Positions 1 to 56,832 of a DNA stretch of 56,832 nt are shown here, piece after piece. Made by a program: the position numbers and the translations under genes. The DNA is taken from positions 1-56,832 of the forward strand of contig CAIMSU010000319.1 of NCBI GenBank assembly GCA_903844155.1, in the 5' to 3' direction. The stretch's first letter is position 1. Each line of letters opens with the position of its first letter. The stretch is from an uncultured Pseudomonadota bacterium. GTDB taxonomy: Bacteria; Myxococcota_A; UBA796; SXON01. The notes under the pieces were generated by a model. The model made no database searches. It had not been told where the DNA came from and was given only the letters and a program-made list of their open reading frames with translations.

Positions 1-43
1 AGGCGTTGAAGAGCGGGATCGGGCCGTGATACGCTTCACCCAT
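1..43 (-). CDS. Start of an unidentified protein, cut by the left window edge
   Basis: On the minus strand an ATG at 43 opens a frame (MGEAYHGPIPLFNA...) that runs off the window. A good ribosome binding site, GGAAGG, lies 6 bases upstream of the ATG. This is the only reason to call it a gene. The 14 visible residues are too few to assign a family. It would be divergent from the truncated dehydrogenase to its right. Confidence 0.3.
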   Translation of the reverse strand, partial: MGEAYHGPIPLFNA

Positions 44-138
44 GGCACACCTTCCGGAACGAGTTGGATCGAGAGATCAACCCGGTTCTATGCCGTTTTC
101 AGAGGGTGTACCACTCTTCTGGCACGAATATGGCGGGT

Positions 139-158
139 TTATGTGGAGCTCCACATAA
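139..158. repeat. 20-bp perfect palindrome at the boundary of a truncated gene
   Basis: The 20 bases are their own reverse complement (half-site TTATGTGGAG). They sit in a stretch (1-158) that is visibly lower in GC than the rest of the window. The last three bases of the palindrome are the TAA that closes the dehydrogenase frame on its upstream side, so homology to that family begins directly after it. This is compatible with a recombinase site or the end of a mobile element that removed the dehydrogenase N-terminus. No transposase or integrase is visible here. Confidence 0.6.
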
Positions 159-461
159 GTCGATGAGTCGGTCTACTGTGCCAGCAAGTGGGGGCTGGTG
201 GGCTTCACGGGCACGCTGGCGATGGAGGCGGCCCAGGCGGGGATCCACGTCACCGCCGTCTGCCCAGGCGGCATCCACACCCCGTTCTGGCGAACGATGG
301 ACCGCTTTCCCTTCCCCGACCACATCGACCCCGAGCGCGACTTCCTCGACCCGGACGAGGTGGCGGAGGGCGTGTGGCAGGTCGCGAACACGTCCGCGCG
401 GTACGCCGTGTCGGAGGTGACGATGCTGCCGATCATCGCGGAGCCCGGCCGGGAGCGGTAG
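159..461 (+). pseudogene. Short-chain dehydrogenase/reductase, C-terminal fragment
   Basis: The open frame after the TAA at 156-158 reads VDESVYCASKWGLVGFTGTL and continues to a TAG at 461, about 100 residues. It contains the SDR active-site YxxxK (YCASK), the following helix, and the PGGIHTPF segment typical after the active site. The Rossmann nucleotide-binding half (TGxxxGxG) and the catalytic Ser region are missing. A GTG at 198 could start an 87-residue product, but it would lack the YxxxK motif. The gene is therefore most likely a remnant, truncated exactly at the palindrome beside it. Confidence 0.75.
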
Positions 462-498
462 GGCGGGGGGCCGTCGCCCGTGATAGACGGCGGCCCCC

Positions 499-2169
499 AT
501 GCGCTACGTCCCCGAAAACCCCCTCATCGTCCAGTCGGACCACACGCTCCTGCTGGAGACGATGAGCGTCCACTTCCGGGACGCTCGGGACGCCCTGGTG
601 CGCTTTGCGGAGCTGGTGAAGTCCCCTGACTACATCCACACGTACAAAGTCACGCCGCTCTCGTTGTGGAACGCAGCGAGCTCCGGGATGCGGGTCGACG
701 ACGTCGTCGAGGCGCTCAACCGCTTCGCCAAGTACGACGTTCCACCGAACGTACCCGTGTCCATCCGGGAGACGATGGGGCGTTACGGGCGGTTGAAGCT
801 CTACAAGGACCCACGCGGGCTTCGTCTGGAGGCCAACGAGGCCGTCCTGATGACGGAGATCTGCGGGCTGAAGCCCGTCATCCCCTTCCTCGGCACCCGA
901 CTCACGCCAACCTCCGTCCTCGTCGACCCGGGCCACCGCGGCGATCTGAAACAGACCTTGACACATGCTGGGCATCCGGTCGAGGATCTAGCTGGGTATC
1001 GTGACGGCGACGACCTCGCGCTCGCGCTCCTCACGGACACGCGCACGGGCACACCCTGGGCCCTTCGGGAGTACCAGACGCAGGCGATCGACGCGTTCTA
1101 CGGCGACGGCGTCGTGCACGGCGGGTCGGGCGTCGTGGTCCTCCCCTGCGGCGCGGGCAAGACCATGGTCGGCATCGGCGTGATGGCGAAGCTGAGCATG
1201 CGGACCCTGGTGCTGTGCACCAACATCACCGCATTACGTCAGTGGAAGGCGGAGATCCTCGAGCGTACGACGATCACGGAGGATCAGATCGGCGAGTACT
1301 CCGGCGAGACGAAGGACATCCGTCCGATCACCCTTGCGACCTACCAGATCATCACCTTCCGCAAGGCGAAGAACGACATCTTCATCCACTTCGGCATCTT
1401 CGACCGCGAGAATTGGGGCCTGGTCATCTACGACGAGGTGCACCTCCTCCCGGCGCCGATCTTCCGGGCGGTCGCCCACCTCCAGGCCCGTCGCCGCCTC
1501 GGCCTGACCGCTACCCTCGTGCGCGAAGATGGTAAGGAGGAGGACGTTTTTTCGCTCATCGGACCGAAGCGCTTCGACGTGCCGTGGAAGGACCTGGAGC
1601 ACCAGGGATGGATCGCCGCTGCGACGTGCACGGAGATTCGGGTGGGCTTCACGGACGAGGACCGGCTCCGGTACGCCACCGCAGACGACCGCGAGAAGTT
1701 CCGCGTGGCGAGCTGCAACGCGATGAAGACGCCTGTCATCGAGCGCCTGTTGCGTCAGCACGATGGCGACCGCGTGCTGATCCTCGGCATGTACATCGAC
1801 CAGCTTGAGTTCATGGCGCATCGCCTCTCCCTCCCGATCATCGACGGACGGACGCCGCAAAAGCAGCGTGACGAGCTGTTCGCCCGGTTCCGTCGCGGCG
1901 ACGACAAGGTGCTGGTCATCTCAAAGGTGGGCAACTTCTCCGTCGACCTGCCCGATGCCAACGTCGCGATCCAGATCAGCGGGACCTGGGGCAGTCGGCA
2001 GGAGGAGGCTCAGCGCCTGGGCCGCATCCTGCGCCCGAAGCCGGGCTCGAACAAAGCGAGCTTCTACACCATCATCACGCGCGACACCATCGAGCAGACC
2101 TACGGCGAACGTCGCCAGCTCTTCCTCACCGAGCAGGGCTATGCGTACCGGATCGAGAGCGCCGCGTGA
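499..2169 (+). CDS. XPB/Rad25-type superfamily 2 DNA helicase
   Basis: A 556-residue ATP-dependent 3'-5' DNA helicase of the XPB (ERCC3) family, expected to act in DNA repair or transcription-coupled unwinding. Visible features: an N-terminal XPB-type accessory domain (about residues 1-190), Walker A LPCGAGKT near 214-222, a DEVH box at about 312-315, and the XPB hallmark RED motif in LVREDGKEED. The C-terminal RecA lobe ends in the arginine-finger segment QRLGRILRPK. Bacterial XPB homologues are known from Actinobacteria and Myxococcota. The stop overlaps the start of the next small gene by 4 bp, so the two are probably translated together. Length and motifs look intact. Confidence 0.93.
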   Translation: MRYVPENPLIVQSDHTLLLETMSVHFRDARDALVRFAELVKSPDYIHTYKVTPLSLWNAASSGMRVDDVVEALNRFAKYDVPPNVPVSIRETMGRYGRLKLYKDPRGLRLEANEAVLMTEICGLKPVIPFLGTRLTPTSVLVDPGHRGDLKQTLTHAGHPVEDLAGYRDGDDLALALLTDTRTGTPWALREYQTQAIDAFYGDGVVHGGSGVVVLPCGAGKTMVGIGVMAKLSMRTLVLCTNITALRQWKAEILERTTITEDQIGEYSGETKDIRPITLATYQIITFRKAKNDIFIHFGIFDRENWGLVIYDEVHLLPAPIFRAVAHLQARRRLGLTATLVREDGKEEDVFSLIGPKRFDVPWKDLEHQGWIAAATCTEIRVGFTDEDRLRYATADDREKFRVASCNAMKTPVIERLLRQHDGDRVLILGMYIDQLEFMAHRLSLPIIDGRTPQKQRDELFARFRRGDDKVLVISKVGNFSVDLPDANVAIQISGTWGSRQEEAQRLGRILRPKPGSNKASFYTIITRDTIEQTYGERRQLFLTEQGYAYRIESAA

Positions 2170-2375
2170 CCATCCTGCACCGGAACGTCGCGTTGCTGCG
2201 GGTGAGCGACGCCGAGGCGCTCCGGGAGATGGAATTGCTGGTGTCGATCGACGACATGGTGATCGGGCGGATCTCGCCGACCGAGCTGGTCGTGGACCCG
2301 GCGCGGGTAAAAGCCTTGGTGGAACTTCTGGAGTCGCGCGGCCTGGCGCCCATGGTCCGGCGCCTGGGAGAGTGA
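2166..2375 (+). CDS. Small protein translationally coupled to the XPB helicase
   Basis: A 69-residue protein that I do not recognise. It starts at GTG 2166, and this GTGA overlaps the helicase stop, which supports the start and suggests coupled translation. The sequence is amphipathic and acidic, with no Cys, no membrane segment and no signal peptide. The pattern (VSDAEALREMELLVSIDDMV, then VDPARVKALVELLE) suggests a small alpha/beta fold. Its position makes it a candidate helicase partner or regulator. That is inference from context only. Confidence 0.65.
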   Translation: MTILHRNVALLRVSDAEALREMELLVSIDDMVIGRISPTELVVDPARVKALVELLESRGLAPMVRRLGE

Positions 2376-2393
2376 GCGGCTACGACCGCGTGC

Positions 2394-2945
2394 TCAGCTC
2401 TCGTCCTCGTCGTCCTCGTCGTCGCTTTCAGAGGGCGCCAGTGGAATCGGGGGGCCGAAGCGGCGGAACTCGGGTAGAAACGCCAGCGACCTCGGGTCCG
2501 CGCGATCGACGTAGAGGACGCCGTCGAGGTGGTCGCACTCGTGCTGAACAATGCGGGCCGGCCAGCCATGGGCCTCAAACGCCAGTGGTTTGCCCTGTCG
2601 GTCCAGCGCGTCGACGCGGATGTGCAACCACCGTTCCACCTTGCCGCGCAGGTTCGGCACGGAGAGGCAGCCCTCGTACCCGGCCCGGAGCTCCTCGGTG
2701 ATGGGGGTTATCGTTGGATTGACGAGGAACATCGGGTCACCATCCTCGACCCGGAAGACGACCACGCGCACGGACTCGTGGACCTGCGGGGCGGCGAGGC
2801 CCGTTCCGTCGTGTTCGAGCATGCTCTCCAGCAGATCGTCGCAGAATTGCTGGAAGGGTCGGGAACGGATGACTTCGCGGGGCACCGGTTCGGCGACCTT
2901 GCGCAAGACGGGGTTGCCCATTCGGGCGACGTGGAGGACGGCCAT
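2394..2945 (-). CDS. def: Peptide deformylase
   Basis: Metal-dependent enzyme that removes the N-terminal formyl group from new proteins. The 183-residue frame from ATG 2945 carries all three deformylase motifs: GTGLAAPQ (about 47-54), EGCLSVP (91-97, metal-ligand Cys) and HECDH (135-139, two His ligands and the catalytic Glu). An upstream in-frame extension exists, but homology starts at MAVLHVARMGNPVLR. The last dozen residues are a very acidic tail (SESDDEDDEDES) that is not part of the conserved fold. The gene is divergent from the ferredoxin at 3021. Confidence 0.96.
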   Translation of the reverse strand: MAVLHVARMGNPVLRKVAEPVPREVIRSRPFQQFCDDLLESMLEHDGTGLAAPQVHESVRVVVFRVEDGDPMFLVNPTITPITEELRAGYEGCLSVPNLRGKVERWLHIRVDALDRQGKPLAFEAHGWPARIVQHECDHLDGVLYVDRADPRSLAFLPEFRRFGPPIPLAPSESDDEDDEDES

Positions 2946-2967
2946 GCAATGCTGTATGCGAGGTCGC

Positions 2968-2995
2968 TTGCGCGCGCACGGGGGCCGGGTATACC
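2968..2995 (+). promoter_or_regulatory. Candidate sigma-70 type promoter for the ferredoxin gene
   Basis: TTGCGC at 2968-2973 and TATACC at 2990-2995 are separated by 16 bp, in the 75-bp divergent gap between def and the ferredoxin. The ferredoxin start follows 25 bases downstream with a GGAG ribosome binding site. The match is partial, so this is a weak call. Confidence 0.35.
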
Positions 2996-3020
2996 GTGCG
3001 TTCCTTTTTCGGAGTCCAGA

Positions 3021-3281
3021 ATGGCAGAGTGGAAGAATCGCTGGGAAGACAATTCCGGCGGCAGTGCGGAAGTCGGCGGCAAGAAGGTCGGGTTCTTCGT
3101 CGACAAGGAGTGCATCCTCTGCTCCGTCTGTTCCGACGCGGCCCCGAGCAACTTCCGGATGTCCGACGCCGAAGATCACGACATCTGCTTCAAGCAGCCC
3201 GAGAACGACGAGGAGCTCGCGCAGTGCTACGAGGCCATGGAGAACTGCCCCGTCGAAGCGATCGGCGACAAGGGAGTGTGA
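3021..3281 (+). CDS. Single-cluster [4Fe-4S] ferredoxin
   Basis: An 86-residue soluble electron carrier. Cys31, Cys34 and Cys37 (CILCSVC) plus Cys76 in ENCPVEAI form the four ligands of one [4Fe-4S] cluster, as in monocluster ferredoxins of Desulfovibrio or Thermotoga type. Two further Cys (about 56 and 69) lie between them without a second CxxCxxC set. The start at ATG 3021 is supported by GGAG 7 bases upstream. A longer in-frame extension upstream overlaps def in antisense and is unlikely. The redox partner is not evident from the neighbours. Confidence 0.92.
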   Translation: MAEWKNRWEDNSGGSAEVGGKKVGFFVDKECILCSVCSDAAPSNFRMSDAEDHDICFKQPENDEELAQCYEAMENCPVEAIGDKGV

Positions 3282-3284
3282 CCG

Positions 3285-4295
3285 CTACGGGGGCTCAACC
3301 GGCCAGGCCGGCACGGCGCCCTCGCAGAGCCGCTGCATGTCCTGCGCCAGGGGCGCGGTCACCCGCACCGTCTGACCCGTAAACGGGTGTGGGAAGGCGA
3401 TCGCGCGCGCGTGGAGGCAATGGCGCGGAAACCCGATCGCGTGCCGGACCCGGTCGGTCGGCCCTTTTCTGAGTGCCTCCAGAAAAATTGCGTCCGGCTG
3501 ACCGTACAGCTTGTCGCCGAGGATGGGGTGGCCGAGGCATTCCAGATGGGCGCGGATCTGGTGCGTGCGGCCTGTCTCGGGGGTGCACGCGACGAGGGCG
3601 AGCGCCTGTGGGCCGGCGAGCCGGGCCAGCACTTCGAAGGTGGTCCGGGCCGGGGCGCCATCGGGCAGGAACCCCATCCGGAGCTCGACCGTCTCGGCAT
3701 CGCCCGAAAATACCGGTTGATCCGACTTCGGGTGGAGGATCCCGAGGGGCTGCTCCGCGACGGCCGTCTCCCAGGGCGGATCACCGCGCACGATCGCGTG
3801 ATACGTCTTGCTGACGTGTCGGTCCTGGAAGAGCTCCCGCATGCGTCGATTGGCGTCGAGGGACTTGACCAGGAAGACGACGCCCGAGGTCTCCCGGTCG
3901 AGGCGGTGAGCGATGTCGATGGCGTGGTCGGGCCGGGCCTCGCGGGCCAGTCCGACCACGCTGTACGACCACTTCTGGCCAACGGCATGCATCAGGAGGC
4001 CGGCGGGCTTGTCGAGTGCCAGCAGATGTTCGTCCTCGTACAGGATGTCGGGCAGCGGCGGGGGTGCGCTTTCAGGGGCGATCCCGGGGACGAAGATACG
4101 GATGACCTCGCCCTCGGACAACGTGCTCGATGCCTTCAGAATGCGCGCGTCCGAGCGCACGAGCCCCTGTCGGATCCAGCGGACGAACTGGGCACGCGAC
4201 CAGTCCGAGAACCGCGCCGCGAGGTACGCGTCAACTCGCCGGCCCGTCCCCCGATCCCCGACAAGCAGCACCCGGTGCGGCCGTGAGAGGTCCAC
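3285..4295 (-). CDS. RluA-family pseudouridine synthase
   Basis: Isomerises specific uridines in rRNA or tRNA to pseudouridine. The catalytic motif HRLDRETSG is present with its Asp, together with LALDKPAGLLMH near the start of the catalytic domain and the GRTHQIRAHL segment that marks the RluA family. An N-terminal S4-like RNA-binding region (DAYLAARF...VRSDARIL) precedes it. About 336 residues from the GTG at 4295. A TTG at 4319 is an alternative, and neither has a strong ribosome binding site, so the start is uncertain. The long open frame upstream of 4320 is not conserved and contains a dispersed repeat. Which RNA position is modified cannot be told. Confidence 0.9.
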   Translation of the reverse strand: MDLSRPHRVLLVGDRGTGRRVDAYLAARFSDWSRAQFVRWIRQGLVRSDARILKASSTLSEGEVIRIFVPGIAPESAPPPLPDILYEDEHLLALDKPAGLLMHAVGQKWSYSVVGLAREARPDHAIDIAHRLDRETSGVVFLVKSLDANRRMRELFQDRHVSKTYHAIVRGDPPWETAVAEQPLGILHPKSDQPVFSGDAETVELRMGFLPDGAPARTTFEVLARLAGPQALALVACTPETGRTHQIRAHLECLGHPILGDKLYGQPDAIFLEALRKGPTDRVRHAIGFPRHCLHARAIAFPHPFTGQTVRVTAPLAQDMQRLCEGAVPAWPVEPP

Positions 4296-4394
4296 AAGCT
4301 CGATGTTCGGCGGAGTCAACGCGGGGCCGAGGCGGGTGCGGTGCACACAACGAGCATCCGTCGCCCTGAGATCACGTGAATGCGAGGACGCGTC

Positions 4395-4470
4395 GGCCCC
4401 GACCCGGCCGCTCCCCGCACGAACCGTGCCGGGCGGCGTCTTCGCCGGCTGGCGGGATTCGTAGCCTTGC
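4395..4470 (-). repeat. Dispersed 75-bp repeat, copy A
   Basis: Read on the minus strand this segment matches the plus-strand segment 27877-27952 at roughly 85% identity over about 75 bases, with a shared core of CCCGCCAGCCGGCGAAGACG. Here it lies just upstream of the RluA-type gene. Both copies are intergenic. The type of element is unknown. Confidence 0.7.
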
Positions 4471-4591
4471 AGCGGCGTAAAACAACCGACGACGCCGGCG
4501 CGAGGCTCGTCGAGCGCCGGCATCGGCGGCGGGCGGACAATGTGGGTTAGACTCCGGGTGTCAGGGTAACGGCTTGAAGGGCTTTCGTCCG

Positions 4592-4783
4592 ATGAAGGTG
4601 CTCGCCGCCGCGTGGATCGTCACTGCGGTCGGCCTCGCCATTCTCGTCGGCCCGTACCTCGGCTGGCGAGGCTGGATCTGGCTCGGCCTGCACGAGCTGC
4701 TGTGCCTCGTCGGTGCCGGGTGGGAGCTGTGGGGCGACCGGCTCGACCCGTGGTTCGACCGCCTGGGGACCCGCTCCGCATGA
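4592..4783 (+). CDS. Small membrane protein leading the pseudokinase operon
   Basis: A 63-residue protein with one or two hydrophobic segments (about residues 3-24 and 27-45) and a charged C-terminus. ATG 4592 has GAAGGG about 9 bases upstream. An in-frame TTG at 4574 is an alternative start. Its TGA overlaps the ATG of the kinase-like gene by 4 bp (ATGA), the same arrangement as at the next junction. I do not recognise a family. Coupling suggests it works with, or helps place, the membrane-anchored kinase-like protein that follows. Confidence 0.65.
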   Translation: MKVLAAAWIVTAVGLAILVGPYLGWRGWIWLGLHELLCLVGAGWELWGDRLDPWFDRLGTRSA

Positions 4784-6261
4784 CCGAACCGCTAGAGCCG
4801 GGCGGCAGCGTCGGGCGATACAAGGTGATGGAGCAGCTCGGAGACGGGGACTGGGGTGCTGTGTACAAGGTACGACACACGGCAACACATGCGTACCACG
4901 TCGCACGGTTTCCGCCCGCGCTCTCAGAGCGCTCACAAGAGGCGCTACGCGAGGAGGCCCGCGTACAGCGCCTGGTCTTCCATCCGAAGCTCCTGCCCAT
5001 ACTCGACGTCCACGAGGATGGGGCACGATCCGGGATTTTCCGCGAATTCGTCGACGGTACCAGCCTCGCAGACGTGCTCGCCGAGGGGCCGATGGACCCT
5101 GGCGAGGCGGTCCCGCTGTTCGAGCAGATCCTCGTCGCGCTTCTCGCCGCGCACACGGCTGGCCTCGTGCACGAGGCGCTTGCACCCCAGAGCGTCCTTC
5201 TGGCGGTCGGACCCAGCGGGGTCAGCGTCCGCGTTGCCGACTTCGGCCTCTGGCGCGTGCTGGGAGGGGCCGACGCTACTCCCATCGCCGCGGGCGGGCG
5301 GCAGCGGTACGTCGCCCCGGAGCTCCTGCTCGGTGCGTCCCGACGCGATCCTCGCGCAGACGTCTTCTCGCTCGGATGCGTTTTCTACGAGATGCTCACT
5401 GGACGGGCCCCGTTCAATGACGGGACTCGGCGTGGGGAGGACGGCGGCCCCAACTACGAGCCCCTCGCCACCAGCCTCATCGGCTGCCCGCTGGCGATCG
5501 CGGCGGTCGTGGAGCGCGCCCTCGAGCTCGACCCGGAGGAGCGGTACCCGGACGTGAACGCGCTCGCCGCCGACCTGCATGGCGACCCCGCGCCGGTCCG
5601 AGCACGCGCGGCTCCGCAGGCCCCTGTGCTCACCGCGTCGCCCGCGGACGTCGACCCGGACGAGCCCACCGTCGAAGCGGAGCCGCTTGAACGCCCGTCT
5701 GAACCGCTTCCGGAGGAACGGCCGCCGATGCCCGCGTTCGAGCGCGTCGAGGCTGACGGGGCCGCGGCCGCGGTCCGCTGGGTGCTCCAGTTCGTCCTGC
5801 TGCCAATCGTATCGATCGGCGCCCTGCTGCTCGCGGGAGCCTGGCAGGAAGCGGGCACGTTGCGGACGACCAGGGATGCCGTGCTTCAGGCGCAGGAGGT
5901 CGTGAACGCGAACCTGGCCGAGGAGGTCGCCGCTGGGGGGCAGCTCGTGGCCTGGGGTGCCCCGGCGGTACAGCTCTCGGCCGCGGCCGACGAGGCCCAC
6001 CGGGCGGAGACCTTGTCTGCGAAGCTCGACGCCGACCAACGGCTCACCGAAGCGCTGGATCAGGACCTCAAGGTGATGCACGAGCCCAGGGAGCCGGAGG
6101 ACGTGCAGCACAAGCGCGAAATCGAACGAATGGTGGCGACAAACCATGACCACATCGCCGGCTACCGGGCGGCTCAGCTCGCCCGGGAGACCGCGGAGGC
6201 GGGACCGTTCGTTCCCATCGCGGATGCCCTCGGGCTGGCCGGCGTCGCCCCGCCCCCATGA
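4780..6261 (+). CDS. Membrane-anchored protein-kinase-fold protein, probable pseudokinase
   Basis: A 493-residue protein with a Ser/Thr kinase fold (about 12-270), a linker rich in Pro and Glu, one transmembrane segment (about 334-356) and a helical C-terminal domain of about 130 residues that should lie outside the cytoplasm. The glycine loop (LGDGDWGAVYKV), DFG (from Asp154) and the APE motif (VAPEL) are kept. However, the VAIK lysine is replaced by Arg43 (VARF), and the catalytic HRD loop reads HEA (131-133), so the catalytic Asp is missing. Phosphotransfer is therefore unlikely, and a scaffolding or ATP-sensing role is more likely. It overlaps its neighbours by 4 bp on both sides. Confidence 0.9.
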   Translation: MTEPLEPGGSVGRYKVMEQLGDGDWGAVYKVRHTATHAYHVARFPPALSERSQEALREEARVQRLVFHPKLLPILDVHEDGARSGIFREFVDGTSLADVLAEGPMDPGEAVPLFEQILVALLAAHTAGLVHEALAPQSVLLAVGPSGVSVRVADFGLWRVLGGADATPIAAGGRQRYVAPELLLGASRRDPRADVFSLGCVFYEMLTGRAPFNDGTRRGEDGGPNYEPLATSLIGCPLAIAAVVERALELDPEERYPDVNALAADLHGDPAPVRARAAPQAPVLTASPADVDPDEPTVEAEPLERPSEPLPEERPPMPAFERVEADGAAAAVRWVLQFVLLPIVSIGALLLAGAWQEAGTLRTTRDAVLQAQEVVNANLAEEVAAGGQLVAWGAPAVQLSAAADEAHRAETLSAKLDADQRLTEALDQDLKVMHEPREPEDVQHKREIERMVATNHDHIAGYRAAQLARETAEAGPFVPIADALGLAGVAPPP

Positions 6262-8570
6262 TCCTCACGCTGCGAGAGGCCGCGCGGGCTGGTGACCTGG
6301 GCGGCAAGGCAGCAGCCCTCGCCGAGCTGGACCGGGCGGGCGTAGCCATTCCTCGGGCATGGGTGGTGCCGAGGTCCGCTTTTCGTGCATTTCTACTGGA
6401 GAATCAGATAGGCGAGGACGCCCTTGCGCCCGAGGCGTCGGTCCTCTTGGGGCGGATGCCCGTTCCACTCGCCTGCCCCGCTCCATGCGTAGCCGTGCGG
6501 TCCAGCGGCCACGACGAAGACGGCGGGGCCACGAGCAACGCCGGGCGCTACGAAACAGTCCTCGGAGTCGCGCCAGACGAGTTTGAGGCTGCCGTCCGAA
6601 AGGTGTGGGCGAGCTGGCTCCTGCAGCGTCGCCCTGGCCAGCCCCTCGACGGCATGACCGTGCTCGTGCAGGAGATGGTGGATGCGAGGGTCGCGGGCGT
6701 GCTCTTCACCACCAACCCGGTGACCGGGAGCTGGGCCGAGATGGTCGTTGAGGCGGTCTGGGGGCTCGGAGCGCCCCTCGTGAGCGGGTCCGTCGTGCCC
6801 GATCGATACGTGTTGACACGCGGCCGGGGGTTGGGTGCCCGGGAGACCCCGACGGTGGCCCATCAGGAGATTCAGGAACAAGGCACTGAAGTTGTGATCG
6901 ACCACCGCAAGCTGGTGACTCGCGCGACCGCGTCGCCCCTCGCCCGCAAGCTGCTCCAGGAGGACCTGGTCATCCTCGCGATGCTCGGACTCGTCGTGGA
7001 GCGGGCACGCGGTACCCCCCAGGACATCGAGTGGGCGGTCGATCGCGCGGGTGCCTTCCACATCCTGCAGGCCCGGCCCATCACGACCCAGCGCCGGCTG
7101 CCCCGCGGGGACGCCACGCTCTGGACCCGGCGCTTCATCGGCGAGCGCTTCCCCGACGGCGTCACGCCGCTCACCTGGTCGATCGTCGGCCCCACGCTCG
7201 ACCACTTCATCGCCTACCCGGAGACCTCCCGCCGATTCCTCGGCGGCGAGCCGGCACTACGGGTCCTGAACGGGCACCCGTATGTCAACGTCACCGTCTT
7301 CCGACACCTCGCATTCAAGTTTCCGGGCGCCGCTCCACCCCGGTTCATGCTCGACTTCTTCCCACCCGAGGAGGAGGCGGCGTGGGTATCCCGACGCGCG
7401 GCAGCGCCCGACGTTGCGGTGTACGCGAGCATCTTCCGGACGACCTTTGCGGAGCAGCGGTGGCAGCGCTTCCGGTGGAATCCGGCCACCAACGTCCGTG
7501 CGTGGGACACCTTCCGGAGCGCGCTGGATGCTCACCTGCGCACCCTCGCGACCGCCTCCCTCCCCGGTGTCCTGCGATCCGTCAGCCACCTGCTCCGCGA
7601 GTACATCAAGATCCACGTCACGTCGCTGCTGTTCGCCAACATGGGCTGGGAGCTGCTCGCACCGACGCTCTCGGACAAGGACAGGGCCGTGCTGCTCCGC
7701 CCTGCCGGAGCGTCGATCACGCGGCGGGTCGACGCGGCCCTCGGCGACGTGGGACGGGGCTGCTTGTCCATCGACGAGTTCCTCGCAGCGCACGGCCACC
7801 GTTCCCGCGCCAGCTGGGAGATATGGGCATTACACCTTGCGGAGGACGTGCCCGGAACGTGGGCGCTGGCCAGGACCATGGCCGCGACCCAGCCACCGGG
7901 CATCCACGCAGCGCTGGACGCGGAGGCTGCCGAGACAGCCGCCGCCATCGCAGCGCTCCCGCCACTTCGCCGGCGTCTCACCCACCTCGCCAGCGAGTAT
8001 CTACGGTTGCGCGAGGAGCAGCGGTACCACCTCGACCGCATCTTCTGGGCTGCCAAGAGTCGCCTCGTCGCCCTGGCGCCGACCCTGCCGCTCGCCGCCG
8101 ACAACGTGGCCTGGCTCACCGCCTCCGAGCTCCTCGACTTGCCCGCCGACGCGGACCGGCGCGCCGAACAACGCAAGGCGCTGCGACCGTCGTCCGAGCC
8201 GCCCGACTTCCTGCGCGGCGACGAGCCACTGCCACCACCTCCCTCCGGCAGGCGACTCCAGGGCGTCGGTGTCTCGCCGGGGGCAGCCCGGGGCACGGCG
8301 CGCGTCCTGCGCACCCTGGAAGACGGGCTGACGCTACGTCCGGGCGAGATCCTCGTCACCCGGTCGACAGATCCGGCGTGGAGCCCGGTGCTCGCGCGCG
8401 CGGGCGGGCTGGTGTTGGAGATGGGGAGCCAGTTGTCCCACGGGGCGGTCATCGCCCGGGAGTACGCCGTCCCGGCGGTCGCGAACATCGCCTCGGCGAC
8501 CCACTACATCGCAGATGGCGCCGAGGTGCAGATCGACGGTCGCACCGGCGCGGTGTGGATCCTCGGGTAG
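6258..8570 (+). CDS. PEP synthase / rifampicin-phosphotransferase-like dikinase
   Basis: A 770-residue enzyme with the three-part layout of ATP-dependent dikinases. The N-terminal ATP-grasp region (about 1-275) has VAVRSSGHDED, AGVLFTTNPVTG and ILQARPIT. A large middle region (about 290-650) follows, then a C-terminal swivelling phosphohistidine domain with SQLSHGAVIARE, where His728 should carry the phosphate. This order (ATP-binding, substrate, His domain) is that of rifampicin phosphotransferase, whereas true PEP synthase ends in a PEP-binding TIM barrel that is absent here. The substrate is unknown, and resistance to rifamycins is only one possibility. Its ATG overlaps the pseudokinase stop (ATGA). 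Confidence 0.87.
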   Translation: MILTLREAARAGDLGGKAAALAELDRAGVAIPRAWVVPRSAFRAFLLENQIGEDALAPEASVLLGRMPVPLACPAPCVAVRSSGHDEDGGATSNAGRYETVLGVAPDEFEAAVRKVWASWLLQRRPGQPLDGMTVLVQEMVDARVAGVLFTTNPVTGSWAEMVVEAVWGLGAPLVSGSVVPDRYVLTRGRGLGARETPTVAHQEIQEQGTEVVIDHRKLVTRATASPLARKLLQEDLVILAMLGLVVERARGTPQDIEWAVDRAGAFHILQARPITTQRRLPRGDATLWTRRFIGERFPDGVTPLTWSIVGPTLDHFIAYPETSRRFLGGEPALRVLNGHPYVNVTVFRHLAFKFPGAAPPRFMLDFFPPEEEAAWVSRRAAAPDVAVYASIFRTTFAEQRWQRFRWNPATNVRAWDTFRSALDAHLRTLATASLPGVLRSVSHLLREYIKIHVTSLLFANMGWELLAPTLSDKDRAVLLRPAGASITRRVDAALGDVGRGCLSIDEFLAAHGHRSRASWEIWALHLAEDVPGTWALARTMAATQPPGIHAALDAEAAETAAAIAALPPLRRRLTHLASEYLRLREEQRYHLDRIFWAAKSRLVALAPTLPLAADNVAWLTASELLDLPADADRRAEQRKALRPSSEPPDFLRGDEPLPPPPSGRRLQGVGVSPGAARGTARVLRTLEDGLTLRPGEILVTRSTDPAWSPVLARAGGLVLEMGSQLSHGAVIAREYAVPAVANIASATHYIADGAEVQIDGRTGAVWILG

Positions 8571-8592
8571 CGCGGCCGCGTCAGCGCAGGGG

Positions 8593-9723
8593 CTACCGAA
8601 CTCCGGAACGACGCGGGTTCCGCTTCGCATCCTCGGTCTGGACCACCTCGATCCCGCTCAGGCCGTCCTCACTCATCGGCAAGGCCTCAAGAAAGCCAGA
8701 CGCAGCGAGGAGATCCTGGAATCCGTCCGTCTTCTTTCCGGCCTGAGCGGGCGCCTGTCCGAGGTCGCGACGCAACGCCTGGTTGGAAAGCTTGATCTGC
8801 GTCGCCAGAGAGCCCAGCATACTTTCACGCCACCAAAGGCGCGTATCCCCCGTCAACCTTTCGTACGCGGCCGTGTCCAGCCGGAACAGCCAGCCCTGAC
8901 CCACTGCAACACAACTCGCCGTGCGTGGGCCGGTCTGGATGAGCGTGTTGATGCCGAGGACGTCCCCTGCCTTGAGCGTCGCGAGGCGCTCGGCCCGATC
9001 CCCCCGAACATGGCGCAACACGTCCACATTGCCCCGCGCGACCAGGAACGCGCTGGACGCCTGCTCGCCTTCCAGAAAAAGCGCCTTCCCCTCCTGCATG
9101 GGCTCGGCGACGAACGCGTCCAGGAGTGGTTTGAGGACTTCGGGCGTCGCATCGGCGAGCCCGGGCAACCCCTTGAGCAGAGGCAGCAGGTCGGGGCAGG
9201 GTTCATTCGGCTGGCCCGGCACCAGCGACCGCCAAAGTCTCGCGAGCAACGCCGGCTCCGACCGCACGGGCGCCGCCTCCCGCCCCTGCGCCAACGTAGC
9301 GATACGCTGATTGGCGGCCTGGATCCGACGGGCGAGCGTTGTCAGCGCGGAGTCCAGGAGCGCGCCGTAAACGGGGCTGCGCTGCCAGCGGAGGGTCCGC
9401 AGGCCGCTCACCGGCAGGATGGCGACCTTGGATTTGGACCCGGCGGCGAGCGAGGCTGTCCGCAGGCTGCCGGCGAAAAAACCGGCCGCCTCCCCAATCA
9501 TCTCCCCGCCGAGCACCTTCCCCACCTCCGCCTCGTTCACGATCGCGCGCAGGTCCCCCGAGAGGAGCACCCCCACCTCTTCCACCGGGGCGCCGCCGCG
9601 CCACAGCAGCTCGCCCGTGTAGAGCTCGCGTACCGACCAGAGCGCCGCCGCGCTTCCGAGCGCCGACGCCGGCACCCGCTGGAACATGGGCAGCATCCGA
9701 AGTTCATCAGCCAGCGACAGCAT
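8593..9723 (-). CDS. Protein with two cyclic-nucleotide-binding-like domains
   Basis: A 376-residue cytoplasmic protein with two CRP-type beta-roll domains (about 10-130 and 200-310) and no DNA-binding helix-turn-helix. The second contains GEQASSAFLVARGNVDVLRH, followed by a phosphate-binding-cassette-like segment. The first has GGAPVEEVGVLLSGDLRAIV. Whether they bind cAMP or cGMP is uncertain because the cassette arginine context is weak. Start ATG 9723 was chosen because homology begins at MLSLADELRMLPMF. The frame open further upstream is antisense to DUF1015. It is divergent from the DUF1015 gene across only 33 bp, so their promoters must overlap. Confidence 0.8.
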   Translation of the reverse strand: MLSLADELRMLPMFQRVPASALGSAAALWSVRELYTGELLWRGGAPVEEVGVLLSGDLRAIVNEAEVGKVLGGEMIGEAAGFFAGSLRTASLAAGSKSKVAILPVSGLRTLRWQRSPVYGALLDSALTTLARRIQAANQRIATLAQGREAAPVRSEPALLARLWRSLVPGQPNEPCPDLLPLLKGLPGLADATPEVLKPLLDAFVAEPMQEGKALFLEGEQASSAFLVARGNVDVLRHVRGDRAERLATLKAGDVLGINTLIQTGPRTASCVAVGQGWLFRLDTAAYERLTGDTRLWWRESMLGSLATQIKLSNQALRRDLGQAPAQAGKKTDGFQDLLAASGFLEALPMSEDGLSGIEVVQTEDAKRNPRRSGVR

Positions 9724-9756
9724 CCCCACAATATAACGCGAGCACCCGGAGGTCCC

Positions 9757-10968
9757 TTGTCCCAGATCCGCCCCTTCGCCGCTGTGCGCGCCCCCAACGC
9801 CCTTGCCCGCGACGTCATCGCCCTCCCCTACGACGTGATGAACGAGGCCGAGGCCCGCGCGATCGTCGCCGCAAACCCCCGCTCCTTCATCCGCGTGAGC
9901 CGTCCAGAGGCGGTCTTGCCGGTCGGCACGGACTCCCACAGCCGGCTCGCTTACGACACGGTGCGCTCCGAATACGACGGGATGAAGGCCGCCGGACTCC
10001 TGATCCAGGACCCATCCGAAGGCTACTACCTCTACGGCCAGAAGATGGGTGACCACGCCCAGATCGGCCTCGTCGCCTGCTTTTCGTGCGAGGAGTACGA
10101 CACGGGCCTGATCAAGAAGCACGAGCACACGCGGCCCGACAAGGAGAAGGACCGGGTCGAGCACATCGACGGCTCAAACGCCCAGACGGGCATGGTGTTC
10201 CTCGCGTACCGCGACACGACACGGCTCAACACATTGATCACGACGCTCGCCGCGCGCCCACCCGAATGGGAGGTCGTCACCGAGGACGGCGTTCGCCACA
10301 CGCTCTGGCGCGTCGCCGACCCCGTCGACGTGACCGCGATCACAGCCGCCGCCGCCGAGCTGCCCGCTACCTACGTCGCCGACGGGCACCACCGCTCCGC
10401 CGCCGCGAGCATCGTACACCGCATGCGTGCGGGCAAGCCCGGGCGCCACGGCTGGTTCCTCGCCGGGCTGTTTCCCGCCTCCTCGCTCCAGATCCTCGCC
10501 TACAACCGGGCCGTCAAGGACCTTTTCGGGCACACGCCCGGCTCCCTGATGGCGGCGATCAAGGCGCACTTCGACGTCGCGCCCACAACGAGCCCGGTGC
10601 CCGCGGGACCCGGTCGCTACACGATGTACCTTGGCGGCACCTGGTACGGCCTGACCGCCCGCCACGTCCCGAGCGACCCCGTCGCCCGCCTCGACGTCTC
10701 CATGCTCCAGGATCGCGTGCTGCAGCCTCTCCTCGGCATCGAGAACCCTCGAACGGACAAGCGCATCGACTTCATCGGCGGCATCCGCGGCTGGCAGGAG
10801 TTGAAGGCGCTCGTCGACAGCGGCTCGCACGCCGTGGCCTTCCACCTCCATCCCACCGCGATGTCCCAGCTCCTCGACGTCGCCGACGCGGGCGAGGTGA
10901 TGCCCCCAAAATCGACGTGGTTCGAGCCGAAGCTGCGCGATGCGGTCGCGATGCACGAGCTGGACTGA
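9757..10968 (+). CDS. DUF1015 family protein
   Basis: A 403-residue protein of the DUF1015 family, whose biochemical role is not established but which often neighbours serine or amino-acid metabolism genes. Conserved landmarks: IRPFAAVRAPNALARDVIALPYDVM at the N-terminus, KKHEHTRPDKEKDR in the first third, ADGHHRSAAA in the middle, and the C-terminal MPPKSTWFEPK. The start is TTG 9757: a strong GGAGG lies 5 bases upstream and places the conserved N-terminus right after it. The dihydrolipoyl dehydrogenase follows 56 bases downstream on the same strand. Confidence 0.88.
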   Translation: MSQIRPFAAVRAPNALARDVIALPYDVMNEAEARAIVAANPRSFIRVSRPEAVLPVGTDSHSRLAYDTVRSEYDGMKAAGLLIQDPSEGYYLYGQKMGDHAQIGLVACFSCEEYDTGLIKKHEHTRPDKEKDRVEHIDGSNAQTGMVFLAYRDTTRLNTLITTLAARPPEWEVVTEDGVRHTLWRVADPVDVTAITAAAAELPATYVADGHHRSAAASIVHRMRAGKPGRHGWFLAGLFPASSLQILAYNRAVKDLFGHTPGSLMAAIKAHFDVAPTTSPVPAGPGRYTMYLGGTWYGLTARHVPSDPVARLDVSMLQDRVLQPLLGIENPRTDKRIDFIGGIRGWQELKALVDSGSHAVAFHLHPTAMSQLLDVADAGEVMPPKSTWFEPKLRDAVAMHELD

Positions 10969-11024
10969 CGGACTGGCGCCGGGGTTTCGGTTAACCGGCC
11001 AACCCACCCCATCCCGGAGCGCCC

Positions 11025-12428
11025 ATGCCTGCCAGCCACTACACCGCCATCGTCCTCGGAGCAGGCCCTGGTGGCTACCCCTGTGCGATACGTCTCGGCC
11101 AGCTTGGCATCAAGACGCTGGTCATCGAGCGTGAGTACTGGGGCGGCGTTTGCCTGAATGTGGGCTGCATCCCCTCAAAGGCGCTGATCACGGCGGGGAA
11201 ACGGCTGGAGGAGTGCCTGCATGCGGACGCCATGGGCATCGAACTTCCGGGCGTGCCCGTGGTCAACATGACCAAGCTTCAGGCCTGGAAGAACACGGTG
11301 ACAGGCAAGCTGTCGGGCGGGGTTCGGACACTGCTGAAGGGCAACAAGGTCGAGATGACGGAGGGCGCAGCGCGGTTTGTCGGGCCTCACGAGCTCGAGG
11401 TGCTGACGAAGGAGGGGCCTGTCCGCGTGACGGCGGACCACATCGTCATCGCGACCGGCTCGCGGCCGATCGAGGTGCCGGGCTTCTCGTTCCGTGACGC
11501 GCGCATCCTGGACTCGACGAAGGCGCTGGCCCTACCCCAGGTGCCCAAGCGGCTTGCCGTCATTGGCGGCGGCTATATCGGCCTTGAGATGGGAAGCATG
11601 TATCGAAAGCTCGGGAGCGCCGTGACCGTGATCGAGATGGCGGATCAAGTGCTCCCCGGCTTCGATGCGGACGTGGTCAAGCTCATCGACCGCAAGCTCA
11701 AGAAGTCCGGGGTCACCGTCCACACCGGCTCGCAGGCGCTGCGCTGGGAGGAGTCGGATGACGGCGCGGTGCTCACGTTCAAGACGCCCGACGGCGAGCG
11801 GACCCTGACGGCGGACGCCATCCTCGTGACCGTCGGCCGCCGCCCCAACACCGACCAGATCGACCTCGAAAAGACCGGCATGGCGATGGCGGGTCGCTTC
11901 GTCCAGACGGACAAGCAGCTCAAGACCAGCGTCCCTGGGCTCTATGCGATCGGCGACTGCACGACCGGCCTGATGCTGGCCCACAAGGCGACGCATGACG
12001 GCGAGGTCTGCGCCGAGGTCATCGCCGGGCACAAGGTGTACAACGACGCGAAGACGGTCCCCGCCGTCGTGTTCACTGACCCGGAGATCGCGACCGCGGG
12101 GCTGCAGGAGCCCGAGGCCCGCGCCGCCGGATTCGATGTTCGCGTAGGAAAAGTACCGTTCGCCGCGATCGGTCGGGCGCTGACCACGAACGAGACGGAC
12201 GGCTTCGTCAAGGTCGTCGCGGACCGTGCCACCGGACGCATCCTCGGCGTCACCATCGTCGGGCCCCACGCCTCAGACCTCATCAGCGAGGCCGTCCTCG
12301 CCGTCGAGATGGAGTGCGAGCTGCGCGACATCGGCCTGTCCATCCATCCGCACCCGACCTTGAGCGAGGGGATCATGGAGGCGGCCAAGGCTGCGCTCGG
12401 TGAGGCGATCCACGTGATGAACGGGTGA
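11025..12428 (+). CDS. lpdA: Dihydrolipoyl dehydrogenase
   Basis: The E3 flavoprotein that reoxidises dihydrolipoamide in 2-oxoacid dehydrogenase complexes or the glycine cleavage system, passing electrons to NAD+. 467 residues: FAD-binding VLGAGPGGYPCA, redox-active disulfide GGVCLNVGCIPSKAL (Cys about 44 and 49), NAD-binding VIGGGYIGLEMGS near 180, second FAD contact AIGDCT, and the active-site His-Glu pair in SIHPHPTLSE near the C-terminus. ATG 11025 has GGAG 7 bases upstream. No E1 or E2 genes lie in this window, so the partner complex is encoded elsewhere. Confidence 0.95.
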   Translation: MPASHYTAIVLGAGPGGYPCAIRLGQLGIKTLVIEREYWGGVCLNVGCIPSKALITAGKRLEECLHADAMGIELPGVPVVNMTKLQAWKNTVTGKLSGGVRTLLKGNKVEMTEGAARFVGPHELEVLTKEGPVRVTADHIVIATGSRPIEVPGFSFRDARILDSTKALALPQVPKRLAVIGGGYIGLEMGSMYRKLGSAVTVIEMADQVLPGFDADVVKLIDRKLKKSGVTVHTGSQALRWEESDDGAVLTFKTPDGERTLTADAILVTVGRRPNTDQIDLEKTGMAMAGRFVQTDKQLKTSVPGLYAIGDCTTGLMLAHKATHDGEVCAEVIAGHKVYNDAKTVPAVVFTDPEIATAGLQEPEARAAGFDVRVGKVPFAAIGRALTTNETDGFVKVVADRATGRILGVTIVGPHASDLISEAVLAVEMECELRDIGLSIHPHPTLSEGIMEAAKAALGEAIHVMNG

Positions 12429-12432
12429 CCGC

Positions 12433-15228
12433 TCAGCGCGCGCTCCGAATCGCCTCCAGCACCCGCTCCGGCGTGAACGGCATCCTCCGCAGCCGCACGC
12501 CGATGGCGTCGTAGATCGCGTTGCCGATGGCCGGAATGATGGGGTGAAGCGGCCCTTCTCCCGCCTCCTTCGCGCCGTACGGGCCGCCCGGGTCGATGGT
12601 CTCGATGATGCGCGCGAAGAACTCCGGGCATTCCTTGCTCGTGGGGATGCGGTAGTCCAGCAGGTTGGGACCGCGATGCAGGCCGCGCTCGTCAAACGTG
12701 TGCGCCTCCATCAGCGCCTCCGCGTAGCCCATGTACACGCTGCCCTCGATCTGGCCTTCGACGAGCTGCGGGTTGAGCGCGCGCCCGCAATCATGCGCGG
12801 CCCACACGCGTTCGACGCGGACAATCCCGGTTTCCTTGTCGACCGTCACCTCCGCGACATGCGCGGTCGTGGAGTACGCCGGCGACGCCCCGATCGTCCC
12901 ACCCCGGTAGTTTCCGCCCAACTTCTTCGTCCGATACCCACCAGCAGCGGTCAGCGGGACCCCGGCCGACGCCTCCGCGAGGATCAACGCCTCCCGCGCT
13001 GACACCTGCCTCGACGGCTCACTTGTATCAAACCAGAACCCGAAGGCGACCGCGACCCGATCCTCGCCGACCCCCCACTTCGTCGCCACGGCACTCCGCA
13101 TCGTCGTCGCCATCGCCCGCCCGGCTTCCTGGGCCGCGAGGCCGCACATGTAGGTCACGCGCGAGCTGTAGCTGCCGAGGTCGACGGGGGTGAGGTCGGT
13201 GTCGCCGGAGACGACGATGACGTCGTCGGGCAGCACGCCCGTCTCCTCGGCCACGATCGTCGCGAGGACGCCGTTGGAGCCCTGCCCGATGTCGTTCGCA
13301 CCGCAGTAGACCGTGATCTTGCCGCTGCGGTCGGCCCGCAGAAGCACGCCGGACTGCGGCATGTCGTTCGGGTAGATCGGGTAGGCGGTCCCCGAGATGT
13401 ACATCGAGCAGGCGACGCCAAGGCCACGGCCGGGGCCAAGCACCCCCCGTCTCGTCCGCCAGCCCGAGGCCGTCTCCACGCTGTCCAGGCAGGCGAGGAG
13501 GCCGGTCGACGGCAGCGCCTGTCCGTTCACCGTGACGTCCCCTGATACCATCGCGTTGCGTCGGCGGATGTCGATGGGGTCGATCTGCAGCCGGGCGGCG
13601 ATGTGGTCGAGCGCACACTCAAAGGCGAAGCGCGGCTGCACGGAGCCGTGGCCGCGCTTGGGGCCGCAGCAGGGCTTGTTGGTGTAGACGCGCCGCGATC
13701 GGAAGTGGTAGTTCTCAAAGGCCACGGGCCCCGTCAGCAATTGCCCGGAGTAGTAGGCCGTGACAAGCCCGAATGAGTGGTAGGCGCCCCCGTCGATGAC
13801 GATGTCGCTGTCGACGGCCTTGACCCGTCCGTCGGCATCGCAGCCCACCCGGAAGTGCATTTCCATCGGGTGCCGCCCGCGGTGGCTGTAGAACACTTCC
13901 TCGCGGGTGTAGAGGATCTTCACCGGTCGACCGGCCCGGCGCGACAGCACCGCCACACAGAATTCCAGGTCAAACGGCTCGGATTTGCCGCCAAAGGCGC
14001 CGCCTATGACCGGCTGGATGACCCGAACCTTCTCCTCCGGCAGGCCAAGCACCTTCGCGAGCTCCCGATGCAGGTAATGTGTCACCTGGCTCGCCGACCA
14101 GACGGTGAGCTGTCCGTCCTGCGACCACGACGCCACCGCGCAATGGGGCTCGATGGCAGCGTGATTGGACCCCTCATAGTGCCAGACGTCGTCCACGATC
14201 GCGGAGGACGCGGCAAAACCAGCCGCGACGTCCCCGAACGCGAGGTCGACCTCCTTGCAGACGTTGGACTCCCACGCCCGGCCCTTCCAGTCGCGCTCGT
14301 GAACCAACGGCGCGTCCGGAGCCAGCGCGTCTGTCGGTTCGACGACCGCCCTCAGCACGGCGTACTCGACGATGATCGCGTCCAGCGCCCGGTTCGCTGT
14401 GTCCTCGTCGACGGCAGCGACCGCAGCGACACCCTCGCCGATGTATCGCACCTTGTCGACGGCGAGGGCCGTCTCGTCGGGGGTCCAGGGGATGACGCAG
14501 TAGGCCGTGGGCAGGTCCGCGCCCGTCATCACGGCAAAGACACCGGGGATCGCGGCCGCAGCGCGCGTGTCGATGGACAGGATGCGGGCATGGGCGTGCG
14601 GCGATCGAAGGATTTTTCCGTGTGCGAGACGCGCTGGGAGCAGATCGTCGGCGTAGACGGCCTCGCCGGTGGCCTTGGCGATGCTGTCGGCCTTCCGCAT
14701 CCTTGCGCCGACCACGTTGAACCCGGGCGCCGGCTCACCGTAGCGGATGGGAACGGTGGAGGCGGGCTGACCCGTTGCCGCGAGGCGGACGGCCTCGATG
14801 ATCTTGGTATACCCGGTACATCGGCAGAGGTTGCCGGAGAGCGCCTCCCGGATGGCGTCGTCGCTCGGTGACGGATTGCTGTCGAGGAGCGCACGCGCGG
14901 ACAGGATCATGCCGGGCTGGCAGAAGCCACATTGGAGCGCGCCGCAGACGTCGAACGCGCGCTGGACGACGTCGGGCCCGTCAGCGGTCGCCAGACCCTC
15001 GATGGTGGTGATCGCGCGCCCCGCACATGCGTGGGCGAGCGTCAGGCACGCGATCGTGGGGGCACCGTCAACGAGCACCGTGCACGCCCCGCAATCTCCC
15101 TTGTCGCACCCCTGCTTTGAGCCCGTGAGCCGCGCCTCGTACCGGATGGCCTCCAGCAGCGTCCAGTGCTCGGGCACCGCGAGCTCGACCGCAGACCCGT
15201 TGATCAAGAGCGGCAGGATCGATCGCAT
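12433..15228 (-). CDS. Molybdenum hydroxylase with fused [2Fe-2S] and Mo-cofactor domains (no FAD domain)
   Basis: A 931-residue xanthine-oxidase-family enzyme in one chain. An N-terminal plant-type [2Fe-2S] domain (CDKGDCGACTVLVDG) is followed by a helical second [2Fe-2S] domain (CGFCQPG ... CRCTGY) and the molybdopterin domains. GGAFGGK and the catalytic-Glu segment YGAKEAGEGP are present. There is no FAD domain or adjacent FAD subunit gene, the architecture of Desulfovibrio aldehyde oxidoreductase (Mop). The Mo domain resembles 4-hydroxybenzoyl-CoA reductase large subunits (NKPCCGPKRGHGSVQPRFAFE), so an aromatic or acyl-CoA substrate is possible. Start ATG 15228 precedes the conserved region directly. 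The gene converges on lpdA with a 4-bp gap. Confidence 0.9.
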   Translation of the reverse strand: MRSILPLLINGSAVELAVPEHWTLLEAIRYEARLTGSKQGCDKGDCGACTVLVDGAPTIACLTLAHACAGRAITTIEGLATADGPDVVQRAFDVCGALQCGFCQPGMILSARALLDSNPSPSDDAIREALSGNLCRCTGYTKIIEAVRLAATGQPASTVPIRYGEPAPGFNVVGARMRKADSIAKATGEAVYADDLLPARLAHGKILRSPHAHARILSIDTRAAAAIPGVFAVMTGADLPTAYCVIPWTPDETALAVDKVRYIGEGVAAVAAVDEDTANRALDAIIVEYAVLRAVVEPTDALAPDAPLVHERDWKGRAWESNVCKEVDLAFGDVAAGFAASSAIVDDVWHYEGSNHAAIEPHCAVASWSQDGQLTVWSASQVTHYLHRELAKVLGLPEEKVRVIQPVIGGAFGGKSEPFDLEFCVAVLSRRAGRPVKILYTREEVFYSHRGRHPMEMHFRVGCDADGRVKAVDSDIVIDGGAYHSFGLVTAYYSGQLLTGPVAFENYHFRSRRVYTNKPCCGPKRGHGSVQPRFAFECALDHIAARLQIDPIDIRRRNAMVSGDVTVNGQALPSTGLLACLDSVETASGWRTRRGVLGPGRGLGVACSMYISGTAYPIYPNDMPQSGVLLRADRSGKITVYCGANDIGQGSNGVLATIVAEETGVLPDDVIVVSGDTDLTPVDLGSYSSRVTYMCGLAAQEAGRAMATTMRSAVATKWGVGEDRVAVAFGFWFDTSEPSRQVSAREALILAEASAGVPLTAAGGYRTKKLGGNYRGGTIGASPAYSTTAHVAEVTVDKETGIVRVERVWAAHDCGRALNPQLVEGQIEGSVYMGYAEALMEAHTFDERGLHRGPNLLDYRIPTSKECPEFFARIIETIDPGGPYGAKEAGEGPLHPIIPAIGNAIYDAIGVRLRRMPFTPERVLEAIRSAR

Positions 15229-15388
15229 GCGCACCGGTAGCCAGTTCTCGCGCTCCGCGCTCGCCCCGGCTATTGTCTGCTGGTCGCGCCTTGACTTTTT
15301 GGAACTACGCCTTGATTGCACCCCCTTGGCGTGTCAAGGCTTCCCGCGGGCTGCGCGGGGCGCGCCGTACGCCACCCCTGATCGAACG

Positions 15389-15412
15389 CACGGAACTTGC
15401 TGGGGCAAGTTC
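15389..15412. terminator. Perfect 10-bp stem hairpin in a 300-bp gene-free stretch
   Basis: CGGAACTTGC and GCAAGTTCCG pair perfectly around a 4-base loop. No T-run follows on either strand, so it is either a non-canonical terminator or another structured element. The surrounding gap 15229-15528, between the Mo hydroxylase start and the lipoprotein, otherwise holds only the candidate promoter listed next. I see no gene in it. Confidence 0.4.
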
Positions 15413-15448
15413 CGCGCCTTCTGGGTTGGCGGGTACCGCGCCCTGCCC

Positions 15449-15477
15449 TTGACCAGCCCCGTGGCGTCCGCTACCCT
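15449..15477 (+). promoter_or_regulatory. Candidate sigma-70 type promoter for the lipoprotein gene
   Basis: TTGACC at 15449-15454 and TACCCT at 15472-15477 are separated by 17 bp. The lipoprotein ATG lies 52 bases beyond the -10 element. Confidence 0.45.
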
Positions 15478-15528
15478 ACGCGCGCGCGGCCCCCCGGCAC
15501 GCTGCTCCGCTCCTCCATTTGAGGCTTC

Positions 15529-16065
15529 ATGACCCGATCTTGCGTCTCTCCGCTCGCCTTCCCCGTTGCCCTCGCCCTCGGCTTTGCCCTCGCCTGCGGC
15601 GGGTCCAAGGCGCCGCCTCCCCCGTCGACGCCCGCGCCGACGGACGGCAGCATCGGCGTGCCTGAGTGCGACGACTACATCACGAAGATGCAGGCGTGCA
15701 TCGACAAGATGGACCCGACCACGAAGGCCCAGTACGACGCGACCTTCAAGTCCACGCGCGATGCCTGGGTCCAGGCCGCGACGAACCCCGCTGCGCGCGA
15801 TGGCCTGAAGGTCGGCTGCCAGTCGGCGCTCTCGGCCATCCCCACGAACTGTGGACCTGCGCCCGCGCCCGTCGTCGCGCCGGTCGTCGTTGCCCCCGTT
15901 GCCGCACCGGTCGTCGCCCCCGTGGCGGCCGCGCCTGCCACAGCACCGAAGGCGACCACCACGACCTCCCACGGATCCTCCCAGGACAACCGGACGAACG
16001 CCCGGTCCCCGTCCCTCCAGGAGATCCGCAAGAAGAACGGCACCCCGACGCCCGGTCACCACTGA
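15529..16065 (+). CDS. Small lipoprotein with Pro/Ala/Val-rich tail
   Basis: A 178-residue secreted lipoprotein of unknown function. The signal peptide ends in the lipobox LACGG (lipid-attached Cys about 23), followed by a Pro-rich spacer. A compact segment (about 44-107) has four regularly placed Cys (ECDDY, MQACID, VGCQS, TNCGP) that could form two disulfides. The C-terminal third is low-complexity (APVVAP repeats), then a basic tail. ATG 15529 directly precedes the signal peptide. The TGA is followed at once, in the same frame, by the TTG proposed for the DUF1704 gene. Confidence 0.75.
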   Translation: MTRSCVSPLAFPVALALGFALACGGSKAPPPPSTPAPTDGSIGVPECDDYITKMQACIDKMDPTTKAQYDATFKSTRDAWVQAATNPAARDGLKVGCQSALSAIPTNCGPAPAPVVAPVVVAPVAAPVVAPVAAAPATAPKATTTTSHGSSQDNRTNARSPSLQEIRKKNGTPTPGHH

Positions 16066-17154
16066 TTGCGGCGCGGCGCAGGCGCTCGACCCCTGCCCGA
16101 CGAGCTCCTCGCCGCTGACGCGGTGCTCTACGAGGCGAGTCGGGCGATCGATCCCGCCCGGCTTTTGAACCCGCTGAACGTGGCGGACGCGCAGATGGGC
16201 TTCCTCGCGGGCCTGGCGGAGCCCCCGTTTCGCTACGCGGTGTCGGCTGAGCTCGCAGGATGGCGGGCCCGGATCCTCGCGCTCCCGCTGCCCGCCTCGC
16301 ATCCGTTCAGCGATGTGGTTGGCCACGCCATCCGCGCGTGGGTGGCCATGGCCGATGCGTTCCTGAATCGTGACGCCGAGAGTTTTGAGCGGTGGGGCGA
16401 GGTCGAGCGGTGGGAGGTCACGGAGGCGGCGTGCGACACACCCACGACACAGTCCGACGCCGAGATCGAGGCTCCAGAGCCATTTCTGGCTGCAGCAGGC
16501 ATGCGTCAGGCCCTGGAGTCCGCGATCGCGGCGCGGGGGTTCGCGGGCTGGGTCGTGCGTTGGGACGAGGTCATGAGCGCGCGCATCCTCGTCGAGTCGG
16601 CCCGGCGAGAGGTGCGCGTCAACCCACGCGCATCGTTCCGCCAAAGCGATGTTCGCCGCCTCATCGCGCATGAGATCGACGTGCACGTCCGGCGAGCGGA
16701 GAACGGGGCGAAGCTGCCGTTGCGGATGTTCGGCACCGGCCTTCCCGGGAGCCTGCAGACCGAAGAGGGGCTCGCCATCTACGCGGAAGAGCGGGTGGGC
16801 ATCCGGAACCCGGACGCGCGGGGACAGGAGAGTCGGCTACGGAGGGCCATCCAACTTGCCCGCACCGCCGGCTTCCGGGAGGTTTGGGAGGCGTTGCGCG
16901 AACACTACGGCCCGCGCGGGGCCTTCACCGTCGCCCTTCGGCTCAAGCGCGGCCTCGCCTACCCGGGCGCCCCGGGCGTGTACGCGAAGGACGCCGTCTA
17001 CGGCCTTGGTCGGGAGCGCATCGGGGCCTGGCTGGCGGCCGGTGGAGACCTCGCCCACCTCTACGTCGGCAAGGTCGGCATGGAGCACCCGGTCGGCGAG
17101 TGGCTCGCGGAAGGCCTGGTAGCGCCCGGGATCGTCCCGGACCTCTGGCGCTGA
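16066..17154 (+). CDS. DUF1704 (QEGLA-motif) putative metalloprotease
   Basis: A protein of up to 362 residues of the DUF1704 family, annotated as flavohemoglobin-expression-modulating QEGLA-motif proteins and related to the eukaryotic MATCAP metalloproteases. A zinc-site motif HEIDVH (about 202-207) and the downstream Glu in TEEGLAIYAEE (the QEGLA motif, here TEEGLA) are visible. There is no signal peptide, so it is probably cytoplasmic. The start is uncertain: TTG 16066 abuts the stop of the lipoprotein in the same frame and has no clear ribosome binding site. The substrate is unknown. Confidence 0.82.
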   Translation: MRRGAGARPLPDELLAADAVLYEASRAIDPARLLNPLNVADAQMGFLAGLAEPPFRYAVSAELAGWRARILALPLPASHPFSDVVGHAIRAWVAMADAFLNRDAESFERWGEVERWEVTEAACDTPTTQSDAEIEAPEPFLAAAGMRQALESAIAARGFAGWVVRWDEVMSARILVESARREVRVNPRASFRQSDVRRLIAHEIDVHVRRAENGAKLPLRMFGTGLPGSLQTEEGLAIYAEERVGIRNPDARGQESRLRRAIQLARTAGFREVWEALREHYGPRGAFTVALRLKRGLAYPGAPGVYAKDAVYGLGRERIGAWLAAGGDLAHLYVGKVGMEHPVGEWLAEGLVAPGIVPDLWR

Positions 17155-17688
17155 TCAGTCGACCTGGATCAGGCTGTTCATCGCCGGGAACTCCTCCTTT
17201 AAAAGCGCCTCGACGCCCATCTTCATCGTTAGGATGGACGACGGGCACGTGGAGCAGGATCCGACGAGCTTCACGTAGATGTCGTTGTTCTCGATGCGGA
17301 GGAGCGTGATGTCGCCGCCATCGCCCTGGAGCGCGGGCCGGACCATCTCGTCCATGATCTCCTGCACCGCCGCGAACGTGAAGGCGGCGCCCGCAGTGTC
17401 GTCCGTGGGCGCCATGGCGGTCGGGGCCGCCGGCGGGTCGTCGGCGACATGGACCGGGGGCTCGGCCGACGCGAGCGCGCCGGCCGGCACCTCGGCGGCG
17501 AGCAGCTCGGTAGGGGCGGCGACCGCGACAGGCCCGACGGGTGCAACCGGTACAGCGGCAACGGCTGCGACAGGGGCGGCTGTGACGGGCTCCGTCCGCC
17601 AGACCGGCGCAGGTGCCGGCGCTGCCGCGGGCGACGGCTCCAAGCCGAACGCCTTCTTGATGCCACGCTTGAGTGCAGAACGGATCAA
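17155..17688 (-). CDS. NifU-like C-terminal domain protein with Ala/Pro-rich N-terminal region
   Basis: A 177-residue protein whose last 75 residues form a NifU/Nfu domain, an iron-sulfur scaffold or carrier. The CxxC pair is in GSCSTCPSS, preceded by VRPALQGDGGDITLL. The preceding hundred residues are low-complexity Ala/Val/Pro, probably a flexible linker, behind a short basic N-terminus (LIRSALKRGIKKAFGL). TTG 17688 was chosen because GGAGG lies 5 bases upstream. Starts further upstream would add a non-conserved extension. The gene converges directly on the DUF1704 gene with no gap. Confidence 0.85.
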   Translation of the reverse strand: MIRSALKRGIKKAFGLEPSPAAAPAPAPVWRTEPVTAAPVAAVAAVPVAPVGPVAVAAPTELLAAEVPAGALASAEPPVHVADDPPAAPTAMAPTDDTAGAAFTFAAVQEIMDEMVRPALQGDGGDITLLRIENNDIYVKLVGSCSTCPSSILTMKMGVEALLKEEFPAMNSLIQVD

Positions 17689-17855
17689 AGCCACCTCCAC
17701 ACGCAGTGTACCCGCAGCGCGCCGAACGGCCACCGACCCCATCGTCGGGCCCGTAGTGCAGCCCACCTCCTGCGCGTTCATGCCCGAAGATCGCGGCCGA
17801 GGCGGGAGACGGGATACACGCCCCGGGCAGCCCATGCGCCGCCGAGGGAGTCACC

Positions 17856-18251
17856 GTGTCCAACCTGCCGCACATCCGAATCGTCGCCGCCGAGATCGAG
17901 CGGGACGGTCGCTACCTCATCACCCAGCGACGGGCCGAGGCGGCGCTTCCGATGCTGTGGGAGTTCCCGGGCGGCCGGGTGCAGGACGGCGAGAGTGATT
18001 CGGACGCACTGCGTCGCGCCATTCGTGACCGCCTGGATGTCGGCGCTCAGGTCGGCCATCGCGTGCTGCACGTGACACATTCCTACGATGCCTACGCGCT
18101 CGACATGGTGGTGTATCGCTGTGCGTTGGTCGGTACACCGCGCCCCGCGCGCGTCGCCGAGTTCCGCTGGGTGCGCCCCGACGAGTTTGGGCAGTACCAG
18201 TTCCCGGGCGCCGACCAGCAGACGGTGGATGCCCTCCTGTCCGGCAGCTGA
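17856..18251 (+). CDS. Nudix (MutT-like) domain protein with a degenerate Nudix box
   Basis: A 131-residue Nudix-fold protein resembling MutT-type nucleotide pyrophosphohydrolases. GTG 17856 has GAGGGAG 5 bases upstream. The segment GGRVQDGESDSDALRRAIRDRL aligns with the Nudix box GX5EX7REUXEE, but the metal-binding core REUXEE reads RAIRDR. The three acidic positions are Ala, Asp and Arg. Since these Glu residues bind Mg2+ and activate water, the protein may be inactive as a hydrolase or act as a nucleotide-binding regulator. The rest of the fold, including WEFPGG, is well kept. Confidence 0.82.
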   Translation: MSNLPHIRIVAAEIERDGRYLITQRRAEAALPMLWEFPGGRVQDGESDSDALRRAIRDRLDVGAQVGHRVLHVTHSYDAYALDMVVYRCALVGTPRPARVAEFRWVRPDEFGQYQFPGADQQTVDALLSGS

Positions 18252-18287
18252 CCGCACGGCGGCTGACCGCACACTGGGCGAGCCCCC

Positions 18288-20462
18288 CTACAGCAACGCC
18301 CGCACGTAGGCGTAGAGCGGCCGCAAGTCGGCGTCGTACCAGATGTCCGCCGCGTAGAGCCCGTACAGTGTTCGAGCAGTGACCATGGCCAACGCGGTGA
18401 TCCCCGCGACCGCCGCCACCAGGGTGTCCAACCGGCGCCACGTCAGCGGGCGTGCCACGCCACGGGGCGACGCCGGATCGAACCCCCGGGACTCCAGCGA
18501 CTCAGCCAGCATCCGCGCCCGGCGCACACATCGCGCGACGACCGGGCGCAGGAGCGCCACCTCCAACCCGAGCCACGCCCACGGCGTCCGCCGCCACATC
18601 GGCCGACCTCTCGCCCGTCGCGCCCGTCGCACTGTCCCCCACTCCATCGCGACCAGCGGGACGAACCGGACCATCGCAGCGACCATCACCACCAGCGCCC
18701 ACGGCAGCCCCCGACCGGCGACCCGGGTCCGGAGCGCTGTCACCAGCTCATCCGTCGGCGTCGACAGCGCGAGCAGCAGGCCCGCGGCCGTAACGGCGAT
18801 GAAGCGGGTCGACTGGGCGAGCCCGTGCATCGCGCCCTCCCGCCAGAAGGTCACCGGACCGAGGCTCAGCAGCGGCGTTCGCGGCCAGTCCGACCAGAAG
18901 ACCGACTGCGAGAAGGCCGTCGACCAGGCGACCAGCACGGTCCCCAGCACGAGGCCGCGCCGAAACGGCCTGGCCTTCGGGTGAACAACGGCGGCGCCAA
19001 CGAGCGCGACCGCAAGGAGTCCGAGGACGGCGGTCCCGTCGACGAGGACGACCAAGAGCCCGAGCAGGGCGACGAGCGCGAGCCGTAGACGGGCATCCAA
19101 CCCCGCGCGCCCCTCGCCCGCCGACCGAGGAGACACCTCCGCAGGAGCGACGGACGCACGCGCGGTCAGCCATCCACTCGACGCCACAGGAGCATCCTCG
19201 CGGATCCTCCCCCCGTCCATCCACACCACCCGGCTCGCCCACGCCGCCACCAGCTCCGGATCGTGGCTGGCAAAGACGGCCGTCTCCGACCCGGCCCAGA
19301 CGGCCTGGAAAAGTCGGGCGAGGCTCTCCGCGTCCTGCCCGCTCCCCGCCTCGTCCAGCAGCAGGACCCCGGGCTCGGCGGCTACCATCGCGGCCACCGC
19401 CAGCCGCAGGCGCTGGCCACGCGACAGGGACTGCGGCGCCCGGGCCTCAAGCCCTGCGAGCCCGAACGCGTCCAGCAGCGCGGGGTTCGGATCCCTCCCC
19501 CGCTCGTCCGCTGCGTAAGCAACCTCCCGAGCCGCGGTCGCGGAGAACAGCACCAGGTCCGCGTTCTGCGGCACCTCCATCCGGCGCGTGACGCCGAGCA
19601 CGTCCCCCGACCCGGGCCGCAGCCGCCCGGAGAGCAGCCCGATCAACGTGGACTTTCCCGCCCCGTTCCCGCCGACAACCGCCACCCGCTCGCCCCGGCG
19701 CACCGCCAGGTCCAGCCCGTCGACCCCCTTGGAGCCATCATGTGAAAAGCCCACCCCGCGGAGCGCCAGGAGGACCTCGCCCGACGCCCCGTGTTCCACG
19801 TGGAACATCGGCACGGGTTCAGGTGCCGGCCCCAGGTAGACGATCCGGTCCGCGCACCCGAGGAGCCCGAGGCGATGCTCGACCAGGACCACGGCCACGC
19901 CGGCGTTCGCGAGCTGCCGAAGCGTCGAGACGATCGCATGCGCGCCCTCCGGATCGAGCTGGCTCAACGGCTCATCGAGCACGAGGACCCGCGGATCCGC
20001 CGCCAGCGCCGCCGCGATCGCCAGCCGCTGGCGCTCGCCGCCCGAGAGATCGAGCGGGTCCCGCTGCTCAAAACCGCCCAGCCCCACCCGATCAAGCGCC
20101 GTCCCAACCCCGCTCGCCGCCAGGCCTGCGCTCTCCAGCGCGAACGCCACCTCCCCCGCACACGTGCCCGCGAGCACGCAGTCGTCGACCTCCTGCGGCA
20201 CAAACCCGAGCGTCCGGACCCGCTCCGGCCCGGAGAGCGCCTCCGGGTCCCGGCCGGCCACGGCGACCACCCCGGTCACCTCCCCATGCCCGTGGCGCTG
20301 CGCGAGCCCAACAACCATCCGCGCCAAGGTGGACTTTCCGGACCCCGTCCGCCCGGCGAGGACAACAAACTCCCCAGCTCCGACATCCAGATCGAACGGA
20401 CCGACGCATCGCCCTGACGGATACCGGTAGGCGGCCGCCGCGATATGTATCAGATGGCTCAC
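18288..20462 (-). CDS. ECF transporter energizing module: two ABC ATPases fused to EcfT
   Basis: A 724-residue fusion of all three energizing parts of an energy-coupling-factor importer. The first ATPase (about 1-215) has Walker A GRTGSGKS at 37-44, signature LSGGERQ near 139 and Walker B VLVLDEP. The second ATPase (about 230-430) has Walker A GNGAGKST, a weaker signature LSRGQ and LLLDEA. The C-terminal part (about 455-724) is a membrane EcfT-like domain with several hydrophobic segments and basic motifs RRARRARGRP and RRARMLAESLESRG. In most ECF systems these are three genes. It starts at GTG 20462, overlapping the S-component stop (GTGA). With the riboswitch upstream, the substrate should be cobalamin. 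Confidence 0.9.
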   Translation of the reverse strand: MSHLIHIAAAAYRYPSGRCVGPFDLDVGAGEFVVLAGRTGSGKSTLARMVVGLAQRHGHGEVTGVVAVAGRDPEALSGPERVRTLGFVPQEVDDCVLAGTCAGEVAFALESAGLAASGVGTALDRVGLGGFEQRDPLDLSGGERQRLAIAAALAADPRVLVLDEPLSQLDPEGAHAIVSTLRQLANAGVAVVLVEHRLGLLGCADRIVYLGPAPEPVPMFHVEHGASGEVLLALRGVGFSHDGSKGVDGLDLAVRRGERVAVVGGNGAGKSTLIGLLSGRLRPGSGDVLGVTRRMEVPQNADLVLFSATAAREVAYAADERGRDPNPALLDAFGLAGLEARAPQSLSRGQRLRLAVAAMVAAEPGVLLLDEAGSGQDAESLARLFQAVWAGSETAVFASHDPELVAAWASRVVWMDGGRIREDAPVASSGWLTARASVAPAEVSPRSAGEGRAGLDARLRLALVALLGLLVVLVDGTAVLGLLAVALVGAAVVHPKARPFRRGLVLGTVLVAWSTAFSQSVFWSDWPRTPLLSLGPVTFWREGAMHGLAQSTRFIAVTAAGLLLALSTPTDELVTALRTRVAGRGLPWALVVMVAAMVRFVPLVAMEWGTVRRARRARGRPMWRRTPWAWLGLEVALLRPVVARCVRRARMLAESLESRGFDPASPRGVARPLTWRRLDTLVAAVAGITALAMVTARTLYGLYAADIWYDADLRPLYAYVRALL

Positions 20463-22195
20463 GCGTCCACCTCGCGCAGGGACCGCACGAACGGAAGGGC
20501 GAGGGTGCTCGCGAGCACGACGTACAGAAACCCAGGGAAGACCACCTGCATCGCGATGTACCAACCCGCGAAGTTGAGCCGGTACAGGATGGTGTGGAGC
20601 CACAGCCCGAACAGGGTCAGGATCGCGTTGGAAGCCGCAAATGCCAGCGAGAGCCGCCCGATCGTGGGGGGTCGGCCCCGCGTGAGTCCGGAGAGCCACG
20701 CGGCACCTTCGCCCAGCGCGATCGCAGCCCCCGTGTAGATCAGGTCCGGCGGGCTGATGGCGCCGGTCAACACCCCGCGCCCGAGCCAGCAGCACAACAC
20801 GCTGATGCCGAGCGTGCCGGGGCGGGGCTGGAGCTGCAGCAAGGTGGCGAGGAGCACGGTGCGGCCGGCGTCATAGACGATCCCGGTGAAGAGGGAGGCA
20901 AAGGGCCCGAGGACGGCGCCGACGGACATCGAGAGCACGTCGGTCGCAGAGCTGACCACAAATAGCGCCGTTCCGAAGAGGGCGTTCACCATCAGGTCGG
21001 TGGTCGACGCCTGACGAAGCCAGCGGGGCCCTGCACGCCCGATCCACGCGAGTCCGGCGATGCTGGTCAGGACCGTGACGAGGAACCCCACAGAAGCCAC
21101 CGGGTTGCCGCGTCGAACCACCAGGGGAAGCGCTGCGGTGGTCAGCACGTCGGAGGAGCCAAGCGGCGTCACGTCGAGGTGCGCCGTGTACTCGCCCGCC
21201 GGGACGTTCAGCGCGTCCAGGAACACAGGCAACACCGCGCTCGCCGTCGCACCGGTCGGAACCCGCAAGAGCACAGACGCGCGATCGGTACCTCCGTCCG
21301 CAGACCGGAGGCGGGGCCGGAAGGCGGGCGCCGGGGACCCGTCTGCGGCGGTCACTGTTGCCGTGACAACCACGTCCACAGGCTCGGATCCAGCATCCGA
21401 GACCGGCACTGCGACGAACGCCCAGGGCTCCTCCGCAGCGTGCACCCTCAGGCCGGCACCGCTCCAGGCCAGGGCGCGCTCCCACGCGGGGGAGGGCAGG
21501 ATGATGGCGTCGACGGGTCGGCCGAGATCGCGAAAGCCATTCTCCTCCGCGGGAAAAACTGGGTTGGCGATGGTTATTGCGGTTCGGGCGGCCCCGGGGT
21601 CCTTGCGGTCGAGGACGAGGGAAAGCGTCGCGTCGCCGAGCTGGAGGGAGGTGTCCTGGGCGAGCGTGATGGAGCGGAGGGCCCGGGACCCCGACGCGGG
21701 GAGGACGACATCGCCGACGGAGGTGGGGACGGTGACCGGCGAGGGACCTGCCGTGAATCGGAGGAATACTGTGGCTTCGCGGCCCCAGACGGGCACGTGG
21801 ACGACGCCATTGGCGGAGCTCCAGGGTGCGCCGGGCGCCGGCTGGACGTCAATCGTACAGGCCTTGTTCGCGGGAACCGTCAGGGCGGCCGAGGCGACCT
21901 GGGCCGCGCCGTGCACCTCCCCGGTCGCAGTGACGACGAGCGGTCCAGGGGAAAGGTCAAGGGCGAGGAAGACGTCGCGCGTCGGCGACGGAAGCTCGCG
22001 CCGGACCACGGGCTGGGGCTTGCCATCCACCGACCGGTCGATGACGACCACGCCGACCGGGCTCGAGGCGTGCACCTCCACCCCGTCCCCGGCGCACACG
22101 CCCGTGACCACAAGCGGCGGCGGGGTCGCACACCCGGACAGCGCCATTCCCAGCGCTGTCGCCACGGCAACGCGTGGTCCGCCGAACGACGTCAC
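20459..22195 (-). CDS. ECF S-component fused to an N-terminal lipoprotein domain
   Basis: A 578-residue protein. It starts at GTG 22195 with a signal peptide ending in the lipobox LSGC (Cys about 22). About 330 residues with beta-rich character follow (Val/Thr-rich, with repeated segments such as VDVVVTATVTAADG), expected outside the cytoplasmic membrane. A transmembrane segment comes at about 360-378. The last 190 residues form a polytopic region resembling an ECF substrate-binding (S) component. The lipidated extracytoplasmic part could receive substrate before handing it to the S domain. Overlaps of 4 bp on both sides (GTGA) tie it to the beta-propeller lipoprotein and to the ATPase-EcfT fusion. 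Family assignment of the S domain rests on topology and context. Confidence 0.75.
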   Translation of the reverse strand: MTSFGGPRVAVATALGMALSGCATPPPLVVTGVCAGDGVEVHASSPVGVVVIDRSVDGKPQPVVRRELPSPTRDVFLALDLSPGPLVVTATGEVHGAAQVASAALTVPANKACTIDVQPAPGAPWSSANGVVHVPVWGREATVFLRFTAGPSPVTVPTSVGDVVLPASGSRALRSITLAQDTSLQLGDATLSLVLDRKDPGAARTAITIANPVFPAEENGFRDLGRPVDAIILPSPAWERALAWSGAGLRVHAAEEPWAFVAVPVSDAGSEPVDVVVTATVTAADGSPAPAFRPRLRSADGGTDRASVLLRVPTGATASAVLPVFLDALNVPAGEYTAHLDVTPLGSSDVLTTAALPLVVRRGNPVASVGFLVTVLTSIAGLAWIGRAGPRWLRQASTTDLMVNALFGTALFVVSSATDVLSMSVGAVLGPFASLFTGIVYDAGRTVLLATLLQLQPRPGTLGISVLCCWLGRGVLTGAISPPDLIYTGAAIALGEGAAWLSGLTRGRPPTIGRLSLAFAASNAILTLFGLWLHTILYRLNFAGWYIAMQVVFPGFLYVVLASTLALPFVRSLREVDA

Positions 22196-23700
22196 CGGAA
22201 CACCGTCACGCCATACGCGCCGGCCACGCCACCATCGGCGGTCTTGTAGGGCGCCCCGCTGACGGCGACCCAGCGCCCATCCGGCGAGAACACCGGTCGG
22301 AAGTAGGTCGGCGACGCGGTCGAGCACGTCGCGATCCGCGCGCCGGTGGCGGCGTCGAGCAGCACCGCCCCGTAGAGATCGGTCCGGTAGTCGGCCTCGC
22401 GGGCGCCCGCGCCGACCAGCAGCGTCGTGCCGTCCGGCGAGAGCACCACGCCCCCCACCGCCTCGCGCACCGACCGGTCCCAGCGCGGGGTCCCATCCGG
22501 CCGAATCGCGTGGACCGTGTTTTCAGCCGGATGAACCTCGGGAGGCCGGGCTGCCGGGTCGGCGCTGCCCCAGGGAATGTTGGTCGCTGTTGTCAGATAC
22601 CAGACGCCCGCAGCGCTCGCCGTGGCGAAGCCGACGCCGACGCCGATCGGCACCCCAGCGGTCACGATGGGCACGCCGGGCTCCAGCTCCGCCCGGGTCC
22701 CGCCTGCGCCGTCGAGCACGAACGCCCGCCCGTCACCCAGCCCCGCAAAGGCAAAATCCGGCCCGCGCGCCACCGCCTCCCAGAAGAACACCTCCTTGAA
22801 ATACGGCTTCAGGGGCTCAAACTGGCGCGTCCAGCGGGGCTTGAGGTCGGCCAACGCAAGGTCGATGAGCCCCCCCACCGGCAGATCCGCGGGCGCCGGC
22901 CCCTCCGCCGAGCGCGAGACGCCAACGAGCACATCGCCACCTTCATCCACGGATGGAAAGAGGAAGATCGCGTCGGCGGCACCCGCGGCAGGAAAGGTCG
23001 CCCGAACATCCCCTTCGGGCCCGAGCCGCCAGATCCGCGACCGGTTCCGGCGCACCCCGTCCACATTCCATCCGTGCGCGCCGGCGACGATGAGGCTACC
23101 GTCCCCAAGAACGCGGATGGCATAGGCACCCGGGAGCGAAAACCGCCCGTACATCGTGTCGTCTGCGGGGGGCGCACTGGTCTCCAGGTCGTCCGCGAGT
23201 CGCCGTCGCCAGCGGTCGGCCAGCGTCCCCGCGTCGAGCGCGTACACGAACGCATCGGGGGACTGCTCCCCCACGTACAAGGTCCCACCGTCCGGGCTGA
23301 ACGCCACCTGCGCGACGGCCCCCTCCGCCAGCTCCCGCGTCGCGACCACGTCGCCGCCCGGCACGGACACCACCTCCACCCGCCCGCCCACCGTCCCGAT
23401 GGCCAGCCGCCGCCCATCGGGCGCAAACTGCAGGGCCACGCCCGCCGGCGGCACGCCCTGTTCGGCGTCTGACCGACGATCCTCCAGCGCGACCTGCACC
23501 TGCGCCCGGCACTCCGCCACCAACGGCGCTGTCGCCCCGTCGACGACGTCGCCCGGCTTCCAGGCTACCTGTCGCAGCGGCCCGCTCCCCGTCTGCACGG
23601 CACCGCGTAAAAAATGGAGGGTCGACGCAGTCGAATCGGGCGCCGACCGGCAGCCGCCGAGCACGGCGACCAACACGGATATGTATCGATACAGTCTCAA
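22192..23700 (-). CDS. Beta-propeller-like lipoprotein in the cobalamin operon (second)
   Basis: A 502-residue secreted lipoprotein with lipobox VLGGC (Cys17). Repeated blade-like units such as FAPDGRRLAIGT, FSPDGGTLYVGE, LSPDGTTLLVG and FSPDGRWVAVSG are spaced through the chain, indicating a WD40/PQQ-type propeller. The start is a TTG at 23700 overlapping the preceding stop (TTGA). In Bacteroides the propeller lipoprotein BtuG sits on BtuB and captures B12. The location in a riboswitch-controlled uptake operon suggests an analogous binding or hand-over role here, but the sequence alone does not prove cobalamin binding. Confidence 0.82.
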   Translation of the reverse strand: MRLYRYISVLVAVLGGCRSAPDSTASTLHFLRGAVQTGSGPLRQVAWKPGDVVDGATAPLVAECRAQVQVALEDRRSDAEQGVPPAGVALQFAPDGRRLAIGTVGGRVEVVSVPGGDVVATRELAEGAVAQVAFSPDGGTLYVGEQSPDAFVYALDAGTLADRWRRRLADDLETSAPPADDTMYGRFSLPGAYAIRVLGDGSLIVAGAHGWNVDGVRRNRSRIWRLGPEGDVRATFPAAGAADAIFLFPSVDEGGDVLVGVSRSAEGPAPADLPVGGLIDLALADLKPRWTRQFEPLKPYFKEVFFWEAVARGPDFAFAGLGDGRAFVLDGAGGTRAELEPGVPIVTAGVPIGVGVGFATASAAGVWYLTTATNIPWGSADPAARPPEVHPAENTVHAIRPDGTPRWDRSVREAVGGVVLSPDGTTLLVGAGAREADYRTDLYGAVLLDAATGARIATCSTASPTYFRPVFSPDGRWVAVSGAPYKTADGGVAGAYGVTVFR

Positions 23701-24014
23701 GGCGTATCACCCCACGCGGTGTACCAGTCCGCGCAGGTGCCGTCGTCGACGATCGCCTCGCGGGCTGGGCACGCCGCGCCGGTGTCGCTGAGCTGCTCCT
23801 GCTCCCAGACCCAGGTCGAGCACCAGTTCGCGAAGTCGCCTTCCGACGTGTACCCAACCGATGTGCCCCATGTCTCGCCATTGTCCGCGAGACACGCCGA
23901 GAAGCTGGTCTCGGCGTGGTCGCAGAGCGTCGCGCACGGGTCCGCGGCCGTCGCGCAGCCGGTGAGGGCGAACGCGAAACCGAGGACCCCGAAGTGTGCG
24001 CGGACAGGACTCAC
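23697..24014 (-). CDS. Small Cys-rich lipoprotein in the cobalamin operon
   Basis: A 105-residue lipoprotein with lipobox LTGC (Cys20). The mature part has six further Cys (CATLCDH, SACLADN, NWCSTWVWE, AACPARE, GTCADWY) and many Trp residues, suggesting a small disulfide-bonded domain outside the cytoplasm. GTG 24014 overlaps the stop of the upstream propeller gene (GTGA), and its own stop overlaps the next start (TTGA). I recognise no named family. Its place between two propeller lipoproteins suggests an accessory part of the uptake complex. Confidence 0.75.
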   Translation of the reverse strand: MSPVRAHFGVLGFAFALTGCATAADPCATLCDHAETSFSACLADNGETWGTSVGYTSEGDFANWCSTWVWEQEQLSDTGAACPAREAIVDDGTCADWYTAWGDTP

Positions 24015-25174
24015 GGCTGGACGACCACCGCCATGCCGCTCGGCCCGAGCGCGGGTGTCACCGGCGTTCCAGCAGTGCAGTTGACCGGGTCGATCGGCGT
24101 GAACCCGACCGTCGGGTAGGCACCCGCGCCATACCCGTCGCCCACCGCGGCCCAGACCGTGCCGGTCGGGTCGGTCACGAGGGCGCCGATATAGGCGTTC
24201 TTGAGGCTCAGGGTCGTCGTCGTCCAGTCCGCGGCGTTGATGCAGAGGATCGCCCACTTTCCGGTGTCATCGAGGGTCGTGACGAGGTGGCCGTCCGCCA
24301 TCCCGGTGATGGCCCCGAGGTTGCCGCCGAGCGCCGCTTCGGTGAGGAAGGGGCCGGCGAGGGTGTCGTCGGTGGTGTCAAACGTGGAGATCGCACCGTC
24401 GAGCTCGGGCCCGGAATAGTCGGCGTTGAACGAGTTTCCGCCGTCGATCAGCATGCCGGCGGGGTTCTGCGGGTCGGGCTGCATGCGGGGGTTGGGCCCG
24501 ATGTCCCAGCTCGCCGCGACGTTCCACGTGGAACAGTCGATCTTCGCGAGCGTTCCGCTGCCGTCGGCGGAGACGTAGTTCTCGAGCTGCTGCATGGCCA
24601 CGTAGAGATAGCCGTTCGGCGCGACGAACAGCGCGTCGGCCTCCGGGCTGCCGTCGCTGTCGGCGAAGGAGGAGAGGTCGACGGAGCCGGTCTGCAGGCC
24701 GGTCGCCCGGTCGACCACGAGCAGGGAGCCTGTCAACAGGTTGGCGACGACGACGGAGCCGCCGCACTCGACCACGTCGACGGGATCGCTGCCGTCCCCG
24801 GTCGAGAACTCCACGGCGGGCGCCGAGAAGTCGAGGTTGTCGAAGCGCTGGACCGTGTTCTCGGTCGAGCGGTTCATCACGTAGACGGAGCCGTTGATCG
24901 CGCGAACGTCCGCGTCGGACGAGACGGGGATGACGCTGTCGGTGAGCACGCCGTCCGTGATGGTCGCGAGGGCGCCGGTGGTGAAGTCGGTGGTGGTGCC
25001 GACGAGGGTGAAGTGCAGGGGCGCGGCCGTGTCGCCGCCGGTGTCGCCGCTGTCGGTGGACGTGTCGCCGGTGACGTTGCTGTCGCCCGTGGCGGTGTCG
25101 TCGCCGACCTTCGGGTCGCAGCCGGTGAGGGCGAGGAGGGTGAGGGTGGGCAAAGAAACGAGGATGAGACCCAT
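24011..25174 (-). CDS. Beta-propeller-like surface lipoprotein, BtuG-like candidate
   Basis: A 387-residue lipoprotein: signal peptide with lipobox LTGC (Cys19), then a linker of about 30 residues rich in Asp, Thr and Gly (a pattern common in myxobacterial surface lipoproteins), then a repeated beta-rich domain with blade-like units (DVRAINGSVYVMNR, VDVVECGGSVVVANL, ADALFVAPNGYLYVA, LGAITGMADGHLVTT). It starts 4 bases after the TonB receptor stop. Its position directly after a BtuB-like receptor under a cobalamin riboswitch mirrors BtuG of Bacteroidetes, a propeller lipoprotein that binds B12. Functional equivalence is inferred from context and fold only. Confidence 0.82.
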   Translation of the reverse strand: MGLILVSLPTLTLLALTGCDPKVGDDTATGDSNVTGDTSTDSGDTGGDTAAPLHFTLVGTTTDFTTGALATITDGVLTDSVIPVSSDADVRAINGSVYVMNRSTENTVQRFDNLDFSAPAVEFSTGDGSDPVDVVECGGSVVVANLLTGSLLVVDRATGLQTGSVDLSSFADSDGSPEADALFVAPNGYLYVAMQQLENYVSADGSGTLAKIDCSTWNVAASWDIGPNPRMQPDPQNPAGMLIDGGNSFNADYSGPELDGAISTFDTTDDTLAGPFLTEAALGGNLGAITGMADGHLVTTLDDTGKWAILCINAADWTTTTLSLKNAYIGALVTDPTGTVWAAVGDGYGAGAYPTVGFTPIDPVNCTAGTPVTPALGPSGMAVVVQP

Positions 25175-25178
25175 GAGT

Positions 25179-27353
25179 TTACTCCGGGTGGGGTGATGAG
25201 CCAGGTGACGAGGGAGCTTCCCAGCGCGCGGTGATCATCACCGTGCGACCGGGGAGCGGGTAGCCGACGAAGTCGGTGAGGGGCTTGACGACGCGCGCGG
25301 TGTCGGACGGATCCAACGGGTTCCGGGCGACGGCCATGCCGCGCACGTCAAGAATGTTGAGGACGGAGGCCTCGATCGTCGGGAAGGAGGGCCGGATGCG
25401 GACCGAGAGGGCGACGCTGTGAAGGTCGCGCGGGGCGGTCGGGATCTCGTTCGCTCGATCCTCGAACGTCGCCGAGGTGTAGGACCAGGTGTGGGAGAGG
25501 ACGAGATTGTCGAGGCCGACGGCGGAGAACCGCAGCGACGTCGTCTGCGACACGTCCCACGGCGGCACGTTCGGCAGCGCGTTGTTGCTGTACGTCGGGT
25601 TGGTGTCGAGGTTGCGGGCGAGGATCTGCGTCACCGATGTGTTGGATGACAGCGCGAGGAGTGCACCCGCGACGTGTGCCTTGAGCCCGACCTGCGCCGC
25701 GCCTTCCACCGTGCGAAAGTACGCTTCGCCGAGGTTCACGGCGTGCTCGGTCTGCTGCGAGTTGGGCTCGTAGGTGATGAGGTCGTGCACGCGTTGACGC
25801 GCGTAGGCGCCGTCTGCCCCCACCGTCAGCGGCCCGACGACGACCGGGTCGAGGTGCGCGCCCGCCTCCACCCCGTAGCCGCGCTCAGCGACCAGATCGG
25901 TGTTCCCGACGATCGTGCCCTGGTCGCCGAAAAGCTCGGTCAAATCCGGAGGACGCGCGTAGACGCCCGCGCTCCCCCGCAGCGTCAGCGGGCCGTACGG
26001 GCACCAGCTCACGGCACCCCGGGGCACGCCGTACACCTCGGTGGCGTCGGTGCCCGGCGAGACGGCGAGGCCTGAGAACGGCACCTGGCCGAGCAGGTGG
26101 TTGTCGAGGACGTCCACTTGCGCGACCGGCGAGACCGTGATCGTCCCGAAGGACGGTCGAAGCTCCAGATCGGCCGACAGCGCAGCCGTCAGCGACCGTC
26201 GGCTGCGCGACCCGTCCGCCACCCCCTGTGGCTCCCCGGTCACCGGGTCGGTGACGGTGCTGCCGAGCAGATCGTAGGGCGCGTAGACGTCGTCCAGGCC
26301 GCGCACCAGCAGGCTCGTCGTCAGCCAGCGCTTCGGCACGACGACGGCCTCGACCTGCGCGCCGCCGGTGTTCCAGACGCCGCGGGTCCAGGAATCGCCA
26401 ACGGCCAGCTCCCCGAGCGGATCGTGGACGGTCTCGTCGCGGTGCAGCCACCACGCGCGCGGGTGGAGCCGCCACGCACCGTCCCCTGGTCTCACGTCCG
26501 AGCCAGTGCCGGCGAGGTCGCCGTCCAGCACGAGCAGGTTGCGGCCGCTCAGGAACGTCGCCTGCGTCGAGGGCGTCGAGATGGTGCCGGTCAGCTCCTC
26601 GTCCGTCCAGGCCGGCGTGTCCAGAAGCGTGAGCGAGCCCGTCCCGAACGTCGTGCGGACACGCGCGATGGCGTTGGCGCGATCGACGCGGTTGTGCTCG
26701 CGGGTGAGGGTGCGGTCGTCGAAGCGATTGTATTCCGTGCCTTGATCGTCAAAATAGGGCCAGTCGCCGTCGGTGTGGAGCTGGTCCAAGGTCAGGAGCG
26801 CGTCGGTCCGGCCGAGCACCGGCTGGGTCGAGCCCCACGAGTGGAGCGTCCCCCAGGACCCAGCAGACGCGCCGAGGGCCGAGAGCGGCCGGCTGGCCCC
26901 GGCTGGGGTCGTTCGCAGGTCGAGCACGCCGCCCATCGCCGCCGACCCGTACCGCGCGGGCGCGAACCCCCGGTACACGAGCATGTCGGCAAAACTCGCG
27001 ACGGGGAGGGTGGACAGATCGACGACGTCGTCACCGTTGGGGTTGAGCGGCACGCCGTCGAGGAAGACCTCGACCTGCTGAAATGTCGAGCCGCGAAGGC
27101 GGACAGCCGCGAAGTCGCCGAGCCCGCCCAGCCGTCGCACCGTCGTCCCCGGCACCGTTTGCAACACGCCGGCGAGGTCCGTGGTCCCCGCCGCGGACGG
27201 CCCCAGCGCCACGTCCGTCACCGACGCAGTCGGCGTCGGCGTCGCCACGACATCGACCGTCGCACCCCCGTCCTCGTCGCCAGACGCAGCTCGCGCCAGC
27301 GGGGAGCAGATTGAGGCGAGGAGCAGGAGAAAAGACACGGACCATCCGGCCAT
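25179..27353 (-). CDS. btuB: TonB-dependent outer-membrane receptor, cobalamin (BtuB-like)
   Basis: A 724-residue TonB-dependent receptor. The signal peptide MAGWSVSFLLLLASICSPLARA supports ATG 27353. An in-frame GTG at 27392 would add 13 residues before it. The plug domain (about 45-155) shows LAGVLQTVPGTTVRRLGG, VRLRGSTFQQVEVFLDGVPLN and APARYGSAAMGGVLDLRTTP. A long alternating beta-barrel ends in PGRTVMITARWE. The cobalamin riboswitch lies immediately upstream, which is the main reason to assign B12 as ligand, and the import genes downstream fit. No TonB/ExbB genes occur in the window. Confidence 0.9.
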   Translation of the reverse strand: MAGWSVSFLLLLASICSPLARAASGDEDGGATVDVVATPTPTASVTDVALGPSAAGTTDLAGVLQTVPGTTVRRLGGLGDFAAVRLRGSTFQQVEVFLDGVPLNPNGDDVVDLSTLPVASFADMLVYRGFAPARYGSAAMGGVLDLRTTPAGASRPLSALGASAGSWGTLHSWGSTQPVLGRTDALLTLDQLHTDGDWPYFDDQGTEYNRFDDRTLTREHNRVDRANAIARVRTTFGTGSLTLLDTPAWTDEELTGTISTPSTQATFLSGRNLLVLDGDLAGTGSDVRPGDGAWRLHPRAWWLHRDETVHDPLGELAVGDSWTRGVWNTGGAQVEAVVVPKRWLTTSLLVRGLDDVYAPYDLLGSTVTDPVTGEPQGVADGSRSRRSLTAALSADLELRPSFGTITVSPVAQVDVLDNHLLGQVPFSGLAVSPGTDATEVYGVPRGAVSWCPYGPLTLRGSAGVYARPPDLTELFGDQGTIVGNTDLVAERGYGVEAGAHLDPVVVGPLTVGADGAYARQRVHDLITYEPNSQQTEHAVNLGEAYFRTVEGAAQVGLKAHVAGALLALSSNTSVTQILARNLDTNPTYSNNALPNVPPWDVSQTTSLRFSAVGLDNLVLSHTWSYTSATFEDRANEIPTAPRDLHSVALSVRIRPSFPTIEASVLNILDVRGMAVARNPLDPSDTARVVKPLTDFVGYPLPGRTVMITARWEAPSSPGSSPHPE

Positions 27354-27440
27354 CCCTGTGGTGAGGGACGGGCCGGCGGGGCTGGGGACCACGCACGGCT
27401 CGCCCCATCACGCACCCCGAAGGACGGCGGCAAAGGACAT

Positions 27441-27636
27441 CGAGGCCGGTCTCCTGACTCTCGGATCGTCCGCAGCCGCTCCGCCTTCCCGGTCATGCCC
27501 GGTGGCGCGTGGTGAATCTCCCAAGGGGAACCCAACACAATGAGCGACGCGTACCCGATGACAGTGGCGGGGGCCGTGCTGGATTCTCACCAGCTTCCCG
27601 TTTCACCGCGCGCTGCGCGGCACCTGGACGTCACGT
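27441..27636 (-). promoter_or_regulatory. Cobalamin riboswitch
   Basis: On the minus strand the leader contains the conserved pieces of the B12 riboswitch in order: AGGTGCC, then GAAACGGGAAGCTGGTGAGA, AATCCAGCACGGCCCCCGC and CACTGT in the core, then CGCCACCGGG and CCGGGAAGGCGGAGC, and finally the 3' B12 box GAGTCAGGAGACCGGCC. It ends about 50-90 bases before the two candidate starts of the TonB receptor gene. B12 binding should switch off expression of the whole downstream operon (TonB receptor to EcfT). No clear intrinsic terminator was seen between riboswitch and start, so control may be at translation. Confidence 0.95.
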
Positions 27637-28051
27637 GAACAGTGGAAAGAACATCCCTGCGCTAACGTGTCGAGCCGAGCCGGCAACCACCGTACGCCGC
27701 CGATCCCGGCGCTCGGCACACCCCGCTCACGGCCGCCCTTTGCGGGCGTCCTCCGCGGGCGGGCTACGCCGCCTGAACGCCTTGCCGGCGTTCGCCGTCG
27801 CAGTGCTCCGGCCGGCGGCTCCGCGTCGGGCGCGGACGCCCGACCGCGCCGGCTTCGGCGGTCAATTCTCGCAGTTCCAAGGCCACGAACCCCGCCAGCC
27901 GGCGAAGACGCCGTCTGTCACGGTTCGTGCGCGGAACAGCGGGTCGGGGGCCAGTCCGTCTCGCCACGGAAGCAATTTCAGAGGGATACGAGGCGAACGT
28001 TTGCCCAGCGCCCGGACTGGCCCCCGCCACCCCCTGGACCTGCGCATCGGA
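27637..28051. other. Gene-free stretch with strong inverted repeats
   Basis: Between the riboswitch and the radical SAM pseudogene there are about 415 bases without a supported gene. It contains a perfect 8-bp hairpin at 27825-27844 (GTCGGGCG-CGGA-CGCCCGAC), several overlapping GC-rich inverted repeats around 27740-27870, and copy B of the dispersed 75-bp repeat. A long plus-strand frame crosses it but has composition typical of antisense noise. The promoter of the cobalamin operon must lie at its left end, but no convincing -35/-10 pair was found. Confidence 0.5.
27877..27952 (+). repeat. Dispersed 75-bp repeat, copy B
   Basis: Matches the minus-strand segment 4395-4470 at roughly 85% identity, with the shared core CCCGCCAGCCGGCGAAGACG and a second shared block CACGGTTCGTGC. 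It is intergenic, downstream of the radical SAM pseudogene and upstream of the riboswitch operon. Confidence 0.7.
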
Positions 28052-29582
28052 CTACAAACCGGCCTGCGGCGCGAGCAGCGTCCACAGCGGGCCCTTGACC
28101 CCCTGGCGGCGCACCGCTCGCAGAAACCGCTCCACGCGCTCCCCGGCGAGCCCCGGGAAATACCAGTGCGGGTGGGTGCGCATCACGCCACGCGCCCACG
28201 CCTCGAGCGTCCCCTCCACCGCCGGGCTCACGTAGAACACCGGGGCGAGGCCGATCTCCTGCGACACCCCCGCCGCCTTCACTCTGCGCGCGAGCGGCGT
28301 CCCCGGGTAGAGCCGAACCCCGAGCATCGCCACCACCGCGGTCGGCCGGGCCGCGTTGACGACCCGAAGCGTCGCCTCCAGCGTCTCCGGGGTCTCGCCC
28401 GGACCGCCCAGGATCAAGCTCATGCTGTACGGAATTCCCGCGGCGACGAGGTCGCCGGCCGCGCGCTGGATGGCATCGACTCCGAACGGCTTGCCCAGCG
28501 CCGCGAGGGTCTCCGGGGTGCCGGCGTCGACGCCAAGCTCGACGCCCTCGCAGCCTGCGCGGCGCATCTTGCGGAGGAGGTCGGGGGCAAGGCCCTTCGG
28601 GGAGGCAAAAGCGGTCCAGCGGAGCTGGCAGATCGCGGCGGATCAAGGCATCGCAGACCGCCAGCGCGTGGTGCCGTGGGAAGTTGTACACGTTGTCGAC
28701 GACGAAGAAGTGGTCGATGCCGTGATGCTCGTAGAGCGCGGCCATGCCGTCGACGACGTCCTCCGGGTCGCGACAGCGTGCGGCGTGCCCCTCCAGCAAC
28801 GGGTAGGTGCAGTAGGCGCAGGAGAACGGGCAGCCATCACCGGCCCCTCCGGTCCGGTGATGGCTGTTTCTTGCCTGTCGCGCCTTGTTTTCCCACGTTC
28901 AGGCGTGTTCGTGACATCGGTTGACGTGTCGAGCCCTACGCGGGAGTCGCTGAGCGCGACCGCTGCTGACCGCGTCGAAGGCACGCTTCGTGCAGGGCAC
29001 GAAGTCGCGCCTTCGACTTGGCCAGCCGCGCCGGGTCTGGACGTTCGCCCCGCCGCCGAGACGAAAGTACCGCTCCAGATCGACGAGGTCGAACGCCGGC
29101 TCTATCGTTGGATCAGGCGGACGGGACAACGACCGCGTGATGCGCGGCACCGCCTCGTCACGCGCCAGCGCCGCGAGGACGTCGACGAACGCCCGCTCGC
29201 CTTCGCCCACGATGCCGTAGTCCGCGCCCAACGCGTCGAGCCACGGCCCGGGAAACAGGCTGAACCCGGCCCCGCCGAGCACCACGGGCACGCCGGCGCG
29301 ACGAAGGATCCCCATGATCGCCCGATACTCGGCGAGCCACCCGTGCGCGTTCGGCCACGCGACGTCGTCGACGTTGCGCATCGCGAGGCCGATCACCTCG
29401 GGGCGAGCGCGCTCCACAGACGCAGCGAGCGCCTGCAGGTCCCCATCGGCGTCAAAGCAACAGTCGTGAAACGCGACGTCATGCCCCGCGGCCCGCGCGG
29501 CCCCGGCGACGTAGCTCGCCCCGAGGGGAACCACGGGATCTGGGCGTTGCTCGCGGTTTGCGGACACGATGAAGACGCGCAT
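28052..29582 (-). pseudogene. B12-binding radical SAM protein, disrupted
   Basis: The N-terminal part (from ATG 29582) is an intact cobalamin-binding-type Rossmann domain (LGASYVAGAARAAGHDV, VVLGGAGFSLFPGPWLDALG, GEGERAF) and runs to NVQTRRG, the segment just before the radical SAM cysteines. There the frame enters an inserted segment and meets a stop at 28899. After the insertion the same frame resumes precisely with CPFSCAYCTYPLLEG, the CxxxCxxC [4Fe-4S]/AdoMet motif. Near 28625 one extra base shifts the frame. The remainder (RWTAFASPKGL ... GGPGETPETLEATL) continues in another frame to 28052. With a stop and a frameshift the gene is probably inactive, unless the frameshift is an assembly error. 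Confidence 0.85.
28831..29027. mobile_element. Structured insertion of about 190 bp in the radical SAM gene, with 5-bp direct repeats
   Basis: The insertion splits the radical SAM coding sequence exactly before its Cys motif and is bordered by direct repeats CAGCC (28831-28835 and 29023-29027), as expected of a target duplication. One end forms a perfect 13-bp hairpin (CAGCCATCACCGG / CCGGTGATGGCTG, 28831-28866) followed by TTTCTT, like an intrinsic terminator on the plus strand. The other end (about 28974-29018) folds into a second long hairpin with arms GTCGAAGGC / GCCTTCGAC. It has no transposase, so it is a non-autonomous element. The net insertion is 192 bp, a multiple of three, but carries an in-frame stop. 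Confidence 0.75.
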
Positions 29583-29653
29583 GGAGAGCGGGTAGCGTGA
29601 CGACCTCGCGCCTACCGTCGGTCATTTGGCGAGCGGCCGTGTCGGCCCCGGGC

Positions 29654-31567
29654 TCAGAGCCCCTCGCAAAGCTCCAGGATCTCCGCCACGACGCCCGGGT
29701 CCGCGAGCGTCGCCAGATCCCCGAAGGCGTGCTTCTCGCCCTCCGCGATCTTCCGCAGGATCCGCCGCATGATCTTCCCCGATCGCGTTTTTGGCAGGCC
29801 CGGCACGATGACCACCTGGTCGGGCATCGCAAAGGGCCCGATCGCGGCCCGCACCTGCGCCTGCAGCTCGACCGTCTGGCAGGTCATGTCCGGGCGCGTC
29901 ACCACATACGCCCGGATCCCCGTGCCTTTCAGGTCGTGCGGGTACCCGACGACCGCCGCCTCGACCACCGCCGGGTGCTCGATCAGCGCGCTCTCGATCT
30001 CGGCCGTCCCGATGCGGTGCCCGGAGACGTTGAGGACGTCGTCCACCCGGCCGGTGATCCAGTAGTTCCCGTTCTCGTCCCGCCGCGCCCCGTCGCCCGT
30101 AAAATAATATCCGGTGTAGGCCGAAAAGTAGGTGAGGGCGAACCGGGCATGATCGCCGAAGATCGTCCGCGCCTGGCCCGGCCACGTCCCGGCGAGGCAG
30201 AGGTTGCCGGAGACGCCGTTGCCGTGGACCTCGTTGCCATCCGCGTCCATCAGCAGCGGGCGGATGCCGTAGAGCGGGCGGGTTGCAGCGCCGGGTTCGA
30301 GGGGGGTGACGCCGGGGAGCGCGGAGATGAGGATGCCGCCGGTCTCCGTCTGCCACCACGTGTCGACGACCGAGCAGCGCCCGTTGCCGCAGATATCATG
30401 GAACCAGCGCCATACTTCGGGGTTGATGGGCTCGCCGACGGAGCCGAGGATGCGGAGCGAGGCGCGGGAGGTGCGGGAGACGGGGCCGTCGCCGAACCGC
30501 ATGAGGGCGCGGAGCGCGGTGGGGGCGGTGTAGAGGATGGTGGCGCCGACGTCGTCGACGACGCGCCAGAGCCGGGAGGGGTCCGGGTAGACGGGCGTGG
30601 ACTCGAAGATCACGCTGGGGACGGCGTTGGCGAGCGGGCCGTAGAGGATGTAGCTGTGGCCGGTCACCCAGCCGATGTCGGCGGTGCAGAAGTGGACGTC
30701 ACTGGGCTGCGCGTCGAAGACGTAGCGGAAGGTGCTGGCGACGTAGAGGAGGTAGCCGCCGGTGGTGTGCAGCACGCCCTTCGGCTTGCCGGTGGAGCCG
30801 GACGTGTAGAGGATGAACAGCGGATCCTCGGCGTCCATCCACTCGACCGGGCAGTAGGGGCGCTGTCGGGCGAGCGCGGGCCCGAGCCACTCGTCCCGCC
30901 CCGGGTGCATCGGCACGTCCGCCTCGGTCCGTCGGGCGACGAGCACGTGCTCGACCACGTCCAGCCCGGCGACGGCCTTGTCGACGATGGCCTTGAGCGC
31001 GATCGTCTTGTCGCCGCGCAGCCCCTCGTTCGCGGTCACGATGACGGCTGCGCCCGCGTCGAGGATGCGGTCTCGCAGGGCCTCGGCCGAGAACCCCGCA
31101 AAAACGACCGAGTGGACCGCACCAACGCGCGCGCAGGCGAGCATGGCGTAGGCGAGGTCCGGGATCATGGGCAGGTACAGGCACACGCGGTCGCCCTTCT
31201 TGACCCCAAGCTCGCGCAGCAGGTTCGCGAACCGGCTGACGTGCGCCAGCAGCTCGGCGAACGTGATGTGCTCGTACTCCCCCGGCGCGTTGGCCGCCCA
31301 GATCAGGGCGGTACGGTCCGGCGTGCTCGCTGCGTGCCGGTCGACACAGTTGTAGCATGCGTTGAGCTTCGCCCCGGCAAACCACACGATGTCCGCCGTC
31401 AGTGGATCGAAGCGCATCACCGCGTCCGCGGGTCGGAACCAGTCGAGGGCCTTTGCCTCCGCCGCCCAGAACGCGGCGGGATCCGCGATGGACGCCGCAT
31501 ACCGCGCCTCAAAGGCGGCGAAAGAGGGGGTGTGGGCAGACGGGAGCGCGGGCTTCGGGGGGATCAT
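29654..31567 (-). CDS. acsA: Acetyl-CoA synthetase (AMP-forming)
   Basis: Activates acetate with ATP and CoA to acetyl-CoA. 637 residues, the usual length. Motifs: the P-loop-like YTSGSTGKPKGV, DTWWQTETGG, YFTGDGARRDENGNYWITGR, and the acetylatable Lys in RSGKIMRRIL near the C-terminus, which is intact. The N-terminal ACS domain is present (WFAGAKLNACYNCVDRH). It follows the UspA gene with a 10-bp gap on the same strand and is probably part of a four-gene operon starting at 33024. In an organism with cbb3 oxidase it would serve acetate assimilation at low oxygen. Confidence 0.96.
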   Translation of the reverse strand: MIPPKPALPSAHTPSFAAFEARYAASIADPAAFWAAEAKALDWFRPADAVMRFDPLTADIVWFAGAKLNACYNCVDRHAASTPDRTALIWAANAPGEYEHITFAELLAHVSRFANLLRELGVKKGDRVCLYLPMIPDLAYAMLACARVGAVHSVVFAGFSAEALRDRILDAGAAVIVTANEGLRGDKTIALKAIVDKAVAGLDVVEHVLVARRTEADVPMHPGRDEWLGPALARQRPYCPVEWMDAEDPLFILYTSGSTGKPKGVLHTTGGYLLYVASTFRYVFDAQPSDVHFCTADIGWVTGHSYILYGPLANAVPSVIFESTPVYPDPSRLWRVVDDVGATILYTAPTALRALMRFGDGPVSRTSRASLRILGSVGEPINPEVWRWFHDICGNGRCSVVDTWWQTETGGILISALPGVTPLEPGAATRPLYGIRPLLMDADGNEVHGNGVSGNLCLAGTWPGQARTIFGDHARFALTYFSAYTGYYFTGDGARRDENGNYWITGRVDDVLNVSGHRIGTAEIESALIEHPAVVEAAVVGYPHDLKGTGIRAYVVTRPDMTCQTVELQAQVRAAIGPFAMPDQVVIVPGLPKTRSGKIMRRILRKIAEGEKHAFGDLATLADPGVVAEILELCEGL

Positions 31568-31577
31568 GCGCGGCAGT

Positions 31578-32072
31578 TTACCGCGTCACCAGCACCGGCA
31601 CCGTCGACGCCCGCATCACCCGCTCCGTCACCGACCCGAGGAAGGCGCGAGAGAGCCCGCTGCGGCCGTGCGTGGACATCACGATGAGGTCGCACTTCTG
31701 GCCTTCAGCGCAGCGCACGATCTCCTCGGGCGGAAAGCCCTCAAGCGCGATCGTGCGCCACGGCACGTCGTCCGGGATCTCGTCGCGTGCGATGCGGTCG
31801 AGCACGTGCTTCTGCTCTTTTGCCATCTCCTCGTGCATGGCAACGAGCGTGGCGCTCATCGGCACCGAGTAGGGCTCGATCTCGTACATCGCGAGCGCGG
31901 CGACGCCAACGTGGACGAGCGTGATCCGCGCACCATGCGTGCGGGCGAGCGCAATCGCCAGGCGCAGGGCCTGCGTGGCGTGGTCCGAGAAGTCCGTGGG
32001 GACGAGGATCTCGGCGAACAGCCGGGCGCTGGGGTGGGCGACGACGGGGGCGACGGGGGTGGGTTCAGACAT
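31578..32072 (-). CDS. Universal stress protein (UspA family)
   Basis: A 164-residue single-domain UspA protein. The ATP-binding loop is present as MSTHGRSGLSRAFLGSVTERV (pattern G-2x-G-9x-G-S/T), the N-terminal strand as EILVPTDFSDHATQAL, and the final strand as VPVLVTR. ATG 32072 shares one base with the stop of the TauE-like gene (TGATG). Universal stress proteins often sit beside low-oxygen respiratory genes, as here. Confidence 0.93.
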   Translation of the reverse strand: MSEPTPVAPVVAHPSARLFAEILVPTDFSDHATQALRLAIALARTHGARITLVHVGVAALAMYEIEPYSVPMSATLVAMHEEMAKEQKHVLDRIARDEIPDDVPWRTIALEGFPPEEIVRCAEGQKCDLIVMSTHGRSGLSRAFLGSVTERVMRASTVPVLVTR

Positions 32073-32770
32073 CAGGGGACCTCGGGCGCGCAGGCGCAGT
32101 GGGGACGTTGACCATCGGAGAGCGTGCCGTCGCCCTCGCGCGGGAGAGCGGCACGGGAGTAGATCGACCAGAGGCCGGCGACGAGCACGCCCATCGCCAG
32201 GCCCTTCTTGAGCCACGGGCCCCTTGCCGCGAGGCTCCGGACGCCGGCGCTGGCGACGACGAGGAGCGGTGCGCTCCCGAGCCAGAACGCGGTCATGGCC
32301 GTAGCCCCAAGCCCGGCCGAGCCCGCCGCCACCGCGATGGCCACGGCGCTCCACAGGAGGCCGCAGGGGAGAAACGCGGTGAGCGCGCCGAGCGCGGCGC
32401 GGGATGCGAGCGCGGCTGGCCCCGTGGCGGCCGGCGACGTCAACCGGCGCGCGGCACCGGCGAGGGCACCTCCCACCCGCCCCGACGCCCACGGCAGCGA
32501 AAGGCGCGGGCCTACACCCGCGAGCTTCGCCGCGAAGGCGACGAGCAACAACGCCGCGAGGACGGCACCCGGCCATCCCAACCTCGGGAGCCCGAAGCTC
32601 CCCGCCAGCGCCCCAAGCGCGGCGTACGCTCCCAGACGCCCCGACTGCCAGGCGACCATCCCGGCGACGGAACGCGCGCTGCCCGCGGCCGCCAGCGGCC
32701 CACACATGCCGACGCAGTGCGGACTGCCGACCAACCCGGCGAGCAGGGACGCCCCAACGAGCGGGATCAT
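32072..32770 (-). CDS. TauE/SafE-family (urease accessory UreH-like) membrane protein
   Basis: A 232-residue polytopic membrane protein. The N-terminal helix carries the Cys-containing motif GSPHCVGMCGPLA typical of the sulfite-exporter TauE/SafE group often found beside cbb3 oxidase genes. Helix 4 has FLPCGLLWSAV. About six hydrophobic segments are visible. The three-Cys arrangement fits metal or thiol handling, and in cbb3-linked loci this family is commonly presumed to help copper supply, although that is not proven. The C-terminal tail carries a short Cys-containing segment (HCACAPEV). Start ATG 32770 overlaps the upstream small gene (ATGA). Confidence 0.85.
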   Translation of the reverse strand: MIPLVGASLLAGLVGSPHCVGMCGPLAAAGSARSVAGMVAWQSGRLGAYAALGALAGSFGLPRLGWPGAVLAALLLVAFAAKLAGVGPRLSLPWASGRVGGALAGAARRLTSPAATGPAALASRAALGALTAFLPCGLLWSAVAIAVAAGSAGLGATAMTAFWLGSAPLLVVASAGVRSLAARGPWLKKGLAMGVLVAGLWSIYSRAALPREGDGTLSDGQRPHCACAPEVP

Positions 32771-33024
32771 CGCGCATACTCCAGGGAAAGGAGCCGCGGC
32801 ACGCCTTCCCCCGTTCGAAGGATGACCTCGACAGCCGGGTGCCCGGACGTGGCGAGCCGCTCGGCCAGCGCGGTCCTAAGCGCTGGTCCGAACTCGGTGA
32901 TGAACGCGGCGGTCGCCACGACTGTCAACGCGGCGATTCGCCCTTGCCGGCTTCGGGCTTGCGTGAGGACACCGGACGCGAGGTCCTGGACGTGGCGGGC
33001 GAGGGGAGGAGGGACGGACGGCAT
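32767..33024 (-). CDS. Small protein of unknown function at the head of the TauE-uspA-acs operon
   Basis: An 85-residue protein from ATG 33024 to a stop overlapping the TauE-like start. It has an amphipathic N-terminal half (LARHVQDLASGVLTQARSRQ) and a moderately hydrophobic central stretch (IAALTVVATAAFITEFGPAL) that could be a membrane helix or a buried helix. No motif is recognised. The longer open frame upstream of 33024 is antisense to the sigma-54 regulator and should not be used. Confidence 0.55.
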   Translation of the reverse strand: MPSVPPPLARHVQDLASGVLTQARSRQGRIAALTVVATAAFITEFGPALRTALAERLATSGHPAVEVILRTGEGVPRLLSLEYAR

Positions 33025-33133
33025 CAGGCCCCAGTCAAGCAAGGACCGTGCCGCACCGTGCCCCGCGCGGGGCCGGCCCGTAGTGGCCTTCGCGGGCCCG
33101 GACCGCCCCCTCCGGCCGCTGGCCATCCGTCGC

Positions 33134-33151
33134 ATGTGGGATATGCCACAT
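33134..33151. promoter_or_regulatory. Inverted repeat upstream of the sigma-54 regulator gene
   Basis: ATGTGG-N6-CCACAT, a perfect 6-bp inverted repeat with a 6-base spacer, centred 29 bases before the ATG of the NtrC-type regulator and between divergent genes. It could be an operator for autoregulation. It resembles the 139-158 palindrome only in the ATGTGG/CCACAT arms. Confidence 0.35.
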
Positions 33152-33171
33152 CCCGTGTGTGAGAATCCCCG

Positions 33172-34545
33172 ATGGCCGAGACGGTGCTGGTTTGTGACGA
33201 CGAGGAGCTGATCCGCTGGTCGCTGTGCGAGCACCTCCAGCAGCAGGGCTACCGGACCATCGAGGCGGAGAACGGCAAGCAAGCGTTGGAGCTGGTCCGG
33301 GAGCACGCCCCGTCGATCTTGTTGCTCGATCTCAAGATGCCGGTGATGGACGGCCTCGCCACGCTGCGGGCGCTGCGCGAGTCCGACCAGGATCTGCCGG
33401 TGATCGTGATCACGGCGCACGGTGGCGTCGAGAGCGCGATTGAAGCGACGCGGCTCGGGGCGAGCGGCTACCTCGCCAAGCCCTTCGATCTCCGGGAGGC
33501 GGCGCTCGCCGTACGTCGGGCGTTGGACGAGGACAAGCTCAAGCACGAGGTCCACTACCTGCGCGGGCAGGCTTCGGGTGGGTACGCCGAGATCGTCGGC
33601 GCGTCGCCGTCCATGCAGCGCCTGTTCGAGACGCTCCGGCGCATCGAACGGATTGACGCGCCGACCGTTTTGATCCAGGGCGAGAGCGGCACGGGAAAAG
33701 ACCTCGTCGCACGGGCGATCCACGCCCGCGGACCGCGCCGGAACGCGCCATTCATGGAGATCGACTGCACCTCCCTCCCCGAGCCGCTGATGGAGAGCGA
33801 GCTTTTTGGCCACGAACGGGGCGCGTTCACGGACGCGCGCACGACGAAGCGGGGCCTGTTCGAGGTCGCCGCGAACGGCATGATCTTCCTGGACGAGATC
33901 GGCGAGCTGCCCATCGGCATGCAGGCCAAGCTCCTGCGCGCGCTTGAAAACCGCAAGTTCCGGCGCGTCGGCGGGGTCGCGGACATCCCGTTGAACGCCG
34001 CGATCATCGCCGCGACCAACCGGAACCTGCGCGATGAGGCCACCGCCGGGCGCTTTCGCGAGGACCTCTTCTTCCGTCTCCACGTCCTGCCGATCGAGGT
34101 GCCCGCCCTCCGCGAGCGACGCGAGGATATCCCGGCGTTGGTCCATACCTTCATCGAACGCCTGAACAAGACCTTCGGTCGCTCGGTCAAGGGCACGAGC
34201 GCACGGGCGATGGAGCTGCTGGTGAACTACCGGTGGCCGGGGAACGTGCGCGAGCTTCGCAACGTGGTCGAGCGCACCATCATCCTGCTGCCGGGCGACG
34301 TCGTCGAACCACAGGACCTTCCCATCGAGTTGCGCCACGGCCCGAGCGTCGGGCACGCAGGTCGCGTGTTCACGCTGCCGACGGACGGGGTGGACCTGGA
34401 CGAGCTGGAGCGCGACCTCGTCCGCCAGGCGATGGAGCGGACGTCCGGCAACCAGTCCGCCGCCGCCCGCCTCCTCGGCATCTCCCGCTACTCCCTCCGC
34501 TATCGGCTGGAAAAGATGGCGAACCCGAGATCAGAGGGCCGGTAG
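33172..34545 (+). CDS. NtrC-family sigma-54 response regulator
   Basis: A 457-residue transcription activator in three parts. The receiver domain (1-120) has the acidic pair DD at 9-10, phosphoacceptor Asp53 (LLLDLKMP) and Lys in LAKPF. The AAA+ domain (about 140-370) has Walker A GESGTGKD, the sigma-54 contact loop reading GAFTDA instead of the usual GAFTGA, and Walker B FLDEIGEL. A Fis-type helix-turn-helix (about 415-450) reads NQSAAARLLGISRYSLRYRL. It converges with the globin-coupled kinase at 34531-36003 (15-bp overlap), the obvious partner. A consensus sigma-54 promoter precedes ccoN 1.6 kb away and is its likely target. Confidence 0.95.
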   Translation: MAETVLVCDDEELIRWSLCEHLQQQGYRTIEAENGKQALELVREHAPSILLLDLKMPVMDGLATLRALRESDQDLPVIVITAHGGVESAIEATRLGASGYLAKPFDLREAALAVRRALDEDKLKHEVHYLRGQASGGYAEIVGASPSMQRLFETLRRIERIDAPTVLIQGESGTGKDLVARAIHARGPRRNAPFMEIDCTSLPEPLMESELFGHERGAFTDARTTKRGLFEVAANGMIFLDEIGELPIGMQAKLLRALENRKFRRVGGVADIPLNAAIIAATNRNLRDEATAGRFREDLFFRLHVLPIEVPALRERREDIPALVHTFIERLNKTFGRSVKGTSARAMELLVNYRWPGNVRELRNVVERTIILLPGDVVEPQDLPIELRHGPSVGHAGRVFTLPTDGVDLDELERDLVRQAMERTSGNQSAAARLLGISRYSLRYRLEKMANPRSEGR

Positions 34546-36003
34546 CTCCAGCACAAACGTCGCGCCGGAGAGCGGCCCGGCACCGAGCTCCAGCCGCCCG
34601 CCCATCGCCGCGACCGCCTTCCGACAGATCGCGAGTCCGAGACCGGTCCCCCGCGTGCGCGTCGTGAAGAAGGGAGCAAAGATCTTCTCGGCGTTCTCCG
34701 CTGGAATCCCGGGCCCCGAGTCCGACACGCGCACGACCCCGTCGGAGACCGTCATCCGCACTTCGCCCGACGCGCCGATGGCCTGCACCGCGTTGAGGAC
34801 GAGATTGAGCAGGATCTGGTGCACAAGGTTCGCATCTCCCTTCGCTAATCCGCTCCCCATCACGGTGATCGCCACTTCGGGGTGGTCGCGACGGACGAGA
34901 TCGGCCACCGAGCGCGCCGACTCGTCCAGCGTCACGGGCATGCTGCGCGCCGCCGTCGGTCGGGCGAAGTCGAGCAGGTCGGTGACGAGGTCGTTGAGCC
35001 GTCGCACCTGGCCCTCCACCTTCTCCATGATCGGCTTTCGACGGTCATTGTCAGGGAGGCTGCCGGCGATGACCTGGATGGCGCCGGAGATGCCGGCGAG
35101 GGGGTTGCGGAGCTCGTGCGCGACCGCGGCGGACAAGGCGCCGAGCTGGGCGAGGGATTCAGAGCGGGCGAGGCGCCCTTCTGTCCGGATCGCGTCGGTG
35201 AGCTCCTCCATGTGCAGCAGCACGCGTGCGCGGGGGTGCTCAAGCGGAACAATCGACACGTGGAAGTTCCGATCTTCGCCGTCCAACCGCACGTCTACGC
35301 GGGTGACCGTGATCTCGCGACCGGACTCCAGCGCCCGCGCCATGGTGGCGACGAGATCCGCGGCCTCGACGAGCGGCGCCGGGATCGCCTCGCGCCAGTC
35401 GAGCCCAACCACCGGCACATCCCCGAAAAGCCGCGCGGCAGGCCGGGTTGCGGCGGTGACCTTGCCCTCGGCGTCGAGGAGCAGTACGGTCACCGGCATG
35501 TGGTAGACGAGCAGCTCCTGCAGCGTCGCCACCCCCCGCGCCTCGCGACTCTCCACGTAGGTGCCGGTCATGATCGCCAGATCCATGTCCACGACCTTTT
35601 GCAGGCTTTCGAGCGTCAGGACGGCCTCCCCCGGCGACAGCGTCGCCGCGGCGATCTGCCCCAGTGCCACCCGGTAGACGTTCATCGCCGTGAACATGTA
35701 CCGGGACATCAGCCCAACCTGTACGTGCACCCGGCCGATCCGCTCCCTTCGCTCGTAGTAATCCAGGTCCCAGGGCCCATGGATGAGCTCCGCGGCCCAC
35801 ACCGCGAGCGTCCCCTTCAGCCGCTCCACCTGGGCCGCGTCGCGGAGCACCTCCGCGGCCCCGGGGTGCTCGAGGATCTTCGAGTAGAAGAGGTCGGACA
35901 ACCGGGTAAGCTCGGGGGCGACGAGGGGCCACAGCGCGCGCAGGCGGACCTCGTCGGCCTCGGTGAAACCGATCCAGGACTTCATCTCATCGAAGGGGTG
36001 CAT
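34531..36003 (-). CDS. Globin-coupled sensor histidine kinase
   Basis: A 490-residue soluble sensor kinase. The N-terminal 160 residues are a protoglobin-type heme domain: IGFTEADEVRLRALWPLV, the F-helix segment RRERIGRVHVQVGL with proximal His93, then MSRYMFTAMNVYRVAL. A PAS-like domain follows (about 165-270, VTVLLLDAEGKVTAATRPAARLFGD), then the kinase core: H-box VAHELRNPLAGI with His296, N-box LVLNAVQAI, and GPGIPAENAEKIFAPFFTTR and GTGLGL in the ATPase domain. No membrane segment is present. Globin-coupled histidine kinases such as Anaeromyxobacter AfGcHK sense O2 by heme. It is divergent from ccoN and convergent with the sigma-54 regulator, which makes an oxygen-sensing pair very likely. 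Confidence 0.92.
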   Translation of the reverse strand: MHPFDEMKSWIGFTEADEVRLRALWPLVAPELTRLSDLFYSKILEHPGAAEVLRDAAQVERLKGTLAVWAAELIHGPWDLDYYERRERIGRVHVQVGLMSRYMFTAMNVYRVALGQIAAATLSPGEAVLTLESLQKVVDMDLAIMTGTYVESREARGVATLQELLVYHMPVTVLLLDAEGKVTAATRPAARLFGDVPVVGLDWREAIPAPLVEAADLVATMARALESGREITVTRVDVRLDGEDRNFHVSIVPLEHPRARVLLHMEELTDAIRTEGRLARSESLAQLGALSAAVAHELRNPLAGISGAIQVIAGSLPDNDRRKPIMEKVEGQVRRLNDLVTDLLDFARPTAARSMPVTLDESARSVADLVRRDHPEVAITVMGSGLAKGDANLVHQILLNLVLNAVQAIGASGEVRMTVSDGVVRVSDSGPGIPAENAEKIFAPFFTTRTRGTGLGLAICRKAVAAMGGRLELGAGPLSGATFVLELPAL

Positions 36004-36030
36004 GACTTCGGCCTAATCCGCAAGGGGTGT

Positions 36031-36057
36031 GCCGGATCTGAGCTGCTCAGATCCGGC
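36031..36057. repeat. 27-bp perfect palindrome, copy 1, in the ccoN promoter region
   Basis: Arms GCCGGATCTGAGC and GCTCAGATCCGGC around a central T. It lies about 55-80 bases upstream of the -24 element of the ccoN sigma-54 promoter, a usual place for an activator site. The palindrome core and about 18 flanking bases (CGGCCCTCGACGCGTCAAG) recur inside ccoI at 40862, so it may be a REP-like element instead of, or as well as, an enhancer. Confidence 0.75.
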
Positions 36058-36109
36058 CCTCGACGCGTCAAGAGCCGGAATCGAGTGAGGCGGATCGGGC
36101 GCTCGGCGC

Positions 36110-36125
36110 TGGCACGGTCCTTGCT
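36110..36125 (+). promoter_or_regulatory. Consensus sigma-54 promoter of the cco operon
   Basis: TGGCACGGTCCTTGCT matches the -24/-12 consensus TGGCAC-N5-TTGCW at every position, with GG at 36111-36112 and GC at 36123-36124. The predicted transcription start (12 bases after the -12 C) is about 36136, only two bases before the ATG assigned to ccoN. An NtrC-type activator gene lies close by. Confidence 0.88.
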
Positions 36126-36137
36126 CATGGGCCTCTC

Positions 36138-37628
36138 ATGGACCCAGCCACCTCCCCAAGCTCGCCCTCGCCCGTCGCCGGGCCCGCCATCACCCCCACG
36201 TCGCCCGTGAACTACGACGACGAGTCCGTCAAGAAGTTCATCATCGCCACACTGGTGTGGGGCATCGTCGGCATGCTCGTCGGCGTGTGGCTGGCGCTGG
36301 AGCTCGCGTGGTGGCCGGCCAACCTCGGTACGCCGTACTTGAGCTTCGGCCGCCTTCGCCCGCTGCACACCAACGCCGTCATCTTCGCGTTCACTGGAAA
36401 CGCCCTGTTCGCCGGCATCTACTACTCGATGCAGCGCCTGCTGAAGACGCGGATGTGGTCGGACAAGCTCTCCGCGTTCCACTTCTGGGGCTGGCAGGCC
36501 ATCATCGTCTCGGCTGCGGTGACGCTGCCGATGGGCATGACGGAGGGCAAGGAGTACGCCGAGCTGATCTGGCCGATCGACCTCGCCATCGCCGTCGTCT
36601 GGCTGGCGTTTGCAGCCAACTTCTTCGGGACCATCGCGATCCGGAAGGTTCAGCACCTCTACGTCGCCATCTGGTTCTACATGTCGATGGTCATCACCAT
36701 CACCGTGCTGCACGTCGTCAACAACCTGGCGATGCCCGCCACCTTTACGCGCAGCTACCCCATCTACGCGGGCATGACGGACGCGCTGGTGCAGTGGTGG
36801 TACGGCCACAACGCGGTCGGCTTCCTGCTCACCACACCGATCCTCGGCTTGATGTACTACTTCCTGCCGAAAGCTGCGAACAAGCCGGTCTACAGCTACC
36901 GGCTCTCGATCATCCACTTCTGGGCGCTGGTGTTCATGTACATCTGGGCCGGGCCCCACCACCTGCTCTACTCGGCGCTGCCCGACTGGGCGCAGACGCT
37001 CGGCATGGTGTTCTCCGTCGCGCTCATCGCGCCGTCCTGGGGCGGCATGCTCAACGGGCTGCTGACGCTGCGCGGCGCCTGGGACAAGCTGCGGACCGAC
37101 CCCGTCCTCAAGTTCTTCGTCTCCGGCATCACCTTTTACGGCATGAGCACGTTCGAGGGGCCGATGATGTCGATCCGCGGCGTCAACGCGCTCTCGCACT
37201 TCACCGACTGGACCATCGCCCACGTCCACGCCGGCGCGCTTGGCTGGGTGGGGATGAGCATCTTCGGGATGCTCTACTACACGGTCCCGCGCGTCTGGAA
37301 CCGGCCGCTGCACAGCGTTTCGATGGCCACGACGCACTTCTGGCTCGCGAGCACCGGCATCGTGCTCTACATCGTGGCCATGTGGTCCGCGGGGGTCACG
37401 CAGGGGCTGATGTGGCGGGCGCTCGACGCGAACGGCCTCCTCCAGTACCCCAACTTCATCGACACGGTCACCACGCTGAACCCGTTCTACTGGATTCGGC
37501 TGGTTGGCGGCTCCATGTACCTCGTGGGCACCATCCTCTGCGCCTGGAACGTCTTCCGCACCGCCACCGGCCCGTCCCTCAGCAGCCCGGCCGGCCACCC
37601 CGCAGCCACCCCCCACCTGGAGGCCTGA
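36138..37628 (+). CDS. ccoN: Cytochrome cbb3 oxidase subunit I
   Basis: Catalytic heme-copper oxidase subunit with low-spin and high-spin heme b plus CuB, reducing O2 with high affinity. 496 residues with about twelve hydrophobic helices. Conserved His-bearing segments are present: [19 protein letters not shown] (low-spin heme), [12 protein letters not shown] (CuB His), WAGPHHLLY (two CuB His), and [12 protein letters not shown] (heme ligands). ATG 36138 has no ribosome binding site and sits about two bases after the predicted sigma-54 transcription start. A GTG at 36207, nearer the conserved region, is an alternative. First gene of the operon, with ccoO starting 2 bases after its stop. Confidence 0.96.
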
Positions 37629-37629
37629 G

Positions 37630-38343
37630 ATGGCCGACTCCTGGCACCGCCGCACGCTCGAACACCGCAGCGCGCTGTTCGCCGCCCTCACGACCGCCGC
37701 GATCTCCATCGGCGGGATGGTCGAGATCGCCCCGATGTTCTCGATGCCGATCGACACGACGGGCATCAGCAACTACACGCCGCTCCAGGTCGCCGGCCGC
37801 GACATCTACGTGCGAGAGGGCTGCTACAACTGCCACTCCCAGATGATCCGGCCGCTCCGCTCGGAGACGCTGCGCTACGGGACGTGGTCCCGCGCGGAAG
37901 AATACGCCTGGGACCGGCCGTTCCAGCTCGGCTCCCGAAGGATCGGCCCGGATCTGATGCGCGTCGGCGGAAAATACCCGAACGCCTGGCATTTTGAGCA
38001 CCTGCGGGACCCGCGCAGCACCTCGCCCGGCTCGATCATGCCAAGCTACCACTGGCTGATCGACGACAAGGTCGACCCTGCCGACATCACCGCCTCCATC
38101 AACGCCCTGCGCCGCCTTGGCGCGCCCTACCCCGCGGACCTGGACGTAGCGGCGTCGATGCACGCCGACGCGCAGGTGATCGTGGACAACCTGGCGACGG
38201 CGAAGGTGACCGTCGAGCCCGACCGCGAGGTCATCGCGCTCATCGCCTACCTCCAGCACCTTGGCGTGGACGGCAGGAAGAAGTGGGGCGACGGGACCAC
38301 CGCCGACGCAGCGCCCGTCGGCACCCCAGCGGAGGCCCCATGA
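37630..38343 (+). CDS. ccoO: Cytochrome cbb3 oxidase subunit II, monoheme
   Basis: Membrane-anchored c-type cytochrome that passes electrons to CcoN. 237 residues: one N-terminal helix (about 17-37), heme-binding CYNCH at 65-69 in REGCYNCHSQMIRPL, and the typical RIGPDLMRVGGKYPN and PGSIMPSYHWL, the latter providing the Met ligand. ATG 37630 follows the ccoN stop by one base. The stop overlaps ccoQ (ATGA). Confidence 0.96.
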   Translation: MADSWHRRTLEHRSALFAALTTAAISIGGMVEIAPMFSMPIDTTGISNYTPLQVAGRDIYVREGCYNCHSQMIRPLRSETLRYGTWSRAEEYAWDRPFQLGSRRIGPDLMRVGGKYPNAWHFEHLRDPRSTSPGSIMPSYHWLIDDKVDPADITASINALRRLGAPYPADLDVAASMHADAQVIVDNLATAKVTVEPDREVIALIAYLQHLGVDGRKKWGDGTTADAAPVGTPAEAP

Positions 38344-38540
38344 ACAGCATGCCCGATGTCCCCACCACGGAGCCCTGGATGGGCACCCTCCTTGGCATCA
38401 TGACCGCCGTCTTTCTCGCCTGCTTCGTCGGCTGGACGGTCTGGGCCTGGCTCCCCCGCAATCGCAAGAACATGGAGGAGGCCAGCCGCCTCCCGCTCGA
38501 CGACGATTTCAACGCCCCTGGCGAGGTTCCCCATGTCTGA
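38340..38540 (+). CDS. ccoQ: cbb3 oxidase small subunit CcoQ
   Basis: A 66-residue single-helix protein (hydrophobic stretch about 13-34, ILMT-like GIMTAVFLACFVGWTVWAW) followed by the usual polar tail KNMEEASRLPLDDD. CcoQ proteins stabilise the oxidase. It starts within ccoO (ATGA) and ends inside the first codons of ccoP (8-bp overlap). Confidence 0.9.
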   Translation: MNSMPDVPTTEPWMGTLLGIMTAVFLACFVGWTVWAWLPRNRKNMEEASRLPLDDDFNAPGEVPHV

Positions 38541-39030
38541 CCCCACCCGCGACCAGCCCCTCGGTCACGCCCATGAGGCCGACGGCATCGAAGAGTACGA
38601 CAACCAGCTCCCGCTGTGGTGGGTCGGCCTGTTCGTCGGCACCGTGATCTTTGGCATCGTGTACGCGGTCGACTACCACTTCATCTCGCATCGCTCGCAG
38701 GTGAAGGAGTACGACGCGGAGATGGCGGCGGCGCCGAAGGCCCCCGAGGCGAGCGTGGCCGTGGGCGCCATCACCCCCGACATGATCGCGGCCGGCAAGG
38801 AGATCTTCGCCGCCAACTGCGTCGCGTGCCACGGCGCGGACATGCACGGCGGCATCGGCCCGAACCTGACGGACAGCACCTGGATCCACGGCGGCACGTA
38901 CCCGGAGATCGTCCACACGGTCACGTTCGGCGTGCCGGAGAAGGGAATGATCACCTGGGGCCCGATCCTCGGCCCGGAGAAGATCGCGCAGGTCGCGGCG
39001 TTCGTCCACAGCTCCGGGGGAGGCCAGTAG
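38533..39030 (+). CDS. ccoP: cbb3 oxidase subunit III, short single-heme form
   Basis: A 165-residue membrane cytochrome c. It has the N-terminal CcoP signature EYDNQLPLWWVGLF and one transmembrane helix (about 27-47), then a single cytochrome c domain with CVACH at 96-100, PNLTDSTW and a Met ligand in EKGMITWGP. Canonical CcoP has two heme domains and about 300 residues. Here only one CXXCH exists and the chain stops after the first domain. The reading frame is clean, so this looks like a genuine monoheme version rather than a truncation by mutation. Confidence 0.92.
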   Translation: MSDPTRDQPLGHAHEADGIEEYDNQLPLWWVGLFVGTVIFGIVYAVDYHFISHRSQVKEYDAEMAAAPKAPEASVAVGAITPDMIAAGKEIFAANCVACHGADMHGGIGPNLTDSTWIHGGTYPEIVHTVTFGVPEKGMITWGPILGPEKIAQVAAFVHSSGGGQ

Positions 39031-40541
39031 TGGCTCCCAACCCGACCGGCGGGCCGAAGGCCGCTCCGCGCGACGACGGCTCGCGTCGTCGGTGGATCTA
39101 CGCGCTCGACGTCCAAGGTCGCTACCAGACCGTGCACCGGTGGACGGGACGGGCGCTGCAGCTCTTTCTCGTTTCCGTACCGTGGTTTCTCGTCGCGGGG
39201 CGGCCGGCGGTGCAGTTTGACCTCGTCGCCCGGCGGCTCTACCTGCTCGGCGGGATCTACACGGCGCAGGACTCGATCTTCCTGGTGTTCGCGGGGCTTG
39301 GGGCGGCGTTCTCGCTGTTCCTGTTCACGGCGCTCTACGGACGGCTGTGGTGCGGCTACGCGTGCCCGCAGACCGTGTTCCTGGAGGAGTGGATCCGGCC
39401 CATCGAGGCGATGGTGGAGGGGCCCCGCGGGGTCCGCATGGCGCGCGACCGCGGGCCGTGGACGGCAGGGCGAGCGGGGAGAAAGGCGCTGAAGTGGTCG
39501 TTGTTCGCGGTGATCGCCGGCGGCGTGGCGATGGCGTTCACGAGCTGGTTCGTGCCGGCGCGCACGCTGTGGCTCGGCCTCGCGGACCCAGCGGCCTACG
39601 GGTTTGTGGCCGTGCTCGCAGCGCTCCTCTTCTGGGACTTTGCCTGGTTCCGGGAGCAGTTCTGCAACTATCTCTGCCCGTATGCGCGCTTTCAAGGCGC
39701 GCTCACGGACGACCAGAGCCTCGTGGTGGCCTACAACGCCGGCCTCGGAGAGCCGCGCGGCAAGGCCCGTGGCGACAATACGCGGCGGGCAACGCGGCAG
39801 AACGCCGCGGATGCCCAGTCCTCCGGCATCGCCGTCCTTCGCGTCGGAGAGTCGCAGCCGCTCGGCGCCTGCATCGACTGCAAGAAGTGCGTCGCCGTGT
39901 GCCCGCAGGGCGTCGACATCCGCGAGGGGTTCCAGCTCGAATGCATCAACTGCGCCCGCTGCGTGGACGCCTGCGACGACGTTTTTGCCAAGCTGCGCGA
40001 CAAGGACTCATCGGGCGAGCCCACCCCGGGCGGCGTGCCGCAAAAGTCCAACGCCGGGCTCGGGCTCATCCAGTACACGTCCCTCTCCCGGGCCAGCCTG
40101 CTGCGGCCGCGCACGATCGCCTACGGCGCCCTCCTCGCCGCTATCTTCACCGCGCTGCTCGTCCTCGGTTTTGGCCACCACGACCTCCGCGCCAACCTCG
40201 CCCGCGCGCCCGGCACCCTCTACGTCGTGGACGCCGACGGCTGGACCCGCAACACGTACCTGCTGCAGGTCACCAACAACAGCGCCGATCCCGCGCCAAT
40301 CGCCGTGACCGTCGAGGGCCTCCCCGAGGGATCCCGCGTGGACGTCACGCCCGTGACTGTCGCGCCGGCGGCGACGGTGACCGTGCCGATGATCGTGCGC
40401 GTGGCCCCTGACCCCACTGCGAGTCGCACGCTGCCGCTCACCGTGACCGTCGCGTCGCACCCGGCTGAAGGCGGGCACGCAGATTCCGTTGCCATCGCAG
40501 CGACCTTCAAGAGCGCCTCTGCGACGGGAGGTGGCGGGTGA
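39030..40541 (+). CDS. ccoG: CcoG/RdxA cytochrome oxidase accessory iron-sulfur protein
   Basis: A 503-residue membrane protein with a ferredoxin domain, implicated in Cu(II) reduction during cbb3 assembly. GTG 39030 shares its G with the ccoP stop (TAGTG). Features: several helices with the CGYACPQTVF and NYLCPYARFQ segments, two [4Fe-4S] motifs CIDCKKCVAVCP and CINCARCVDAC in the middle, another helix, and a C-terminal Ig-like FixG domain (about 385-500). All are usual for the family. Confidence 0.94.
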   Translation: MAPNPTGGPKAAPRDDGSRRRWIYALDVQGRYQTVHRWTGRALQLFLVSVPWFLVAGRPAVQFDLVARRLYLLGGIYTAQDSIFLVFAGLGAAFSLFLFTALYGRLWCGYACPQTVFLEEWIRPIEAMVEGPRGVRMARDRGPWTAGRAGRKALKWSLFAVIAGGVAMAFTSWFVPARTLWLGLADPAAYGFVAVLAALLFWDFAWFREQFCNYLCPYARFQGALTDDQSLVVAYNAGLGEPRGKARGDNTRRATRQNAADAQSSGIAVLRVGESQPLGACIDCKKCVAVCPQGVDIREGFQLECINCARCVDACDDVFAKLRDKDSSGEPTPGGVPQKSNAGLGLIQYTSLSRASLLRPRTIAYGALLAAIFTALLVLGFGHHDLRANLARAPGTLYVVDADGWTRNTYLLQVTNNSADPAPIAVTVEGLPEGSRVDVTPVTVAPAATVTVPMIVRVAPDPTASRTLPLTVTVASHPAEGGHADSVAIAATFKSASATGGGG

Positions 40542-40681
40542 TCCAGCGCTTCTTCACCCCACCCATGGTCATCACGCTGGTGCTTGGCGTGGTGGTCGTG
40601 GTGAACCTGGCGTTCGCGTGGGTGGCCGTTGGCGGCGCCGATCCCGTCGACCCGACGTACACCAACGCGACGCAGCGATGA
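40538..40681 (+). CDS. Very short FixH/CcoH-like membrane peptide
   Basis: A 47-residue protein with one transmembrane helix (MVITLVLGVVVVVNLAFAWV) and a short outer tail GADPVDPTYTNATQR. GTG 40538 overlaps the ccoG stop (GTGA) and is preceded by GGGAGG. Its stop overlaps the ccoI ATG (ATGA). CcoH/FixH occupies this operon place and interacts with CcoP, but is usually about 150 residues or more. If this is CcoH, it is reduced to the anchor helix and a stub. Assignment is by position and helix only. Confidence 0.7.
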   Translation: MIQRFFTPPMVITLVLGVVVVVNLAFAWVAVGGADPVDPTYTNATQR

Positions 40682-42987
40682 CCGCACCGCCGCAAGGCAC
40701 CGCCGGCGCGACCGCCACCGCGTGCCGGCACTGCGCGGCGGCGATGGAGCCCGGAGCGGGTGAATTCTGCTGCACCGGTTGTGAGATGGCCGCCGCGATC
40801 ATCCACGGCGCCGGCCTCGACGCCTACTACGAGCGCCGCACCGAGCCGGCCCCTTGCGCCCGATCTGAGCTGCTCAGATCCGGCTCTCGACACGTCAAGG
40901 GCGACTGGGCGACGGGAGGAGCCGGGGAGGGCGACGGGGAGGCAATGATCGCGGTCGACGGACTGAGGTGCAGCGCGTGCGTGTGGGTGACCGAGCGCGT
41001 CCTCCAGGCGACGCCCGGCGTCCTCGACGCGAGCGTGAGCTATGCGACCGGGCGCGCGCGCCTGCGGTGGGACCCGGCGATCACCGACCTTGGCGCCCTC
41101 GCCGACCGCATCGCCGCCATCGGCTACCGCCCACGCCCGCTGCTCGCCGAAGCACGTCCCGACCGGGGCCTGCTCTTACGCCTCGGACTCTCGGCGTTCT
41201 GCGCCATGAACATCATGCTGCTCTCCGCCTCGCTGTACTGCGGGTGGTTCGACGGCATCGGCCCGGCCGAAGCCGCGCTCCTACGGTGGGCTGCGCTCGC
41301 GCTCGCGACCCCCATCGCGCTCTGGTGCGCGGAGCCGCTCTACCGGGGCGCGATCACGGGCCTCCGCGCCGGCATCCTCCACATGGATCTGCCTGTCAGC
41401 ATCGGCATCGTCGCGATGTACGGGCAGGGCGTATACGCCACCGTCACGGCAGGCGACCCGTGGCTGGACTCCCTCGGCATGCTGGTGACGCTGCTGCTCG
41501 CCGGGCGCGTGCTGGAGCAACGGGGCCGGCGGAGCGCGGCAGAAGCGGCGTTGGCGCTGGGGAGTTCGGCGCCGAGGACCGCGCGACGCAACGGCATCGA
41601 GGTGCCGACAAGCGATCTGGTCATCGGCGACGAGGTCGACGTTGGCCTTGGCGAGGAAGTGCCTGCCGACGGCGTCGTGGTCGGCACGGGCGGCGGCCAG
41701 CACACAGGCAGGGCCCGGGTGCGGATGGCGATCCTGACCGGCGAATCCGCGCCCGTGGACGTGGGTGTGGGAGAGCGCGTCGTCGCCGGCGCGGTGTTGG
41801 ACGCCGGGTCGCTGACGATCCAGGTCGAGGCCGTCGGCGGCGAGACGCTGCTGGCGAGGATGGCAAAAGCGGTCGCCGACGCTGCGGATCACCCGGCTCC
41901 ACCGTCGCTGTCGGACCGGATCGCGCCGTGGTTCACCGGGGCCACGCTGGCCGTCGCGCTGGGAACGCTGTGGCTGGGCGGCCCGGGGCGGGCGATGGCG
42001 GTGCTCGTCGTGGCGTGCCCGTGCGCGCTGGCGCTGGCGGGGCCGCTCTCGACCGCCGCGGGGCTCGGGGCCGCGGCCCGTCGCGGCCTGCTCGTGCGCA
42101 CCGGCGACGCGCTCCGGAACCTTGCTGCCATCGACGTCATCGCGTTCGACAAGACCGGCACGTTGACGACCGGCACGCCAGCCGTCATCGGTGTCGCGGG
42201 GTCCGCCGACCAGGACGCGGTCATCCGCATCGCGACCGCGTTGGAGCGAGCGAGCGCGCACCCGGTCGCCCGGGCAATCCGGGCCGAGGCCGCGCGCCGG
42301 GGGATCCCGCTCGCACCCGCCAGCAACGTCGAAGAGACCGCTGGCGTCGGCGTTGTGGGCGAGGTGGACGGCGTCCGCTGGACGCTCCGGGCGGGCGAGG
42401 CGGGCGAGGTGGTCCTGCGCGCGGAGCGGTCGGGCGAGGTGGTCGGCACGATCCACCTCCTGGACACGCTCCGGGCGGATGCTGCCCGAACGGTCGCCGC
42501 GGTGCGGGCTGACGGCTACCGCGTGGTCCTGCTGACGGGCGATCATGCCGACGTGGCCGCGCGGATCGGGGCTGAGGCGGGGGTGGACGAGGTCGTCGCC
42601 CGCGCCACGCCCGAGGCCAAGGCCGACTGGGTCCGCCGGCAAAACGGGCGGGTCCTGGTCGTCGGTGACGGCGCGAACGACGGCCCGGCCCTAGCCGCCG
42701 CGACCGTGGGCATCGCGATGGGCTCCGGCGTGGCGAGCACCGTCACGGTGGCCGACGCGGTCGTCGCGCGCGACGGGCTCGGGCCCGTGCTCGCCGGGCT
42801 GCGGGCGGCACGCGCGGCTCACCGGGCGGTTGGCCGGAACGCGCGGCGATCCGTGGCGTACAACCTGCTGGCTGTGACGGCGGCAGTGACGGGGCTCGTC
42901 AACCCGCTCGTCGCGGCGGTGCTCATGCCCCTCTCCAGCGCCATGGTGGCGTGGGGGGCGGCGGGTGTCGAGCGTGAGCTCCGATGA
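40678..42987 (+). CDS. ccoI: Copper-exporting P-type ATPase for cbb3 assembly (CcoI/FixI type)
   Basis: A 769-residue P1B-type ATPase that exports copper for the binuclear centre. The N-terminal Cys cluster (CRHC ... CCTGC) is typical of FixI/CcoI, followed by an HMA domain with GLRCSACVW. The membrane motif is ACPCALAL, the phosphorylation site DKTGTLTTG, the actuator loop LTGESAPV and the hinge GDGANDGPAL. Between the Cys cluster and the HMA domain (about residues 62-74) the protein reads ARSELLRSGSRHVKG, which is the translation of a palindromic repeat inserted in frame. The repeat sits in a linker, so activity is probably kept. ATGA overlaps join it to its neighbours. Confidence 0.95.
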   Translation: MTAPPQGTAGATATACRHCAAAMEPGAGEFCCTGCEMAAAIIHGAGLDAYYERRTEPAPCARSELLRSGSRHVKGDWATGGAGEGDGEAMIAVDGLRCSACVWVTERVLQATPGVLDASVSYATGRARLRWDPAITDLGALADRIAAIGYRPRPLLAEARPDRGLLLRLGLSAFCAMNIMLLSASLYCGWFDGIGPAEAALLRWAALALATPIALWCAEPLYRGAITGLRAGILHMDLPVSIGIVAMYGQGVYATVTAGDPWLDSLGMLVTLLLAGRVLEQRGRRSAAEAALALGSSAPRTARRNGIEVPTSDLVIGDEVDVGLGEEVPADGVVVGTGGGQHTGRARVRMAILTGESAPVDVGVGERVVAGAVLDAGSLTIQVEAVGGETLLARMAKAVADAADHPAPPSLSDRIAPWFTGATLAVALGTLWLGGPGRAMAVLVVACPCALALAGPLSTAAGLGAAARRGLLVRTGDALRNLAAIDVIAFDKTGTLTTGTPAVIGVAGSADQDAVIRIATALERASAHPVARAIRAEAARRGIPLAPASNVEETAGVGVVGEVDGVRWTLRAGEAGEVVLRAERSGEVVGTIHLLDTLRADAARTVAAVRADGYRVVLLTGDHADVAARIGAEAGVDEVVARATPEAKADWVRRQNGRVLVVGDGANDGPALAAATVGIAMGSGVASTVTVADAVVARDGLGPVLAGLRAARAAHRAVGRNARRSVAYNLLAVTAAVTGLVNPLVAAVLMPLSSAMVAWGAAGVERELR
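40862..40899 (+). repeat. Palindromic repeat copy 2, in frame inside ccoI
   Basis: A perfect 19-bp palindrome (40862-40880, arms GATCTGAGC and GCTCAGATC around T) plus CGGCTCTCGACACGTCAAG. It matches 36035-36072 at about 35 of 38 positions. It is translated as part of the linker in CcoI, without shifting the frame. Confidence 0.8.
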
Positions 42988-43118
42988 GCGCGCTCGTCTT
43001 CCTCGTGCCCATCGCCATCGGCATCGGCAGCATCTTTGCCGTGTTGTTCATGGTCGCCGCCAACCGGGGACAGTTTGACGACCTGGACGACGCACCGCAG
43101 CGGATGCTCGACGACTGA
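42984..43118 (+). CDS. ccoS: cbb3 oxidase maturation protein CcoS
   Basis: A 44-residue single-helix protein. The helix (ALVFLVPIAIGIGSIFAVLFMVA) is followed by the acidic tail QFDDLDDAPQRML typical of CcoS, which is needed to insert heme b and CuB into CcoN. ATG 42984 overlaps the ccoI stop (ATGA). Last gene of the operon. A convergent rhodanese gene ends 5 bases away. Confidence 0.92.
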   Translation: MSALVFLVPIAIGIGSIFAVLFMVAANRGQFDDLDDAPQRMLDD

Positions 43119-43122
43119 CGTT

Positions 43123-43932
43123 TCACGTGGAACTGGCCCCCACGACCAACGCCGCGTCCGAGCGCGCCCACCCCCACATCCCGTCGTCATGATTGGCGAC
43201 GGGCCCAACGCCGGCCTCGTCCAGCAGCGCGACGACAAAGCCGCTCCGCACGCCGCCTGTGCACGTGACGACGATGCTGTCGTGATCCGCCAGGAACGCC
43301 GCAAAACGCACCCGGCGCGCTTCGGGCGGGAGCCCCAGGACCCAGCGCCAGGGCAGGCTGACGGCGCCGGGGATGTGGCCGCCGCGGGACTCACCGTGCG
43401 GGGTGGCGCCGGCGAATTCGCCTGTTTCGCGCGCGTCGATCACCAGCGGCGGGCGTTCGCTCGCGAGGGCCTTGCGGAGCGCTGGGGTGGAGACGCGGCG
43501 AGCATCACGCGGATTCGCAGAGAACACGGCGTTGGCGCCGGAGGAGGGACCGGGTTGCGCCGGGAGGCGCGCGCGGGGTCCGGTCCACGCGTGGATGCCG
43601 CCCAAAAGGATCCTGACATCCCCGTGCCCCAGGTAATCGAGATCCCACGCGACCCGGCCCTCCTCGCCCCAGCCACGGTCCCAGTCGCCGACGACAAGGA
43701 CCGGTTTATCGTCCCGAACTCCCATGCCGGCGTAGGTGGCGGCGGCGACGTCAGGGTCGGCGAGGCGGCCGTCGAGTGGGAGCCCGGCTGTGGCGGTTTT
43801 CCAGGAACAACGGATGGATCCGGGGATGTGGCCGTCGGCGAGGAAGCGTAGGAGCGAGCGGGCGTCGAGGACGGTTGGGGCGCGGGCGAGCAGGATGGGC
43901 GCGGCGGCGGGCGAGAGGAGCGTGATCGGCAT
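43123..43932 (-). CDS. Two-domain rhodanese (thiosulfate/3-mercaptopyruvate sulfurtransferase)
   Basis: A 269-residue sulfurtransferase with tandem rhodanese domains. The first (about 1-125) lacks a catalytic Cys and has LDARSLLRFLADGHIPGSIR. The second (about 145-269) has VIDARETGEFAG, GHIPGAVSLPW and the active-site loop VVTCTGGVRSG, with the catalytic Cys. It moves sulfane sulfur to thiols or cyanide. It is convergent with ccoS and not evidently part of an operon. Confidence 0.92.
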   Translation of the reverse strand: MPITLLSPAAAPILLARAPTVLDARSLLRFLADGHIPGSIRCSWKTATAGLPLDGRLADPDVAAATYAGMGVRDDKPVLVVGDWDRGWGEEGRVAWDLDYLGHGDVRILLGGIHAWTGPRARLPAQPGPSSGANAVFSANPRDARRVSTPALRKALASERPPLVIDARETGEFAGATPHGESRGGHIPGAVSLPWRWVLGLPPEARRVRFAAFLADHDSIVVTCTGGVRSGFVVALLDEAGVGPVANHDDGMWGWARSDAALVVGASST

Positions 43933-44031
43933 TTACCCCAGCTTATCGCGACACGCCGACGTGTTGCGCATCGAGACCGGACGGAGCCAGAATTCGAGAC
44001 TGAGCCGACCGGCGACGGTTATCGGACGGAG

Positions 44032-44931
44032 ATGGTGCTCGACCGCTGGGACCCGCGACGGTTGGAGGCGGCGGTGAGGGCCGGGGAGGCGGTGGATCTG
44101 CGGGCGACAACGCTGGGAAAGGCACGGCCGGAGCAGGTCGTGCCTTTGTGCCACGCGGTGACGAACCCGGACTGGCAACGCTGGCTGGCGCCCGGGGCGG
44201 TGCCGAACGGGAGGACGGAGGCGCGGGTGACCGTCGTGATCCCGACGGCAACGGGCATTCCCGCTGGGCTTCGGGCCCTGGCCGCGCAGGATGAGCCGGT
44301 CGACGTGGTGGTGCTCTGGAACGGCTCTGGGCCGGCGCCGGAGATGCCCGGGGTGACGGTGCGGACGGTGCCGTGGCGGGGTCACGGCGCTACACGGCAA
44401 GCGGCGGTCGCTGACGTCCGTACGCCGTACCTGCTTTTTCTGGTGGACGACGCGATACCGCTGGGGGCGGGCTTTGTGCGCACGCTGGTGGATGGGCTGG
44501 AATCGACGAGCGCGGAGGCGGTGTGGGCGCGCCAGGTGCCGTGGCCGACCGCATCGACGCGGATTCGGGATCGGCTGGCGGCGTGGTGCCCTACCGACGG
44601 TGGTTCCCCGCCGTCCCGGCTCGACCATGTGTGTGCCCTTCACCGGGCCGCCCTCCTTCGGACCGATCCACTCGATGACACGCCGATCGCGGAGGACTGG
44701 CTCTGGGGCCGTCGCCACCGGTGCGCGCTGGTGCCGGGGGCGCCGGTGCTGCACAGTCATCCGCCGGGGTTTCGTCGCACGCTCGCGCGAACACGGGCGA
44801 TTCATAAGGTGCTACGCGCGAATGGCGAGAGGCCGACGGTGCGGGGCGTCAGGGACGTTGTGTTGGGGATGCCCGGCGTGATCGGGGATAGGGACGGGTT
44901 GGCGGAGCTGATCGGGCAGTGGGGGGGTTGA
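44032..44931 (+). CDS. Glycosyltransferase family 2-like protein
   Basis: A 299-residue protein whose central part has a GT-A fold signature: VTVVIPTATGIPAGLRAL, VDVVVLWNGSG, GHGATRQAAVADVRTPYLLFLVDDAIPLG with a DD pair in place of DxD, then a catalytic-region segment IAEDWLWGRR. The N-terminal 70 residues are not conserved, and the true start could be later. No sugar-nucleotide or export genes are nearby, so acceptor and donor are unknown. It is followed by the MITE-like element. Confidence 0.72.
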   Translation: MVLDRWDPRRLEAAVRAGEAVDLRATTLGKARPEQVVPLCHAVTNPDWQRWLAPGAVPNGRTEARVTVVIPTATGIPAGLRALAAQDEPVDVVVLWNGSGPAPEMPGVTVRTVPWRGHGATRQAAVADVRTPYLLFLVDDAIPLGAGFVRTLVDGLESTSAEAVWARQVPWPTASTRIRDRLAAWCPTDGGSPPSRLDHVCALHRAALLRTDPLDDTPIAEDWLWGRRHRCALVPGAPVLHSHPPGFRRTLARTRAIHKVLRANGERPTVRGVRDVVLGMPGVIGDRDGLAELIGQWGG

Positions 44932-44970
44932 CGGGACTGCGGAGCGCCGACTCGCTGGTCAGACCTGCCC

Positions 44971-45203
44971 CAAAAGTCGCTGCGGCGATGCAGACAGGAG
45001 TCAAAAGTCGCCGCCACCGCAAAGCCGTGAGTCCGTGAGGCTCCCGACCCGGAACGGCGCGCAGACCGTCCGACAAACTCGGCGTTCGTCCGTGGGCGCC
45101 CGCTGACGGCAAGCGTGTTCGACCCGCGGCGACCCGCGGCGACCGGCCCCGGGGCGCGCCCGGCGACATTTGAACCCGGTCAGGAGTGGAATAGCGACAT
45201 TTG
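44971..45203. mobile_element. 233-bp MITE-like element with doubled terminal repeats
   Basis: The left end carries CAAAAGTCGC twice (44971-44980 and 45002-45011), 31 bp apart. The right end carries GCGACATTTG twice (45163-45172 and 45194-45203), also 31 bp apart. The two words are inverted copies with one mismatch. Both ends also share CAGGAGT between their repeats. Such multiple terminal repeats are typical of IS21-like elements. No transposase is encoded, so this is a non-autonomous derivative or deletion relic. Its right edge is 9 bases from the stop of the methyltransferase subunit gene. Inside lies a CGACCCGCGG tandem duplication near 45120. Confidence 0.75.
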
Positions 45204-45212
45204 CGCCACGTC

Positions 45213-45668
45213 TCACCACGCCTGCCCCGGGTCAGCGAGCCCGTACAGCTCCCCCATCCGCGCCCGGTCCTCCACCGTTTGCCCCTCCAGCGCTCGCATG
45301 GGGTCCAGAGCATCGCCGTGAACGACCATGCCCCCGCCAAGCCGGCGACGGCAAAGATCCACGTTGTCCCGCATGATGTCGATCCCGTAGATCTCGCCCA
45401 ACGCGTCCGCCTCGGACATGCCGTGCAGCAGCACCTTCACCCACTTGGCGGCGACGAGGAATTGCCCGTCGCCGCAGGCCGGGTCGAGCACGGTGCGACC
45501 AGGGCCCAACGCTTCGAGGGGAACGCCCCGGAGCATCTCCAGGACAAGCGCGGTCGGGGTGAACACCTCCCCCGTCGCGTGCACCCGCTCAACGGTGCGC
45601 TCCACGCCGTCCATGTAGCCGTGGTCGGCCACGCGCTCAGCGATCGTCTGCCACAGTTGCTCGGACAT
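45213..45668 (-). CDS. Adenine DNA methyltransferase, AdoMet-binding half
   Basis: A 151-residue protein that holds only the cofactor-binding part of an N6-adenine methyltransferase: GEVFTPTALVLEML (motif X region), DPACGDGQFLVAA (motif I), IYGIDIMRDNV (motif II) and VHGDALDP (motif III). It then ends, without the NPPF catalytic motif or a target-recognition domain. Those lie in the gene transcribed just before it (46551-45637), which it overlaps by 32 bases. The two products probably assemble into one enzyme. The MITE-like element starts 9 bases past its stop. Confidence 0.85.
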   Translation of the reverse strand: MSEQLWQTIAERVADHGYMDGVERTVERVHATGEVFTPTALVLEMLRGVPLEALGPGRTVLDPACGDGQFLVAAKWVKVLLHGMSEADALGEIYGIDIMRDNVDLCRRRLGGGMVVHGDALDPMRALEGQTVEDRARMGELYGLADPGQAW

Positions 45669-46551
45669 GGGCCTCCTCCTCGGCGGTCAGGCCAAACATA
45701 CGGGTGATCGCAGCATCGTCGAGGCGATGATCGAGCGGCAGGGCGGGCAACGCCGCAAACACGCGCTCGTTCCCGAAGCCCGACCACTTCGCCGTCGCGT
45801 AGATGTACCGCATGAGCCGCAAATTCAGGTTGTGCGAGAGGATCTCGCCCGCGTCCCGATTCGGCACGCGCACGTAGTACACCATGTCCGTGCCGCCCAT
45901 CACCCCATGGTCGTAGAAGGGCCTGGTGTAGCCACTGCGCGTCCACATCACCTTCAATTCCGCCCCCCAGGCCTGGCGAATCGAGGACCACCACACCTGC
46001 CGGTTGGTGTGAAACACGGGATGGACATGGGTTTCGGTCTTCGTCTGGCTCAGCGTCTGGGCGGTCTTCAACAGGATGTTGTGGCAGGTGACGTAGTCCT
46101 TTTCCACCCCCAACCGCGGGCGGCTCCGGTCAAAGACGACCTTGCGGTGGATGGAGACGGCGGTCGCCACCAGATCGTTGGGGATGTAGGCGAGGTCCGC
46201 GTCAAACGCCATCTCCGACTCGCGGTCCCGGTACACCACGCGAGCGGGCGACCCGTCGTTCGGGGCCTTCCGGATGACGTAGTCCGCGAACGTCGACCCG
46301 ACTTGGGGAAAGTGGCGGCTGGTGTCGTAGCGGACGAGGACGGTTTGTTGGGCCTTCATCAAGGTGAGGATCGAGTTGCTCGGGCTGCAGAAGCTCGAGG
46401 GCGAGACCTGGCAGAGCAGCCCGCCCGGCTTCAAGAACCGATCGAAGACGGCATGCGTGAAGTCGATCCAGAGCTTGTGCGGGGTTTTTCCGCGACGAAC
46501 GGAATCCTGGAACGGTGGGTTCGTGAGGATGACGTCGAACTGGCGGGGCAT
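45637..46551 (-). CDS. Adenine DNA methyltransferase, catalytic and target-recognition half
   Basis: A 304-residue protein beginning MPRQFDVILTNPPFQDS: the catalytic NPPF (motif IV) is almost at the N-terminus, and no AdoMet-binding motif I precedes it. The rest (LKPGGLLCQVSPSSF, then a long specificity-like region, then LTAEEEAHVRAT) resembles the C-terminal part of TaqI/Eco57I-type gamma methyltransferases. The motif I half is encoded downstream, so the gene order is opposite to the order of domains in a normal gamma enzyme. ATG 46551 shares one base with the fdhD stop (TGATG). No restriction endonuclease gene is visible. Confidence 0.85.
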   Translation of the reverse strand: MPRQFDVILTNPPFQDSVRRGKTPHKLWIDFTHAVFDRFLKPGGLLCQVSPSSFCSPSNSILTLMKAQQTVLVRYDTSRHFPQVGSTFADYVIRKAPNDGSPARVVYRDRESEMAFDADLAYIPNDLVATAVSIHRKVVFDRSRPRLGVEKDYVTCHNILLKTAQTLSQTKTETHVHPVFHTNRQVWWSSIRQAWGAELKVMWTRSGYTRPFYDHGVMGGTDMVYYVRVPNRDAGEILSHNLNLRLMRYIYATAKWSGFGNERVFAALPALPLDHRLDDAAITRMFGLTAEEEAHVRATVADDR

Positions 46552-47390
46552 CACGCGTACCTCCGCCACCGCCCCTCCCGCAGCCACGCGATCAGCACGC
46601 AGCCCGACTCGCGCGCGAGATCGATGGCGAGCGAGGTCGGCGCGCCGACCGTACAGACAACGCCGATGCCGACGGTGACGGCCTTCTGGACGACCTCAAA
46701 GCCGGCACGGCTGGTGACGACGAGGCCGAGACCGTCAAACGGCTCGCCGACGGGCTCGGGGGCCATGCGCTCGGACCGTAGCCGCGCGCCCAAAACCTTG
46801 TCGACGGCGTTGTGACGGCCGACATCTTCGCGGGCGAGGAGGATGATTGGCTCGGGGTCGGGCGCGGCGACGAGGGCCGCGCTGAGCGAGAACAGCGCCG
46901 CGGCGTGCATGCAGCCGGTGGCGTGCGTGTGGACCTGGGCGGCATCGAACGCGGCAGGCAGTCGGGCGAGGAGGGTGTCGGGTGGGGCGACGGCGGCAAG
47001 CCGGGTGGAGCGGCCACGAAGGATGCGATCGAGGCTTGCTTTTCCGCAAACGCCGCAGGAGCTCGTGGCGTACATCGCGCGATCGGCCGAACGGGCGCGC
47101 GCGGGGCTCACCCCGTCGGAGAGGCGCACGTCGACGACGTTCTCGCTGACCTGCAGGATGGCGCGCACGTCGCCCATGGCGTCGCCCATGCCGTCGTCGG
47201 CGCCGATGACGCCCTCGGTCGCCAGAAAGCCAATCGCAAGGTCCAGATCGTCCCCGGGAGTACGCATCGTGATCGCGGCCGCCACGCCCTCGACCCGGAT
47301 CTCCAGCGGCTCCTCGACGGCGACGGTGTCCACCTCGACGCCGCCCGCCCCCGATCCGGCCGGGAGCTGGACCCGCCGGGTCGGGTTCAA
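46551..47390 (-). CDS. fdhD: Formate dehydrogenase sulfurtransferase FdhD
   Basis: A 279-residue accessory protein that transfers sulfur to the molybdenum cofactor of formate dehydrogenases. Landmarks: EEPLEIRVEGVAAAITMRTPGDDLDLAIGFLATEG, the essential Cys pair in SSCGVCGKASL, THATGCMHAA, and EDVGRHNAVDKVLG. TTG 47390 overlaps the stop of the oxidoreductase gene (TTGA), which decides the start. Directly coupled with its client enzyme upstream and, unusually, with a methyltransferase gene downstream. Confidence 0.95.
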   Translation of the reverse strand: MNPTRRVQLPAGSGAGGVEVDTVAVEEPLEIRVEGVAAAITMRTPGDDLDLAIGFLATEGVIGADDGMGDAMGDVRAILQVSENVVDVRLSDGVSPARARSADRAMYATSSCGVCGKASLDRILRGRSTRLAAVAPPDTLLARLPAAFDAAQVHTHATGCMHAAALFSLSAALVAAPDPEPIILLAREDVGRHNAVDKVLGARLRSERMAPEPVGEPFDGLGLVVTSRAGFEVVQKAVTVGIGVVCTVGAPTSLAIDLARESGCVLIAWLREGRWRRYA

Positions 47391-49666
47391 CGCCCCTCGA
47401 TGCGCACGATGCAGTTGTAGTCGGGCTCCTCGGAGCGCGGGTCCACGCGGCGCGGGATCAGCACGTTGCACTCGGGCCAGTAGGCCTGCAGCACGCCCGG
47501 CCGGATGTCCGCCTCGCACAGCGTCGCGACCATGCGCCCGACCTCGCTCACCAGCGTGACCACGTCGCCGTCCGCGAGCCCCAGCCTCCCGATGTCCGCC
47601 CGGCAGATCAGCACGTCCCGTCGGCTCTTTCCGCCTTGCACCGGGTCGTGGTCCTTGATGACGATGCTGTTGAACTGCTTGCCGCGGCGGGTCGTGAGGT
47701 AGAACGCGCCCTCCGGGACGTGGATGGGGGTTGTGGCGAGGACGGTGAACCCAGCGCGCCCGGTCGGCGTCGGAAAAACCCCGTCGCGACACAACATCTC
47801 GCCGCCCCACTGGATGGAGTCGCCGGCCTTGGAGAGGGCCTCGATGCCCGCGTAGATGGGCATGGTCCTGGCCATCTCCTCGCGGATCGGCTGGCTGTCC
47901 GCGTAGGTGAGCGCCGACTTCAAGGCGGGGAACGCCGCCATCGCGATCTGGCAGGGGATCTCGTATTCGGGCCGTGCTTCGCCGAGGATCGGATGCCCCT
48001 CGATCTCGGGAGAGAACCGCACCCGGCGCTCGGTGGAGGTGCTCGTGCCGCCGCCGCGCTGCTCGTAGCGGGTCTGGGCGGGCAGGACGAGGACGGTCTC
48101 GCCGTCCAGCACCGTGGACGTGTTGAACACGATGTCCTGGTGGATCCGCAGCTTCACCTTGGAGAAAGCGTCTGCCAGCCACGCCGGCTCGGGGAGCACG
48201 GCGCGCAGGTTCCCGCCGAGATTGTAGAGAAAATCGACCTCGCCCCGCGCCATGGCCTCGACCTGCGCCATCGTCGTGTGGCCCTTGAACCTCGGGAGCG
48301 GGTGGCCCCAGTGGGCCTCAAACGCCACGAAGTTCTCCTCAGTCGTCGGCACGCCACCAGGCAGGATCGTCGGCCCGAGGCCGCACTCTCCGCCCCCCTG
48401 CACGCCCGAGTGCCCGCGGATCGGCACCACCCCGCAGTGCGCCCGCCCGAACGCTCCGCGCGCAAGATGCAGGTTCACCGCCGCTTCCACGTTCTGGGTC
48501 CCATGGGCGTGCTGCGTGAGCCCCATCGACCACACCGTGATCATCGACTTTGCGCGCGCGACCAGCTCGCCCAGCCACTCGATCTGGGTCCGAGCGACGC
48601 CGCTCTCCCGCTCGATCTGCTCCCACGGCAGTTCGCGAATCGCCGCCTCCAACGCCTCCCATCCGGTGGTGTGCGCCTCCACGAAGGCGCGGTCGATGCC
48701 CTCGCCCGTCCGCTCGTCCCGCTCAATCAGCGCCTTGAGCACCCCATGGAACAGCGCGATGTCCCCGCCGACCTGCACCTGGATGAAGTCGTCCTGCAGC
48801 TTCGTCCCGAACAACGCCGATTTTGGAAGCGAGGGCACCCAGTACCGCTCCAACCCCTTCTCGCGAACCGGGTTGATGACGACGATGCGCGTGCCCTTCT
48901 CCTTCGCGTACGCCAGGTATTTCGTGGCGACGGGCTGGTTGTTGGCGATCGCCGTGCCCCAGAGCAGCAGCAGGTCCGTGCCGATGAGGTCCTTGAGCGA
49001 GCACGTCGGCGCGCCAACGCCGATGGTGGCCTTGAGGCCCGCGACGCTCGCCTGGTGACACAAGCGCGCGCAAAGATCCACGTTGTTCGTGCCAGAGAGC
49101 CGGGCGGCCTTGGTGAAGGCGTAGTAGGTCTCGTTGGTGATGCCGCGGGAGGTTGCGAACCAGGCCTGGCGTTGGCCGGGCGTGTCCCGAAGCGCCTTCC
49201 CCGCGATCTTCAGGGCGTCCTCCCATGAAATGCGCGTGAAGCCCCGGTCGCCGCGCCGGTAGATGAACGGGAAGGGGATGCGGCCGAGGTCTTGAAGCTC
49301 CTTGTTCGTCATCCGGCGCAGGCGCTCGACGTCGATGACGTCCGCCGGGGCGAACGCCGGCATGGTGTTCAGGCGCAGGAGCTTGAGGCGCGTGGTGCAG
49401 AGGTGGATACCGGGGATGACGTCGTCGGCCAGGCCCCGGGGGCCGAGGGAACAGCCGTCGCAAACCCCCTTGTTCAGCACCCGCCACGCGTAGGGGAGTG
49501 AATCCCGGTTCTCCCACAGCACCTCCGCCATTTCGAGCATGTGGTGGGGCTTCTGCTCGCCGAGGCCGAAGGGGACGAGCGAGGCGATGCCCTGAACGCC
49601 GGGGATCGCGGGCGCGAGGCGGCCGGGGCCACCGGGGGGAACGGAGGAGCGCGGGCGATCAGGCAT
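47387..49666 (-). CDS. FdhF/YdeP-family molybdopterin oxidoreductase
   Basis: A 759-residue molybdopterin-guanine-dinucleotide enzyme of the FdhF/YdeP group. NKGVCDGCSLG with a short CxxC pair, SGTNNVDLCARLCHQAS, GTNLLL-like GTDLLLLWGTAIANNQP, and a C-terminal MopB domain (RGKQFNSIVIKDHDPVQGG, LADGDVVTLVSEVG) support this. The length equals that of E. coli YdeP. ATG 49666 has AAGGA 6 bases upstream and gives that length, although the frame stays open to 49744. Formate oxidation is not proven for YdeP-like members. The adjacent fdhD supports a sulfurated Mo cofactor. Confidence 0.9.
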   Translation of the reverse strand: MPDRPRSSVPPGGPGRLAPAIPGVQGIASLVPFGLGEQKPHHMLEMAEVLWENRDSLPYAWRVLNKGVCDGCSLGPRGLADDVIPGIHLCTTRLKLLRLNTMPAFAPADVIDVERLRRMTNKELQDLGRIPFPFIYRRGDRGFTRISWEDALKIAGKALRDTPGQRQAWFATSRGITNETYYAFTKAARLSGTNNVDLCARLCHQASVAGLKATIGVGAPTCSLKDLIGTDLLLLWGTAIANNQPVATKYLAYAKEKGTRIVVINPVREKGLERYWVPSLPKSALFGTKLQDDFIQVQVGGDIALFHGVLKALIERDERTGEGIDRAFVEAHTTGWEALEAAIRELPWEQIERESGVARTQIEWLGELVARAKSMITVWSMGLTQHAHGTQNVEAAVNLHLARGAFGRAHCGVVPIRGHSGVQGGGECGLGPTILPGGVPTTEENFVAFEAHWGHPLPRFKGHTTMAQVEAMARGEVDFLYNLGGNLRAVLPEPAWLADAFSKVKLRIHQDIVFNTSTVLDGETVLVLPAQTRYEQRGGGTSTSTERRVRFSPEIEGHPILGEARPEYEIPCQIAMAAFPALKSALTYADSQPIREEMARTMPIYAGIEALSKAGDSIQWGGEMLCRDGVFPTPTGRAGFTVLATTPIHVPEGAFYLTTRRGKQFNSIVIKDHDPVQGGKSRRDVLICRADIGRLGLADGDVVTLVSEVGRMVATLCEADIRPGVLQAYWPECNVLIPRRVDPRSEEPDYNCIVRIEGR

Positions 49667-49775
49667 CGTGATCCTTACCGCGCCGGCCCCTTGCCGCGGG
49701 CGATGCCAACAAACGCCCGCCGCGATTTCGAGCACTGGACCCATCGGGACATCGCGATAAGGCGATGTGTTCAGT

Positions 49776-52372
<2,597 letters not shown>

Positions 52373-52407
52373 TCGGGACGAGCGCTCGCGCCCGGAGGCA
52401 AGGAAAC

Positions 52408-53412
52408 ATGTCAGGCAGCACCATCCTCGGAATGGGCCACTACGTGCCCCCGCGCGTTGTCACAAACAACGATCTCGCCATCCTCATGGACACGACGGAC
52501 GAGTGGATCACCCAGCGCACGGGCATCAAGGAGCGGCACTGGATCGAGGGCGACGTCGGTGCCAGCGAGCTCGCAGAGCATGCCACGCGTGGCGCGCTGG
52601 CCGAGGCCGGGCTGGAGCCCAAGGACATCGACCTCATCCTCTTCGCGACGCTGTCGCCAGACCTGAACTTCCCCGGTAGCGCGTGCCTTTTGCAGGCGCG
52701 CCTCGGCATCCCCGGTGTCGCCGCGATGGACATCCGGAACCAGTGCACCGGCTTTCTGTACGGGCTCAAGACGGCGGACGCCTACATCCGCTCCGGCCTC
52801 GCCAGGAACGTGCTGCTCGTTGGCGCAGAAGTGCACTCCACCGGCCTCGACGTCACCACGCGCGGGCGCGACGTCGCGGTGCTCTTCGGGGATGGCGCAG
52901 GCGTTGCAGTCGTCGGCCCGCAGACCTCCGATGATCCCGGCGCCGCCCACGTCATCGACACCGAGCTGCACGCAGACGGGCGCTTTGCCGAGATCCTCAT
53001 GGTCGAGGTGCCCGCCAGCCGCCTCAACCCCCGCCTGACCCTGGAGATGATGGAAGCAGGCCGACACTTCCCCAAGATGGACGGCCGCAGCGTCTTCAAG
53101 CACGCCGTCGAGCGCCTCCCCGAGGTCATCCACAGCATCCTGAAGCGCAACGGCTACACGCTCGCGGACGTCGACATCCTCGTCCCCCACCAGGCCAACC
53201 TGCGCATCAACGAGATGGTCGCGCGCCAGCTTGGTTTTCCCGCGGAGAAGATCGTCAACAACATCCAGAAGTACGGCAACACCACCGCGGCCAGCATCCC
53301 GATGGCGCTGCACGAGGCCGTTCAGGACGGCCGGATCCAAAAGGGTCACCTCGTGTTGCTCGCGGGCTTCGGCGCCGGGTTGACCTGGGGCGCCTCGCTG
53401 GTGCGCTGGTAG
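52408..53412 (+). CDS. fabH: 3-oxoacyl-ACP synthase III family (FabH-like)
   Basis: A 334-residue thiolase-fold condensing enzyme that starts fatty acid synthesis from acyl-CoA and malonyl-ACP. The catalytic triad is visible: Cys in IRNQCTGFLYGL (about 114), His in LVPHQANLRIN (about 257) and Asn in KYGNTTAASIP (about 288). DEWITQRTGIKERHW at the N-terminus fits as well. An insert of about 20 residues around 200-225 is typical of the FabH-like variants found in myxobacteria and related groups, so the primer may differ from acetyl-CoA. GGAGG lies 12 bases before the ATG. It is followed by the ArsA pair. Confidence 0.92.
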   Translation: MSGSTILGMGHYVPPRVVTNNDLAILMDTTDEWITQRTGIKERHWIEGDVGASELAEHATRGALAEAGLEPKDIDLILFATLSPDLNFPGSACLLQARLGIPGVAAMDIRNQCTGFLYGLKTADAYIRSGLARNVLLVGAEVHSTGLDVTTRGRDVAVLFGDGAGVAVVGPQTSDDPGAAHVIDTELHADGRFAEILMVEVPASRLNPRLTLEMMEAGRHFPKMDGRSVFKHAVERLPEVIHSILKRNGYTLADVDILVPHQANLRINEMVARQLGFPAEKIVNNIQKYGNTTAASIPMALHEAVQDGRIQKGHLVLLAGFGAGLTWGASLVRW

Positions 53413-53418
53413 CCATCA

Positions 53419-54393
53419 ATGGCCGATAGCGCCGATTCGAGCGTCCTCTTCCGGTCACGCGTCCTCTTCCTGACGGGGAAGGGCGGGACCGGCAAGACCA
53501 CGCTTGCGTGCGCCATCGCCAAGCTGGCCGCGGCGCAGGGACGGCGCACCTTGCTCTGCGAGCTCGACAGTCAGCGGCCCTCGTTCACGGCGATCTTCGG
53601 CTGCGTTCCTACCTACCAGCCCACCGTGGTCGCGCCGAACCTCTCGATCTGCAACGTGGAGTGGATGCCCGCGCTGGACGACTGGCTGGCCGACCTCGTT
53701 GGCGCCGGGCGGATCGTCCGGATGATCATGAAGAACCGCATGATCAGCATCTTTCTGGAGGCCACGCCGGGGGCGCGGGACCTGATGCTGCTGCACCGCG
53801 TGGCCAAGCTCGCGACGCAGTACGACCTTGTGCTCGTCGACATGCCCGCCTCCGGCAACGCCGCGGGGATGCTGTCCGTCGTCAGCACGTCGCGCCGGTT
53901 GTTTGACGCAGGCCCGATCCGACGCTGCGCGGAGGAGATCGACGCGCTCCTGGCGCGGGCGGACACGAGCCTCGTGCTCGTCGCGCTGCCGGAGGAGATG
54001 GTCGTGAACGAGACGAAGGAGACGCGCGAGCGAATTCGCATGGAGGTCCCGGCGCTGTCGCAGCCGTTGATCCTGCTCAACCGAGCGACGCCGGCCACGC
54101 TCTCACCGGCCGAGCGCGAGCTGCTGGAGCGCCTGGCAAAAGCGCCGGATGTAGGCGTGGACGGCCGGGAGTTGATCGAGGCGGGGCGGCTGGAGGAGCG
54201 GCTGGAGACGGCGACGGCGGAGGCGTTGGAGCGCTTGCAGGCGCTGGCCCCCGTGGTGGTGCTCCCAGTTCTGGCCCGGGGCGAGGGGGCTGCGCGCGTG
54301 GCGGCCCAGCTCACCGCGGCGCTGGCGCGCCAGAGCAAGGTCAAGGTCGACCTCGTCGGCGAAGCCGCCGGCCGTGCTGGAGGGACGCGATGA
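53419..54393 (+). CDS. ArsA/GET3-family ATPase, first of a tandem pair
   Basis: A 324-residue P-loop ATPase of the deviant-Walker ArsA/Get3 type. Walker A is GKGGTGKTTLA with the signature Lys, and switch II is VLVDMPASG. It ends well short of the usual two-domain ArsA length, and arsenical-binding Cys are not evident. ATG 53419 is six bases after the fabH stop. Its own stop overlaps the next gene (ATGA). In myxobacteria and Actinobacteria such unequal pairs are common and probably form a heterodimer whose function is unknown, not arsenic export. Confidence 0.88.
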   Translation: MADSADSSVLFRSRVLFLTGKGGTGKTTLACAIAKLAAAQGRRTLLCELDSQRPSFTAIFGCVPTYQPTVVAPNLSICNVEWMPALDDWLADLVGAGRIVRMIMKNRMISIFLEATPGARDLMLLHRVAKLATQYDLVLVDMPASGNAAGMLSVVSTSRRLFDAGPIRRCAEEIDALLARADTSLVLVALPEEMVVNETKETRERIRMEVPALSQPLILLNRATPATLSPAERELLERLAKAPDVGVDGRELIEAGRLEERLETATAEALERLQALAPVVVLPVLARGEGAARVAAQLTAALARQSKVKVDLVGEAAGRAGGTR

Positions 54394-55577
54394 GCGCGAC
54401 ACCCGGCCCGGACGCGTTGGGGCAGCTCGCGGCGACACAGCGGCTGCTCGTCTGCGTCGGCTCCGGAGGCGTCGGAAAGACCACGACGGCGGCCTCGATC
54501 GCGCTGTGGGCGGCGCTCGCCGGGCGACGCGTGCTGGTGCTGACGATCGACCCCGCACGGCGGCTGGCAAACTCCCTCGGGCTCTCCGAGATCGGGAACG
54601 CCGAGGTGCGGATCCCGCTGGAGCGCCTGCTGACGGACACCGGCGGGACCGCGGCACCCATCCGAGGCGGCGAGCTGTGGGCGATGATGCTCGACCCGCG
54701 GAGCACGCTCGACGACGTCATCAGTCGCGTGGCGAAGGACGCCGCCACGCGCGACGCCATCTTCCAAAACCGGATCTTCCGGCAGATCGCCGGGAGCTTT
54801 TCGGGTAGCCAGGAGTACATGGCGACCGAGCGGCTCTACGACGTGTACGGCTCGGGGCGCTACGACCTCATCGTCCTCGACACGCCCCCGGTCAAGAACG
54901 CCTTGGACTTTCTGGAGGCGCCCGGCCGCCTCTCCCGCTTCCTCGATCGCCAGGTGATGAAGTGGTTCCTCACGCCCTACGATGAGGACGGCGGCGTGTC
55001 CAAGCGCCTCATGCTGGGCACCACCGCGGTCGTCTATCGCCTGCTCGGCCACATCTTCGGCAAGGAGTTCCTCAAGGAGCTCTCGATCTTCTTCACCCTG
55101 TTCCGGGACCTGTACGACGGGATGCGCGAGCGGCACGAGGCCGTTGGGCGGATCTTCGGCGACGGACGGACCACCTTCATCGTCGTGACCGCGCCAAACG
55201 AGCCCTCGGTCGACGTGGCCACGTTCTTCCTGCAGGAGCTGCGGCAGCGAAAGCTGCGCGTCGGTGCCGTGCTGGTGAACCAATTGCACCGTGCGCGCCT
55301 CGTGAACCCGGACGTGGACGCGCTCCTCGGCCGCGCGGCGCGCGAGATCGACCCCAGCCTCGCGCCCCAGATGCTCGCCCGGCTTGGCGCCGCACACCGT
55401 CGACTTCGGGAGCTGGCGCTGCTGGAACGGCAGTGGGTCCAGAAGCTGGCCGCGGAGGCGGCGCGGCCAGGGGGCCCGGCGATCCCGCTCGTGGAAGTCG
55501 ATCGGCTCACGAACGAGGTGCACGACCTCCCCGGATTGCTGGGCCTGCACCGGTGGCTTTTTCCCCCGAAGCGCTGA
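54390..55577 (+). CDS. ArsA/GET3-family ATPase, second of a tandem pair
   Basis: A 395-residue ArsA-type ATPase. Walker A SGGVGKTTTAASIALW, ASIALWAA, LTIDPARRLANSLGL (the switch I Asp) and VLDTPPVKNALDF (switch II) are all conserved. The C-terminal helical part (about 200-330) is typical of GET3-like ATPases. It overlaps the preceding ArsA-like gene by 4 bp, so the two should be produced in equal amounts. No ArsB or tail-anchored membrane gene is adjacent. Confidence 0.9.
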   Translation: MSATPGPDALGQLAATQRLLVCVGSGGVGKTTTAASIALWAALAGRRVLVLTIDPARRLANSLGLSEIGNAEVRIPLERLLTDTGGTAAPIRGGELWAMMLDPRSTLDDVISRVAKDAATRDAIFQNRIFRQIAGSFSGSQEYMATERLYDVYGSGRYDLIVLDTPPVKNALDFLEAPGRLSRFLDRQVMKWFLTPYDEDGGVSKRLMLGTTAVVYRLLGHIFGKEFLKELSIFFTLFRDLYDGMRERHEAVGRIFGDGRTTFIVVTAPNEPSVDVATFFLQELRQRKLRVGAVLVNQLHRARLVNPDVDALLGRAAREIDPSLAPQMLARLGAAHRRLRELALLERQWVQKLAAEAARPGGPAIPLVEVDRLTNEVHDLPGLLGLHRWLFPPKR

Positions 55578-55612
55578 GACGGCTGGGACGCTGGGGGTCG
55601 GGCGATTTTCGC

Positions 55613-55639
55613 TCGACACTGCCGAGGTGCTGGTATAGT
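55613..55639 (+). promoter_or_regulatory. Candidate promoter for the outer-membrane protein gene
   Basis: TCGACA at 55613-55618 and TATAGT at 55634-55639 are separated by 15 bp, preceded by GG as an extended -10 (TGGTATAGT). Just after the ArsA gene end and 22 bases before the proposed TTG start. Confidence 0.4.
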
Positions 55640-55660
55640 GCCCGCACGCCCGGAGTCTGG

Positions 55661-56239
55661 TTGTTCTCGATCGCGTTGGCTTCGCTCTTTTGCATGGAAA
55701 CGGCGCGGGCCGAGCCGTCGGTGGACCCACAGAACCGCATCCACCTCGGCGTCTCCATGGTCGACGCGCCGTCGGGCTTCGGCTTTGGCGGCGGATTCGA
55801 CTCGCGCCTCTCGCGCATCGTCTCCATGGACATTGGCGGGTTCGCCTCGCCAGCCCAGATCCCGCTCAACGTCTCCGCGGCGGACGCCGACTACCAGACC
55901 TACTTCGCGCTGCGGCACGGCGTGTACGTCATGCCCGGCCTGCGGATCCCGCACGCGCAGCCAAAAGCCTTCGCGTTCGACGTGTTTGTGCGCCTCGGCG
56001 GCGGGGCTGTGTGGGTCGCGGACACGGACCCCACGCGCAAGGGGTTCGACAACACCAACTACATCGTGACCGCGGAGGCGGCCGGGATGCTCGGCGCCGA
56101 CGGGATCATCCGGTTTGGCCGCTACGGCGTGCGGGTCTCCGGCAAGGCGATCGGCTTCTCCGCCTCGCGGGACATCCAGCCCCAAACCTGGTTCCTGCTC
56201 CGAAGCCAGCTCGGCCTCGAAGGCTTCGTGCAGTTTTAG
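55661..56239 (+). CDS. Exported protein, probable small outer-membrane beta-barrel
   Basis: A 192-residue protein of unknown function. From TTG 55661 the N-terminus reads as a signal peptide (LFSIALASLFCMETARA, cleavage before EPSV). GGAG lies 5 bases upstream of this TTG, whereas the only ATG (55694) would lose the signal sequence. The mature part alternates hydrophobic and polar residues with many Gly and aromatic residues (FGFGGGFDSRLSRIVSMDIGG, YVMPGLRIPH, WFLLRSQLGLEGFVQF) and ends in Phe, all typical of outer-membrane barrels. No named family was recognised. Confidence 0.7.
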   Translation: MFSIALASLFCMETARAEPSVDPQNRIHLGVSMVDAPSGFGFGGGFDSRLSRIVSMDIGGFASPAQIPLNVSAADADYQTYFALRHGVYVMPGLRIPHAQPKAFAFDVFVRLGGGAVWVADTDPTRKGFDNTNYIVTAEAAGMLGADGIIRFGRYGVRVSGKAIGFSASRDIQPQTWFLLRSQLGLEGFVQF

Positions 56240-56282
56240 GTCGGCATTCCACCTCCCCCGATTGCATGATAGACTCACACCG

Positions 56283-56299
56283 TCTGCGCGTTGCGCAGA
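56283..56299 (+). promoter_or_regulatory. Leader hairpin upstream of the RNA-binding protein
   Basis: TCTGCGC-GTT-GCGCAGA, a perfect 7-bp stem with a three-base loop, lies in the 108-bp gap before the RRM protein, 48 bases upstream of its ATG. It could be a leader structure with autoregulatory use. A weak -10 (ATAGACT near 56270) is just upstream. Confidence 0.35.
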
Positions 56300-56347
56300 G
56301 CGCGGATCCTCCCGAACACCACCGTCCCACGGAATTTCACAGGTCGA

Positions 56348-56832
56348 ATGTCTCGTAACGTATATGTAGGAAATCTCCCCTACCGAATCACCGAAGACGA
56401 CGTCAGGTCCGTCTTCTCGCAGGGGGGCCGCGAGGTTCTCTCCGTCAACCTCATCACCGATCGCGAGACCGGTCGTCCCCGCGGGTTTGGGTTCGTCGAG
56501 CTCGCAGACGAGGCCCAGGCAGAGGCGTCCGTGCAGGCGCTCGACGGGTTCATGATGGAGGGGCGACCGCTCAAGGTCAACATCGCCCGGCCACGTGAAG
56601 GCGGCGGGGGTGGCGGCATGGGCATGGGCGGACCACGTCGTCCGCGCGACCCCGGCGCGCCAGCGCCGTTCTACCGCGGTCCGCCGCGGGAAGGCGGCCC
56701 CAGTGGCGGTGGCGGCTGGGGTGGCGGCGCGCCCTCTGGCGGCGGCGGTGGCGGTGCACCGAGCGGCGGCGGCGGCTGGGGTGGCGGCGCGCCCTCTGGC
56801 GGCGGCGGCGCACCGAGCGGCAGCGGCTGGGG
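56348..56832 (+). CDS. RRM RNA-binding protein with glycine-rich tail, cut by right edge
   Basis: An RNA-binding protein of the cyanobacterial/bacterial Rbp type. The single RRM (residues about 3-80) has RNP2 VYVGNL and RNP1 RGFGFVEL with their aromatic residues, and LITDRETGRPRGFGF matches the family closely. It is followed by a tail of Gly, Ser, Trp and Pro repeats (GGGWGGGAPSGG). The frame is still open at the window end, so 161 residues are seen. Such proteins bind mRNA, often at low temperature. Confidence 0.92.
   Translation, partial: MSRNVYVGNLPYRITEDDVRSVFSQGGREVLSVNLITDRETGRPRGFGFVELADEAQAEASVQALDGFMMEGRPLKVNIARPREGGGGGGMGMGGPRRPRDPGAPAPFYRGPPREGGPSGGGGWGGGAPSGGGGGGAPSGGGGWGGGAPSGGGGAPSGSGW
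56711..56808 (+). repeat. In-gene tandem duplication encoding the Gly-rich tail
   Basis: A stretch of about 38 bases (beginning GGCGGCTGGGGTGGCGGCGC) occurs at 56711 and again at 56771, a 60-bp period, within the coding region for the glycine-rich tail of the RRM protein. Further partial repetition runs to the window edge. Confidence 0.75.

Follow-up and report, generated by a model that had tools for sequence, protein, structure and literature searches.

Many B12-auxotrophic Gram-negative bacteria possess BtuB without BtuCDF, and how they complete the uptake of the vitamin is an open question (PMC6072759). The locus described here, part of a stretch of 56,832 nucleotides from an uncultured Myxococcota bacterium (the window, contig C319), poses this question for a single operon, in which a BtuB-like receptor is encoded together with the parts of an ECF-type importer. 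The operon probably specifies a BtuB/BtuG-like outer-membrane module with presumed affinity for B12, coupled to an ECF-type corrinoid importer in the inner membrane; the roles of the S-component and of the relay proteins are less certain than this overall function. If so, it would provide a concrete answer to the question of BtuB without BtuCDF, as far as one large group of uncultured Myxococcota is concerned.

The assembly comprises 8.13 Mb in 375 contigs and is 95.6% complete. A cobalamin riboswitch precedes six minus-strand genes, which encode, in this order, the BtuB-like receptor, the lipoproteins PropA, SmallC and PropB, a fusion protein, and the ABC-ABC-EcfT protein (AAT), as compiled in Table 1. 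Reading frames overlap by 4 nt at four junctions (PropA/SmallC, SmallC/PropB, PropB/fusion, and fusion/AAT), and a gap of 4 nt separates the genes for the receptor and PropA. The mechanically listed starts of three open reading frames lie too far upstream, and overlapping GTG starts agree better with the homologues; the true start of the receptor may be located slightly downstream of the assigned GTG. Chance can be set aside as the origin of the six reading frames, because many related genomes contain all six, as a rule in the same order, and because the lipobox cysteines show little or no variation in the homologue alignments. The preliminary description had read a B12 riboswitch, an overlapping six-gene operon and lipoboxes from the DNA, and had proposed a search for the same gene order in other Myxococcota; these points were upheld by the RF00174 match, by the six reading frames with their four overlaps, by the aligned cysteines, and by the recurrence of the operon in related genomes of the order.

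Table 1. Coordinates of the riboswitch and of the six operon genes in the window.
Feature	Position	Strand	Remarks and evidence
Cobalamin riboswitch aptamer, RF00174	27427-27642	-	Operon head; cmscan 105.7 bits
BtuB-like TonB-dependent outer-membrane receptor	25179-27392	-	GTG start, 737 aa; Pfam Plug
PropA, BtuG-like lipoprotein: lipobox LTGC, D/T-rich linker, acidic beta-propeller	24011-25174	-	AF2 model, Foldseek/VIA, lipobox Cys
SmallC, 105-aa lipoprotein with six further conserved cysteines	23697-24014	-	16-sequence alignment, gene order
PropB, WD40/PD40-type propeller lipoprotein, TTG start	22192-23700	-	Pfam PD40, profile against PDB
Fusion: lipobox Cys22, Ig-like domains, C-terminal membrane domain (putative S-component)	20459-22195	-	Alignment, AF2, Ig-like matches
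ABC-ABC-EcfT (AAT), ECF module in one chain	18288-20462	-	ABC_tran, CbiQ, ECF_ATPase_1, motifs

The fusion gene was found in 41 of the 63 genomes of the same order, and in 43 when a profile was used. Most members of the window's family keep the six-gene order and strand. In other families the genes for PropB, fusion and AAT come first and those for BtuB and PropA, with or without SmallC, second (loci L041 and L054), or the ECF half occurs by itself. From these rearranged halves two modules can therefore be distinguished, an outer-membrane module (BtuB, PropA, SmallC) and an inner-membrane module (PropB, fusion, ATPases, EcfT). Beyond the order, and apart from one marginal match, the fusion was encountered only in a small number of genomes from the same class. 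The named records that bear the operon are metagenome-assembled genomes; their titles read Myxococcales, Myxococcota or Deltaproteobacteria, and many come from lakes. Two further operon-bearing records of this kind (L072 and L075) carry the names Klebsiella pneumoniae and Bifidobacterium breve in their titles; both fall among the Myxococcota genomes, and the titles look wrong. In another genome (G043:C215) a single contig holds the operon region in two mutually inverted copies, with mirror-image matches to riboswitch, PropA and PropB, probably an assembly palindrome.

The aptamer aligns with the full-length RF00174 model (positions 1-189; E 1.8e-25), and its score compares with a gathering score of 31.5; according to a whole-genome search it is the sole cobalamin riboswitch of the genome. 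It would turn the operon off when the B12 supply of the cell is sufficient. The linkage extends well beyond the window: in 36 of the 63 genomes PropA lies 2.0-3.9 kb downstream of such a riboswitch on the same strand, with ~0.05 expected by chance, and the distance nearly always corresponds to about one receptor gene. The PropB-fusion-ECF genes directly follow a riboswitch in two other genomes (G051 and G059), and no adjacent riboswitch was detected for most such modules outside the window's family. The scarcity of riboswitches at stand-alone ECF modules is the main weakness in extending the B12 assignment to all of them.

The motor of the inner-membrane module is contained in AAT, which is matched by ABC_tran in two stretches (8.9e-42), by ECF_ATPase_1 (3.1e-59), and by CbiQ over nearly the whole model (4.7e-18). 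Two sets of Walker A, signature and Walker B motifs are intact, the second signature reading LSRGQ, and two RG motifs of the EcfT type, ARRARGR and ESRGF, are present. As judged from its sequence, the chain unites two ECF-type ABC ATPase domains with an EcfT (CbiQ) component. In several families and many relatives (for example L041 and L049) the double ATPase (~510-530 aa) and EcfT (~267 aa) are separate reading frames, and the single chain is therefore regarded as a local fusion.

In the fusion protein, the lipobox residue Cys22 is nearly invariant (22 of 23) and is followed by Ig-like periplasmic domains (residues ~25-363) and a helical membrane domain of ~210 residues (~365-577), for which the AlphaFold model (pLDDT 87.2, pTM 0.67) predicts about seven helices. 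A fold search with the whole model returned matches to Ig-like domains only and carries no information on the membrane part. The membrane domain matched no known family and no S-component in the PDB at E <= 10, and ABC_cobalt (YkoE family) was weakly matched in 1 of 23 members. A YkoE-type S-component was considered and discarded: hhalign to a YkoE-like protein was negative, and PF09819 hardly occurs in the phylum (1 of 284). The domain is thus designated a putative S-component on the basis of its topology and of a gene position next to a dedicated ECF motor, not of homology. The lack of homology to known S-components, and a helix count of about seven in place of six, would also fit an accessory role for this membrane subunit, with the true S-component encoded elsewhere. 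This is unlikely, since the gene lies directly beside those for the ATPases and EcfT in nearly all loci and the operon contains no other unassigned membrane gene; group I S-components, moreover, are encoded together with the module that they serve and are strongly divergent, and NikM has an extra N-terminal helix (PMC5037267).

Whether the importer takes the place of BtuCDF can be approached through the distribution of FecCD permeases. Strong FecCD permeases were found in 24 of the 63 genomes, namely in 10 of the 43 that carry the fusion and in 14 of the 20 that lack it. The two are thus complementary (10/33/14/6), with a Fisher p = 0.0007 that is optimistic in view of the shared ancestry among the genomes; the six genomes with neither are each at most ~85% complete. 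In the window's genome there is one weak, partial FecCD match (2.4e-8, against ~1e-49 to 1e-93 for the strong ones of the order), probably a related metal permease, and a convincing BtuC of the FecCD type is missing from its gene complement. The same genome yielded one weak Peripla_BP_2 match, no CbiC, and at least 22 B12-binding domains above cut-off. The organism therefore appears to be a corrinoid auxotroph that uses B12 heavily, and for which the operon is the only identified import route.

One might object that the outer-membrane half alone takes B12, and that the ECF half imports another substrate, such as cobalt or a different cofactor, and is simply co-transcribed. Such a division of labor is unlikely. 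It would agree with the modules that stand without a riboswitch of their own, with the single weak ABC_cobalt match, and with the ten genomes that hold fusion and FecCD together, where another substrate is possible. Set against this, the ECF genes in the window overlap genes of a B12-regulated operon, a riboswitch immediately precedes the ECF module in the two genomes mentioned above, and ECF and FecCD genes complement each other across the order. Furthermore, the alternative B12 permease in the window's genome is not convincing, and without CbiC any cobalt taken up could not be used to make corrins de novo. Corrinoid import by the ECF half is therefore the preferred reading.

The outer-membrane module begins with a receptor that carries a TonB plug domain (Pfam Plug, 1.2e-15). 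A profile built from 12 homologues ranked E. coli BtuB (1.7e-31) first among its PDB matches, and aligned with B. theta BtuB3 (1.1e-19) over profile positions 92-644, i.e. over most of the barrel. Plug domain and closest sequence similarity both point to BtuB; with 56.8 bits against a cut-off of 599.7 the protein stays below the NCBIfam TonB-B12 equivalog threshold and must therefore be called divergent. Wherever both genes are complete, the receptor gene adjoins that of PropA, a lipoprotein thus encoded beside btuB, as is BtuG.

The AlphaFold model of PropA (12 sequences; pLDDT 88.9, pTM 0.89) is a nearly all-beta propeller, consistent with the seven-bladed fold of BtuG. Foldseek against 350,542 PDB chains placed Bacteroides BtuG in positions 1-11, and 14 of the 15 best matches were BtuG. 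VIA-align gave Z scores of 28-30 over ~300 residues for BtuG, 28.9 for an archaeal YVTN surface-layer propeller, 26-28 for propellers of the 6-phosphogluconolactonase type, and ~24 for YncE and for the siderophore propeller XusB. As the margin over other propellers is small, the fold alone is no proof of BtuG, and the specificity comes from the linkage to BtuB and the riboswitch. Sequence identity to BtuG is only 12-15%, no Pfam match was obtained for PropA, and a single-sequence phmmer search against PDB chains, including BtuG1-3, returned nothing at E <= 1. A profile of the central segment reached BtuG1 at 8e-5, and a leptospiral propeller was matched better, at 1.1e-6. The BtuG family was defined by BlastP at 1e-10 (PMC6143338). 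Given the phmmer result and the modest profile match, PropA is named BtuG-like and is not filed as BtuG.

The lipobox cysteine of PropA is invariant in 16 of 16 homologues, most of which have an Asp/Thr-rich linker that suggests a tether. Across the genomes of the order, many proteins with no apparent relation to each other likewise have such a linker behind a lipobox, perhaps as a common surface tether or export signal. The PropA domains are strongly acidic (net charge -29 to -37), and in BtuG2 the ligand B12 sits on a negatively charged face (PMC10404256). A different scarce ligand for the TonB system in place of cobalamin itself, for instance a metallophore or a precursor of corrinoids, is quite improbable: lipoprotein lids also serve siderophores, with the propeller XusB among the PropA matches, and BtuG2 accepts cobinamide and further corrinoids as well (PMC10404256), but XusB ranks far below BtuG (Z 24 vs 30), the receptor has BtuB as its best PDB match, and a riboswitch of the cobalamin class lies one gene before PropA in 36 genomes.

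PropB was found to be a different kind of propeller. Pfam PD40 matches above cut-off (3.1e-6), and its profile identifies the WD40 domain of PkwA in the PDB (1.2e-26). PropB occurs in all 43 genomes with the fusion and in 2 of the 20 without it (p = 7e-14, an optimistic value, related genomes not being independent). A second BtuG was thereby ruled out, as PropB resembles WD40 propellers and tracks the ECF genes rather than BtuB. On account of this co-occurrence with the ECF half, it is hypothesised that PropB is probably a periplasmic relay. The earlier view of two BtuG-like propeller lipoproteins consequently stands for PropA, whose model finds its closest solved structures in BtuG, and falls for PropB. 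The wider idea put forward along with it, a BtuG-like solution joined to an ECF importer in place of BtuCDF, gained support from the proximity of PropA to BtuG, from the gene order shared with related genomes, and from BtuC-type permeases that lack a convincing match in the window's genome and complement the ECF genes. SmallC, in turn, has seven invariant cysteines in an alignment of 16 sequences (C20, C27, C31, C41, C65, C82, and C94), and none of the 16 proteins gave a Pfam match. Its gene travels with those of BtuB and PropA (L041, L054), and SmallC is accordingly counted with the outer-membrane module.

Taken together, PropA, presumably exposed at the surface, would capture B12 in the manner of BtuG and serve as a lid on the BtuB-like receptor, handing the vitamin to the TonB-driven pore. 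PropB, together with the lipid-anchored Ig-like part of the fusion, might then relay it to the membrane domain, a candidate S-component dedicated to the fused ABC-ABC-EcfT motor, and the resulting importer, similar to group I ECF systems, would replace BtuCDF. That an ECF importer has a relay of its own, consisting of PropB and the Ig-like domains on the S-component, which ferries B12 through the periplasm after its passage of a BtuB/BtuG-like gate, is put forward as a tentative proposal that falls somewhat short of being probable. Should it hold, an ECF importer with a dedicated relay would constitute a second, independent architecture of B12 uptake in Gram-negative bacteria.

The outer-membrane half finds its counterpart in the BtuB-BtuG pedal-bin of Bacteroides (PMC10404256, PMC6143338), which shares the riboswitch-controlled locus with a TonB receptor beside a lipid-anchored, acidic beta-propeller, and which supplies the closest solved structures for both receptor and PropA. 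In contrast, the present operon resides in Myxococcota, the identity amounts to 12-15%, a convincing BtuCDF is missing from the window's genome, and PropA carries a long D/T-rich linker where BtuG of Bacteroidetes has the Bacteroidetes export signal. BtuG had been reported in 2018 as exclusive to Bacteroidetes (PMC6143338), and the lid strategy is now indicated beyond this phylum. The open-access papers searched contained no link between BtuG and Myxococcota, except for one on the DUF4465 family, which has a different B12-binding fold.

With the group I system YkoEDC (PMC5037267) the inner-membrane half has in common a dedicated operon under a vitamin riboswitch, a double ATPase with a T-component, and one cognate membrane protein. 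It differs in that ATPases and EcfT form one chain (split in other families), in that the putative S-component bears a lipobox and Ig-like periplasmic domains with no detectable homology to YkoE, and in the linked propeller lipoprotein. BtuCDF performs the same step, from periplasm to cytoplasm, in many B12 auxotrophs; the window's genome, unlike these, holds no convincing FecCD permease, and across the order the ECF genes are complementary to FecCD. Among the ECF systems, CbrT belongs to one with a shared module. ECF-CbrT and BtuM likewise represent routes for B12 over the inner membrane other than BtuCDF (PMC5997447, PMC6072759). BtuM, a 22-kDa protein, is also found in Gram-negatives beside BtuB and works without an ECF module (PMC6072759), whereas a dedicated ECF module is encoded here. 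The combination of BtuB/BtuG-like proteins with an ECF importer is not described in the open-access papers searched, and an earlier description elsewhere is possible. PropB and SmallC emerge as candidate B12-handling proteins that can be expressed directly for testing.

Downstream of the operon, the window contains genes for a MATCAP-domain peptidase (16066-17154, plus strand), a NifU-like protein (17155-17835, minus strand) and a NUDIX protein (17856-18251, plus strand), and nothing ties these neighbors to B12. Just upstream of the riboswitch, on the minus strand (28052-29582), an open reading frame with a B12-binding domain (28899-29582) is followed by a radical SAM fragment in another frame (28052-28567), and the two look like a single gene for a B12-dependent radical SAM protein that is interrupted or frameshifted.
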